From positions 6,386,001 through 6,450,000 of the forward strand of contig NC_092679.1 in NCBI RefSeq assembly GCF_964355755.1: a stretch of DNA of 64,000 nucleotides. Reading direction: 5' to 3'. Source of the DNA: Antedon mediterranea. Lineage: Eukaryota; Echinodermata; Crinoidea; Comatulida; Antedonidae. The position numbers and the translations under genes were made by a program. Below the pieces are notes generated by a model. That model was not told the DNA's origin. It saw only the letters and a program-made list of their open reading frames with translations, and did no database searches. Shown here piece after piece: positions 1-64,000 of this stretch (within the stretch, counting starts at the first letter, position 1; the number at the start of each line of letters is the position of its first letter).

Positions 1-304
1 TATATGTCTGAACGAGGTAAGTCAAATACGTAGATAAACACCAATGATTGTAAAATTAGATGATATAGGACACTGCCTTAATGTATTGTTAAAAATAACG
101 GCACATTTACACAGAAAAGCGGGAATGCCAGCGGAAAACTGTGTGTCCTATGTAAAATCGCCTGACGTCCGCTCCATGCTTTGTGTAAATGGTCATAAAG
201 GAATCACATCTATATTTTTGTTAGTGTCAACACTCGTCTACAAATTGACCTTGATACTGTTAATCTGCATAGTGTAATTAAAATTGCGATGCTGCTTTTC
301 ACAG

Positions 305-3300
305 GTGTTGATGAGTGCAAAACCTTCCCTTCAATATGCGGTACCGGTATGTGTGTTGACACGCCCCTCAGCTACAAGTGCACCTGTCCGGGAAGGCACT
401 ACTTTGATATGAAGCAAAAGGTGTGTTTACGTAAGTAAATGTTTATTTTTTATCAAATGTTGCATGTCCCAGGGAGTTGTAACTCTCTGGTATGGTCCAT
501 ACTATTTTCGTCACTGTCCACATGTCTATGGGCATTTATTTATTATACTGGGTGACCTTTTCAGTACAGCACTTTGCCCACAGAAAGCCCAGTTCAGAAC
601 TAAAAGAATTGGATACACAATACACCACCATCCAGCACACATAATTTACAGTATAGCTGCCATTCTAAATCTTAGTTTCTCAGAATAAAAAACCCTTCTA
701 ACACAGATTCAGATTATTAAGGACATTGTTTTAAGCCACTCTTCTGTAAAATGCATCCAAATATCTCTTTCTAAATGTAAATGATTTTATAAATTTGTTT
801 TTCTATTAATATTAATAATTCATTTCTATTTTTTCAGAGGAAAACGAGTGTTTTAAATACCGCGGCATCTGTGGAAATGGAACATGTATCAACACGGATA
901 AAAGTTTTTTCTGTAAATGTCCGCCCAACTATGCCTTTGATAATGCAGGCCGCATGTGTAAACCAGTGGACTTGTGCGCTAATCACCGATGTGGAGATGG
1001 AGAATGCGTAGTAACGAATGGCGTTGCTACGTGTCAGTGTCAAGAAGGCTACAGGCATAGCAGTGTACTGGGCTCTTGTCAAGGTATATCTAGTTTGCTG
1101 CTGTGGTTTTCTAGTTAAGACACCCTGTGTTTTAGACAGAATTTATCAAGAAAAACAATTCACAAAGAAACTTATTACTATTATTTGCATGTAATGTATA
1201 TTACTTACTAACTTTACGATTGAATGGTGTAAGGTTTTAAGTCGAAAATTAATTACAGATAGAAACAGAATAACGTACAACGTGTGCGCAGTGTGTTGGA
1301 CGTTTGATTACTGATCATGAGATCGAAGTTTGAATCCAACTCTCGCTGCATTGCTTGTATCCTTTGGCAAGATACTTTACTTACATTTGCCTCTCTCCAC
1401 CCAGGTGTATAAATAGGTACCCAATTAGATCAAGACACAACTTTGCGCTGATTACTAGCTGCATGGGCATATGTTTCCGTAGGTGTTTGCCCCCAAAAAA
1501 TGACTGGAGTAATAATGCGCTTAGAGGTTTCACAACAATAGGCGCTATATAAATCCAGGATATTATTATTATTAAACAAGTACCATCCTCATTACCATGC
1601 ATGGTATATTCTATCAACAATTACAAATGATCTTTTGTGTTTGTAGATATTAATGAATGTAATGAACAAGCAGACATTTGTGGTAATGGTACATGTGTCA
1701 ACAGACTGGGTGAATACAAGTGCTACTGTCCCAAATTCTATGAATTTAATGAACAACTTAGGGCTTGCAAAGGTATGTATGTATGTAAAGCATTGCAATT
1801 ATTGCCTTAGTTTAATAGTAAACAGAAAATATTAATATTATAATTGCTCAATTTTGAGATATGTGATTCAATATTCAAGAAATGTTATTGCTGTTTTGTT
1901 TATTTGTTTTATTATATTATACTAATACATACTAATTATATTATACCTGTGTTTAATTATAGTATATCTGCAGCAATAGAAATCGCACAGATACCCAATT
2001 TTGTGGACAAAACAAGAAAAAAAAACAAATATTTATTATTGATTTTTAGTTTATTTGTTTAATTATATTTAACATGTGTGTATATATTTTATATCTGTGT
2101 TTAATTATATTATATCTGCAGCTACTGATTTCTGTAAAATAAACAGAGAAGTGTGTGGATCAGCAACGTGTCAGAATTACCAAGAAGGCCCAGGATATGT
2201 ATGCTTGTGTCCTACAAACTATTTCTTCAATGCAACAACACGTTCTTGTCAGAGTAAGTTAGCCAATAACTAAACACTAAACTGCACTGCAGAATCTTTA
2301 ATCTTAAACCTTGTCTACAATATCAAACTTTATGTGACAAAAAAATGTTATGTGCCCATATATGGACATGATGATTTCATATCACTACCATATTTTGGCA
2401 TACTTCTACAGGTACCATATTTGGGCACATCACATTTTTTTTGTCAAACTAGTTTGATAGTGTAGACAGAGCTTTACCGAGAAAGCGTATAAATATGTTC
2501 TTTTATTTTTTAATTATGTTCAACATTCCCTGTTTTTATTAGGTAATGATGTTTGTGTTCGTTTCGGTGTTGATTGCGGCAACGGTACTTGTGTTACGTC
2601 ATACGGTAGACCTGTTTGCCGTTGTGCAGAAGGATATAAATTTGAACATACTCGCAAGACATGTGAAGGTTCGTTCAATCACACAATATTTGTAGATTAT
2701 CAAATGAATCAAATCAGATAAGAAAAACTTCTTACATCTTTAGTTGTATTTAGTTTATTGATAAGATAAAATATGTAGAACCTGTGATAGCTACTGTATC
2801 ACACCAAAAACCAGGTCCATTTTGGATTATTACAAAAGGAGGTTCCTTTTTTCCACCGAAATGGAACTTGCGCTTGCTGGCTAGGATTGTCAAAAAAATA
2901 TGAGTTAGTTTTAGTTATTAGCCTAATTGACCATCATTTATGCTTCTGGTCTCAAATCAAACCTACATTATTTCTATAGTGTCCTACTGCAGTTGAACAT
3001 AATTAATATTTATGATATTTAATTTCTATGATATTTAATTTCTATCCATAACGCTTTACTTTACTTGCAAAACAACTTTAAAAGCAAAACAAGAAAACTT
3101 ACCCCAAAAAAATACAATCCAGATCCTCCACAGACAGACGTTACCAGGCTATTCAGGAAATTAAACTCGGAGATGTAATTTTGAGTTGATTGTTGATTGG
3201 ATAGATATTAGTTGGTAGGTCATTCCCGAGTTGTCCATATTTTTAGAAGTATTTATCACCAGAGTGGGTAGTGACACGTAGAACATAGGGCCTGGTAACA

Positions 3301-6300
3301 TCAGTGGAGGACCTAGGACCACTTCTACCTGGTACCACTTCTACCTGGTACCACTTCTACCTGGTACCACTTCTACCTGGTACCACTTCTACCTGGTACC
3401 ACTTCTACCTGGTACCACTTCTACCTGGTACCACTTCTACCTGGTACCACTTCTACCTGGTTCATACCTAATGAGAAAATATTTGATAGAGTTGCAATAA
3501 TAATGATAATCTTGATACATTACTTTCTTGAATGTTTTATGTATTTCAGTTGCTGTTATTTGTACAGCATTCCCTGATATGTGTGGTAATGGAACATGTG
3601 TATTGTTAAGATCAGGACATCGATGTGTATGTCCATCTGGATTTGAGTTTGAATCTCTTTCTAAAAACTGCTTACGTAAGTTTGAAAGAATTTACCTCAA
3701 ACCTACGAAGTTTCTCGATAACCGTTGTAGTATCTATGGCAGAAATACCACCCTCTATGTTCGGGTGATTTTTGCAAAAATAGCACCCTCTATGGGTTGG
3801 CCACACTAAAGTTACTCGATTTTTTTTTTTTCATAATTCAGTTGTTTTTTTTAAAACTTCTTTTACACTGTTTATTTCTGTAGGTATTGACCAGTGTCGA
3901 AAGTTAGAGGGAGTCTGTGGAAACGCAACCTGCACAGATTTACAAGGAATTATCGATTGCACATGCCCAGAAGGTTATGAATTTGACGCTCAATTAAAAT
4001 CATGTCTCGGTGAGTTGTTTCCGTCTTGCTTTGTTTCTTTTCCATCACAGCATTAAAAACTTCTTGCCCCTTTTTCACAGCTAAAATTTTGAAATACTAT
4101 TATTAAATAGCGTTTTCCTTTTTAGATTTTTTTTTACTAACTTTATGCTAAAAAAATAAATAAAAAAAATTATTATACTAAAACATTTATTGCATCATTC
4201 ATCAGAGTTGGGTAGTAGCCGAGAGGACAGACCCGGGTTCAACTTGGCTGAAAATGAGCATGTGGTTGAAAATACTAGAGAGGATAAGTCGAAAAGGAAC
4301 TGGCCATTCTACCACGTAATGTCGAGGCTTAGTAAAATGAGCTCCTAACAGCTCATTACCCTATCTTCAAAAATTAATATGAGACTACCTTTATTCATTG
4401 CAACAGTGTTATTTGGTTCCTGATAACCGATTTCTTTATATTTCAGTCTCTAACGAGTGCCAAGTTTTCCCTGGAATTTGTGGTAATGGAACTTGTCAAG
4501 ATACTCCAACACATTACGAGTGTTCGTGCCCGGCACAGCATCAGTTTGACGAGACGCTACCAGGATGTATACGTAAGTTTAATAGTTACTAAACAATTTT
4601 AATTCATTTATATATCTTAAAAATGCATGACTTTGTGTGTGTGTGTTTTTCAAACTAATACCCCTTTCATATCGCCTAAAAAATTCCTGAGTTTAAAGCT
4701 CTGTCTACACTATCTAACTTTATTTGACAAGAAAATGTTTTGTGCCATATATATACATGATGATGTCATATCACTACCATATTTGGGAATATCGCTAGCA
4801 TATTTGGGAACATTACACTTTGTTGTCAAATTAGTTTAATAGTGTAAGCAGAGCTTAACACATCCCTTCACTTTGTTACTACCGGGTATAAACAGACGTC
4901 GTTGAAATACGTATACACGGTAATACCGGGTATGAGCAAAACAATGATTTGATGGTATCTGCACAGAGGTGGGAATAATGCTCCGCAGTGAAAGGGTTAA
5001 CATCAACACCTGCATTTGATATTGGATGTAAACTTTAGTGTTTTACTAGGCAATGTGAAAGGGCTTTAAGATGCATGAAGGATTGTGTTTTACTTACTTT
5101 ATTTATTGTTCAGGTATTGGTATGTGTAAACTGTACCCATACACATGTGGAAATGCTACTTGTCTGGATGACAATGGCAAAATAGTGTGCGTCTGTCCTG
5201 CACATTATGAATTTGATACTGTCACCAATGTATGTCTAGGTATGTAGTATATTATTGTAAACATAATACACACCCTTAAAGTAAAATGGAATAATCCATG
5301 AAAATACTATAATGAGCTTTATCTACACTCTCAAACTTTATGTGACAAAAAATGTTTTTTTGTTACATAAAGTTTGATATAGTGTTACGTGTTGTTATGC
5401 ATGTTTTGATGTAATTATCTGTAGGAGAAATAATAATATCTTTTTCTTTTGAAAAAGATATTTTATTCATTGCTAACTTTAGTTTTCGTGTCGGTCTTAG
5501 CTACAATTTAAAGAAAAAAATATTAAATTGAATTATAAATACAAATGCCATGGTATAGCAGCTTAGAATAAATGTACAGTAGGAGTTTATAATTTAAAAT
5601 TATGCGTTACTATACTTGGTTTCTTTCAGCTTCCAATGAATGTTATTTGTATCCAGACGTTTGTGGGAATGGAACGTGTGTTGACCTTGTAGACGGATAT
5701 CAATGTCGCTGTAACATTGGATATGATTTTGATTATGACACAAAATCATGCATAAGTAAATATAGTTGTTTTAATTTTAACGACTTTTTATCACATTTTA
5801 AAAATTGATTGGTTAGAAATAAAAATTATTAAAGAGTAGCAGCAAGTACATCATATGTACATTTTAACAATGTTTCCTCAATGTTTTTAATATTTGCGAT
5901 TTTATTTTTGCTTAGGCCTACACAGTTTTTGTTAATAAGTACTTATCTCAGTGATAGTGTAAGTTCAAATAATACTCGGTGCTTTGTTTTTAGGATCCAG
6001 TGTTTGTAATAAAATAGTTGGCCTATGTGGTGGTAATGCCACTTGTCAGGATACCATATTTGGTCATCGTTGTCTTTGTCCAGAATATTCCTTCTACGAT
6101 CCTAACGATGAAGTCTGTAAAGGTAAGTCTATGATTAATTTCAGGAAAGTAACATCTCTGATTTATGAACTTCTCAAGTACAAATTCTCTGTTACATAAT
6201 TTCAATTCAATCTTGCTTTTTTTTTTATTTATGTTCATAGTTACAAAATCTGTTGCAGCATATAAGAAAAAACAACTATAAAGACATAAAGACATTTTAG

Positions 6301-9300
6301 GCTGTGTTCGGACGTAAAATCAGTTACATGTGTAACTTTACATGTGTAATCAGTGATCGTTTGGACGATGAACAATTTAAACTCGTAAACTAACAAAAAT
6401 TACCCAGCAGAGTAATATTTCATGCATCTCTTTACACTATTAAGGTCAAATTGCTTCTTATCTTGTGGTCAGCTTGTGGTTTAAGGTGTAATTGAATCTC
6501 ATGAGATGGATTTTTGAAACAGCAAGTTTAGCTCAAAATTTACACCACACGCGATCATTACATGTGTAAATTTGTTCCGTCCCAACGGGCTCGTGGAGAC
6601 ACTGGTATCAGACCATCTCATTTTGTAATAAAGCCTGGATAATTCAAATGATGATACTGTACCATAATACATTATAGAATAATACATTATAGAATATATT
6701 CTATTGCATTTTTGCCAGCAGACATTCTCTGTAACAATGAAAAGACAGATTTTCATAGATACTCCCCAAAAGACGGGACACCATTATTAACAAACATGTC
6801 ACCAGCACTGCAGTATCTAGGCAATCTTAGCAATAATATAATGCTCTGTCTACACTATCAAACTGTATGTGACTATGTGATGTGCCCATATATGGACATG
6901 ATGATGTCATATCACTACCATATTTGTGTATACTGTATCACAAATTTGTTTGTCAAACTAGTTTGATAGTGTAGACAGAGAGTGTGGTTGTAGCTACATA
7001 CCTGTAGTTTTTTTTTTGTTTTTTTTTCGTAATAAATGAGGGTGATCCATCCAGCAATTGTTGATCATTAGGGACCTTTAGAGGTTCACAAGAATGTACA
7101 CAAGATGCTCCACATAAACAAAGTTTTATTACAAGTCTTTGGGAGTGCAGTTGTAATATTTTGTCCTTAGAAAAAATCCTGACATGTGACGAGACTTGAA
7201 CCCAGGACCCTTGGAGTGGTAGCCAAGCATCATAACCACCAAGCCACAAACTCCACAAGTTCATTGTCTATATATTTTTCTTGACAGAGGAAACGCCATA
7301 TGATCCTTGCACACAGATACCAGACGCATGTGGGGCTGGTGCTACATGCTCGGCTGCTGATGGCCTCATAACATGTACCTGTCCATTAGATCAGGAATAT
7401 GATGTCACTTCAAGAACCTGTGTTAGTAAGTATAACCTGTAAAATTATTTATATACACATATGTTTGTGCTGCTGCCAGTTGTGTTTTTTACCACTGGAT
7501 CAGGTGTATGGATTTTACCTCAAAATGTTGGTTCCTAATTAAGAATCATAACGTAATGATCTTTCACAACTGTTCCGCACATCAAATCGTTTTCATAATA
7601 CCCCACATGGCTATGCGCTAATCGATATGCACGTTGCCGCGTGAAAACGAAGCATCGATTTGATTTGCCAGCGCCAGACCAGAACTGTACTGGTGTGAAA
7701 GACCCTTTAATCAAAACAAATTCAATTTCAACAAACATTTATTTCATCAAATGCCATACTAATAATACAGAGCATAAAAATGAGGACAAATCTAGCGGTA
7801 AACTTGTCTCAGTTGTTCTTGTGACGGTCCCTAATGATCAGCTTCGGCTGGATGGACCACTCTTATAAAATATTGTTGAAATAAAAATAAATAAAAAACG
7901 TTAGTATTCTGTAATTATCTATACAGTAAATATTTTTCTCTGTTACAGAAAACCTTGATTCGTGTATATTATTTCCTGAGATATGTGGTAACGGCACTTG
8001 TGTCAATCGTGGAGTTAGAGATTACATCTGTGAATGTCCTGCAGGATATTACTTCCAAAGTTCTGAAAATATTTGCAAATGTAAGTAACAAATTTTAAAA
8101 TTTACTATAATTACTAGTAATGTTTATAATAAGTTAAGCTCTGTCTACAAACTTTATTTGACAAAAAAATGTGATAAGCCCATATATGGACACAATGATG
8201 TCATATCACTACCATATTTTGGCACATCACACACTACTGCAGTAGTTTTATAGTGTAGACAGAGATTTACTCTTATTTCCCATGGTTTTCTTGACAGCTT
8301 TATTCCTCATAGGCTGTGTGGATGAGGGCTATCCAGTCATTTGACAAAAAAAAGTTTTTTAAACTTGTGTTTTGTTAAAATTTATAAAAGTAGTCTGTAT
8401 CTCCTAATATATTTCTTGCATCCTTAAAGGGTAATTTACACATACGGGCATTAATGATAATAAAAATATAGAATCTATGTTATTCCTTATGACCATTTAC
8501 ACACAACGCAGAGCGGACGGGTGTTTTCCGCTCAGGATAATAGATCTATTATATTAAATACAGATTTTGCGTGCGACAAGCTCTCGTCTGTGTAAATTGG
8601 CCTTAAGGCAAATATGGCAGTATTGCAACAGCCCAGACAAGTTTCTGAAATGTTACTCTCTCTTGATAATTTCTTACAGCTTCAACAGCAGCTCTTTCTG
8701 ACAGTGTGAATGAGTGTCAAATCCAAGGTGTGTGTTTGAATGGTGTTTGTTTTGACTTGCCTGATGGTTACAGATGTGATTGCTGGGAAGGCTTTATAAA
8801 AGTCGGCGACGAATGCAAAGGTAAAACGTTCAATCAAATTAATCGGCCATCTAATCTGCGATTTTTTTCTCCAATCTGAGCCCATTTTTATAAGGCCTGA
8901 GAGACCATTTCAACATTATTTTACTACAGCAGTATTATTACATTTTGTCACTCTTTAACTTGTTTATGTAATTATTCAGCTTTTGCTATCCTGAGTACTA
9001 TACACAATCAAAATGATATTTCCAGCATTGACAGTAAGCACATCTTCTAGGCCTATTGTATAATAATAATTTTACCCTACACAGTGAATGGACATTCTGT
9101 CCATGCATCTTCCCCTTAACGTCTGTCTAAATTCGCCTTAATATCATTTTTGTTTTTAACCTAACATAACGCAGCATATTTCAATTAAAGATCCTGGAGT
9201 GGTCTTTAATAGGAGGTATATATGTGTAGTTTTCAAATTTGTATCATTTTTCCGAAGCATTATCCATGTAACAAATTAAATGCCATTTGAAATGAAACCG

Positions 9301-12300
9301 AATGAAACATTAATATACTTTTTCATTTTTATCAATAAATAGTTTTCTTATTCATTATAATATAATTTTTCTTCAAATCTAAATGTATTGTCTATGAAAT
9401 AACAGTGTTAATGATGAAAATACAGTGACATTCAACCTCTATTAAACGGACATATTTAGAACGTAACAAAGTGATCCCTAAATAGTGGTGACCCCTGTTA
9501 AAAGGTTGGCAGTAGTGTGAATATATAATATATTACCTCGTTCGTTTCATGTTCTCAAAATAGCCATTCAGGGTATGATCAAATGGAACACTTTTCTGTG
9601 AAACAAACAAAGAACAAAATATATTTTAAAACTACGGCCAACCCCGGTTCTGCTATGGTTACAAAATTGGAAGTAAAAATTTAAATCTTAAAGGAAAGGT
9701 TAAACAATATTTTTATTATAACTTGGTGATTATTTTAAAGACAATACATTTCTAAACCATGTATGTTCTATTTTAAATAATATAATATAACATTATGATA
9801 TTTCATAAACTTAATAACCAGATGATTTGTTTAGATGTGGATGAGTGTGAGGACATAGACGTTTGCCAGTTTGGTACCTGTGTCAATGCTCCCGGTACCT
9901 TCTGGTGTGAGTGCGAACCCCCTCTACAATTGGATAGTACACAACGACGGTGCATAGGTGAGGTATTGAGTGTGAATATATATTAGAAATCCCTATGAAA
10001 TTTGTGAATTGATTTGAAAGTACAATGCAATGAAAGAAATAATAAAGTAGTATTTTCACCATTTATAATATAACGTTTAGTTTTGAGGTATAAAGACAAA
10101 ATTGACATCTGAATACAGTAATAACATTTTTTAGATTTTCACATTTACAAAAATGTTCATTACAAATTTAAATGGCTTAATTACATTATTTTGATAACAT
10201 AACAATTCTTATCTTGATAATTTATCATATCATTCAAAATTAATTTGTTAACTAATATACTGTATATATTCAGATTGAAATAAATACAGAGTATGAATTC
10301 AAATTCTTCTTACATCAATTTTTTTTATCGAAAATTGCAAGCATTTCATCGAGAATTGCCAGCATTTCGTCAAGAATTGCAATCAATTCATCGAGAATTA
10401 CAAGCATTTCATTGAGAATTGCAAGCATTTCATCGAGAATTGCAAGCAATTCATCGAGAATTGCAATCAATTTATCGAGAATTGCAATTGCATTTCATCA
10501 AGAATTGCAAGCATTTCATCGAGAATTGCACGCATTTCATCGAGAATTGCAAGCATTTCATCGAGAATTGCAATAAATTCATCGAGAATTGCAAGCATTT
10601 CATCAAGAATTGCAAGTATTTCATCAAGAATTGCGAGCATTTCATCAAGAATTGCAATCAATTCATCGAGAATGACAAGCATTTCTTGAGAATTGTAAAC
10701 ATTTCATCGAAAATTACAAACATTTCATAGAGAATTGCAAACATTCTCATACGCATCTGCATGATTATAATCCATTTTTTCTAAATGCTTTTAATTGTTC
10801 TAAATTAAAAACCTGTTCTGTAAATTTGTTATCGTTTATTTAATGCATTACATGTAGTTGGAGATGATGATTCAGGTAAGTGACTATTAAAAATAATTTC
10901 TGAAAACAAAAATTGATTCAAAATATATGAAAATTGGAAATACTGTATATACAAAATAGTATACACATTCATTTTGTTTCGTTTATGTATTCAACCAGCA
11001 AAAATAATATAACGTTAGGAAAAAAGAGAGGATACAAATAACATATAAAAATAGCCTGGCAGGGGTTAAACCATAGAGATTATAATATCTCTATGGTTAA
11101 ACAAAGTACACTCAAATGGGTCAGGTATGTCTACTACCATAGAGATAATATCTCTATGCTACTACTAAAACTGGAAATACTCTATACAAAATAGTATACA
11201 CATTCATTGTGTTTCGTTTATGCATTCAACCAGCAAAAATAATATAACGTTAAGAAAAAAGAAAGGATACAAATAACATATAAAAATAGCCTGGCAGGGG
11301 TTAAACAAAGTACACTCAAATGGGTCAGGTACATCTACTACTAAAACTGGAAATACTCTATACAAAATAGTATACATTCATTGTGTTTCGTTTATGCATT
11401 CAACCAGCAAAAAATAATATAATGTTAAAGATACAAGCAACATATAAAAATATAAAATGCCTGGCAGCCGTTAAGCAAATGGGTCAAGTACGTCTACTAC
11501 TGAACAATGACAATCGTAATTAATTATTGTTAAGAGTCGAGCCTATTTACACAGAACCTTTCTTAAAATAACAACAAATTGAAGGCACATTGTCCCACTG
11601 AATTTTTGTTGAACATTTTTTTGTTGAATATGCCTTTTTAATGTCATAATAGTTATTTACTTCACAAAAATTGGATCAAAAAATAATTATTTACTTCAAA
11701 AAAACTGTAATTTAAAACCAAAAATAGTCCAAATGGCCGGCTGCCAGTCAATGGGTTTTTGATTGCATTTAACTATTTATTTTGTCATTTTATAGGTGAA
11801 AACATGTGTCTTTGTTTTCTACAGTAACATTGATTACAAAATGACCTATCTGAAGTTCTTAAATGTTATTAATCTTCGTGTTTAAGAATACTCTATTTTG
11901 TAACATTTCAGAATTTATCTGGCAGCCAGGTGGTCCCGGTATGAATGGCGCCACCCATGAGGAACGTAGAGCAACCTGTTGGTCTTCCAGCAATTGTAAT
12001 GGTTTACAGGCTTCTTCACAGACCTACACAGAGTGCTGTTGCGGGTCTGGCATCAGTTGGGGTGTCACTTATTGTGATGTTTGCCCGAAAAAAGGTTCAA
12101 GTGAGTGTAAAGTTCAGTGACATTTGGCAAATGTCATCAACTTTAAAACTTCAACTTGCAACAATAAAAATAACATTTTCAGAAACAATTTCACAGCAAA
12201 ATAACTATATACACAAAGCTAGCTCAAGAGCTGTACCTGCATATCACCTATGTTTTGATTTCTTTTTTTCTGTTGAGGGGATAGTTTAATTATTATTCAC

Positions 12301-13000
12301 TTTTTCCTTTTATGCAGTAAATTATAATATTATATGTGGATTACCGAGTGGAATCGACGAGATTGCAGAATTTTATGGTCAAACCGGTTTAGTTGGGAAA
12401 GATTCTGCACCTGAATTGTTATATACAAGTATGTAGTTCAAAGTTCATAGTTATTTAACAGTGATTTAACTTTCAATGAACAGAAACTGGTGAACTGACA
12501 CTGAGGTCAAATCTGGACTCTGCCATAATACCTTAATACAAAAATGTTGTGTTTAATCTACCTTTAAAATTTGCATGAAAAGTATTACAAGCCAACTATT
12601 CTGTTGGTTAGATTGTTGTAAATGACATTCCTGTATTTTACTTCGTCTTACTGGAGTGAAACTTATAAAAGCCTATGCTGTAGTCGTAGTTTTCCCATTG
12701 TTGACGACATAGAGTTTAAATTTAATTTTTTACATACAAATGGGGGATATAATTGTAAATTATTATAAATATATTCAATCAATTTTTTTCTTTCTTATCA
12801 CAGCTGAAAATCCATCCAGTATTATTGTATCAACATATCCACCAGTTACTGAGGCTGCAGCGCCATTGACATTCTGTGAGCGCCATCCTAGTATCTGCCC
12901 TAATGGTACATGTATCAACCAAGATAACTCTTACACTTGCCTTTGTAACTCAGGCTTTAAATTAAATAAAAAGAAACGATGCAGACCCCGGAAGCAGTGA
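305..13000 (+). CDS. Fibrillin/LTBP-like EGF and TB-domain protein, 3' part of gene
   Basis: This is a secreted extracellular-matrix-type protein whose 5' part lies before the window. Exons read: 305-430, 838-1083 (two EGFs), 1647-1772, 2122-2253, 2543-2668, 3550-3675, 3884-4009, 4447-4572, 5114-5239, 5630-5755, 5994-6122, 7288-7425, 7949-8080, 8680-8820, 9835-9957, 10858-10875 (optional), 11912-12100, 12318-12428, 12804-13000. All have AG/GT borders and phase-1 joins, giving about 853 residues and a stop at 12998. There are 17 six-cysteine EGF modules, most with a CGNGTC-like core. Several carry the calcium-binding pattern (VDEC, INEC, SNEC) and the hydroxylation pattern D/N-x4-F/Y-x-C. One 8-Cys TB domain precedes the last EGF. 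The mix of cbEGF and TB is known from fibrillins and LTBPs. The tail KKKRCRPRKQ lacks the long fibrillin C-terminal domain. Which of the two families it belongs to is not resolved. Confidence 0.88.
838..1083 (+). CDS. Exon with two EGF-like modules (fibrillin/LTBP-like gene)
   Basis: This is the only exon in the gene coding for two EGF modules; all others carry one. The first module starts ENEC and has the calcium-binding and hydroxylation residues (NTDKSFFC). The second starts VDLC, is shorter between cysteines, and has no clear calcium-binding pattern. The acceptor is ttttcag and the donor gtatat is weak. An ancestral intron between the two modules has probably been lost. Confidence 0.85.
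1281..1574 (+). mobile_element. tRNA-derived SINE in EGF-gene intron
   Basis: A-box-like sequence at 1283-1300 and a B-box-like AGTTTGAATCCAA near 1328-1340 form a tRNA-like head. It is followed by the body motif CTCCACCCAGGTGTATAAAT and a 3' tail of ATT repeats to 1574. A related copy is at 43960-44215 with the same head and the same CCACCCAGGTGTA block. Confidence 0.65.
2307..2474. mobile_element. MITE family 1, copy a
   Basis: Near-palindromic element with ends related to AAGCTCTGTCTACACTATC and GATAGTGTAGACAGAGCTT. Its middle holds paired blocks such as TGTGCCCATATATGGAC and TTTGGGCACATCAC. It is intronic. Confidence 0.85.
3318..3461 (+). repeat. 16-bp minisatellite, nine copies
   Basis: The unit ACCACTTCTACCTGGT is repeated nine times without visible variation in the intron between exons 2543-2668 and 3550-3675. 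The homogeneity suggests recent expansion. Confidence 0.95.
4661..5063. mobile_element. Foldback/MITE with CCCTTTCA ends, host of MITE 1 copy b
   Basis: The left end CCCCTTTCATATCGCC pairs with the right end GGCAATGTGAAAGGG as a diverged inverted repeat. MITE 1 copy b (4695-4858) sits inside, so this element is the older insertion. The interior contains two ACCGGGTAT motifs. Confidence 0.6.
4695..4858. mobile_element. MITE family 1, copy b (nested)
   Basis: Complete copy from AAAGCTCTGTCTACACTATC to GTGTAAGCAGAGCTT, with the internal TATTTGGG and CATTACA blocks. It lies inside the CCCTTTCA-ended element. Confidence 0.85.
5314..5387. mobile_element. MITE family 1, copy c (internally deleted)
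   Basis: Only the two terminal arms remain: CTACACTCTCAAACTTTATG and its complement TACATAAAGTTTGATATAGTG, with the middle lost. Confidence 0.75.
6299..6610. repeat. Unclassified interspersed repeat with TTACATGTGTAA motifs
   Basis: Starts near GCTGTGTTCGGACG and contains repeated TACATGTGTAA palindromes at about 6324, 6338 and 6557, ending near CCCAACGGGCTCG. It looks like a decayed MITE, but no clean terminal repeat was found. Confidence 0.35.
6842..6981. mobile_element. MITE family 1, copy d
   Basis: Full-length copy from CTCTGTCTACACTATCAAAC to GTTTGATAGTGTAGACAGAG, intronic, with the internal TGTGCCCATATATGGACATG block. Confidence 0.88.
7008..7262 (-). mobile_element. tRNA-derived SINE, minus orientation
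   Basis: Read on the minus strand, the head has an A-box-like TGGCTTGGTGG, an anticodon-arm-like stem, and a B box GGTTCAAGTCTC near 7190-7205. The body runs to an A-rich tail (T-run at 7008-7028 on plus). It ends 25 bp before the exon at 7288, so it forms part of that intron's 3' region. A 3' fragment of the same family lies at 7801-7898. Confidence 0.65.
7801..7898 (+). mobile_element. SINE 3' fragment, same family as 7008-7262
   Basis: The block GGTCCCTAATGATCAGC, then CTGGATGGACCACTC, matches the complement of 7040-7085. It is followed by an A-rich AAATAAATAAAAAA tail. The tRNA-like head is absent. Confidence 0.55.
8135..8267. mobile_element. MITE family 1, copy e
   Basis: TTAAGCTCTGTCTACA at the left and TAGTGTAGACAGAG at the right, with the TGTGATAAGCCCATATATGG interior. 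One arm is shortened. Confidence 0.85.
8424..8606. mobile_element. MITE with TTTACACA ends
   Basis: The left end AAGGGTAATTTACACA and the right end TGTGTAAATTGGCCTT are inverted repeats around a 150-bp non-coding centre. A related pattern (TTTACACAGAAAAGCGGG to TTTGTGTAAATGG) occurs at 105-205, so this is a small family. Confidence 0.55.
10322..10745. repeat. 21-bp satellite-like array in intron
   Basis: About 20 imperfect copies of CATTTCATCGAGAATTGCAAG lie in tandem between exon 9835-9957 and the candidate microexon. The unit is a multiple of three, so both strands show open frames (LAILDEM on minus). These are artefacts of the repeat, not genes. Confidence 0.92.
10858..10875 (+). CDS. Candidate 18-nt microexon between EGF and TB modules
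   Basis: The segment sits between atgtag and a consensus gtaagt donor, is 18 nt long, and keeps the phase-1 pattern of the gene. It would add V-G-D-D-D-S before the TB domain. Skipping it also preserves frame, so it could be a cassette exon. The polypyrimidine tract is poor. Support is the exact frame fit and the strong donor only. Confidence 0.45.
11071..11096. mobile_element. 26-bp palindromic micro-insertion
   Basis: The arms CCATAGAGAT and ATCTCTATGG flank a 6-nt loop, TATAAT. The insert is flanked by TTAAA on both sides (11066-11070 and 11097-11101). Sister unit 2 has the uninterrupted site GGGGTTAAACAAAG near 11297-11310. Confidence 0.8.
11138..11158. mobile_element. 21-bp palindromic micro-insertion
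   Basis: The arms CATAGAGAT and ATCTCTATG enclose a 3-nt loop, AAT. CTACTAC lies on both sides (11131-11137 and 11159-11165), while the sister units have a single CTACTAC at this place. Confidence 0.78.
11912..12428 (+). CDS. TB (8-cysteine) domain on two exons, 11912-12100 and 12318-12428
   Basis: The first exon gives FIWQPGGPG, then Cys1 (ATCW), Cys2 (NCNG), the diagnostic CCC triplet (TECCCGSGISWG), and Cys6-7 (YCDVCP). The eighth cysteine (IICGLPSG) is on the next exon. This matches the TB domain of fibrillin and LTBP, where the CCC triplet and a following W-G are hallmarks. The intron splits the domain between Cys7 and Cys8. The second exon continues with an acidic linker rich in E, D and G. 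Confidence 0.87.
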
Positions 13001-14190
13001 AGTGTAAAATAAGTACTGGCTTATTATGACCCTAGCTAAGCAATCCAACCAACATTATTATCGTTGTGATGGGTAACATTAAATTAAAACTAAAAGATAA
13101 TTGTGGGGCAGATTGCAATAAGGGCTGAAAACTAGAAGTTAGACCACTGCAATGGAAAGTCCAAGCCTACAGCTAGTAGATTCTAACCTTCTCAGCTGGC
13201 TTAGATATTTAAACTTCAGTCTAGCTCCATTGTAATCTGCAGTTTTTTATGACCTTGAAATCAAAGTGTATAATATTTATTTATAGGTCCCCATTCTGCA
13301 TCGATAAACATGAAACTGCATTGACATACTTTTTTTTAAATGGGGTTGTCCGAGAACTACAGCATGAAGATAAAAAAGAACTCGGACAAGGCTAGGTTTC
13401 AGTTTATGCTTGCCGAATAGGGATCTAGTTCCATAACAATTCAAAAACAGGATGAGGAGAGTTTAGTCTTTAATAAGTCCCCCCCCCCCCCCATAGCAAA
13501 AATGAAATAATTTTTTTTGCCTGAAATTATTACCACTGTTAAATGGCATTTTATGAAAAACAGAAGAGTATAAATTAATTAAAATAAATTTTTATAGATT
13601 TTATATTATAAGAACAAAATATTATATTAGTTTACTATATGCAAAGTTTTAAATTAATTTATTTTAAATATTAAGGATTTGTTTTTGCTGTGTCCCAGAC
13701 CTTGGGTATATACACTGTAACACACTTACTGCCATACTATCTCAGATAAGCCCACCCTCCTTAATTATTGGGGTGGGCTTACGCCTGAGAACCAAATATT
13801 TTGTGTTTACCTATAATCTTATAATACATTACACCAATTTCAACACTATTCCAGTTGGCGTTTTCGATTTTTGTCTAAATACGAGCTCATGTATTATACG
13901 TATGAAAATTTAGATCTATAACCTAGACTACATATACTACTTCACATCTCAACCGATCAACATTTTGACTTTTGTGTCGGTGTACTTCTATGAATGGATG
14001 TTTTATTGGAGCAGCCCCATCTAATGCATAATACACTTCCTTATTAAATCACCCAAAAGATGATATTCATTAGTTTTATGTTTTGTTATGAAATTATCTA
14101 TTAACAAAAACTAAAAGTATTAGTTACTGTTTTTCTGAAGAATTCATCTTATAAAGTCAATGTAAATATGTGTCAATAAATGTGTCAAAT
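13001..14190 (+). other. 3' UTR and flank of the EGF/TB gene, with polyadenylation signal
   Basis: No coding exon is seen after the stop at 12998-13000. An AATAAA hexamer lies at 14175-14180 and is followed by a T-rich stretch, so it is a reasonable poly(A) signal. A C-run occurs near 13480. The exact transcript end is inferred. Confidence 0.45.
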
Positions 14191-14568
14191 TTTATCTTTA
14201 AAAAGTTGTGTAAAATGTTTGTTGTTGTGTGATGTTTATTGTAGTAATTTGTTTCACCAGATTATCTGTACTGTATCCGGTCCACATACAGTATAGTATT
14301 ATTTGTGTAGTACCACAGGCAAATTCTATAATACAGTGTCACAGTGTTTACACATGTGATGCCTGTATCATGTTATGGTTATGTAGGCTTAAAGCCTATG
14401 GTACATGTGTGACACAAAGTTTACCTATAATACTGCTTGTCTTTAAATTGTATTCAGCTGTGCCTATGTGTAAGAGATAATTACAGTGACCGCTTGATAA
14501 ACATACGTTGGAACTAACTGAAATCATAAATTCAATTCATCTTTTATTGGTCTAACTTCAGAAAAAAA

Positions 14569-14652
14569 TTTTGTCTACACTATCAAAGTGTATGTGACAA
14601 AAATAAGATGTCATATCACTACTATATTTGGGCATATCATTACCATATCCAG
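14569..14652. mobile_element. MITE family 1, copy f (partial)
   Basis: TTGTCTACACTATCAAAG, then TATGTGACAAAAATAAG and ATATCACTACTATATTTGGG. The right terminal arm is missing. Confidence 0.7.
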
Positions 14653-15020
14653 GCAGAATTTTAGTTTAGAAAAATGTATAGTAACTGCACTGCAGTAGAA
14701 TAGTGTTTTTCATTTTAAATTTCTATTCTTTGCCTTTTTATTTGTAATTTTTGTTTTATTTTTTGCCTTTAGTAAAATAAAAAGTCTATATAATTATGGT
14801 TTTCGTTATTCAGGTTTGCATGTGGTTGACTTTTTCAAACATATTGTAAGCTGTTGCATGCAATATATACTGTATGTTGGAATGTTGTGATATGTGGATC
14901 TACACAGATGTTTAATTATTGAGCGGTGTTACCACAATGGACAGTTCTAAAATGTAGGTATGCATATGTTATCACAAGAGAATACTGGACAGCTCAACAT
15001 TGTTGAAGGTAGTACCTGAG

Positions 15021-15445
15021 GGCCTGTTTCTGCTGCATAAAAATAACCGGTTAAAAATGGTGTGAATAAATTGACTTCATTTTCTTGGGAGCAAAAACAG
15101 GAAAATTTTGTGGTAACCGGTTAAAAGGCAGCGCAAAATAACCGGTTAAAAACACCCATTCAATTCGGTTTGAGAACGCCATTAACCAGTTATCGCTGAG
15201 AAATTTTTAGCTGCAACACGAAATAACGGTTATTTGATTGACAGCTGCTGATTTTGAGTCAACTACACAGCAGTAACGTTTGGATTAACCACCAGGACCA
15301 ATTGCATTTTGAGTAATTCTAACCATTTTTGTGAACGACCACCCACTGATTTAAACGGTTATTTTGGAGCAGAAATGCAGTCAATATAAAAATTAAATTG
15401 TTTAAATAATCGGTTTATTTTGGCACTCTGAAACAGAAATAGACC
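15021..15445. mobile_element. Degenerate foldback element with CTGTTTCTG ends
   Basis: The left GGCCTGTTTCTGCTGC pairs loosely with the right GAAACAGAAATAGACC. The interior has repeated AACCGGTTAAAA motifs near 15045, 15115 and 15140, with diverged complements toward the right end. It is non-coding. Confidence 0.5.
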
Positions 15446-15487
15446 AGTCACCCCTGCCAATACACTTGTTAGGCTGGCCTAATAGTC

Positions 15488-15612
15488 GGTCTACACTATC
15501 AAACTAGTTTGACAAAACGAGTGTGATGTGCCCAAAAATGGTACTGATACTAATGACATCATCAGGTTCATATACGGGCACATCACATTTGTCACATAAA
15601 GTTTGAGCTTTA
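15488..15612. mobile_element. MITE family 1, copy g
   Basis: GGTCTACACTATCAAACTAG at the left and CACATAAAGTTTGAGCTTT at the right, with the internal GTGATGTGCCCAAAAATGG and GGGCACATCACA blocks. Confidence 0.82.
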
Positions 15613-16995
15613 TATATTATTTCAGAGTCTGGTACTGTAGTTAGATTCTATAGTATGACAATAACAACAATTATTTGCAAATATATGTTTTATTACAAAA
15701 TAATTTAATAATTTTAATCAAATGAAATTTTTAAACTGTAATTCTTTTGTCCAAATATAAGCGTCTAAAACCTTTTACTAAATCAGTTGTAGATTACACA
15801 TTGTATATTGTATCAAAGCCACAAACGTTTTAAAATATGATTTGAATGCTACACTGATCAGTGATTACTGTATGTGTTCTTTGTAACTGGTTCTGTGGAT
15901 TTCACCTACAACAAGAATGTTAAGTGGCTTTTACTGAACTTCGTATTGTTACTTACTAACAATAGTAATAATATCACAAGTTCAGTCAACTTGTTAATAA
16001 GTGAATTACGGTATGTGAAAACCAGAATAGCCTTTTAGCACCAAATTCTCTTAACTATGACGAAATTTGATCAATTATCGAAATAACCACACTTTTGCTA
16101 CAGTTTTAAAACCATTAGCCTGGGTTGTATACAGGGATCTGGCTAATTAATATTTGTAAAAAAATTTGGCACTTTTCATATAATAACAATGCTTGAGATC
16201 CAATCCAAAATCAAATGCATTGATTGAGGTATCTTTACCAATAAAACATTAAACTTATATACTAAAAGTAATACTTATAATTCGTTGGATTCTAACAAGT
16301 ACAATATGTTCAGTGAAAGTACAATATGTTAAATATTGATAGCAGTGACTTACTACTAGCATAAAATTGCTGACTTTGAATTGTGACTAGTACAATAGTT
16401 TATGTCCAAAAATATTGTATTTACTATTGAAATAACACAAACATCTGTACATCAACACAAATTACTTTTAAACCATGAAATTAAAGTCAGGGACTTGTAC
16501 AGTAGACTTGGCCCAAGTTATTTGCTTTTTTATGTTAGTCCATCAGATTTTTTACTGGTTTCAACCTCAAGTATTATACGTATGAAATGCCATATGTGCC
16601 AAATTTATCTTTTTACTAATATTAAGTCATTACGTTGCATTCCTAAAGATTTGTTCTTAGTAGGATGCAATTGATTTGACCAATCACAAAAGACAATTTG
16701 GATAATCCATTGCTTGTGATTGGTCAAATAACCTCCCACTACATTTTGAGGGCTTAAAACCAGAAACGTCTGTTTAAATTTTATGAAAATTTTATAATAC
16801 CGAAACCAATTATTACTGTTAATTAATAAATAATAATACATTATTTCTGACGTGCACGAGTGCGTATTATTAATTATTATTACACACTCTTGCTCGTCAT
16901 AAATAATTTTACCCATATCTACTTTAATTGAAATTGTTAAAGGATTATTTTTTTTAACTAAAAGCACGTAAATCAAAACAAGAAATGTTATCAAA

Positions 16996-17505
16996 TTAAA
17001 CGAGTACATCAAAGAGAATCTCAAAAATAAATTCCAGAATCATCATAAGAAGTGAACCCCTTGTTTCGTCGTCGTCAACAACATCATCATGAACAAAACT
17101 GTCATCATTATCTAATCTGTATGTTATTACTTTCAACTCAAAAGTGCTGTTATCATAAGTTGGATGCCCGTACACTGAAATCGAAAGCGGTTTTGATAGA
17201 CTTGCAGGTATATCAATGTAGTCATAGCCACATGTTGCCGAGCTTATGTCATAATTTTCAAAGTTCGCTTTCTCTTCTTGACCTTCTTTGATATACAAGT
17301 CAGCATCACCATCTATTGTGTTCAAGATGATCTTTAAATTGCCATTAAACTTCCCCAGCGTATAGTGTTTGTAGTTTGCCGCGGCAACCGTTTCATATTT
17401 TGTCATGACTTTTGTGGCTTCTGCTGCAAGTCCTGCGCGTGTTATCAGTGACATCATCAGACCGCAAACTAATTTACAAAGTAAACTTGCACGTCGCATC
17501 TTCAC
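16996..17505 (-). CDS. UPF0669 protein, C6orf120 homologue
   Basis: This single open frame of 169 residues starts at 17505 with MKMRRASLL and ends at the stop at 16996. Residues 1 to about 27 are hydrophobic and end in an AxA-like site, so a secretory signal peptide is likely. The core GDADLYI, then FENYDISSATCGYD and SVYGHPTYDNSTFELKV, matches the UPF0669 family (human C6orf120). That family is secreted; its biochemical role is poorly known. An N-glycosylation sequon NST is present, and the chain ends in a hydrophobic ILEFIFEILF segment like the human protein. The length is near the family norm (human about 190). No other coding exon is needed; a 5' UTR intron cannot be excluded. Confidence 0.9.
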   Translation of the reverse strand: MKMRRASLLCKLVCGLMMSLITRAGLAAEATKVMTKYETVAAANYKHYTLGKFNGNLKIILNTIDGDADLYIKEGQEEKANFENYDISSATCGYDYIDIPASLSKPLSISVYGHPTYDNSTFELKVITYRLDNDDSFVHDDVVDDDETRGSLLMMILEFIFEILFDVLV

Positions 17506-17749
17506 ACATTACGCCTTCTTTTCCTCCAAGTCCACCTTCGGTAAATCAATCTAGCAATATTAAATTTATAATAAAATTGATGAATATATTTAAACAATAA
17601 AAAAACTTTGGCTGAAAATACTGCATGCCAATCCAAAGCCATAAATCTAAAAATGTGTTATTATTAATAAAAATGGTCTTAAAAATGTTAATCGTCAGCA
17701 ATCTCCGGGCGCTTTTTTGTATCGTATCAAGGTTGGTTGGGCGGTCAGG

Positions 17750-18260
17750 ACGCTGTATGTATAGGCCTACCTCTACTGTAGCATACCTAGGCCCGGGCCA
17801 TCCACTAATAATGAATAATCTTGTAAGCCTAGCAGTAGGATGTAATGTAGGCTAGGCCTAGGCCCTCAATATAGTTTAGGCTAGGCCTAGCTTAGAGTGC
17901 TAGGCTAGATAGTATAGGCCTAGCTAGGCGCGCCTTTATTCTATCCTACTAGGCCTAGTTAGCCTCTATTATTGGCTAGGCCTAGGTAGGCAAACTAAAA
18001 GGCTTTTAAAAGTTCCAGTCTAGGCTGGCTACAACCTACAGGACTGTAATAGTCTCGCCGCAGTGACGGGATATAGAAAGAGGGTGGTGGATGGGATCGG
18101 AGGAGAGAGAGCCACGCAGTATGCACGACCAAAGAATATTCTTTGGCACGAGTACACACTACACAGAGTGTGGTTTTCGTTTTACACACTACACCACGAC
18201 GCGACTGGATAACGGCAGCCGGAGATGTAAAGATGCTTGTATCTAATTACACGGAAACCC
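17750..18260 (-). promoter_or_regulatory. Probable promoter/5' region of the C6orf120 homologue with AGGCCTAG-rich tract
   Basis: From 17760 to 18000 the DNA is packed with CTAGGCCTAG-type motifs. From about 18045 to 18230 it becomes richer in CG dinucleotides (CTCGCCGCAGTGACGG, CACGACGCGACTGG). It lies upstream of the minus-strand start codon with no other gene nearby. A TATA box was not identified. The transcription start is inferred, not seen. Confidence 0.35.
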
Positions 18261-18739
18261 TATTTTCCTCATGTCACTCGTAAGCATTTCTTTGTGTGTT
18301 AATAATGATCAAATCACCTGTTATTTATTTGTTCCATAAATCAGACATACATAGACAAATTTTTTTTCTCGACAAAACATAACAATACTATATGATGTTT
18401 TCCCGGGTTCGTTTTCCTCCCCCTACCAATGGCAATGTGGTCACTTTTCAGTGACAATGACGATTGTTTTTAATGTAAATTTCCAGTGTTTTCAAACTAA
18501 AAAAGGAAAAAATAAATCTTCGGATCAGGTGCCGTTTTCGGCCACCTCGACTTATTATGTACTATACCATTATTATGATAGGGGTGTGGTGTATTATGTT
18601 TTATGTAGAGAAGGGTGTCTATTGAATGAAGACAATACAATTGTTCTGTTAATGTAACCTACAGTACAAACTACAAGGAACAATACAGAACATCAAAAAC
18701 TAGCAATGCATGTACTTTTTATAAGGCATGTTATTATTA
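18261..18739. other. Intergenic, nothing recognised
   Basis: AT-rich sequence with a T-run and a short CCCGGGTTCGTTTTCCTCCCC patch near 18400. No coding potential, tRNA or repeat boundary was recognised. Confidence 0.5.
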
Positions 18740-19704
18740 GGTACTGTGTTAGGGAATGCCAAGATTTTGTAACAATATTACTATATTAACTAAAGATATT
18801 TTAAATAAAACAAATTTTATAGAAAAATTTAATGAAGAACCATCTACTAACTGGATAAAGCCATTTAGGAAAAATAATAAACAAGTTGATCATAACGAGT
18901 GGTTTTCAAAGGCCCAAAGCAAAACGAAATTCCATGCAAAATAACGTTAATAACGGAATATACTATGTATAAAGGAACCAAACCTTGAACAATATTTGTT
19001 AGATAAAACTAATTTTAAGAGTATCAATTTAAAATTTAAAGCAAGATCAAACTCTCTAGATCTTGAGGGTCGTAGACAATCCTGGTCAAATCATAACACA
19101 GGATTATGAAGATGTGTACATTACTAACGAAAAAGAAACAGTAAACCATTTTTTATTTAAATGTCCTTCATTAAACTCTGTTAGACAATAATTAAGTATG
19201 TCCGGGATAATTTTAATTGTGGACCTCAGGAATTAAAACACCACTTTATGCTAGACAATTTATTCACTGAAAATGAAACATTAGGAAAAATCTTTGATTT
19301 TTATTGTAAAAAATACTTAATGAAAGCATAGGTTACTAGATCTACAATGTCACTATCAGCATTACCTCTCTCAACTAATTGATTAATATAGTAAACAATT
19401 GCTACAGACATCTCAATGAGGATGTCTGTATGTTTTATTTATTTATTAGGCCTATCCTGTATTTTTGTTGTTCTGTTTTTATTTTTGTAGTTATATATAT
19501 TGTACAATTTACGTATTATGTATTTTCATACAGATCTATAAATTAATTAATTAGTTTACATTTTGTTTTGATGTTATGTATTAGTATTTAGAACTTTTTG
19601 GCTTATGTTATTTGTAATTTTGTCTGTAAATTGGATGCACCATTAACTGATAAATGTGTGACACCGATATAAAGGTGATTCCTATGAATAAATAAATAAA
19701 TAAA
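18740..19704 (+). pseudogene. LINE relic: reverse-transcriptase C-terminal end
   Basis: A broken reading frame near 19085-19190 gives NEKETVNHFLFKCPSLNSVR, the HFLFKCP cysteine-histidine motif common at the C-terminus of non-LTR reverse transcriptases. Upstream, 18756-18944 holds an open fragment with DILNKTNFIEKF. Downstream is a non-coding tail ending in an AATAAATAAATAAATAAA array at 19687-19704, typical of a LINE 3' end. The 5' end is truncated and stops interrupt the frame. Confidence 0.6.
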
Positions 19705-19734
19705 AACTATATAAGTAGGTATACTTACTTATAT

Positions 19735-20296
19735 ATACAAGAAATATTTCTTACAAAAAACGCTGCTCGCTTATTGAAAAATATTTTTTATTTTAAATGT
19801 TTTTGAATGTGTAATTTTATTGTCACATAATAGTTCAGACAATGGTTTTTGGGTTTCTTTTCTTTTTTTATAGGCCTATGTGAATAAATATTATTTTTTG
19901 TTACAGAAGTGAATACTCAATTTCTGTCACTTTAGTTAATTTTATTGCTAAGGTCAAATCTGGGGGTCACTTCATCACCCTAGATATTTCAATTGTGAAG
20001 TATCCTATTACAAACACAAACTTTAATGGACTGTTTCGATAATAATTCAATGAATATCTGACAGTGAATATACCAGAAATGCTTAGGGATTTGTAATTTT
20101 AGCATGACATGTCCTAATAGACTCTTTCCCAGACGTTTTTTGGGTCTACTGTAGCAGCTGGAATCAATAAATTATAGTGGAGTTTCCATTTTCACAAAAC
20201 TGTCTGTCCTTAGAACTATAACTGCTGCTTGCTTTAGCTTCTGATTGAGTAGTCCTAATGGGACGTAGCGGGCTAGAGCAGCAGCGTGAAAAACTA
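19735..20296 (+). mobile_element. 5'-truncated LINE copy matching 37517-38118
   Basis: From AAGAAATATTTCTTAC to GCAGCAGCGTGAAAAAC the sequence is nearly identical to the end of the intact LINE at 34585-37590 and its 3' UTR. It retains only the last codons (NAARLLKNIFYF). The strong similarity means the two insertions are young or of one subfamily. Confidence 0.85.
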
Positions 20297-20336
20297 AACT
20301 AAACACTACAGTATAATCAAAATTAAAGCATATTAA

Positions 20337-23300
20337 GAGCCATTGTCTGTAAGAATCAAAGAAATATCAAAAAAAGTGGCAGACTCAAAAAAATGGATTT
20401 CTTTCAAATTTTGCACATGGCTATATATGTGTTGAGAGAAATCAAATATGAAGTATTTTTTATTTCAAACGTATATTTCCATGGCAACGGCCAAATTTGT
20501 GTTTTTGACAAATTTTGTCCTTTTTTAAGGTTTTTTAAAATGGATATTGGCACTACTTTGATGAACGATATTTTTGTGTTGTTCATTTAATTAAAAAAAA
20601 TAATTAGTGTATGCATAATAACAATGCATTGTGTACCTGTTTCAAATTTTTTTTATTTTTTTTATTTCATACTTTGGGAGATACCATTTATTTAAAAAGG
20701 GGTGTTTTTCACTTTTTTTAAATTGTTCAATGCAACTAAACTTTACTTCACCATAACGCCCAAAGTGGTGTATTTTTTTAGCTGATTTATTACAAATAGG
20801 TAGTTCTAATGTTTAATAATTGATTTCTAAAATAAAATACTGGGGTAAATTTAAAATCTACAAGCAGTGTTGCGAGAAACATAGGCATTTTTATATAAAA
20901 AAAAACATGGTATATTAGTAAAAACATTTTATTTTCTTTGATTATTTGATTTGAAACTCATTGGTCAGAAAAATTCTTAATGTTTTATATAGTTCTAGTT
21001 GTGTTGTGAGAAAAAAAATTAATTTTTAATTATAGATTCTGTAATTCCCAGTTTTAATGTCATTTTATAGGTTATATCCTCTGGAAATTTGAATAAATTA
21101 TCAGATCGTTGTGAATTTTAATCTTTGCAACAGATTACTCCTCTCTTATTTTGAAGCTCCTCTTTCATTTGTTTACTTCTTTTATTTGCTAAACTAAGCA
21201 GATCCCATATGCCCATCCACCACCACTTTCGACTACCACCCCTCCCCACCCCCACCCCGACTATAACCACAAAAAGATAAACTGCAACACTTTGGTCGAT
21301 CATCCACTATAGAGTGTCAAATGCATGCATTCAAGCACCACCCACACTGCCGCTACTATCGCCCCAATGAATAGACGGATTCAAACTCCTCCATCCAACC
21401 ACCTCCCCCTTTTCTCCAAGCCCCCACCCACCCCAAGTTAAAAATTGCAATGCAAAAGATAGGACATAAAGTTAAGTTTTTAGACCCTCGCCTTCAACCA
21501 CCTAACTATTTAAAAGTCCTGGATCCACCACTTTCCCCTCCCCAAAATAGAACCAATCAAAAGTCAATGATATACTCAGGTATGTTAATGCTACATAACA
21601 AATATTGAAGCCCTGATTTGAAATTTCATTTCATTTAAGGTCAGCATGTAAAATATCACACTTTATTATTAAATATTGGTTTTAAATTCTATATTTTTTT
21701 TACTGTGATGGTTGGATTCAGTAATAATTATTAATTAATAATTATCTGATAATTATTTAATTTCCCTTAGTTATGCATAGCAACAGTTACTATGGTAACT
21801 AAAAATGAGATATTCTTTAGATTTTGCATATTTATCTCATACAAATTTAAATTTGTAGATTATTAGCAGGCATGCCTTATTTGCATTTTCAAATTACCGT
21901 TTCACACAAGGTCATATTCGTAAGCACTTTCTTCTGTGATTATTTTTATTCATGAAAACCCCATATTTTATTTACAGCGGCCACCTCCCTTAACGGACGC
22001 ACTTTGAAAAGCCTGTTTGTTCTTCCTATCTAATTAGTGCATTTGGTGCTTACCGTAAGCAGCTGCGAGCACCTTTTTATACTAAAAATGAGATTTTTTG
22101 TAAGCGACCAATCGAAAAATGTGATACTTATTGCATGGACCTATGAATTAGAGGTGCATGTTTATTGTATTTCTTTATATATTAGCTTTATTTTGAAGAG
22201 GTTTTAAAAACATTACTGTGAAGAGATGAGAAAACTACATAGATTTTGACCGACCATTTTTCATATGATAAAAGTTTTTAAAATTTGTCTGAAAATGCTA
22301 AAAAATACTAAACCACCTGATTATAAATAATAATATGCCTACAATTAGCTGGAAAATTGAGAGGCTCGTTTCGTTAAGAATATCGTATATAGCCATAATA
22401 AGTGATTTTGGCCCTTTATCGGCAGAACCTCCCGTAAGGGGTCACCGCCCGTAAGCGGCCACTTTTCCAGGTCCCGAGGGTGGCCACTTACGGGAGGTTC
22501 AACTGTATTTAACAAAACAATTATCCTTAGTTACGCATAGAAACAGGTTCTAAGATAACATAAATAATACATTTTGACATAACTTGACCCAAAAAATGAC
22601 CCTTTCACAAGGTCAGACATTTTCTGGGATTCAGTAGATAAGTAAATTTGGGAAAAGGTAGTAAAGCTATGTAATCAATTGTTTGTAGTCATAAAACCCC
22701 ATATTAAAAATATTGTACTTAGTTACGTATAGAAACAGTTGCTACAATACACTATAGGTAAAATGTTGATGTCATTTGACCTCAATATGTAAAATTTTTA
22801 TTTTTTCATGAAACTCCATATTTAATTTTTTTTTTAAATATCATTTGTTACGTAAACAGGTTTAAGATAACACTAAAGGTCATTTTTTTTACCTTTATTC
22901 AGATTCGTCAAGACTTTCTTTCTGAGATTATTAGGATTCAGTATTTAAAGTAAATTTGGCAAAAAGTAGAAATGTAAAACTATGTAGAAAAAATGTTTTT
23001 TATTTATGAAAAACCCCTTTTTTTTTTTTAAATTTTCGCATAGAAACAGTTACTATGGTAAAATGTTGACCTCAAAATGAATGAATTTACAAGGTCAAGT
23101 TTGTCATTAATGGAATGCAGTAGAAGTAAAATTGAGAAACATGTACAAATGCAATCAATTCTTTGTATTTATAAAAACGCCATTTTTTACGTTTTTTAAA
23201 AATTACTTTCCTTAGTTACAGATAGAAATGGTTGCTAAGGTAACACTATAGGTAAAATATGAAAATTGTTGAGAATTGTTATGAACTATCTTGTAAATTT

Positions 23301-24245
23301 TGATCAAACATTAATAGTTGTAGTAAAGTGGGGACCTGTCCTGTTTTGCAATCTGACCCCTTTTGACCTCAAATGACCTATTTACAAGGTCAGATTTTTT
23401 GGGAGGTCTTTCTGTATCTCTTTACACAAAATAGATTTAAAAATTTATAAAAACCATTGGCTCAATTATTTCCAAGTTTAACATTATTTTCCATCAACTA
23501 AATATTTCAATGCAAAATACTGTTTTTCTGGCAATTAATTGAAGTAAACCTGGCAACACATTCTCCTATTTTATCTAAACTATTCGTATGACTCTAGTAG
23601 CAATATGACAAGCCATATATACATTTTATTATTGGATTAGCCATATTTAAGTTGTGTTTCATGTGTTTTGTTTGTTGATATTTTGTTATATTTTTTGCAT
23701 TTTTCGTATTTTCCTGGCAACACAAAACCTATGTACAAAATTTACCCCAGTGTTTTTTTCGTGATTATTGTTGAAAAACCTATTGACTATCAAATTAAAA
23801 AACCTCATTGATTTAAAAACACCACTTTGGAAGTTATAGGTACGTTTATGAGGTATACTTTTATAAAAAAAATATTTTTTAAAAACACCCCTTTTTAAAA
23901 TAATGGTATCAACCAAACTCCATTTTGTAATTTATTTTTTTTCTACATTAAATGGAACTCAATACATGTTGTTTACACTGCTATAAACAAAAACTGTATA
24001 ATGTAAGTATTTTTGGTTAAAATAAGTATACAAGTTTGTACTTTTTCACTATAGAAAATCTGTGAAAAATGGCAAAAACATCAAAATTTGGATAATTGAC
24101 CGTTGTCATGGCAACGGAGGCTAAAAATTAAAATGAATGTTGTAGATATGCTTTTTATTGAAATGTCTATTCATGGTAAAAATTTGAGAGAAATCCATTT
24201 TTTTACATCTGCCACCAAATCTTTGATTTTTACAGACAATGGCTC
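20337..24245. mobile_element. 3.9-kb non-coding DNA transposon flanked by TTAA
   Basis: The left end AGAGCCATTGTCTGTA and the right end TACAGACAATGGCTCT are perfect inverted repeats flanked by TTAA (20333-20336 and 24246-24249). The similarity continues inward for about 150 bp (AAATGGATTTCT, CCATGGCAACGG). No long open frame is present, so it is non-autonomous. The interior has about six diverged units with TTAGTTACGCATAGAAACAG and 'aatgacct...caaggtcag' motifs between 21760 and 23400. Near 22426-22502 lies a nested inverted repeat (GAACCTCCCGTAAG / CTTACGGGAGGTTC). TTAA duplication is known for piggyBac and Kolobok; no superfamily can be assigned. Confidence 0.8.
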
Positions 24246-24289
24246 TTAAATACTAGGCCTATGTTATTCCTATCTGAATTTAAACGCTT

Positions 24290-24430
24290 TAAATGTTAGT
24301 ACAATCGGATTCGAAATTAGAAAATCTTAAATACTACAATACAATCGGAATTAAAACATCCTAAATACTACAGTACAATCGATATTAAAATATCCTAAAT
24401 ACTACTGCAATCGGTTAAATTACCTAAACT
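24290..24430 (+). repeat. Degenerate ~38-bp tandem repeat, about four units
   Basis: Units share 'TACAATCGGA...TAAA..ATCCTAAATACTAC' at about 24298, 24340, 24375 and 24405. The array lies directly beside the TTAA element and is non-coding. Confidence 0.6.
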
Positions 24431-24625
24431 CTATAATGTTGTGAAATAGTAAAAGAATGTTGGCAAATGCATTCTAATCGGCCCAATCCTATCGGTAGAT
24501 AAATCATATTTTTTATTTTCATGAACTAAACATAAATAAAACGAAAGAAATAAGGATTGATTTTCGAAAACATAATTGGTCTGACAGTATACATTAATTA
24601 AAGTAAAGGAAGTAGAGATTGTTAA

Positions 24626-24910
24626 CAATTATAAGTATCTGGCAGTAGTGTTTGACTAAAGCTAAACGAGTGGACATATTGATCGTAGTTAAGAAGTTAA
24701 ATACAAGGCTGTACTGCTTGAGAAAACTCGGTTCTTTGGGGTAAAGCAGGATATTTGTACTATAGAATGTTTATGTTTTACTAATCATCAGTGATGTTCT
24801 ATTTGGGCATATTGTATATTGGGCTGGGAATATCAGTAAGGGAATGTAAGGGGATAAAGACTGAATTGAGAAGGTGCTGGGTAGAGCGTGGAAAGTAATT
24901 GGTTTGTCTA
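24626..24910 (+). pseudogene. LINE reverse-transcriptase relic (C-terminal thumb region)
   Basis: A stop-broken frame reads like YKYLAVVFD, GHIDRS, KYKAVLLEKTRFFGVKQDI, CSIWAYCILGWEYQ. This follows the family pattern KYLGVVFD...H...LRKLRSFGVSQDIL...YG..CWGGN seen after the RT palm of non-LTR elements. Several stops and indels make it a pseudogene. Its 5' and 3' ends were not defined. Confidence 0.5.
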
Positions 24911-25789
24911 GTTAAGTATGCAAATGCTTGACTCGTTCTACAGCGAACGGCTCGCCGATGTATTCCATGCTATATTGGAAGACACCAATCCATCCTCTTC
25001 ATGGCGACATTATCAGCTCCGTTTTGAATTCGCTATTATAACGTTTTGATGCAAACGCATCGTATTTCTACACAGAAAGGTTTAAAAACGTGTTTAAAAC
25101 ATTTTAGAAAGACCAAACCTAAAAACATGCAATGTCAAACGCTGTGTTTTCTGGGAACAAAATGGTACAGATTCATTGACAAAATTATAATGTTGTTTTA
25201 CTGATTACCTAATAATCAGTATGTGATAAATGTACTACTGTCATCTTTATTAAATGTACTACTGTGTTATCGTTAGGTAAATTATATTTTTTATTTGTAA
25301 CTGGAATAAAAACTTTCTTTATATACTTTCTGTATCTATAAATCTGTAAAAATTATATAGAAATAAAGAGCCATAATATACTGCATTAACTTGAAAACTG
25401 AAATGAATTCTACAGCATGCAGGGCGTAGTTGTTTTCCCTTTGTTGCTGAAACAACAACAGGAAAAACAAAAGAACAAAAGCAGCAGTATTTTAACACAT
25501 TAACACACTCAATTAATAAATGGGACACCCCTATTTTCCCATCTTTTTATAATGGTATGAACTTTTGAACAGAATAGGCCTAATTATTTTATTGCCAAGT
25601 TTTTATGTTACAGCACCACGTGACTTTTTAAAAAGTCTGATCGGTCACAATAGAGAATAAAAATAACTTAACCTCACAATAGAATGAAACGGTACTTGAA
25701 TAAAACAAACGTTTTTTTTTTTTAAAGCTGTCCATTCGTACGTGTAGGATAGGCCTGTGGTGTATGGTAAAAATCGTTAAAAGCTCAAA
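24911..25789. other. Upstream region of SLC17-like copy 1
   Basis: No coding or repeat boundary was recognised. The 100 bp before the start codon at 25790 include TTCGTACGTGTAGGATAGGCC. A promoter is expected here, but no core element was identified. Confidence 0.35.
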
Positions 25790-28700
25790 ATGAAACGATA
25801 TTTTGTAGCAGTAATGTGTAGCTTTGTATATATTTGTGATTTGTGTTCAAGAATAAATATTAATATCGCTATTATAGAAATGGTAAACCCGCTGAACTCT
25901 ACACAAGACAATGTAAGTCATTTGTATTATTGTACGTTAACTAGGCTACTTATAATTAATGGAGCAGCTGACCTGAGCAAATTTTGAAAAATACTAATAT
26001 TGTAATAATGTAACAGAGCCTCCACTACTCAGTTCCATACTTGGGGCTCAGATGTAAGACAATTGGGGAAATAGAGCTGTTAAGTCCATGGTAATGGAAC
26101 TTTGTGGAAAATTAAAAAAAACCACAATAATAAAATTCACCAGAACCTTAAATTCACCATGGATAAAAAATAAATCTGCTTGGTTTGATCCTCGGAATTT
26201 GCACTTATACTATTGAAATATGAAACACGTATAAATCTACCACCCACCATGGTTGGAGTGAAGCTAAGACAATTTTAATAATAGAGCTTTCGCACTGCAG
26301 TACTATAGGCTATGGCTTGGTGTGATTGACTGTTTAGACCGATCATTGGATCCTCGTAGGTACAATCATTTTAAGAATTCCACTTTTAAAGACTTTCAGA
26401 GCCGCAAAACCAACTCAAAACGTCAAATATCATTAAAAATCAACGTATACGTAAATGTTTTTGAACATTTATTATCATTTTACAAATAATTTTTAAAATA
26501 ATACTTGTTGCAGGATTTAGCTTTTTTATTATTTATGTTTTAGTTTTTTAGGCTAGTTAGGGACGTAGGGGGACACAACTAATCAAGCTCTTTTGAGTTT
26601 TTATGTGTTTCCTTTTCATCTTTTTTATGTTCTCATATATTGTTGTTGTATATTTTCATGATTGAGGATGAATAAAGAATATTTGAATTTCAATTTCAAT
26701 GTTTTTTCCTCAAAAAAGAATTTGAACAGTTTTTGTATAATTTTTTTGTTTAGTTAAAATAACTATAGTGAGACATTTAATGAATAGGCAAACTGCTTTA
26801 AAATGTGAGATGTTTCGAGAAACTATTCTCATCATCAAAGAACAGAAAACAACGCCTAGAGTACTTATATACCAATAGGACAGGTTGTATGTAAATGAGG
26901 AAATAATTCATTGTTTTTCCAGATACCAAGGTATGATTGGGATAATACAACACAACAGCAGATACTTGGATCATTTTATTACGGCTTTGCATTTAGCGCA
27001 TTAGTGGCAGGTTGGTTGGTCGGTAAAACTGGCGGGAAACCAACAATATTGTTTATTCTTTTCTCGCAAAGCTTACTATCTGTGTTGATTCCTTGGGCTT
27101 CAGGCGTGAGCAGTATATTTGTGATAATCATACGGATTTTACAAGGATTGATTGAGGTTAGTTCTCAATAAAAATCAAAAGGTTAATGTTCATTATATAA
27201 TTAGCATTATCAGGGGCGTTCGCTGGACTATTTTAAGATGGTTGCCCAAAGACGAAAATTTTTTAATGACACCCCTACCTCTCGCACGTAAAATTCATAA
27301 TAAATTGCACCTCTAGTTCGACGGAAATGTCACTCACTCTATAGTGATAACATAAATTCATTTTTATTTATCCACTATAAACTTTACAAAAGTGTTGTTT
27401 AAACCACACTCCAAAACTAGAAAGCCACTCCGAGAGTGCATACCTCCGCCTACTGTAAAATTCTCCTACAGAAGATTTCTCCGGTTAAAAAAATCACATA
27501 AGAGCATGACGAAAGAGTATTTGAGCTTTAAGAAAGAGTATAAAAGCATTATATTTTAAAAGCTGTTATCTGGCGGCCGCCACTTAATTATCTGGCGGCC
27601 GCCACTTAATTATCTGGCGGCCGCCACTTAATAATTAGTACATGTCCCGTCACGTGGCATGTACGTGCATTGGATCAGAGGCGATGTTGCATGCAATAAA
27701 ATATGGAACGCCAGTAATCTCTTCACATGCGGTGACGTCATGCTCTCAAACTATTTCATTATGCTCTTTATATCGCACACCATTATCTTCGAACGTAATC
27801 CGTTCTAACGAATTAGTAATTCGTTTGAACGGATTAATAATCTGTTCAAACGAATTAGTAATCCGTTCAAACGAATTGCAACATATACAACAAGTGCCAT
27901 TTAAAGTATATGTTGTAATTCGTTTAAACGGATTACTAATCCGTTCAAACGAATTACTAATTTGTTTAAACGGATTACTAATTTGTTCAAACAAATTACT
28001 AATTCGTTATAACGGATTACTAATTTGTTTAAACGGATTAATAATTTGTTTAAACGGATTACTAATTTGTTTAAACGGATTACTAATTCGTTCAAACGAA
28101 TTAGTAATCCGTTTAAACAAATTAATAATTTGTTTAAACGGATTATTAATCCGTTCAAACGAATTACTAATTAGTTATAACGGATTACGTTCGAAAAACA
28201 TATACTTAAAATGGCATTAATGGGCTTTCGTACTTTCCTAATGCTCTTATGTGCATAACTAATGCTCTTATACTCTTTCTTAATGCTTTTATACTCTTTC
28301 TTAATGCTCAAATACTCTTTCTCGTCATGCTCTTATGTGACTTTCCATGCTCTTATACTCTTTCGTCATTCTAAATTATGCGACGTATCATGCTCTTATG
28401 AGGTAACTAAAAATGCATCGACACATTCTCGACGCACGTGGCGCACTACTTCAAATGTAAAATAATCGACGGCTGTACAAATAAGTATAGGAAAGTTACA
28501 ATTATCTTAATTATCTGGCGGCCGCCAGATAATTAAGTGGCGGCCGCCAGATAATTAAGTTAACAAGTTAACTTGTGGCCCGAACGGGCTTCCGTACACT
28601 AGTATCTCCATCATCAGTAGGATACTTTGCAATAATAGAACTTGATTATGTTGATGTTCCCTCAATAATTAAATGTGTATCGTTATTCACCAGGGATTGA

Positions 28701-31700
28701 TCATGTCGGCGTTCTATGCCACTATAACAAAATGGATTGTTCCGCAAGAACGAAGTACACTTATATCTATTGCTCTTTCTGGTAATATCTCAAATACGAC
28801 ATTAAACTTTCCAGTTTTGTACTGACAAAATAGGCATTATGATTTAAGAATGCCTAACTAAGAAAACGTAACTAATTCCTGAACATTATTTTGCTAAGTA
28901 TACTGTAGTACTTGGTTTGTTTAATTGTCCTGTTTCTTAATTATTATTTAATTATTATTTATAATTTATAGTTATTATCATTAATATGTATACTTAAGGA
29001 CCGATTTATTGGTGACGTCACCAATTAGAACAAATCCCAGTTTTAGTTAGGCCTTATTACGTCACAATGTAATTCTTAATTGTTTCTGTCCATGATTAAA
29101 TCCAATATAATAATTTATATTTACTTTAGGTGCGTCATTATCTGAGGTTGTCTGTTATCCTCTATCTTCATGGATTTGTACTGCTAGTTCCGCTGGATGG
29201 CCAATGTCATTCTATACTTACAGTATGTATCAAGTGTATTCATCATCTTAATAATAATATACAAAATGAATGTTTATTAGTGCAATGGCACCAATAATTT
29301 CATGGTGAAAGATAATGCAAATATAACATTTCATCTCTCACTTATTAATAAGATTTTGTTCCACATGAATACAAAACATTCATTATTTGTTTTATACCCC
29401 ATCTACTTGTAATCGAAAAGGTAACGCTCAAACTTTGGACGCGGAGTAGAACAATATTACAGACAGCTGTTAAAATAGTGTTTTCAGACAGGCAGTCAAC
29501 ATCCTAGCTTCGTATAGCGCGTCCCGGTCGATCACTGTGTAATAATGAATTGCTTAAACGAAATTGCACTCTCGATGACGAGTACACAAATCTTTCAATC
29601 AAAGACAAGAATCTTATCAGGTGTGTTAAAATGCTATTTATAACTATGGTAGTAAATGCTAATGTAATTAATATTACTTTGTCTTACCTTCATTTTTAGG
29701 TGCGCTTAGTGTTATTGTGCTGATATTATTTATGCTATTTGTCTATGACGATCCCGAGGAAGATCCTTTTATTTCAAATGATGAACTTGAATATTTGAAG
29801 AGATTCAGTGATACAAACTTAAATAAGGTAAATGAATAGTGCTGTACTCTCATATTATGTATGGTACCTGGGGGAGACTCAGTAGGTGGGTGGGGAGTCA
29901 GATGGGTGGGGAGGGAGACGGGCATTTGTGCTGTACTCTCGTATTATGTATGGTACCTGGGGAGACTCAGTAGGTGGGTGGGGAGTCAGATGGGTGGGGA
30001 GTCAGATGGGTGGGGAGGGAGATGGGTGGGGAGGGAGATGGGTGGGGAGGGAGATGGGTGGGGAGGGAGATGGGTGGGGAGGGAGATGGGTGGGGAGGGA
30101 GATGGGTGGGGAGGGAGATGGGTGGGGAGGGAGACGGGCATTTGTGCTGTACTCTCGTATTATGTATGGTAGCTGGAGGAGACTCAGTGGGTGGGTGGGG
30201 AGGGAGACGGGCATTAGTGCTGTACTCTCGTATTATGTATGGTACCTGGGGGAGACTCAGTAGGTGGGTGGGGAGTCAGATGGGTGGGGAAGGAGACGGG
30301 CATTTGTGCTGTACTCTCGTATTATGTATGGTAGCTGGAGGAGACTCAGTGGGTGGGTGGGGAGGGAGATGGGCATTAGTGCTGTACTCTCGTATTATGT
30401 ATGGTACCTGGGGAGACTCAGTGGGTGGGTGGGGAGTCAGATGGGTGGGGAGGGAGACGGGAATTTGTGCTGTACTCTCGTATTATGTATGGTAGCTGGA
30501 GGAGACTCAGTGGGTGGGTGGGGAGGGAGACGGGCATTAGTGCTGTACTCTCGTATTATGTATGGTACCTGGGAGAGACTCGGTAGGTGGGTGGGGAGTC
30601 AGATGGGTGGGGAGGGAGACGGGCATTTGTGCTGTACTCTCGTATTATGTATGGTAGCTGGAGGAGACTCAGTGGGTGGGTGAGGAGGGAGACGGGCATT
30701 AGTGCTGTACTCTCGTATTATGTATGGTACCTGGGGAGACTCAGTGGGTGGGGACTCAGTGGGTGGGGAGGGAGACGGGTATTTGTGTTGTACTCTCGTA
30801 TTATGTGTGGTACATGGGGGTGACTCAGTGGGTGGGGAGGGAGACGGGCATTTGAAGGTGCACCACGGGGGGATAAATATGTAATGATTAATTAATTACA
30901 CACTTCAATATTTAGATATAATGCTTTATAAAACCTTTTTAATACCTTCTTACAGTCTCGTAAGGAATTAATACGCAAAATAACTGCTGAACGTTGCTTT
31001 CTCCCTCCCCTCGCCAAACTCGAGCATGCAAAGTTTAATCATTATTTCCCATAAAATGAATATTAGTAATCACTTTAATCGTTATCCAAACTGTATTTGT
31101 TTACAATTAATTCAATACAGCTCCATCCGACAATTTTAACCGTTATTAATGAAGTGATCTCTGGCCATTTCATTGGAATCTTGGTGGTTGTGTCAAATGT
31201 ATAGATAATACATACGATTTTTTTTAAACAGGCTGTATCTGTTTCTTGGCTTGACATAATGACGTCAACTGCTGTGTGGTCATTAATTATTGCTTATACA
31301 GCATATGTTATAAGTTTTACTTTTATCCTCACTGAAGCACCCGTTTTCTTTTCTTCAATATTAAAAACGGATACAACATCTGTAAGTAAAGCCAGTGTAT
31401 AGTATAATCCATTCAAGTATATAAAGCTCTGTCTACACTATCAAACTAGTTGTTTGATATGACATCACCATGTTCATTATGTCCACATCGAATTGTGTTG
31501 TCACATAAAGTTTGATAGTGACAGAGCTTAAGTTTAGTCTTGCGCATGAATGGCTGATGTGTGTTAAGTTTCATGGACACATACAGAAGGTTCGCTCGAA
31601 ATAGGAGTGTTTCGAAAACTCAAACAATTTTACTAAATTTAACTTAAAATACGCGTAGACAGCAACAAATGAACAGACTTCATTTGGTGGCGATTTCATT

Positions 31701-33190
31701 TTAGTTATTTTGTGATCGAGTACTACCAACAGCAATTCCATAACTTCTCGTTTCAAACTGCAATTAAAATGTAGGTCTACCGCTTTAAGCCTTATTGTTA
31801 TTTTTATTTCTGTGTTTTATGTTTTGTTTGCTTTTGTCGGTTTTGTTTTGGCGTCCCTGACACAAGCTTTTGCTTTTTTGGTGACGCCACCATTTTGAAA
31901 GTAAAGGTTAATTTTGAATTGAATTGAACAACAAAAATAACCGAATTGCACACGCTACGCCTATAATAATTTGCATACGTAAAAAATGTTCAACCATTTA
32001 AGAAAGAAATAATACAACAATGCACATTTACAATGAACATATAGTGTTTTCAATATAAAATTTATTGACAAAAAGAGAAATCGACGTTTTTCGGTACCAT
32101 CATAGAACCATTTTCAAGATCAATTGAATTGAAATTATATAGTAAACGCCTTTTAATTCGAACATATAGGCCTAGTACATTAAACATATAATTTCTGACG
32201 AATAATCTTATATTACATGTGTGTGTTTGTTTTCTTTATAGATCGGTCTTATAACTTCAGTTCCAGCTATTTTAGAATGTTTTGTTATTATTCTGTGTGG
32301 AATATGTGCGGACGTCATTATTAAACGCAAATACATGACTGTTATGCATACTAGGAAGCTGTTTATTATATTAAGTAAGATACATTTCTTTCTGCCAATC
32401 GCCATCAGTGTATATTAGGCACATTTTGTTCTGGGACAAATTGTCGTATAAAATATAATACTAATAATACATATTTTTACCATACTGTCTCTGATAATAA
32501 TCGAAATATACATAACTTAAAGACGAAAAGGTTCCACAGAAATATTATTGTTCCCTATCACCGTGTTAATGGCCTAAAATAATCAGTATCACATTCTTTT
32601 TTTTTTTCAGTGCTTGGAATACCTTCCTTGTGCATGGCTTGTATTGGTTTCTTTAAATACAGTCCAGTAGTTTCAGTAATTCTTCTTACATTGTCGTTTG
32701 GTTGTCTTGGGTGTTATACGTCAAGCGTCATGCCAAACGTAATGGAGGTATCAAAAGAAGGAGCTGGAAAGATTGTAGGCATAATGACGTGTATATCGCA
32801 TGCTGTATTTAATATTATTATGCTTATTCTTCAGATGTTGATTAATAATGGCGTAAGTATCTAGTAGGCCTGCAGGTCAAATTCTTCGAATGCGTCACAA
32901 GAGAACCCATGTGCCTTAGAAATAGACGATAGGCCAAAAAGCAGACAATCGAAATATCTATTTTTAGTTAATCACATTCCTGTGATCCTACGTGGTTTTT
33001 AAATTTATATCTCTTTATTTTATTGCAGAATACAGCAAGTCAATGGTCTTTGATGTTTAGAATAATTGCCGCAATCAATCTATTTGGAATGATTTTCTTT
33101 CTAATATTTGCAAAAGCAGAACAACTAACGAAATCAGATGGAAATATTACAAAGCAAGAAATGAAATCTTATAAGACTATAAAAGATTGA
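25790..33190 (+). CDS. SLC17-like (sialin/phosphate-transporter family) MFS transporter, copy 1
   Basis: Nine exons: 25790-25912, 26923-27156, 28694-28781, 29130-29222, 29700-29827, 31232-31381, 32242-32374, 32611-32852, 33029-33190. All have AG/GT borders and consistent phases, giving 450 residues. The start MKRYFVAVMCSFVYIC is the usual RY-plus-TM1 start of SLC17 proteins, followed by RININIAIIEMV. Further family signatures are ILGSFYYGF and GWLVGKTGGKP, RILQGLIEG with the conserved TM4 arginine, KWIVPQERS, GWPMSFYTYS and DDPEEDPFISNDE. The last exon encodes the final TM and a short cytosolic tail. Family members move organic anions or phosphate across plasma or lysosomal membranes; the substrate here is unknown. 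The loop after TM1 is very short (about 10 residues), shorter than in copy 3. Confidence 0.85.
26540..26700 (+). mobile_element. LINE 3' end fragment in intron 1
   Basis: GGGACGTAGGGGGACAC, then a T-rich segment ending ATGATTGAGGATGAATAAAGAATATTTGAATTTC, resembles the tail of a non-LTR element. No coding part was recognised in the preceding 500 bp. Confidence 0.4.
26800..26850 (-). mobile_element. Penelope-like terminal fragment with hammerhead-like core
   Basis: On the minus strand the order is TTTGATGATGAG, a GAGAA/TTCTC stem, then GAAAC. This resembles a degenerate hammerhead core (CTGATGA...GAAA), as found in Penelope-like element ends. The first C of the core is T here, so self-cleavage is doubtful. 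It lies about 75 bp before exon 2 of copy 1. Confidence 0.35.
27490..28560. mobile_element. Compound foldback element with NotI-type palindromes
   Basis: On the left, a 22-bp unit TTATCTGGCGGCCGCCACTTAA is repeated three times (27567-27632). On the right, two units lie in inverted order (28501-28558). The core CTGGCGGCCGCCAG is itself a 14-bp palindrome. Between them, 27785-28190 is an array of 17-18-bp units alternating ATTCGTTTAAACGGATTA and TAATCCGTTCAAACGAATTA, enclosed by the inverted pair 27895-27917 / 28196-28218. Blocks 27497-27556 and 28235-28400 (AATGCTCTTATACTCTTTCT type) are also inverted to each other. Open frames here on both strands are artefacts. Confidence 0.75.
29848..30858 (+). 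repeat. Compound minisatellite in SLC17 copy 1 intron 5
   Basis: A longer unit of about 100 bp (TGCTGTACTCTCGTATTATG, TATGGTACCTGG, GGAGACTCAGTGGGTGGGTG) is repeated about nine times. Between 29990 and 30140 a 16-bp subunit GGGTGGGGAGGGAGAT is repeated about nine times. The array begins about 20 bp after the exon 5 donor. Its plus strand is strongly G-rich and could form G-quadruplexes. Confidence 0.92.
31424..31529. mobile_element. MITE family 1, copy h
   Basis: AAGCTCTGTCTACACTATC to GTTTGATAGTGACAGAGCTT, in the intron after exon 6 of SLC17 copy 1. The interior is shortened and one arm end lost two bases. Confidence 0.82.
31780..31930 (+). mobile_element. LINE 3' tail fragment
   Basis: GGCGTCCCTGACACAAGC, GCTTTTTTGGTGACGCCACC, then AAAGTAAAGGTTAATTTTG and a GAATTGAATTGAA tail, resembles a non-LTR 3' UTR. 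A related TTTTTTGGTGACACCATTTT motif is at about 61915-61935. Confidence 0.45.
32050..32125 (-). mobile_element. Penelope-like terminal fragment
   Basis: The minus strand shows TTGAAAATGGTTCTATGATG, then GGTACC and GAAAAACGTCG. This order (ATGATGGTACCGAAA..CGTCG) is common at Penelope-like element ends and is a degenerate hammerhead layout. No reverse transcriptase is attached. Confidence 0.35.
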
Positions 33191-33354
33191 AACTACTGAG
33201 TTAGGCCATAATTACATAAGTTGTCAATTGAAGGAAACAACTTAATTTCCAAACGTACTCATGTCGTAATACATCGACAATTTTATATTTGGTTGGGTAA
33301 CTAAAAAAAAAATAGATGCTGAAGATGCGTATTAAGTAAGATAGTTACGTCATC

Positions 33355-33541
33355 AATTGTTTAGGGCATCTTGATCTAAAGTAGTTTTCTTTAATTTTGA
33401 GACGGATATGTGCAACCTTCAGAGTATCAGGAAAACATCCACTCATAATGGTGTTATTTACAATTCGAGTTATATTATGAAGATTCCAGGACTAGCTTTT
33501 ATAAAAAGCTGTGGGTATAGGGTCAGGTGCACAAGTTTTAG
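33355..33541 (-). pseudogene. Antisense LINE reverse-transcriptase relic
   Basis: The minus-strand frame reads CAPDPIPTAFYKS, a stop, then NITRIVNNTIMSGCFPDTLK. This matches the RT segment 'LDPIPT..L...ITRIVN.S+.SG.FP..LK' of CR1/L2-type elements. It is a short internal piece with one stop and no flanking RT. Confidence 0.6.
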
Positions 33542-33544
33542 AAG

Positions 33545-33910
33545 ATGAGCCTTTTAATAATGATATACGAAGATGCAACAAAAAAGATTAAGGAATTACT
33601 AAATAAAACACTCAACCTAAACGACATCGTCATTGAAACGGCTCATCGCACAGGAAAACCATCAACAATAAGTGGTAAGCCAAGACATATCATTGTTAAA
33701 TTTATATATCGACCACAGAGATTTGAAGTACTCAGAAGAGCTAAGTCGATAATGAAAAATTCCGAGATGTTTGTACTAGAAGATATGCCAGTAGCAGATA
33801 TTATCAAAAAGCGAGGCCTGCGAGAAGTTATGAAGAAAGCGTATGAAGAAGGTAAAAAGACTGTCTTCAGAAATGGCAACCTTTACATTAACGGTAAAAT
33901 GTATACATAA
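33545..33910 (+). CDS. LINE ORF1-like protein, C-terminal part
   Basis: This 121-residue frame contains LNLNDIVIETAHRTGK and PRHIIVKFIYRPQRFEVLRR, then EDMPVADIIKKRGLREVMKK and FRNGNLYINGKMY. This is the RRM-end plus C-terminal-domain pattern of L1-type ORF1 RNA-binding proteins. The N-terminal coiled-coil part is missing: the sequence just upstream belongs to an antisense RT relic, so the copy is 5'-truncated or rearranged. It lies 674 bp before ORF2 and may belong to the same element; that is inference. Confidence 0.6.
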   Translation: MSLLIMIYEDATKKIKELLNKTLNLNDIVIETAHRTGKPSTISGKPRHIIVKFIYRPQRFEVLRRAKSIMKNSEMFVLEDMPVADIIKKRGLREVMKKAYEEGKKTVFRNGNLYINGKMYT

Positions 33911-34584
33911 CTTTTTATTTTCGTTCGTTTGTTTTTAATTGAATTCAATTTGTGACTATATCCTGCCTGCATTAAACCATATGCAGAAAATGGGTACCAC
34001 TTATTGTATCCACTAGGAGAATTCAAACTGTACGGAATTGAAACATCAACACGATCGCGATTATGTGTTTACATAACCTAAACATTAACAGGTGAAAGAA
34101 TTGGCACACTGACTTAAATACCATGTTACGTAATCTGTTGCTGTGTTGCGTGTCACATACTTTGCCTATTGTTTTTGAATCAAGTAGTGAAAAACTCAAT
34201 TGCTTAACACAATACACGATTCCCTATTGCTTTCATTCACACACTATTAAGTATTATGACTTGGATTAAGAATGGGATAAAATTGGAACGATGTGGGTGG
34301 GTGGGGAGGGGTTGGGGGATGGTGGGTCTTTGGGGATGGTGGAGTTGAGGGTGGGTGAAAATAGGATTAGTGCTGTAATTAAGATTTATCACTGTGTTTA
34401 CACATTTCGCACTCAATTGTTTTACTTAGCGAAATATATGTATACTAATAATATGACGGAGCAACCACATTGTTCGGTTGACCTGATTATAGATAAATTA
34501 GTTATCTTAATTATACTGTTTTTTGTTGTTGTTTTTTTTAAATCTTTTCTCTGACCATTCTTTTTTAAACTTAAAAATTGCATT

Positions 34585-37500
34585 ATGATATTTAACTTAA
34601 ATGACATTAACCCTAATGATGATATCAATATTGAAGAAACTAAATATTACCAGATAAACGATTTTAATTTAAGTTTTAAGAACTCGATACATGCCAATCA
34701 CTTCTCCATTCTAAGCCTGAACTGCCGTAGCATGGTCAACAAATTCGATGATATTTTGAATCTGATTAATTCAATAAATCACTCCTTTTCAATTATTGCC
34801 CTAGAAGAAACATGGATTTCTCCAAATTCTACAACATCACTGTACGAAATACCAAAATATACATTTATTCATAAAGATAGGATAGGACGAAGAGGAGGAG
34901 GAGTTGCTCTCTATCTATCAGAAACCCTTAGTTACGAGATGCGAAATGACCTCGCTTCAATACTGACCGAAGGAGAATCTATATTTATTGATGTTAAAAT
35001 AGAAAATAAAACAATATCTTGCGGAGTAATATATAGGCCCCCTGATACAAATGTACAAACTTTCAACAATCGGTTGTCAATAGTCATGCAGATGATTAAC
35101 AAAGAAAATAAGCTAGCATACATTACTGGTGATATGAACTTAGACATTAGCCAACACATGAGAGACAAAAACATCGAATCCCACCTTGACAATATCCAGT
35201 CCCAGTCCTTCACTTTTCTTATTAATAAGCCCACAAGAATAACAGAAAACTCTGCTTCCATAATAGATAATATTCTCTACAATTCCCATCTAACAAATAA
35301 CATAAACACTGGTATCATATATTCGGATATATCCGACCACCTTCCAATATTCTGCATAAACACATCCGAAACTCACCATTATCATAACAACGTATACTGT
35401 TATAAACGCGAAAACAAACAGTACAACATTGATCATTTTAAGCATGAACTTGCAAATCAACAGTGGCAGGATGTCCTAGAATCAAATGACGCAAACAAAG
35501 CATATCAACATTTTTCCACAACTCTGCAATCATTAGTTAATATATGCTTTCCAATAAAAAAGATAAAACTCAAAGCTAATAAACTTCAATCTCCTTGGAT
35601 AACGGAATCAATTGCTAAGTCAATTGTTACTAGAAACAAATTATATAGCAAATACAAACGTAGACCGACAAACATAAATAAATCTAAATATACAAACTAT
35701 AGAAACGTACTTACCAATATTATTAGAAAACGAAAAAAGGAATACTATTTTAATAAATTTGAAAAAAATAAAAATAATATGAAAGAAACGTGGAATGCCA
35801 TTAATCAACTTTTAGGTAGGAAGAAAAAATCCAAACTGCCATCAAACCTAAAACATGTGACAGAGACATACACTAACCCAGAAACAAAATCCGATGCATT
35901 AAATTCTTACTTTATTAATATTGGGAAACAATTAGCTGACAAAATTAACCATGATAACAACCCTGCCATTGATCCAACGTCATATTTGACTGGTAACTAC
36001 CTTAATTCTATGTATTTCAGACCCACAACAGAATACGAAATAATGACATACATTAATAAATTAGAAACAGATAAAACACCAGGTCACGATGATATCAGTG
36101 CTCACTATATCAATTACAATTCCGTCTACCTTACAAAACCTATTTCACACTTAATAAACGTTTCACTCGCCACTGGCCGATTCCCTGATGAACTAAAATG
36201 TGCCAAAACTATACCTGTTTTTAAAAGTGGCGATAGGCAAAACCTTAATAATTATCGACCCATATCAATCTTACCATGTCTTTCTAAAATATATGAAAGA
36301 GTTGTCTACGACCAAACCATTTCATACCTTAATAAATACAACATAATAAATCAATCTCAATATGGATTCCGACAAAAACATTCAACTGCACATGCTCTAC
36401 TACACACGCTAGAAAAAATAACATCAGCAATTGATAACAACTCATTCATTATAGGTGTTTTCCTAGATCTGTCGAAAGCTTTCGATACGATCGATCATAG
36501 AATTCTAATCAATAAAATGGAATGCTATGGCATACGTGGTATTGTGTTAGACTGGTTCAGGAGTTACCTAAACCACAGAACTCAGTATGTTACTATTGAA
36601 TCACACAAATCAATAAAAAGAGTAGTAAAAGTTGGTGTTCCACAGGAATCTATCATTGGCCCATTGCTATTTTTGTTATTTATAAATGACATATTTTGTG
36701 TAAGCAAAGTTGTCGAACTTATCATATTCGCGGACGATACAAACATATTCCTCAAACATAATGACCCCATAGTTGCATGTAATATACTAAACTGCGAATT
36801 ACAACGACTAACCACTTGGTTTAGAGCTAACAAACTCTCAATTAATACAAATAAAACTAAATATATAATCTTTAGAGGGCGCCAGAATTTAACCGACTTC
36901 ACAGACATGCAACTATACGTAAATAACACCACACTCGAAGAGGTAACCCATATCAAATTCTTAGGAGTTACCTTAGACAAATTTTTGTCCTTCTGTACCC
37001 ATATTGATGGCATTGCAAACAAAGTTTCAAAGATAATAGGAATTCTGAATAAATTAAAGTATTTTTTACCATATATGACTCTATTGCAAATTTATAAATC
37101 TATAATCCTTCCCCATATAACTTATGCGATAGTAGTATGGGGCTCCTTCAGACCAAGTAAATTAAACCGACTTCACATCCTCCAGAAAAAAGCACTACGA
37201 ATTATATGCAAAGTCCACTATCAACATCCTTCCCAACCGCTATTTATACAAACCAACACATTAAATATATTCGATCTTTATGAAAAACATATGGCAATAC
37301 TACTATTCCAATTTCATAATAAACAGCTCCCAATTACGTTTGACACTTACTTTCAAACAATTGAATCAACACATAATTATGATACCAGGAATAAAAAAAA
37401 CTATACCACTGTACTAAAAAGAACCAAAATAGGACAACAGAGTATATGCTATAGGGGTGCCAAGACATGGAATAGCCTTGAAAACTCAGTAAGAGAAATC

Positions 37501-37590
37501 AAGAGTATAGGACTATTTAAACAAGAAATATTTTTTACAAAAAACGCTGCTCGCTTATTGAAAAATATTTTTTATTTCAAATATTTTTGA
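34585..37590 (+). CDS. LINE ORF2: endonuclease and reverse transcriptase, open over 1001 aa
   Basis: The residue 40-260 region is an APE-type endonuclease: ILSLNCRSM, IALEETWIS, GRRGGGVALYL, VIYRPPDTN, GDMNLDI and SDISDHLPIF with the catalytic SDH. The reverse transcriptase follows at about 490-790: LETDKTPGHDDIS, FKSGDRQNLNNYRPISILP, YGFRQKHST, GVFLDLSKAFDTIDH, GVPQESIIGPLLFLLFINDI and the catalytic FADDTNIF. The thumb has KFLGVTLDKFL and the end has CYRGAKTWNSL. The layout fits the jockey/CR1 group of non-LTR elements. One conserved position is altered: VPQG is VPQE, which may weaken the enzyme, although the frame is fully open. Confidence 0.9.
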   Translation: MIFNLNDINPNDDINIEETKYYQINDFNLSFKNSIHANHFSILSLNCRSMVNKFDDILNLINSINHSFSIIALEETWISPNSTTSLYEIPKYTFIHKDRIGRRGGGVALYLSETLSYEMRNDLASILTEGESIFIDVKIENKTISCGVIYRPPDTNVQTFNNRLSIVMQMINKENKLAYITGDMNLDISQHMRDKNIESHLDNIQSQSFTFLINKPTRITENSASIIDNILYNSHLTNNINTGIIYSDISDHLPIFCINTSETHHYHNNVYCYKRENKQYNIDHFKHELANQQWQDVLESNDANKAYQHFSTTLQSLVNICFPIKKIKLKANKLQSPWITESIAKSIVTRNKLYSKYKRRPTNINKSKYTNYRNVLTNIIRKRKKEYYFNKFEKNKNNMKETWNAINQLLGRKKKSKLPSNLKHVTETYTNPETKSDALNSYFINIGKQLADKINHDNNPAIDPTSYLTGNYLNSMYFRPTTEYEIMTYINKLETDKTPGHDDISAHYINYNSVYLTKPISHLINVSLATGRFPDELKCAKTIPVFKSGDRQNLNNYRPISILPCLSKIYERVVYDQTISYLNKYNIINQSQYGFRQKHSTAHALLHTLEKITSAIDNNSFIIGVFLDLSKAFDTIDHRILINKMECYGIRGIVLDWFRSYLNHRTQYVTIESHKSIKRVVKVGVPQESIIGPLLFLLFINDIFCVSKVVELIIFADDTNIFLKHNDPIVACNILNCELQRLTTWFRANKLSINTNKTKYIIFRGRQNLTDFTDMQLYVNNTTLEEVTHIKFLGVTLDKFLSFCTHIDGIANKVSKIIGILNKLKYFLPYMTLLQIYKSIILPHITYAIVVWGSFRPSKLNRLHILQKKALRIICKVHYQHPSQPLFIQTNTLNIFDLYEKHMAILLFQFHNKQLPITFDTYFQTIESTHNYDTRNKKNYTTVLKRTKIGQQSICYRGAKTWNSLENSVREIKSIGLFKQEIFFTKNAARLLKNIFYFKYF

Positions 37591-38118
37591 ATGTGTCATT
37601 TTATTGTCACATAATAGTTATTTTACCTGAAAAAATGTAATTTAAAGCAACAAATACTTAAATTGTCTGTCAGACAATGGGTTTTGGGTTTCTTTTCTTT
37701 TTTTATATGTGAATAAATATTACTTTTTTGTTACAGAAGTGAATACTCAATTTCTGTCACTTTAGTCAATTTTATTGCTAAGGTCAAATCTGGGGGTCAC
37801 TTCATCACCCTAGATATTTCAATTGTGAAGTATCCTATTACAAACATGTAATGGACTGTTTCGATAATAATTCAATGAATATCTGACAGTGAATATACCA
37901 GAAATGCTTAGGGATTTGTAATTTTAGCATGACATGTCCTAATAGACTCTTTCCCAGACGTTTTTTTTGGGTCTACTGTAGCAGCTGGAATCAATAAATC
38001 ATAGTGGAGTTTCCATTTTCACAAAACTGTCTGTCCTTAGAACTATAACTGCTGCTTGCTTTAGCTTCTGATTGAGTAGTCCTAATGGGACGTAGCGGGC
38101 TAGAGCAGCAGCGTGAAA
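37591..38118 (+). mobile_element. 3' UTR of the intact LINE
   Basis: Non-coding, and shared almost base for base with 19790-20296. Both end at GCAGCAGCGTGAAAAAC, so the shared block stops near 38118. No poly(A) tail is present at that point. Confidence 0.7.
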
Positions 38119-38120
38119 AA

Positions 38121-38860
38121 CAATTCATACTAATCTCCTCAAAAAATATTCTAATACCTAAAATCACAACGTATTATGAACAAAATATTTTTCATTATCG
38201 ATTTCTTTTTTTTTTTTTTTTATGAATGATCTATTCTGGTCATATTTTTGAAATTGTTATTATATGTATATTAATATATATATATATTTTTTTATTCAAC
38301 TGTCATTTATGATTATTGCTTATTGTCTCTATTGTTTACATATACATTTACTAATTGTTATTGTTTTTATTGTAATTTATTTATTTTTTTATTTTTTCCA
38401 ATTTTTAATTGTTACATAGGACATCACATTTTAAAGCTTTGCTTATAGTGATGCCCGATTCAATCAATCAATATATAACTTTTGCTTAAAACCATGTTCA
38501 ACTGTAGGCCGTTGCCAATATACAGTAATCTCCCTAAACAATGCTACTTTTAATACTTACAATATTATATGTTTTCATCTTTTCCATTGATTGTAAACCT
38601 CTAACTAAACTTTCCAGTATTTTATTATTCAACTTCTGTTTCCAATAATAGTCAATATAAACAATTAATTTTTATTTTTATCATTACTGTAAATAATCAT
38701 TGTATATATTTTATAATTTATATTTATATTGGTCTTGTTTTTTTTGTTTGTAAAAATCTACTATAATATTATACCTTATTGTGGTTACCATTATAACAAA
38801 TGTACGATTGATTGAATAAAGTTCACATATAGTAAAAAAAAAATTAAAAAAAATAAAAAA
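38121..38860 (+). mobile_element. Tails of further non-LTR elements
   Basis: AT-rich sequence with two tail-like ends: GATGCCCGATTCAATCAATCAA near 38450-38472, and TGTACGATTGATTGAATAAAG near 38798-38822 followed by an A-rich run. No coding region was recognised. The number of elements is inferred. Confidence 0.4.
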
Positions 38861-38913
38861 TATTTATTTCTTCTTCACTTGCACATTTAAGCTCCCGACA
38901 GCTTAATAGTGTT

Positions 38914-41056
38914 TTTTGTTGTTTTTTTTTTTTTTTTTATTTCTTTTCAACACATACATAATACAAAATTAATATATAAAGGCAACGTAACTATTAAAAC
39001 GATATAATACTCTCTCAAAAATAAGAGAGTAATGAAATTAAAGAAAAAAAATAATGTATCGCAAAAATACACTTTATAATAATCATTTTGTTAATAATAT
39101 GGTTGCCTTGTATTTTTGGTAAATGTGAAATAAATGATTATAATTAAGTAATTGTTTTTTGATTTTGCAACTAAATATTTACCACTTTGTAATTAAAATT
39201 AAAATGTTTGCATCACTGTGTGTTTTTCCAAAACCAAAACATATACTTTCTTTGGTGATAATTAAGTTATTGTTGATATTTCGATACATATATTGTTTTA
39301 CATTTTCCCAAATTTTCTTTACCAGATCACATTCAAAGAACATATGTAGCAGTGTTTCCTGCTTTTCCTTGCAAAAACTACACATTGGTGAATCGACCTT
39401 TGACATCTTAAAGAGCATTGTATTTGTATAAATTATACGATGAATAAATTTAAATTGAACATTTTTTAGCTTAGTGTCATTTGTACAGGCGTGTAAATTT
39501 GAGAAAAGGTTTTTCCAATCAAGTTTGTTGTCAAACTCCTTTTTCCATTTGGATTCAATTCCAATTGGCTCTTCAACATTTTTTAATATAATGTGTTTAT
39601 AGATATAATGACAATTTCTCGTTTTCACAGAAATGAATGTCTGTAATTTGGATTCAACTTCATTAGTTGTGTTTACACCTTGTTCAATTAATTTCTGTTT
39701 CCAGAGCTTTGGAATTGAATTTACAATCTGGTGATATAAGAAGAAGTCTGGTTTAAAATTATATTTTTGGTTAAATTCGTCTAGTTCTAATATTTTCCCT
39801 TCTTTGTTCACGATATCTTTTACATAGTTTACATTTTTAACCAACCAATTTTTTTTCAACTTTAAATTCTCTTTTATCAAAACATGAGTTGTTCCATAAA
39901 GATTGATTTAAGATGTCCTCTATCGTATACGGTTCTACAAAATTGTATTCACTCCACGCAGAGAGTATATCTTTATGGAACCTTTCAAATTGTTTTAATA
40001 TTTTTGAAGATTTAGAAAAGTTGGTTTCGAAAACACTATTTCCTCCAACCTCTTTAATCTTACTTTTTAAAAACACTTTCCACTTGGATTGATTTCCATC
40101 AAGATATCTTTTCACCCAACATGATTTGAGAGATGTACAGTAACTCTTAATATGGGGAATTTTTAACCCTCCTTCGTCAAAATTGTTAAGCATGACTTTT
40201 CTTTTGACTTTATCGGGTTTTCCGTTCCATATAAATTTAAATATTTTACTTTGAATATCTTGAAGGAAACAATCGGGTGGGTCTGGTAAATTTGAGAAAA
40301 CATACGTGAATATCGGGAGAAACAGTGACTTAATAATAGTTGCCTTTCCAAACAAAGTAAGTGAGCGTTGTTTCCACATATTTAATACTTGTTCAGCATT
40401 TTTAGCTTTATCTGGAAAATTGAGTCTGAAAATATCATTAAAATTACAAGAAATATTAACACCCAAGTATTTTACTGGGCCTTTGGTCCATGAAATACTT
40501 TTCTCAGATGGCGTTTTATAGTCGCAGTCTCTTAACGATCCTATTCTCATAATGTTACTTTTTTCATAATTAATTCTGAGTCCAGAATATATAGAAAATT
40601 CATCCAGTATATCTATAATCGGTTTAATTGAGTTTTGGTCTTTAAGAAAAAACACAGTGTCATCTGCAAATTGGCTAATTCTTATGTCTACATTATTGTA
40701 CTCTATACCTTTAAATGTGTCTGATTGACGTACCATGTTACCTTAGTGTTTCTGCACAAATTATAAAAAGATATGGGGATAAAGGACATCCTTGACGCAG
40801 GCCTCGTTTTAAATTGAAGAATTTTGATGTTACCCCGTTATTTATAACGCAACTAACAATGTCTTTATATAATATTTTTATCCAATTTATCATATTTTTA
40901 CCAAAGCCAAATCTCTTAAGAGACATATCAAGGAAGTCCCATTTCACCTTATCGAAAGCCTTTTCGAAATCTATAAAAAATAGTAAGTTTGGCTTGTTGT
41001 GCATTTCTGCATATTTTATTACATCATAGACTAATCTTATGTTTTCTCCAATATAT
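38914..41056 (-). pseudogene. 5'-truncated L1/Tx1-type LINE with 15-bp target duplication
   Basis: The minus strand encodes part of a reverse transcriptase. At 41055-40738 it has ENIRLVYDVIKY, FFIDFEKAFDKVKWDF and RGLRQGCPLSPYLFIICAE. At 40736-39837 it has ISQFADDTVFFL, WTKGPVKYLGVNI and IFKFIWNGKP. At 39880-39179 it has the zinc-knuckle-like CSFCKEKQETLLHMFFECD. Frame breaks occur near 40737 and 39850. The 3' end is a poly(A), seen as a T-run near 38915-38938. The 15-bp CAGCTTAATAGTGTT lies at both ends (38899-38913 and 41057-41071), proving target-primed insertion. Motif spelling fits the L1/Tx1 clade. Confidence 0.88.
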
Positions 41057-41590
41057 CAGCTTAATAGTGTTAGATAGACAAATATCATGTTAATCAATCT
41101 GGTGTGCAATTTCAGAATGATTACTGGGTGACAGTGAATCTCTAATAAATTACAATTTTACTTTTGAAAAATTTCATTTGTGGTTAAAGAAGGTAGGAAC
41201 AAACGACTAAAGGAGATGGCGTCCCATGTTGTCTTACTATCGATGAAAGAGATGGCACCCAGTTCTCTACAAACTAATGGAAGAGATGTCACCCGAGATG
41301 GCATCCAGTAAATCGAGCAATAAATAACAAAAGACAACATTAATCTTTGGTTAACGTGTGTCGTGTTTAATCTCCTATTTTCGCTTAATTGTCCATTAGC
41401 TCTTACTTTTATTTCTGACTAGATCTAGTATTGTCAGTTGATTTTGTGCAAGGTTCGTTACACTTTTTAAATTGAACCCCCGAGGTCAGGTCAATTGTTT
41501 AAATAAAGAATAGAATGTATTGTAATACAACCATACAAACGAAGAGTTGAATAGAAGATTAGTAATGAATACGAATACCAAGTTATTTGT

Positions 41591-42681
41591 GGGTGTCACG
41601 AAACCTAAGACCACAAAAGCTAAGACCCCCTAAGACCTAAGATCACGAAAGCTAAGACCCAAGACCTAAGATTAAAAATATTTATCTTTCGCACCTGCCT
41701 TGTATTTTAACTCCCAACATTTATTCTGAATACCACACCTTAGAATTGGCACTTTCATGAAAAAGAATCACATAAAAAGTAACAAATACATTTTTAAATT
41801 GATGATTTTACAGACGTTTTTCTCGCACACAAAATGACTAGCCTACAGTACAGTAGGCCATAGAGATATTATAGTGAACCTCTATGAGTAGGCCTACCCC
41901 ATGTTCAATGTTTTTGTTTCTATGGAACGTCAAAAGAGCAAAAATTATATAGAGGGCTGAAAACTATGTGGTGTCCATCTACAGTGTGGATGGAACAATG
42001 TAAAATTAAAATTGTAATGATAATAGTATAATCATGAAAGTACGAAGAAATAAATACTGGCAAATAAATTTTAATTTAAAAATCATGATAAGTTTTTTTG
42101 TTTCGTTTTCTTTCTGTTTTTATACTTGTACTATTATTGTTGCTCTTTTGGCGCTCCATAAAAACATTGAGCATGGGGAGCTCGAGGAGTTACATTACAG
42201 TATACAAAGAAACACATCTGTAAAATCATCAATTTAAAAGATTTATTTATTTGTTATTATGTGTTTCTCCTTCTGAAAGTACTTATAAGTCCTAATTTTA
42301 AAGTGTGGTGTTCAGGATAAAGTTAGTCAACAAATTTGGAGTCAAAATACAAGAAAGGCAGGTGCGTAAGAAAAACATCCTCTGAACCAACACAATGGAG
42401 TAAATATATACCAACAAACAACCCGTCAAGTTTGTTTGTTGTAAAGAAAAAATATACATTTACTCAACGGGCGAAAATAATGTTTTGCGGTAGTAGTATT
42501 AAATTATATTTATGGTAATAAATGAAACCTAATGTGTTTAAAATTATGTATGGATAAACAAGTATTGTTTTTAAGCTGTAGTATATCTTAGTATTTGTAA
42601 TCTTAGGTGTTGGGTCTTAGCTTTCGTGATCTTAGGTCTTAGGGGGTCTTAGCTTTCGTGGTCTTAGGTTTCGTGACACCC
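41591..42681. mobile_element. 1.1-kb foldback element with GGGTGTCACG ends
   Basis: About 80 bp at 41591-41672 (GGGTGTCACGAAACCTAAGA...) is complementary to 42600-42681. The arms themselves consist of repeated CTAAGAC and AAGCTAAGACC motifs. A second inverted pair lies inside: 41687-41750 with 42303-42367. The right arm is lengthened by about 230 bp of extra sequence. It is non-coding. Confidence 0.82.
41860..41887. mobile_element. 28-bp palindromic micro-insertion inside the foldback
   Basis: CATAGAG and CTCTATG arms enclose a loop, and GTAGGCC lies on both sides (41853-41859 and 41888-41894). The complement shares TATAATATCTCTATGG with the insertion at 11071-11096, so they are one family. 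Confidence 0.7.
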
Positions 42682-43205
42682 TAAAATAAACCGATACAAA
42701 TTAAACCGACCGATGAACTGCCTGTGGAAACGGAACGGAAACTGATTCAGCTCGAGAAAAATTTTACGAAAATGATCTAGGCCGAATTCAAATCGGATAA
42801 TTATCGGATAAATAATGTTTAACCTTTGACCTGAAGGACAAATTGTTACGTTGTAATTGGGAAATTGGTTGTTGGGTATTAAATGACTGATCATACGCAC
42901 TTTATTTTTATTTAATTACCTGATTTGTTAAAAATTAACCGATACTTTTTTGTTTTGGCTGTGGAAACACGGCCAAAGATTGCCGTCTTATTTGGTGAAC
43001 TAGCTGAAATTGTTTAAAACGTGATGGTCATATTTCATGTAAACAGTATAGACATACATAACCATAGAAAACCTAATGAGAACATTTTATAGATTAATGG
43101 AAATGAAGCAATAACATTTTCACGTTTAGTGCTCCTTAATTCTTTTTCATTCTTCTGAATTTAAGGACGGGTGCTGCTTTATCGCATAATTTTTGTTTAT
43201 ATATA

Positions 43206-43777
43206 TTTACCTCCGCCAAGGAGGCTATTATGTTCACCCCTGTATGTTTGTGTGTGTGTGAACAGCCTGGAGGCAACAGTTTGTAGCCAATTCTCACCAA
43301 ATTTGGTCACAATGATCTATGCCCAAAAAGCTCGGACGAGTTCAAATTTGAGGGGTCAAGGTCACAAGGTCAAGGTCACAACTAACAAAAAACTATTTTA
43401 CTGCCTAGAGACCACAGTTTTTATCTGATTCTCACCAAACTTAGCCACAATGATCAATGACTCATCATATAATTGTGGTTACATTTTGAAGGGTCAGGGT
43501 GTTAGATCAAGGTTCACAAAAAAAAAGTAATAAAACAATATTAAAAAAAATCTCCGCGGGACTTGAACCAGCGATCTCAACTGTGAGAGGCTGGATACAT
43601 AACCACTAGGCCTACACCAAACGCTCATCCACAACTTTGTAGTATGCAGTTAGCCTATTTACACTTAGAGCCAATTAGAAAAAAAAATTTTAAATGTATA
43701 TATTTTCCGGGGACATTTTATGTAGGGGAATTTTACAGTAGGCGGAGGAGGTTTGTACTCGGAGTACTCTCTAGTTG
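43206..43777. mobile_element. CCTCCGCC-ended interspersed repeat
   Basis: It starts TTACCTCCGCCAAGGAGG and ends GGCGGAGG...GAGTACTCTCTAGTTGG. The interior has CTCACCAAATTTGGTCAC, repeated GGTCAAGGTCACA, and a second CTCACCAAACTTAG copy. This arrangement is widespread in marine invertebrate genomes. A fragment of its right end occurs inverted at 27412-27485. A tRNA-like piece (43555-43625) is inserted in it. Confidence 0.7.
43555..43628 (-). mobile_element. tRNA-Glu-like SINE head or tRNA pseudogene
   Basis: The minus strand reads GGCCTAGTGGTTATGTATCC (A-box region), CCTCTCACAG around a CTC-type anticodon, and CTGGTTCAAGTCCCG (B box). This resembles tRNA-Glu. Acceptor-stem pairing was not convincing and it sits in a repeat, so a functional tRNA is unlikely. 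Confidence 0.45.
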
Positions 43778-43959
43778 GAATTGAATCGTGAATAATTATG
43801 AATGTTTCCTTGTTTATTTTTAGGGATTACTCATTCCGGCGTTGTACGTCACTGTAAGCAATTGGATTGTTCCATAAGGGCGTAGTAAATTATCTATTGT
43901 ATTTTTTGGTAATACATCTTTTACAAAATTTTGTGTAAGGGCATTTTGCGCAATGTGAT

Positions 43960-44215
43960 GGGCGTTGGACTACTGATCGTGAGATCGTGGGTTGGAATCC
44001 AACGCTCGTCGCGTAGGCAAGATATCGTACTTCTTTGCCTATCTCCACCCAGGTGTACCTCGTAAGGTCAAGACACTAACCTTTTCATGACGATTACGAT
44101 GACGACGACGATGACCGGGGTAATAATGTAACTGTTTGGTGTTCCTTCGGTTACTTGTTCCGATGAGTAGGGAGAAAGGGCTGATAAAATATTCTACCCG
44201 TAAAGCTAGTAGAAT
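43960..44215 (+). mobile_element. tRNA-derived SINE, second copy
   Basis: GCGCAATGTGATGGGCGTTG (A-box region), GGGTTGGAATCCAACGC (B box) and CTCCACCCAGGTGTACC match the SINE at 1281-1574 in order. The 3' half is diverged. It lies in the intron after pseudo-exon 3. Confidence 0.6.
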
Positions 44216-44345
44216 GGGCCAGTTTGCAAAGTCAGACAAGAAATGTTTATGTAAACCAATTGACAACATTTAGACAAATAATTTGCATAATTGAGTGATC
44301 CTCAAATAGACTTCCTTAAAGTTTGCTAGGTGTAGACAAGGCTTA

Positions 44346-44512
44346 TAAGCTCTGCCTATATGCTATCAAACTTTATGTGACAACAAAATATGATGTGCCC
44401 AATATAGACATGATGATGTCATATCACTACTATATTTGGGCATATCACTACTATATTTGGGCACATCACAATGTTTTTGTCAAACTTAGTTTGATAGTGT
44501 AGTCAGAGCTTT
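44346..44512. mobile_element. MITE family 1, copy i
   Basis: AAGCTCTGCCTATATGCTATC to TTTGATAGTGTAGTCAGAGCT, full length, just upstream of pseudo-exon 4. It contains a short internal duplication of ATATCACTACTATATTTGGG. Confidence 0.86.
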
Positions 44513-45079
44513 AATTATGTCCATAAACTAAAAAGCATAGGCCCAATGATGATGATGCTGTTTTTTATCCGTTTTGTCTTTTTAGGCCCGCCTATAGCTG
44601 AGGTTGTCTGTTATCCTCTATCTTTATGGATTTGTACTGCTAGTGTCATTGGATGGCCGATGTCATTTTATACTTTCAGTAAATGATGATTATTTTTGTT
44701 ATATTTTCTTTTTATTAGTTACCAAAATGCTAGCTATTATTTATATGTTTGTTCCAAAAAAATATCATTTTAACTTACGGTCAAAAAGTAAGTTAGTTAC
44801 CGCTAAATTCAAGAAAGAAACGCACATTAAGGTCTATTATAAGCATATATGATTCAATATTTAGATTCCCTACATTGTTTTATAGTTTTATAGTGGAAAT
44901 CGCTGTGTTCATGTAACTTGGTTTCTATCACACGACAAATAACCATTATCATTCTTCTTAGGTGCGCTTAGTGTTATTATGTTGATATTATTTATGCTAT
45001 TTGTCTATGACGATCCCGAGAGGAAGATCCTTTTATTGCAAATGATGAACTTGAATATTTGAGGAGTTTCTATATATAA

Positions 45080-46282
45080 ATTTACGTAAGGGCAAAATTC
45101 GGTAAATCGCGCCTTACTTTTAGAATTTTTACTCGATGGTATGTAAAGTTGGTTCGTACTTTCGGTACTGATTTTAACCACCTGATGTAACCCTGTTTAC
45201 TAATTAAATTAAGTTAGATAATTAGTTATTGACGATTAAAACGAATTTAGGTTCAACGATTTGCCCCAGATAGGGGTGTTTTCCGATCGTGGTATACACT
45301 GTCTAATGGATGTCCATCTTGAAAAATACCCGCCACAAAAATGCGAGGAGGCTTCGCATTTTCCTATCTCCTCCTACGATAATTGTTTTTAATAGCTGAA
45401 AACCGGTTGAACAGCTCGAGTACAGTATCATAATGTTGAAGACAGGCCGATTTTCTTAAAAAAATACTATTTTGATAGATTTAATATACGTTTATACAAA
45501 TGTATTGATTTGCGATGAATGGAACATTCCAATCTCTGTGTCGTTCCACAAGTGTCTATTCCCTCAGGCGTCGTAAAGGAAAGTACTGTACTCATAACAG
45601 AAATTCGATCCATTATTTTTTTCAATCTGTGCTGCAGAGGTTGGATATAATTTTTTTTAAACGGATAATGAGCTAGCGTTTTCAGTCGCCGTAATTTAAT
45701 ATTTATTACCGATTAAATCGAATTTATAATTTGCCCCGAATAGAGGTGGTTTTCACAAATTGTTTAACATTATATATAAACATACGTCGTAGTGTATCGT
45801 TACATGTACTGTACTATTTCAATCGACTACGACGGTGATAGTTTCAACAAAGTATTACATCGCAATGTTTTACTGTGTTTAGTGGTATATTATTTGTAAA
45901 ACATGTTAATTAATATTTCGTTACAAAATAAAGAATATATTTAAAAATTGTTCCTCTTTGCACCCATCCTCTTCCCCATCTCTCAACCATAATGTTACAT
46001 ACAAAACACAAATTAAGTTTGTTTAAATTTGACTTAAACAATCGGTCTCATTTTGTGACAACTTTCTCTTTCGGAAGTAATTCCCAGTGTGCTAATTTTA
46101 GTTGAGTACATAAATCACAGTGTCTATTTAATCGTTCCTGTAAACGACATATATTATTGTCCTGCATTATTGTACATTTGAAATCGCCAGTTTTTTAACG
46201 CTGAAATTACTGTGTATTCGAGAACCATCTGTGGGTACGACCTAGATGGTACGCGAGCGAAGCGAGCGTACCATCTAGTTAA
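45080..46282 (+). mobile_element. 1.2-kb dispersed repeat, copy in pseudogene intron
   Basis: The sequence from GTAAATCGCGCCTTAC to GCGAGCGTACCATCTAG matches the complement of 55732-57215 in copy 3. Shared blocks include TCGATGGTATGTAAAG, CGGTACTGATTTTAACCACC, TGGATGTCCATCTTGAAAAA and CGACCTAGATGGTACGC. It is non-coding and of unknown class. It begins right after pseudo-exon 5 and may have removed its donor. Confidence 0.7.
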
Positions 46283-47610
46283 TAAAACTAACTCTATTGA
46301 GGTAAGTTATTTGCTTTAGGTCTCCTACACTTGGTACTGTTGATTGCTTGTAGGCATCTAAGATCAAGGCACGAACTTGTTCTCATTATTAGCTGCATTA
46401 TGGAATGTTTCCAAACTTGATCCAAAACAGGGGCCACATTGCAAATCCAAAGCTGTGTAGGCCTATGTGTACTCCATGTTACGGTCTTCTAAACTCACTA
46501 TCAAATTCAAATAAGCCTCTGTTATGGATAAGAAATCTCCACCATGGAAAAATGAAGTCCCTATAAAACTTCAACCACCTTGATTCCAAATATTAAACTA
46601 TCTGCCTCTCAATCATCATGTGGCCTTTCCAAGTAAAGACAAAAATCCTACCGTGTTTGAATCCGGGTTTTTAAAAGTGTGTTTCTTGTTGTTTTCTTAA
46701 TAGACATCCGTTTCATTTTTTGATCTGATGATGTCATCGGCGGTGTGGTCAATATTTATTGGTTACACGGTATATGTTTTGGGCATGGCTTTTATCCTCA
46801 CAGAAGGACCAACTTTCGCTTCTTCTATATTAGGAATTGATACAAAACATGTAATAACATTTATATTATTATTCCTGCTTTACTTGTAGAATAGTGCATT
46901 ACCAACATAACGAATGTATGTTTCTTTAAAAAGATTAAAATATCTGTTATTGGTAATTAAAAAATTAGATCATATAGGCCTACTCATTCAAATGATGTTA
47001 GTAAAGTGATTTACAAGTGCAACAAGAATGTTTGGATAGTCAGCAATGACAAACTGTATTTGATTTCTTTATAGGTCGGCCTTATAACGTCTGTTCCAGC
47101 TATTTTAGAAAGTATTATTGTTCTTCTGTCTGGAATATGTGCTGACGTCATCATTCAACGCAAATACCTGAATGTTATAATTTATAAATACTAGGAAGAT
47201 GTTTGTAACTTTAAATAAGATATACGTATATCTTGATGATCGTTAAAAGTGTTAGTATAGGCAGCTTTCTGTCACAACGACTCAGCTCTAAATAAATTAA
47301 GCCCGACAGAAAGGTGTTAACGTTCTTAAGCAATACACGTACAACACAACTTTTCATATGATTTAATTTGTACTCCTAAAACATGTTCACTTACGTGTGG
47401 AAATTTAATTAATTTTCCGGGAAATGCTAAATATCACTTTTCGGAACGCCGTAATATGACGTAAATATTTTCTCGGGGCTCGTTACCTATTCACGATGTA
47501 GCCTATGTGTTTTTTTTGTTTATCTATACATGGAATTTTATTTATAGTTCCATGATCTATATAAGTGTAGTCCTATATACATATCACATATTGCCATCTC
47601 TCTTTTGTAG

Positions 47611-47771
47611 CCCTGGGACTACCTGCCTTGTAGCCCTGGGACTACCTGCCTTGTAGCCCTGGGACTACCTGCCTTGTAGCCTTGGGACTACCTGCCTTGT
47701 AGCCATGGGACTACCTGCCTTGTAGCCCTGGGACTACCTGCCTTGTAGCCCTGGGACTACCTGCCTTGTTC
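47611..47771 (+). repeat. 23-bp tandem array at the pseudo-exon 8 splice acceptor
   Basis: Seven copies of CCCTGGGACTACCTGCCTTGTAG start at 47611, 47634, 47657, 47680, 47703, 47726 and 47749. Two carry one-base variants. Copy 3 has a single TGTAG followed by CCCTGGGAATACCTGCCTTG at 60781-60805, where TAG is the acceptor and CCCTGGG starts exon 8. The array therefore multiplies the acceptor together with the first exon bases. Confidence 0.95.
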
Positions 47772-48537
47772 ATGTCTTGTATTGGTTTCTTCAAACACAA
47801 TGCAATTAGTCCAGTCCCTAAGGGGAGAAAAAGGGGTGGGATGTTACCAGACTGGATACAAATTTTTCAGTATAGCAGTTTGGTAGAGTATAGTGTGGAG
47901 ATGCCAAAACAAAGTTACTGGAAATCTGATTTGACCTCTGTGACCTCTGACCTCAATTTTTATATTTTTCTATTATATAACTAAAAATCGCCATATCTTG
48001 ACAACGCATGGACATTTTACATTAATTTTTTTTTCAAAATGCTTGAAAGATATATATTTATATTCGCTATAATGAAAAAAATTGTACAAAAATGGCCGCA
48101 AAGGCTTTATTTTTCAGTTTGACCTTTGACCTTGATTGCCTAATATCTCAATAACACGCAATCTCAGAGATTTGAGAATGGGCTCAAAATGTTAAGAAAA
48201 TAAATCTAATATTTAGTCTAATAGAAACTTTTTTCAAAAAATTACCATAAATTAAGCTTTTTTGACCCTTGACCTCTAATGTTTGAATATGTCAATATCT
48301 CGGTAACTATTTGTCCTAAAAAGTTCAGTTTGGTGTCAAATTGTTTAGAATATACACATTTATATTTGCTCTAACAAAATATTTTGTCAGAATTCAATTG
48401 GAAATGTCATTTTGAGCTATGACCCATCGTTTTGCATATATTTAGCAATTAATAATCTATAAAAAGAGATCGAGAGAGGGGAGGGGGTTGGGGTGGATGG
48501 AGAGACACATATTTTTGTTACATGTTACACAAATGTT

Positions 48538-48650
48538 AAACTCTGTCTACACTATAACATTTTTATGCGACAAAAAAATGTGATGTGCCCATATATGGAC
48601 ACGATGAATGACATATCACTACCATATTTGGGCACATCACACCTTTTTTG
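48538..48650. mobile_element. MITE family 1, copy j (right end lost)
   Basis: CTCTGTCTACACTATAAC, TGTGATGTGCCCATATATGG and TTTGGGCACATCACACC, then the right arm is missing. It is nested in E1. Confidence 0.8.
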
Positions 48651-49034
48651 TTTAATGGCCGGAATTGTACTGGAAAGTTTTTAGCTACATTTGAAAATAA
48701 GTCCCAGAGGATGGGTGTATTGTAATGTTATCAGAATTATGGCAATTGTTTGTAATGGGAAAGTTTTAAAACTACATTTGAAATATTTGCTAATAATATC
48801 ACATGCTATTAAAGATATACTTATTTTCCCCCTGACAAAAGTAATTTTGACAAATATTTTTGTTGAATATGCAATTTTAATGTCACACATAATAGTTTCA
48901 CCAAAAATTGGATTGAAAAAACATGATATAGTGCATACCCAAAAAAACTGTAATTCAAAGCAAAAAATAGGCTGGAAGTCAATGTGATTTTGGTTAAATT
49001 AACTGTTTATTTTGTCTTTAACGTGATATTTACT

Positions 49035-49560
49035 CTATTTTTTAGATTAGCTCTTTGATTAAACACCTCTTCCAATGCAGTGAAGATCTTAAGTGTTGCC
49101 TTGTCTTACTAATCTTTCTTAACTTCTCTTTGAACGATCGTAATCAATATTTGTTGAGGTATAATATTTCCCTCTAATATATGGTAATGCCTGTTTTATT
49201 GAGTCAAATGCTTTCTGATAATCTCTAAATCAAAGATTTGGTGATATTCATTTCCTTTTTATTTTAGTTGATTGACAAACTGTATAAGATGGTCCTACTG
49301 TATAAAGCCTTATATATTGGTTTATTTACTTCTAGTCGGTCTCTGATTTTGGTTTTTGATTACTTTTGTAAATTATTTGTGTAAATGTTATAATGTTCGT
49401 TTGGTCGGTAATGGTTGATGTCAGTTTTGTCATGTTTTTGTGGATTAAAGCATAATTATTATTGCTTCTCTTAATTTCTTCTGGTTTCAAAGATTTTGTT
49501 GTATAGTGTTATGAGCTGGATGTGTTATTGCCTCATCAAACCAAGATGGTAATTTTGACT
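49035..49560 (-). pseudogene. RTE-type LINE reverse-transcriptase relic
   Basis: Minus-strand fragments read DYQKAFDSIKQALPYIRGKY, then VRQGNT and LKIFTALEEVF in another frame, with KLPSWFDE upstream near 49545. The pattern 'DY.KAFDS...VRQGDT+SPKLFT.ALE.VF' is characteristic of RTE-like endonuclease-RT proteins. Many frame breaks are present. Confidence 0.5.
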
Positions 49561-50671
49561 GCTCACTGGTTTGTTTTCCTTTTATATTCCACTACAGTAT
49601 GTTCTTGAAAAGAAATCAGCTTTGTAATTAATTTGTCTTGATCCTTTTCAGATTTCTAATATTTTAAACATATGTTTTTCTTTTCTTCGCTTTTTCCTCA
49701 CTGTTTCAAACATTTTATTTTTTCAGCATACTTCAAGCAATTAATTGATAATTAGGTCATATGTTTTATGAGTATCAAATCGTATTGGTTAATTCTTCTT
49801 TTCTTTCTTTAAGATCCTGATTTTCTTTCTTTTTTAAAAATGTTATTTAACTTTTAAGTTTATCTAATTTTTTGTTGATATTAAGTGTTGCTCTTACGGT
49901 GTAGGCCTACCATGCGATGGAATTATATATTGAAATTAAATTAAACATTAAGTTTTAAGAAAATTGTAAAAGGCTAAATAGGATATTGAATGTAGTTCTG
50001 GTCCATTAAATCTATATTTTAGGTATATTATTATAAGTATGAAACACGCACGCTTAACAGTATATCCTGGTCATACCTCAAACTAGCATTTCCAGTAAAA
50101 ATATGATAACATCTTCTATTAGAGCTAATATAAATGTTTACATTTTGAACATTTTGACACCAAGTTGAACTTTTTATGACATTTGGTTACAGAGATACAG
50201 ACATATTTAAACATTAAAGGTCAAAGGTCAGTAAATGACATTTCCTGTGGATTTGGAAGAACATGTTTAATTAGAGTATATATAAATATGTATGCTCTTA
50301 ACAATTTGAAACAAATTTCAAGAAATTTTGATCAGTAGTTATTGAGATATAGTAAGCCGAGGTCAAAGGTCAAAACATTGAGAAATTACATTTCTGGTCG
50401 TTTTTTTGGAAAAAGTTCTATTAGAGCGAATATAAATATGTACCCTCTGATCTATTTGACACCAATATCATTTCAATTGTCAAACCCGTTGCGGAGATAT
50501 GGCTGTTTAAGATAGAAATATAAAAATTGAGGTCAGAGGTCACAGAGGTCAAATCAGATTTCCAGTAACTTTGTTTTGGTATCTCCATATCATGTTCTAT
50601 CAACATGCCAAAGGGCACACTTGTATCCACTATGGTAACATCATTTCCCCTTAGGGACTGGACTAAATAGT

Positions 50672-51643
50672 TAGACTTGCCCCAAGTCTGTATTATCTTT
50701 TTTTTTTATTTATTTGTTTTTATTTCGACCGCGATTTTTGTCTGAAAATACAGACTTGTGAAACACGTATAGAAATCGATTTGCAGACCGCAAACATCCG
50801 ATAAGAATGACGTAGTTTATCATACCGTATTTGGCTATATGGGGCGGGCGGTATGTAAATATGGATTTCGAATCAACCAATGATCATTTTGTTTCAAAAT
50901 GAAAAAGATCGAGTACGTACAGTGCTGAATGTACGATCGAGACTGTTGAAATATAAAATCGTAATGCCAAGTTGTTTTGTTTATTAATTGTTTAGTCCTT
51001 GGCGTAGCTAGGTCCTACTCAATTCGCACGTATGACCTGCCAAATAAAACGCCAATAAAGTAGGCCTATAACATACCACCACCGGCGGCACACAACAACA
51101 GGGCTACACCTAGTACACCACCACACAGAACAGGACAGGGTCTGGGTGGGAATTAAATCAAAATTATCTCCGCGTAATAAATGATCCATTCAATGTTTGA
51201 TTTGCGGAGAAGCTAGCCTATCATATTACGAGTTTTCATGTTCTTGGGAAAAATCCCATCAAATGTTTACCAGACTACTACTGTAGGCATATAAAATAAT
51301 TTCTAGCCTTTCAGAAACTTTCATAAATGTACCCAAGTAGGCCTACACATTGTCTAAACGTAACATAGCGCATGCGCATCAACTTAGTTGTTGAGTCTTT
51401 GAAATTCTGAAATATGAATATTAAAACGGTGTACGAGTGTGAGTAGCCAATCGCATGCAGCTGAAACTAGTCAACCGGATAATCGTATGCACCAAGAATT
51501 CTTGGTGTCAAACCACGTGACTTGTGCGTGTTTCCCCAGACGGAGTATCCAAAATCAAGTAGTATACGTATGAAACGCCATATGTGCCAAAATATTTATC
51601 TTTTTACTAATATTAAGACAAAACTCCGTCTGGAACCCAGACT
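50672..51643. mobile_element. ~1-kb element E2 with terminal hairpins and 10-bp target duplication
   Basis: E2 starts TAGACTTGCCCCAAGTCTG (a hairpin) and ends GTCTGGAACCCAGACT (another hairpin). The right flank ATGCAATAGT is intact at 51644-51653. The left copy is ATGCAAT (47800-47806) plus AATAGT (50666-50671), split by E1. Part of it (51555-51626) is shared with 16568-16626. It is non-coding. Confidence 0.65.
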
Positions 51644-52168
51644 ATGCAATAGTGTCAATGATACTCCTTACATTGTCGTTTGGGTTTCTTGGTTGCTATG
51701 CAGCAGGTGTAATGGCAAACGTAATGGAGGTATCCAAAGAAGCTTCTGGAATGATCTTGGGCATAGTCACGTGTATATCACATGCTGTATTTTTTATTGG
51801 TCTTCTCATTCTCGGAATGTTGATAAAAGATGTAAGTATCTATATTGACTTATTTCACTCCAAAAAAAGACATTGTTGTCACAGAAAATAAACCACGTGA
51901 GTTTAAATAACATAAGATAGTACGTATTTTCTTGTCAACAAAGTGCAGGAAAGGAGGAAACTTTATCTCTCCTATTTTACTAATTAACTCCCCTATTTTG
52001 CAGAATACAGCGAGTCAATGGTCTTTGATGTTTAGAATAATTGCCGCAATCAAACTATTTGGAATGATTTTCTTTCTAATATATTTGCAAAAGCAGAACA
52101 ACTAACGAAATCAGATGGAAATATTACAAAGCAAGAGATGAAATCTTATAAAGACTATAAAAGATTGA

Positions 52169-52542
52169 AGCCAGGGAAGAGTGACATTACTTTCACTCTT
52201 CCCTGATTGAAACTAATTGTTGACAATTCCAGTAAAGGTGATCGCTTTACTCGCATGACATTGAATGTGAGTTCAATTAGGCTTGGACATTCTGACTAGA
52301 ACTAGGCTATTCCAGCAAGTAATTGTAGCTTGGTTAAAGTGCTCGGCTAGCGATTCTAAGGTCAAATCCCAAAAATGTCATGCGAATAAAAGCGATATTG
52401 TCAACTTATAACAATAGCCTGAAAAATGACAAATGAAAATAAAAACAACCACTCCCAACGTCTTTACTACTTAGTTTTGTGTAGAACATCTTGTATATAA
52501 TGTTTGTATTGTGAACGGGATTGCTACCTTGAGAAGGATATA
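52169..52542. other. Region after the SLC17 pseudogene
   Basis: Immediately after the stop there is a short hairpin, AGGGAAGAGTGACATT / AGTGAAAGTAATGTC-like, around 52174-52206. A weak tRNA-like head (TAGCTTGGTTAAAGTGC...GGTCAAATCCC) is at 52327-52372. No gene was recognised. Confidence 0.35.
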
Positions 52543-53851
52543 TAGCCTGGGTGCAGTACAAATTTTGCGGGAAAAAAGTATAGGAAAATGTTTTTCTTTT
52601 TTTTCTGATAGAGTATACCATATAGAATTTCAGAAAAAAAAATCCTCATCTTGGGGAAAATTTTTTTTAAGGCACTTTTAAATTTTGGCCTATATAACAC
52701 ACACAAATGCCTATTAACACACAGAAATACCTATAGGGGATAGGGAAAACCAATTCACGTTTTTTTTTACTTGGAGTTGTGTTATGATGATTAAACTTTG
52801 CTGAGGCTTACTTTAATAACTACTTCTCATAGTAGTTGATAAATCGAGTCGATAACAATGACATCATAATGCCAGAATCCAATATGGCGTCCAATTTGGC
52901 GGAAAAAACAGGGTATTGCTCAGAACCCCCGCAAACCCTTACCAAAAAACATAGCAAACCCCACCGAACCAACATAAAAGTGATTGAATCATGTAGTTTA
53001 CGACCCACTGGGTATATCCATGTAAAAAAAAATTAAATTTCTACTGTTAACTACTTATTTTTGGGGTAAAACATAATTTTTGACCAAAAATTATTGCTAA
53101 ACCCTGCAAACCTCCAAAAAAACATAGCAAACCCCACCGAACCAACATAATAAAAGTGATTGAATCATGGAGCGTACGACCCACTGGGTATATCCATGTT
53201 TAAAAAAAATTTGATTTCTACTGTTAACTACTTATTTTTGGGGTAAAACATCATTTTTTGTTAAAAATTGATTGCTAATTTTAAACCAAAAAATGATGTT
53301 TTATCCCCAAAATAAGTAGTTAACAATAGAAATTTAATATTTTTTTTACATGGACATACCCAGTGGGTCGTACACTCCATGATTCAATCACTTTTATGTT
53401 GTTTCGGTGGGGTTTGCTATGTTTTTTTGGAGGTTTGCAAGGGTTTGCGGGGGTTTAGCAATACCCTGTTTTTTTCCCGCCAAATTGGACGCCATATTGG
53501 ATTCTGGCATGATGATGTCATCGTATCGACTTGATTCATCAACTACTATGAGAAGTAGTTATTAAAGCCTCTACTAATTTTAATCATTAAAACACAACTG
53601 CAAGTAACAAAAACCGTTAATTGATTTTCCCTATCCCCTATATATAGGTATTTGTGTGTGTTAATAGGAATTTGTGTGTGTTATATAGGGCAAAATTTAA
53701 TAGTGCCATAAAAAATTTTCCCCAAGACCCTGGGATGGGGATTTTTTTTTCTGACATTCTATATGGTATACTCTATTAGAAAAACCAAAAAAAAATTGTC
53801 CTATACTTTTTTCCCGCAAATGTGTATATTAATTGTTCTGCACCCAGGCTA
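52543..53851. mobile_element. 1.3-kb long palindrome (foldback element)
   Basis: The ends are TAGCCTGGGTGCAG and CTGCACCCAGGCTA. The left arm to about 53283 pairs with the right arm over nearly the whole length (AACTACTTCTCATAGTAGTTG, GACCCACTGGGTATATCCATG, CCAATATGGCGTCCAATTTG). The left arm has an internal tandem duplication: AGCAAACCCCACCGAACCAA at about 52962 and 53127. No coding is present. Confidence 0.9.
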
Positions 53852-54064
53852 ATAAATGAGATCACAATGATTATCCTTTTGAAAGCAAAAATAATAATGA
53901 TAATAATAATAATAGAAGTACATAAGTACATCTCTCAGTGAAGAGAAAAGAGCGTAAAAGTGTTTCCACAACGAGACTCCATCTCAGGCAGAAATAAATC
54001 ATGAATAAATAATTCATGAGATTTATATTTATGGCATAAATTGGGCCTAACAATAAAACGCTTA

Positions 54065-54227
54065 TAGTTGGGGAGCCAGAAAGGGTTTACGTGCACCCTC
54101 TAGCAAACTATGTTAACAATGAAAAGCGAACATCATTCCTGGAGAGTACGCGAAACGCGAACGGACGTTGTCAGCGCACTATAGTTTGCTAGAGGGTGCA
54201 CGTAAACTCTTTCTGGCTCCCCAACTA
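54065..54227. mobile_element. 163-bp foldback element carrying a copy of SLC17 copy 3 intron sequence
   Basis: TAGTTGGGGAGCCAGAAAGG and its complement near 54208-54227 form arms of about 45 bp. The loop (about 54112-54180) is the complement of 54851-54918, which lies in the first intron of copy 3. Shared blocks include CGCTGACAACGTCCGTTCGC and TACTCTCCAGGAATGATG. Confidence 0.85.
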
Positions 54228-54499
54228 TTATTAAGCAACAAAAAGCTGCTGTCATGAATAGCTGAATAACTAATCGTGCATGCTTACTTTCTTTTTTTAA
54301 TGAATAGATCAAGGTCAATATTACAAAGAAAAACAATATTAGACCAAGTAGGTCAACAACAAAAAAATTGGCATTCTATATGAAGTTTCTATAAGATACT
54401 ATACAAAAGGACAGTAAGTAGAGATTACGAATAGAGTCACTAGATTCATTTGTATTATATATCCAAACGAATGGGATTGACACGACTTCAGTTTATAAA

Positions 54500-57400
54500 A
54501 TGAGGCGATATTTTGTAGCAGTATTGTGCTGTTTTGTCTTCATTTGTACTTATTGTGTACGAATAAATATCAATATTGCCATCATACACATGGTAGGACC
54601 GCTAAACTCCACAGAGGAACAGAAACCAAACACAAATGTGTCTACGATTCCAAGTAACAACTCAAAAGGCAACTCCGTAAGCCATCTTAACCTTTTGTTC
54701 TCCGACGATCTACCACAAACTACGGTGACAGAAAAACGCTTGGTTTCCACTTTGTTGCAACGCATCAACGCAGGCGCAAAGTACGCAAGTTATATTATAT
54801 TGACCAATGACAATTATGTATCGCGTCGTCGTGATTGGCCAAGTTGCAGCAGTGCGCTGACAACGTCCGTTCGCGTTTTGCGTACTCTCCAGGAATGATG
54901 ATGATCGCTTTTCAGTTGTGAACTACGTAGACGCATTACACTACGCTAATGTGGCATAATAGGGATATTTCGTGACTGTGGCGTAGGAGCCTTGCTTGTT
55001 TCCCACTTGGATGACGAAGACAAACGCAAGTTGACCAATCACAAATAACTAACTGAGTTATTCGATAGATTTTGTCAAAGTTTGCTCCTTTTTCTGTAAA
55101 TCCGTTTCGTATTCTAGCGTCGTGAGTTTTGTGACGTCAATTTACAAAACTGGATTCATATGTATTTGTCAACAAGCCATGTAAAACCTTTTTAAACTAG
55201 ATTTTTTTTTTTTAATAAAATATTTGTGCGTAGATAGGCATAGGCCTAGTCTTTCGCTATGTTTGTTACTACGTTGTACGGGCAACAAATTCAACGTTGA
55301 CTGACGTAATAATTTATTTATTTAAGTATATTTTTGTTTTTATGCTACTTTTGTTTTCTAGATACCACTGTATGATTGGGACGATACAACACAACAGTAT
55401 ATACTTGGATCATTTTATTACGGTTATACATTAGGCGGAATTCCGGGAGGTTGGTTTATCGGTAAAACTGGCGGGAAACCAGCAATTGCAACTGCTCTTC
55501 TCTTGGAAGCCGTATTAGCATCGTTGGTTCCCTGGGCTTCAGGCGTAGGCAGCATTTTTCTCATTATCCTGCGAGTTTTAGAAGGTGTAACACAGGTTAG
55601 TTTTGTAACGATTTTAACAAATAACATAGTGCCTAAATACATTTAAGGAGTCATTTTTAAAATGATCGCCTGGTAGGGCTTATGGTTTTTGCAACAATAA
55701 GGATGACGGTTTCATCATCTTATATTTTTTCACTCGCGTACCATCTAGGTCGTGCCCACATATGGTTCTCGAATACATAGAATTCCAGTGTAAAATATCT
55801 GGCGATTTCAAATGTACGTTGTTTACAGAAACGAATAAATAGACACGATGATTTATGTAGTCAACTAAAATTAGCACGCTGAGAATTATTTCCGAAAGAG
55901 AAACTTGTCACAAAAATGTGTCCAAATATTTGATGTGGACTCATTTAAACAAACTCAATTTGTGTTTTGAATGTAACATTAGGGTTGAGGGATGGGTACA
56001 AAGAGGAACAATGTTTAAATATATTCTTTATCCACTCAGTAACGAAATTTGTTTTCATGTTTTATAGGCCTATAAATAATATACCACTCAATAGAGTAAA
56101 ACATTTCCGATTTAATACTTTGTTTAAACTGTCACTGTCATAGTCCTTAGAAATAGTAAAGTACATAACGATACACCACTACAACGTTTATATTTTTTGT
56201 AAATATTAATTAATACAAACGTTTAGAAGCAACTGTCAAAATAAATTGTATTTGTATATCATGTGTTTATATATATAACAGTAGAGCCTACCCACACTCA
56301 CAGTAATACAGTTTATTTGTATATGTGTTTATATATCTTACAGTAGAGCCTACCCACACTCACAGTAATACAGTTTTTTTATGTGTTTATATATCTTACT
56401 GTACCCACACTCGATTCAAATGTCGACCAAAAATGGTTAATACGTATTTAAAGTATTTTTTCAAGTATTGCAATACTATATCTAAAGGTTTTAAGTTTAT
56501 CTCCAAGGGCCCATAAATTGACCTACTTGTGTTAAACCAAAAAATTCTACTTTGTTGGGAGACTGGAAAGTTCCATTCATCGCAAATCAATACATTTGTA
56601 TAAACGTATATTAAATCTATCAAAATAGTATATTATATATTTTTTATTTTTATAAATCCAAAGGCAAATTACTGAAAAAATGACAATGCTGTGGGTATCA
56701 GTGGCTGGATCTCAATGGAGATACAAAAAAAAGAAGCGAAAAGCTAAATCAAAACGATAAGTAAAACAGCCAGAAAAGTTAGCAGAGCTTTCGGGTAACA
56801 CTAGCCCTTCATCAGTGCAAGTGTTTTTTTTATTGTTATAAATATATATTTATAAGAAAATCGGCCTGTTTTCAACATTATGTTGCTGTACTCGAGCTGT
56901 TCAACCGATTTTCAGCTATCAAAAACAATTAACGTAGGTGGAGATAGGTAAATGCGAGGTATCCTCGTATTATTGTGTGCGGGTATTTTTCAAGATGGAC
57001 ATCCATTGGACAGTATATACCACAATCAGAAAACACCCCCTATTTGGGGCAAATCGTTCGACCTAAATTCGTTTTAATTGTCAATAACTAATTATCTAAC
57101 TCAAATTAAATAGTAAACAGGGTTGTATCAGGTGGTTAAAATCAGTACCGAAAGTACGAACCAACTTTATATACCATCGAGTAAACATAGAAATAACACG
57201 CGATTTACCGAAGTTATAATTATATAAATCCAAGTGCAAATTACTAAAAAATGACAATGCTGTAGGTATAGTGGCTAGATCTAAATGGAGATACAAATAT
57301 AATCATGTTTATATTGTTATATATAAATCCGAAACAAATTACTGAAAAATGTCATTGTGGGTATCAGTGGCGGCTGATACTGTTTAATGTTTGTCTTTCT

Positions 57401-60400
57401 TTCAGGCACTGGTTTTCTCAGCGTTCTATGTCACTGTAAGAAAATGGATTGTTCCGCAAGAACGAAGTACATTGATATCTATTGGTATTTCTGGTAATAG
57501 TTTCAAACTTCTCAGTTTAACGATTGCATGGATTGGGGTAGACTAGATTGTGCCAGACTGGATTGGGCCAGACTGGATTGGGCCAGACTGGATTAGGCCA
57601 GACTGGATTGGGCCAGACTGGATTTAGGCCAGACTGGATTGGGCCAGACTGGATTGGGCCAGACTGGATTTGGCAAATTAAGTGCTAATCATAGCTATCT
57701 TTTTATCATCTCTGTTGTATTTTGCTTCTAATTCTATCCTATTCTCATGCGAAGTTAGGTATTGCGGAAACAATTAGAGACATTGCTTCGTGTAAGTGAC
57801 ACAGAAGTCATGAGAACTATTATCATTGTTGTCAGAAAACCTTTCACAATAGAGGTTCTTTGGTCAAAATCCACATAACTTTCCATGTTTTTGTATTTCT
57901 TTGTATAGGTTCGTCAATAGCTGATGCTATCTGGTATCCTTTATCTTCATGGATTTGTAACAGTTCCGCTGGATGGCCTATGTCATTTTATACTTGCAGT
58001 AAATTATATTACCTTTAAGCTCTGTCAACACTACCAAACTAGTTTGACAAAAAAGTGTTATGTGCCCAAATGTGGTAGTGGTATGCCCAAATATGGTGGT
58101 GATATGACATCATCATATCCATATATGGGCACATGGGCGCATTTTTTGTCACATATATTTTTATAGTGTAGACAGAGCTTATAATAGTAATTAAAACTAG
58201 CTTAGAGGACACTGTTTTCAGTTTTTATTAGATTTATAAAAAATAAATAATATCATACAGAATCAAGGAAGGGTCAATAACCTTTATGAACTATAAACAA
58301 AAATTAATCACAAACGATGTTGGACTTTTACTAACTCTGAATGTTGTTAAAAACAACTTTGAGACATTACTGAAAGAAACACACCTAATATCGTAATACA
58401 ATTCAAAATTTCTTAATTTAAGGGGTCATTTAAATTGTTCCTCTCAATTATGATCATTGCAGACTACCGTACCGTAGGCCTATACATTCATCAACCTAAA
58501 TTACTACTTTACTTAAATGTCACCTTTCTCTCTCTCGTTATTAGGTGCATTTAGTGTTATTGTGTTGATAGTATTTATGCTATTTGTCTATGACGATCCC
58601 GAGGAAGATCCTTTTATTTCAAATGATGAACTTACGTTTTTAAAGAGTTTTCATGAAACAAACAATGATAAGGTAAGGCTGTACCACGTGACACTCGGGT
58701 GCTAACCTTATTGGTCATAGTTAAGGTCCGTCTGTTCACAGGGAAGTAAAAGCTCTAAAGCTCTGTCTACACTATTAAACTAGTTTGACAAAAAAGCGCG
58801 ATGTGCCCAAATATGGTAGGTGATGACGTTAAAGTCTAATTTGTGTGTGCTCCACCCATATGTTTCTTACCTTTCATACCTGTAAAACGGTCACACACAA
58901 ACGCAAATTAAATTGTAATGCGCAGTTGTGTAAATAAATTTCATAAACTCCATATTGTTTTATCTTTGCTCAGGATACAAAATCTGTTTCACTTTGTGAT
59001 CTGGTGACGTCATCAGCTGTGTGGTCAATAATAATTGGTTTCACGGTATATACTTTAACTTTTTCTTTCATCCTCACTGAAGTACCTGTTTTTTCTTCTT
59101 TGATATTACGAATTGATAGAAAATACGTAAGTATGATCCATTAAGAGTGGTTCCCACTAGAAACGCAACGCAATGACGTAGACCCAACTCAAGCGAGTTG
59201 ACCAATGACGAGCGATTTCGAATAATCCATTGCTTGATTGGTTAAAATCATGATGGTTAAAAAACTTACATATCGCTTACTACGTCCTTGAGTTGTGTTA
59301 TGACCAAAAATAATACTGCATTCAATTGCCGCAATCATATTATAACAAACTAGCACATTTTAGATTTTTTAAATAAGTTTCTAAAAGTAGATTTTTTGCA
59401 AGTGAATCCAATTGACCGATATTGACTTTTTTGTCGAAGTAGTTCAATACTAAAGCTTGGTTCCCACTAGCAACGCAACGTAACGCAACCTACGCAACGT
59501 AAGAAAATGCCCTTCCAATAAAGCGTGGTTCCCACTAGCGACGCAACGCAAGGACGTAACGCAACGCAAGTGAATTGACTAATCACAAGCGATGGCTTAT
59601 TCGCTTGTGATTGTTAACTGTCTATAACTTCGCTTGTCATTGGTTAAAACGCTTGCGTTGCGTTTACGTTCCTTGCGTTACGTTCTAGTGGGAACCAAGC
59701 TTAACTGTGCCTGCGTGAAATCAAACCTGCGATGTTTCCAGGTTGCATTGCATCGTCGGTCCACTTGTGATTACGCAATACATCACTTTGCGCCGATACG
59801 TCGCTGCGTTACGTTGCGTTCTAGTGGGAACCACGCTTTACGTTGTCTCATGTAACGACTTGTGTTTAAAATAGCCTACAATCATTAGAAATTGTTAACA
59901 TTCAGTAGGTTACTCTTTTCAAGTATTATAATAATAATATGTTTGTAAAAATATTTTATACTATGACAATGTGTTTTGCTGTTGTAGGTCGGTCTTATAA
60001 TGGCAATTCCAGCTATTATAGAAAGTGCTGTTTCTATTCTGTCTGGAATATATGCTGACGTTATCATTCAACGCCACTACTTCAGTGTTATTAATACTAG
60101 GAAGTTCTTTATAATGATAAGTAAGATACGGTATATTATCTTTATCTATACCAAGTCGATAATCGTCTGTTCAGAAGGCCGGTATTTAAAACGTTGTTCT
60201 TATATTCATACATCATTTCTTTTCTTATAGCTCTGTCTACACCATCAAACTTTAAGCTTGGTTCCCACTAGCGACGCAAAATAACGCAACCTACGCAATG
60301 TAAGAAAATGCCCTTACAATAATTGAGTTTCCCCCCGCCTGCTATGTTTGCAGCATTGTTGCGTCGTCGGTTCCCACGTGTGATTATGCAATACAGTAAT

Positions 60401-61627
60401 TTGCGTCAATACGTCGTTGCGTTGCGTCCTAGGGAACACCACGCTTTTTGTGACAAATACTGTATGTAATTTGAACAATTATGGTAGTAATATGACGTCA
60501 TCGTGTCCATATATAGGCACATCACGCTTTTGGTCACATACCATTTGATAGTGTAGACAGAGCTTAAGACAAAATGGATTTTTTGCCTCAAAATGTTGTC
60601 AACAAAAAGGAAAATGATTCAAACCGTCATTATTAAGTAATAATAAACCATTATAAACAATCAATATGTCAATAACCCGACCCACATCCTGGTTTTACCC
60701 ATAGAGTATGCCTCGAATATTTTCTTTTTCTTTTTTTAAATCCAATAAGCGATTGAAATTATATCTATACATTCTTTTTTTGTAGCCCTGGGAATACCTG
60801 CCTTGTGCATGTCTTGTATTGGTTTCTTTGAACACAGTGCGATAGTGACAATGACACTTCTTACATTGTCGTTTGGTTGTCTTGGATGCTATGCACCAGG
60901 TGTAATGGCAAACGTTATAGAAGTATCAAAAGAAAGGTCGGCAGTGATCATGGGAATATCGATATCTGTAGGAAATGGTGTTGTTATGATTATTCTAATC
61001 TCGCTTGGAATATTGATAAAAGACGATGTAAGCATGGAGGAGCTATAAAATTAATTTTAATTATTAAAACAAAAGCGTGGTTCCCACTAGCGACGCAACG
61101 TAACACAATCTAGACATGGAGGGTTTTTCCTCTATGATCTAGGCAACGTAAGAAAATGCCCTTCCAATCATTGTGTTTGCCCCCGCCTACGTGAAATCAA
61201 ACCTGCGATTTTTGCAGCACTGTTGTGTTGTCGGATTCCACTTGCGATTACGCAATACATCACTTTGCCTCGATACGTCGCTAGCGAGAACCACGCTTTA
61301 CGTTGCGTTGCGTTCTAGTGGGAACCACGCTTTATACCTCTTGTTTTATTTCTTTTATTCCTGTCCACTCAGGCAGCGCTTGGCAAGGATGGCAAGGCAC
61401 ATTAAAAAAATATATATATATAATTTAAAACGTTTGATTTATATCTTCTATTTATTTGTTTACAGAATACAGTCAGTCAATGGTCTTTGATGTTTAGAAT
61501 AATTGCTGCAATCAATCTATTTGGAATGATTTTCTTTCTAATATTTGCAAAAGCAGAACAACTAACCAAATCAGATGGAAATATTACAAAGCAAGAGATG
61601 AAATCTTATAAAACTATAAAGGATTGA
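54500..61627 (+). CDS. SLC17-like (sialin/phosphate-transporter family) MFS transporter, copy 3
   Basis: Nine exons: 54500-54676, 55362-55595, 57406-57493, 57909-57998, 58545-58672, 58974-59126, 59988-60120, 60786-61027, 61466-61627. Phases match copy 1 and the product is 468 residues. The start is MRRYFVAVLCCFVFICTYC, then RININIAIIHMV. The first extracellular loop is longer than in copy 1 and has NST, NVS and NNS sequon-like sites, as usual for SLC17 loop 1. Other signatures are YDWDDTTQQYILGSFYYGYT, GGIPGGWFIGKTGGKPA (closer to the family GG motif than copy 1), RVLEG, KWIVPQERSTL, GWPMSFYTC and DDPEEDPFISNDE. Membrane organic-anion or phosphate transport is inferred from the family. Several introns carry MITEs. 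Confidence 0.87.
55732..57215 (-). mobile_element. Dispersed repeat, inverted copy in intron 2 of SLC17 copy 3
   Basis: This is the complement of 45080-46282, with extra sequence inserted around 56270-56860 (tandem TATATCTTACAGTAGAGCC units and a Penelope-like end). Conserved blocks include GCGTACCATCTAGGTCGTG and GTACTCGAGCTGTTCAACCG. The opposite orientation of the two copies in neighbouring paralogues could promote inversion. Confidence 0.65.
56720..56825 (-). mobile_element. Penelope-like end with hammerhead-ribozyme-like core
   Basis: On the minus strand CTGATGA (56809-56815) is followed by an extra A, a GGG/CCC stem around CTAGTGTTA, then GAAA (56789-56792), then GCTCTGC. This is the order of the conserved hammerhead core. 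Hammerhead motifs are known in Penelope-like retroelement ends. No RT is present here. Confidence 0.5.
57536..57672 (+). repeat. 16-bp minisatellite, about eight copies
   Basis: The unit GCCAGACTGGATTGGG recurs with small variants (TTAGG, TTTAGG), 43 bp after exon 3 of SLC17 copy 3. The first units are degenerate. Confidence 0.9.
58017..58181. mobile_element. MITE family 1, copy k
   Basis: AAGCTCTGTCAACACTACC to TATAGTGTAGACAGAGCTTA, full length, 19 bp after exon 4 of copy 3. It is flanked by TA on both sides. Confidence 0.88.
58757..58828. mobile_element. MITE family 1, copy l (left half)
   Basis: AAAGCTCTGTCTACACTATT, ACTAGTTTGACAAAAAAG and GATGTGCCCAAATATGGTAG, then the match stops at GATGACG. 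Confidence 0.8.
59143..59300. mobile_element. MITE family 2, copy 1 (right end lost)
   Basis: It begins GAGTGGTTCCCACTAGAAACGCAACGC and has the internal GTTGACCAATGACGAGCG / CTTGATTGGTTAAAATC pair. The right GGGAACCACGC terminus is missing. Confidence 0.65.
59452..59839. mobile_element. MITE family 2, copy 2 (outer)
   Basis: AAAGCTTGGTTCCCACTAGC to GTTCTAGTGGGAACCACGCTT. Another copy of the same broad family (59521-59702) lies inside. Without it, the two halves join as in copy 4 (AAAATGCCCTTCCAAT, then GCGTGAAATCAAACCTGCG). Confidence 0.85.
59521..59702. mobile_element. MITE family 2, inner copy nested in copy 2
   Basis: AAGCGTGGTTCCCACTAGCG to TTCTAGTGGGAACCAAGCTT with an almost palindromic interior: GCGATGGCTTATTCGCTTGTG and GACTAATCACAAGCG. 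It is shorter than the outer type and a different subfamily. Confidence 0.82.
60227..60567. mobile_element. MITE family 1, copy m, interrupted by MITE 2
   Basis: The left arm CTCTGTCTACACCATCAAACTTTA and the right part TTGTGACAAATACTG ... TTTGATAGTGTAGACAGAGCTT are separated by a MITE 2 copy at 60254-60446. The order of insertion is therefore MITE 1 first, MITE 2 later. Confidence 0.88.
60254..60446. mobile_element. MITE family 2, copy 3 (inside MITE 1)
   Basis: AAGCTTGGTTCCCACTAGCG to GTCCTAGGGAACACCACGCTT. The interior GTAAGAAAATGCCCTTACAA and GATTATGCAATACAGTAATT matches the outer type of copy 2. Confidence 0.85.
61072..61333. mobile_element. MITE family 2, copy 4
   Basis: AAGCGTGGTTCCCACTAGCG to GTTCTAGTGGGAACCACGC in the last intron of SLC17 copy 3. 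The right end shows a partial duplication of the terminal sequence (GAGAACCACGCTTTACG, then GGGAACCACGC). A micro-palindrome is inserted at 61114-61137. Confidence 0.85.
61114..61137. mobile_element. 24-bp palindromic micro-insertion inside MITE 2
   Basis: CATGGAGG and CCTCTATG arms (one G-T pair) surround a GTTTTT loop. TCTAG lies on both sides (61109-61113 and 61138-61142). Other MITE 2 copies read directly from CAACCTA to CGCAACG here. Confidence 0.72.
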
Positions 61628-62043
61628 AACTATTAATATTATTGTGATGATCAACTAAATTTGGTGCAAGATTGGTTTAAAAAAAACACATAAATTCGGT
61701 AGTAAGATGTGCTTTTTAATCTCTTTTTTTTTTCAAAACTCGAAAAAATCCTGAAGTTTGAGCAATATAATAATAATCAAGGACTTTATTTACGAGTATT
61801 ACTTACGCACTAAAGAAAAACACACCTATAACAAACAGTATGTAAAAGTAAGTCAGACCGGATTCTCTCTTGTATTCGTTTTGATTAATGGTGATTTTGG
61901 TTTTAAAAAAAATCTTTTTTTTGGTGACACCATTTTATCATTATCATTTTATATTGTTTAAGATTATTGTATTAATCAGTAACATATTTTTAAAAAAATA
62001 GAAGACAAAAAAAATAGGGGGACAATATATCTTTAAACAAATT
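61628..62043. other. 3' flank of SLC17 copy 3
   Basis: AT-rich. A LINE-tail-like TTTTTTGGTGACACCATTTT occurs near 61915. No AATAAA was found close to the stop codon, so the transcript end is not defined. Confidence 0.4.
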
Positions 62044-62328
62044 TTGACACAAAGAAAAATGTTAAGTTTTCTTGTGTTACTCTTTGTGTGTGCGTCTTGT
62101 ATGTCAAAAAGTTTTCAGCCAACAGAGGGCGGCATAAATATTTTTAGATTTTTGTTTTCAAAATTAAATTATTCCTCCGTCATCGTGGTGTGTGTCGTGT
62201 GTGTGGAGATCATATCGAAATCGGAGAGAGTGCTAGTAGGCCTAGGTTTACTACTGGGCATCCGGCCATTTGTTTGCACCTGTTTTACAACCTTCATAAC
62301 GGTTTATTTTCAGTCAGATTTGAGGTAA
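62044..62328 (+). other. Unassigned open frame, possible first exon of a further gene
   Basis: The frame has 94 codons and two hydrophobic stretches (residues about 5-17 and 41-52). It is not recognised as any family, and stops at 62326. The region 62180-62290 is relatively rich in CG and GTGTGT. An AGGCCTAG tract follows, as at the C6orf120 promoter, so this may be a promoter or first exon rather than a real protein. Low confidence. Confidence 0.2.
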
Positions 62329-62336
62329 AATACATT

Positions 62337-62660
62337 TTTTAACCTAGCTAGACTATAGGTAAGGCCTAGCTAATAAAGGTCTACTAGGCCTAGAGCCTAG
62401 GCTAGGCCTAGCTAGCCTAGCTAGTAGGGCCTGCTGCGGGATGCTAGGCCTAGTTTAGGCCTACCTAGGCCTACTACTACTAGACCTAGGCTACCCTAGG
62501 CCTAGCTAGGCGGCCTAATTAATAAACCCCAACTTCACCAACCAAGTTAGGCCCAAACCAGGTCTAGGCCTAGCCTATGTCTAGGCAGTATTATAATATA
62601 ATAATATACACAAATATTGTAATATATTAATGCCTAGGCCTAGCTAGGCTAGTGGTGGCC
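62337..62660. repeat. CTAGGCCTAG-rich low-complexity tract
   Basis: Dense clusters of CTAGGCCTA, GCTAGG and CCTAGGC occur throughout. A matching tract is at 17750-18000. The motif is self-complementary. Confidence 0.8.
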
Positions 62661-64000
62661 CTCTTTTCTTTCTCTCTCGGGCCTCCGACCCTCGTAACCT
62701 AACTAAAAATACATCCCTCTAGGAAAATAGTGAGAAAAGACGATGGTCAATAAAATGGTGAGTTAACAAAAACAAATACCAACATTACAATGAGTTTGGG
62801 AACCCTAGCATAACGCTACACCATTGCATCCTTATTTAAATAACGAAAATAATAATAATGTATTTAAACATAGTTGGTCTACTTGAACTGTTTACATCCC
62901 TGGAATTATCACGCCACTTGCCATGCTTGCACCATGCCATGTCATTATCCGTCAAGTGTACACAGTTAAAAGATAAGGCTTTATAATTATTAGGCATTTG
63001 TTTATTTAAAGTCAATATACCAATACCAACAGCTGTATGTGCCTACAGTAGGCCTAGAAAGTAATTGGTTTTTTTTTTTTTTTTTTAAACGTCAAATAAT
63101 TAGTCACAAATTCCAAGTTTCCATGTCTAATCAAGCTATTTGTATATTGAATACAATAAAATTACTAGGTATGTACACTGAATAACAAATTTGTTTTTTC
63201 TTCTAAATATTCATTTTAAATAGTCAAAATTGTCACAATTTAATAACCCTAATATCTCTTTAATCCTAATTCTTTAATCCTATTGTTTTTAATCCTAATT
63301 CATTGATCTTAATATTTCTCGAATCCCAATATTTCTTGAATCCTAATATTATTATTATATTATTCAAGTGTTACATGTCGGAAAGTGGTTAATTACAAAC
63401 TATTTGTTTCAAAGCTCCAAATGTATACTTGGGTCATGCCCTAAAAATTTGAGGAAATTTGAAACATTTTAGAACTTGATGTTATAGGAAATTTAAAGTA
63501 ATAAATTATAGTTTATACACAGCACAAGTACTTTCTTTTAACTAAGGATGTGGTATATAAATGTGGGTAGATTTCAGAGTAACAGAAGTGTTAGGATGAA
63601 TGGTATATTGTTTCTACAGGTAATTAAAAAGTAGAATAATGTTACAGTGAGTAGAATGTTACTGGTAGTATCAATTGATATGGTGAAGACAGACATCAAG
63701 ATAGATTACTGAACACCACCTCAAGTTAATATTTTATTTAAAATAGATTAATCATTCTGTTTAAATACTTACTGGTTCCTTTACATTCTACACAAGATCA
63801 CCTGATATCAGGTGATTATATTTCATTCAATTATTCATTATTGTTTGTTTAACAATAGAATTTCTTTCATACTACCACAGATACTTAGTTATAATAGGTT
63901 GCCAGATCATATACAGTACTGTAGGGTATGACCAAGTTATAATTCCTTGCATTTGTTTAGTCTAACCCCCTAACAGTAGGCTGAATTCTGACATAAGATT
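62661..64000. other. Terminal intergenic stretch, no gene recognised
   Basis: AT-rich. A degenerate array of TTTAATCCTAAT units lies at 63241-63355. A T-run is at 63069-63087 and a short palindrome CACCTGATATCAGGTG at 63799-63814. No exon-like reading frame was recognised. Confidence 0.5.

Follow-up and report, generated by a model that had tools for sequence, protein, structure and literature searches.

In the window analysed here, a stretch of 64,000 nucleotides from the crinoid Antedon mediterranea, the first of three tandem intron units (starting near 10948, 11183, and 11357) carries two tiny palindromes, each lying between direct repeats, and the question raised by this locus is what these small inserts are and how they came to be there. 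At site 1, a palindrome of 24 bp (CATAGAGATTATAATATCTCTATG, positions 11072–11095, no strand assigned) lies between two forward-strand copies of GTTAAAC (11065–11071 and 11096–11102), and at site 2, a palindrome of 21 bp (CATAGAGATAATATCTCTATG, 11138–11158, also with no strand assigned) lies between two forward-strand copies of CTACTAC (11131–11137 and 11159–11165). The original prediction had described palindromes of 21 and 26 bp, flanked by TTAAA at the first site and by CTACTAC at the second. Both palindromes and both duplications are present, with the palindrome borders corrected to 24 and 21 bp; the flanks of site 2 stand as described, whereas TTAAA is only the core of the true duplication GTTAAAC at site 1, where the outer C and G are duplication bases and the insert is, therefore, 24 bp long. 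After this correction, a single rule fits both sites: an insert of the form CATAGAG...CTCTATG and a duplication of exactly 7 bp.

The second unit was confirmed to be empty at both sites, with a single GTTAAAC (11300–11306, forward strand) and a single CTACTAC (11335–11341, forward strand), and the third unit, in which site 1 has changed to GTTAAGC and one CTACTAC is present, lacks the insert at both sites as well. The spacing between units 1 and 2 is 235 bp and that between units 2 and 3 is 174 bp, a difference of 61 bp; both unit-1 inserts plus one duplication each amount to 59 bp, which matches the excess of unit 1 over unit 2 within 2 bp. As the inserts are missing from both other units, including the more diverged unit 3, the filled unit 1 is best read as the derived one, and the proposed insertion with target duplication was thus borne out. 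The reverse course, in which the palindromes are ancestral and were deleted from units 2 and 3, would require the loss of both sites in two units, each loss leaving exactly one duplication copy; no point in its support was found, many other genomic sites bear the same insertion signature, and we regard it as scarcely credible.

A third site was found in the same window, where a probable excision scar of 28 bp on the forward strand (41859–41886), made of 21 nt of one end (CATAGAGATATTATAGTGAAC) followed by CTCTATG of the other, with the arms assigned by eye, is flanked by AGTAGGC on both sides (41852–41858 and 41887–41893, forward strand). The pattern CATAGAG-N0-20-CTCTATG had three matches in the window and none in any of 100 dinucleotide shuffles. 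When the window was scanned de novo for inverted arms of 9 bp between exact repeats of 7–8 bp, four hits were obtained, compared with none in each of 10 local shuffles (200-bp, single-base). Two of these hits were the palindromes of sites 1 and 2, and the other two, at 27820 and 28077, were rejected as scars, as both lie within a 21-bp satellite. This satellite (27775–28200) is composed of near-palindromic 21-bp units resembling GTTTAAACGGATTACTAATTT, contains large inverted repeats, and mimics duplication-flanked palindromes. A minisatellite with units of about 21 bp (ATTGCAAGCATTTCATCGAGA-like), spotted by eye, occupies positions 10330–10745.

The search of the whole genome with a flank test, which had been suggested as a check, confirmed the signature. 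With both 9-bp arms required (CATAGAGAT-N0-20-ATCTCTATG), 579 sites were found in 354 Mb, and the control pattern read backwards had none. For a sample on C1, the flanks of 48 of the 50 palindromes listed were analysed (C1:26520192 and C1:27146377 were left out), and the collapse of one array, together with seven of the nine palindromes of the L039 region, left 41 rows with palindromes of 18–36 bp. Exact duplications were present in 26 of the 41 (25 of 7 bp and one of 8 bp), a number that rises to 31 with up to one mismatch and to 34 with up to two; of the 15 rows lacking an exact duplication, 10 were off by more than one mismatch. In the controls, an exact match was found in 1 of 1640 off-diagonal (mismatched) flank pairs and in 1 of 492 outward-displaced 7-mers. 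The target duplication at CATAGAG palindromes is real and general, and both of its copies are kept, as in P-type footprints. The commonest form in the sample was a 36-mer, CATAGAGATATTATAGTGAACTATAATATCTCTATG, with 119 exact copies at many sites of the genome and in both orientations.

Some of these palindromes lie in repeated surroundings. At L039:1500–1922 (G000:C1:19904699–19905121) and beyond, a tandem array of the 36-mer was observed with 43-bp spacing (36 bp plus the 7-bp GTCCAGG), one spacer variant (GTTCAGG), and a centre whose orientation switches along the array, which may have arisen either from successive insertions that reused one duplication or from expansion in tandem. A 41-bp form of the scar, varying slightly, was found in L107, L116, L117, L119, and L120 in the middle of a longer inverted repeat (GGGGTCTAAG...CTTAGACCCC), of which there are several copies; other repeats can thus spread scars. 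In addition, L069, L155, and L156 are copies of one repeat with an identical insertion point, where the scars of L069 (53 bp) and L155 (52 bp) are related and the 50-bp interior of L156 is clearly different from both, pointing to a separate excision or heavy local change.

We consider it highly probable (about 0.92) that the CATAGAG palindromes are the excision footprints of a DNA transposon of the P superfamily, each of them most likely consisting of one terminal inverted repeat (CATAGAGATATTATAGTGAAC...) present twice, in shortened form and set end to end. Scar 1, compared by eye with the parent repeat, would join 9 and 15 nt of the two terminal repeats, and scar 2 would join 10 and 14 nt with 3 nt in common, giving a product identical to those of L019 and L038 and present in the other orientation in L030. 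The duplications and the empty neighbours show the first step, in which an element whose terminal inverted repeats start CATAGAGATATTATAGTGAAC inserted and duplicated 7 bp. Published work on P biochemistry, together with the scars themselves, leads us to infer that the transposase would then nick one strand at the element border and the other about 22 nt inside, leaving a single-stranded terminal-repeat tail on each flank. These near-identical tails would be trimmed and end-joined, often through 2–4 nt of microhomology and sometimes with filler, to give a palindrome between the two copies of the 7-bp duplication; the junctions are observed, and the pathway is the one that they suggest. Untrimmed tails pairing at ...GTGAAC(T) would yield the common 36-bp product, and trimmed tails would yield the 24- and 21-bp scars of the window.

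Such a course has a precedent. According to the available sections of PMC7776569, the P transposase makes its cut 17 nt into the terminal repeat, so that 3' tails of 17 nt remain, a long staggered cut that is unusual among characterized cut-and-paste elements. Repair products of the Drosophila P element, in the accessible portion of PMC2895639, are built as duplication, part of a terminal repeat, microhomology or insertion, part of a terminal repeat, and duplication.

The nature of the parent could be stated beforehand, namely that both ends of the unseen element would start with CATAGAGATATTATAGTGAAC, and two elements agreed with this expectation. The first (L143:101–666, the element of L104) is 566 bp long, has the ends CATAGAGATATTATAGTGAA and is flanked by GTTTCAA on both sides; an A in place of the last C at its right end is the sole departure from the predicted ends. 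The second (L145:101–283) is 183 bp long, with the ends CATAGAGATATTATAGTGAACTG and the duplication GTGTTAC on both sides, so that both carry a target duplication within the 7–8 bp of the P superfamily. Few parents were found: no parent was recognised among 20 GTGAAC sites outside the exact 36-mers (L051–L070), and L104, found among the next twenty, was the one element end among 48 such rows. A search with the L104 sequence gave a diverged relative and three further places that begin with the identical 33 bp, among them the scar L112; in L144, a left end was the only end found. That few parents were found against hundreds of scars weighs against the excision reading, and elements with other interiors on contigs outside the listing could have been missed. 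No CATAGAG end was present at the P-transposase loci L001–L010 with up to 4 mismatches in 17, the only similar ends in L071–L077 and L098–L102 were matches with 3 mismatches in 15, taken as chance, and none of the GTGAAC sites listed on C1–C4 was closer than 76 kb to any of 12 P-gene places.

The arms of the scars point to the same parent. The arm CATAGAGATATTATAGTGAAC, with GTGAAC, occurs at 277 sites and the mirror arm CATAGAGATATTATAGTTCAC, with GTTCAC, at 160; outside the 119 exact 36-mers, the numbers are 158 and 41, an excess expected if GTGAAC is present on both parent ends (binomial 2e-17, a value that is too small because copies of repeats were counted as independent). Seven of the 41 mirror-arm sites were read, corresponding to four distinct places, of which L160 is a mutated 36-mer, whereas L161–L163 (as one), L164, and L165/L166 (as one) are not simply so. 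For the GTGAAC arm outside the exact 36-mers, 49 loci gave 48 rows (L053 was left out by the strand rule), several of them copies of one repeat; 28 of the 48 showed an exact 7-bp duplication at most 54 bp from the arm, with scars of 22–61 bp, some including filler, and three (L111, L152, and L159) had neither a recognisable second arm nor a known interior.

Measured against the parent ends, the longest arm was at most 22 nt in all 41 rows of the C1 sample, where the search pattern would permit 29. Junctions were free of filler in 30 of these rows, and filler or mutation was found in the other 11. At 21 of the 30 filler-free junctions, 2–4 nt were common to both arms, compared with 22% expected under random blunt joining (p 2e-8), the null model being every trimming from 9 to 21 nt bluntly joined; with the 36-mers removed, the figure was 12 of 21 (p 5e-4). 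The scars thus showed, as in P-type footprints, junctions with microhomology or filler and interiors made of the two parent ends with bounded length, L112 and the 11 rows with filler or mutation being exceptions to the latter. In L112 (61–108), 33 nt of one arm precede 15 nt of the other; the longer arm exceeds a 22-nt tail and would need partial repair synthesis before joining, a possible step by analogy with the Drosophila P products described in the accessible part of PMC2895639.

When tails were taken as fully kept and paired at their 3' ends, a fit made post hoc with the scars already known, a 22-nt tail gave the 36-mer first (three terminal pairs), followed by a 25-mer and a 27-mer, both of which were observed (L051 and L114). 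The 36-mer is likewise obtained with a 21-nt tail (two pairs), a 23-nt tail yields the 23-mer of L052 and L070, and tails of 17–20 nt do not produce the 36-mer. The scars thus suggest a tail of about 22 nt for the CATAGAG family.

The abundance of the 36-mer could also be explained if it were a palindromic micro-transposon, mobile in trans, with the shorter forms arising by later central deletions, a reading to which its 119 exact copies at many sites in both orientations and the tandem array with 7-bp GTCCAGG spacers, one of them variant, lend some support. Deletions should, however, keep GTGAAC and GTTCAC equally, against the 158 and 41 counted outside the exact 36-mers, and the 53-bp scar of L069 contains two full arms of 21 nt. 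In addition, forms of 18–21 bp with exact duplications are too small for two internally cut ends, elements of 183 and 566 bp share the same ends, and the 36-mer itself is the predicted annealing product of two tails of 21–22 nt. P element transposition reportedly needs internal sequences, so that 18–36 bp would be too short. We therefore hold a mobile 36-mer to be very improbable.

Much of this evidence also counts against the micro-element family first put forward for these palindromes: a single end type is combined with lengths from 18 to more than 50 bp, the arms are retained lopsidedly, the junctions show microhomology or filler, and full-size elements with the same ends exist. Hairpin-driven templated repair, its companion in the original prediction, came nearer in invoking repair, and a hairpin-driven insertion is not needed. 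Miniature inverted-repeat transposable elements (MITEs) are short noncoding elements with terminal inverted repeats, target duplications, and many copies. The 183-bp element of L145 would qualify as one, whereas the palindromes of 18–36 bp differ in that they are not a transposing unit and their length varies by repair. They were rejected as mobile MITE units on account of their variable length, their arm asymmetry, and the different scars found at one locus in a control family. A piggyBac origin was also rejected, as the duplications are 7 bp of varied sequence and not TTAA.

The control families are other P elements of the same genome, in which matches to the P transposase domains PF12017 (13) and PF21787 (35) were found. 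The CAAAGATCTTATA family is complete in L074 (7-bp duplication) and L077 (8-bp duplication), with PF12017 and PF21787 matches inside, and palindromes made of its ends, as the scar model predicts, were found at 25 places (none in the control). Among the 20 of these 25 that were fetched, exact duplications of 7 bp were found in eight and of 8 bp in five, the set including three pairs of copies (L080/L085, L087/L088, and L093/L095). This family, therefore, combines internal transposase domains, duplications of 7–8 bp, and scars, which places it in the P superfamily. Its longest arm was at most 19 nt in all 25 scars and exactly 18 nt in 10. Tails of 13–15 nt also explain some short scars and an 18-nt tail explains four of the 25, so the tail length of about 18 nt rests on the arm limit and not on the fit. 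L093 and L095 represent one locus in two copies, with a shared insertion point and different scars, the exact duplication being lost in L093; the most plausible reading is that excision took place twice, in copies that would once have held the intact element.

The second control family, CTGAGACAAC, comprises elements with the ends CTGAGACAACAATCAAAGAGATTGGAAACGCT, 7-bp duplications, and a 794-aa P transposase that matches the Drosophila P transposase of known structure (6p5a, E 1.5e-14). Its palindromes number 74, with none in the control; exact duplications were found in 13 of the 20 fetched, yet, counted by distinct site, in only 5 of 11, many copies being carried by a single repeat (L125–L130, L134, L135, and L139, 9 of the 20, are copies of one repeat, and L140 and L141 are copies of each other).

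Both control families are tied to the CATAGAG family by analogy alone, and the membership of the latter in the P superfamily, which is likely and not proven, draws on its duplication length, its type of scar, and the coding traces near two of its ends. In the C11 candidate (L147/L148), a THAP exon (L147:8073–8321; PF05485, E 2e-16) and a P RNase H domain (L148, near 4440) follow downstream of a left end, all three on one strand; the RNase H domain lies 14 kb away and contains stop codons, and the 20 kb that were read showed no right end. About 770 bp inside this left end, a decayed 36-mer scar (L147:873–908) has near-matching flanks and a single altered base in each of its halves. L150, which has a CATAGAG end with small changes, contains a coding sequence that resembles (tblastn E ~1e-9) a second gene located close to the P transposase genes of L071, L100, and L101.

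Related second genes of up to about 350 aa were observed at L098:4968–5978 (−), L071:5556–6581 (−), L100:456–1505 (+), and L101:964–1578 (+), with no Pfam match for those of L071, L100, and L101 and no PDB match for that of L100. P-type elements may, as judged from these loci, carry a second gene on the strand opposite the transposase, a gene that in L098 lies within the element borders.

Real scars from a DNA transposon superfamily other than P would be the alternative, and it gains from the fact that no certain autonomous CATAGAG element was found, the C11 candidate being long and interrupted, and a coding CATAGAG copy was not firmly identified. No CATAGAG end was present at the P-transposase loci L001–L010 with up to 4 mismatches in 17, the only similar ends in L071–L077 and L098–L102 were matches with 3 mismatches in 15, taken as chance, and none of the GTGAAC sites listed on C1–C4 was closer than 76 kb to any of 12 P-gene places. 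Against this alternative, which we judge unlikely, two P families of this same genome have duplications of 7–8 bp and the same kind of scar, the coding sequence of L150 relates to the second gene found near P transposase genes, and a long staggered cut distinguishes P among characterized cut-and-paste elements in the available sections of PMC7776569.

Compared with described systems, the probable P excision origin places these scars closest to the end-joining products of Drosophila melanogaster P, which, in the accessible part of PMC2895639, are alike in anatomy, being palindromic and formed by terminal-repeat tails left at the donor site. These Drosophila products are experimental, with 17-nt tails and 8-bp duplications (PMC2895639, same part), whereas the CATAGAG scars number hundreds in an assembly, mostly with 7-bp duplications, and retain arms as long as about 22 nt. 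The zebrafish Pdre2/THAP9 elements are also of P type, with a terminal repeat starting CATA (CATACCTGTCAAC), and differ in their 8-bp duplications and 13-bp terminal repeats, the portion available of PMC10983969 describing no scar population. In a limited search of open papers, titles and the beginnings of abstracts described no genome-wide population of P scars.

The kind of scar and its mechanism are already known, and the case is ordinary in mechanism and unusual in scale; as far as limited searches reach, the new points are the family itself, how many scars there are, how few parents were found, and the inferred tail length. On balance, we lean towards a P family dominated by its scars, with several hundred germline scars against a handful of elements, a cut of about 22 nt (about 18 nt in a second P family), a natural record of end joining, and a preference for the GTGAAC-paired 36-bp product.

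Repeat annotation could mistake such palindromes for micro-MITEs, at a size that is immobile, and they are better read as scars. As such, they would provide hundreds of natural repair junctions, all from a single defined type of break, in an animal that lacks genetic tools, and the length of a staggered cut would be estimable from sequence alone, at about 22 nt here and about 18 nt in the second family, beside the 17 nt published for Drosophila P. In conclusion, these scars suggest how a cut-and-paste family may leave abundant traces in a genome while few of its elements survive.
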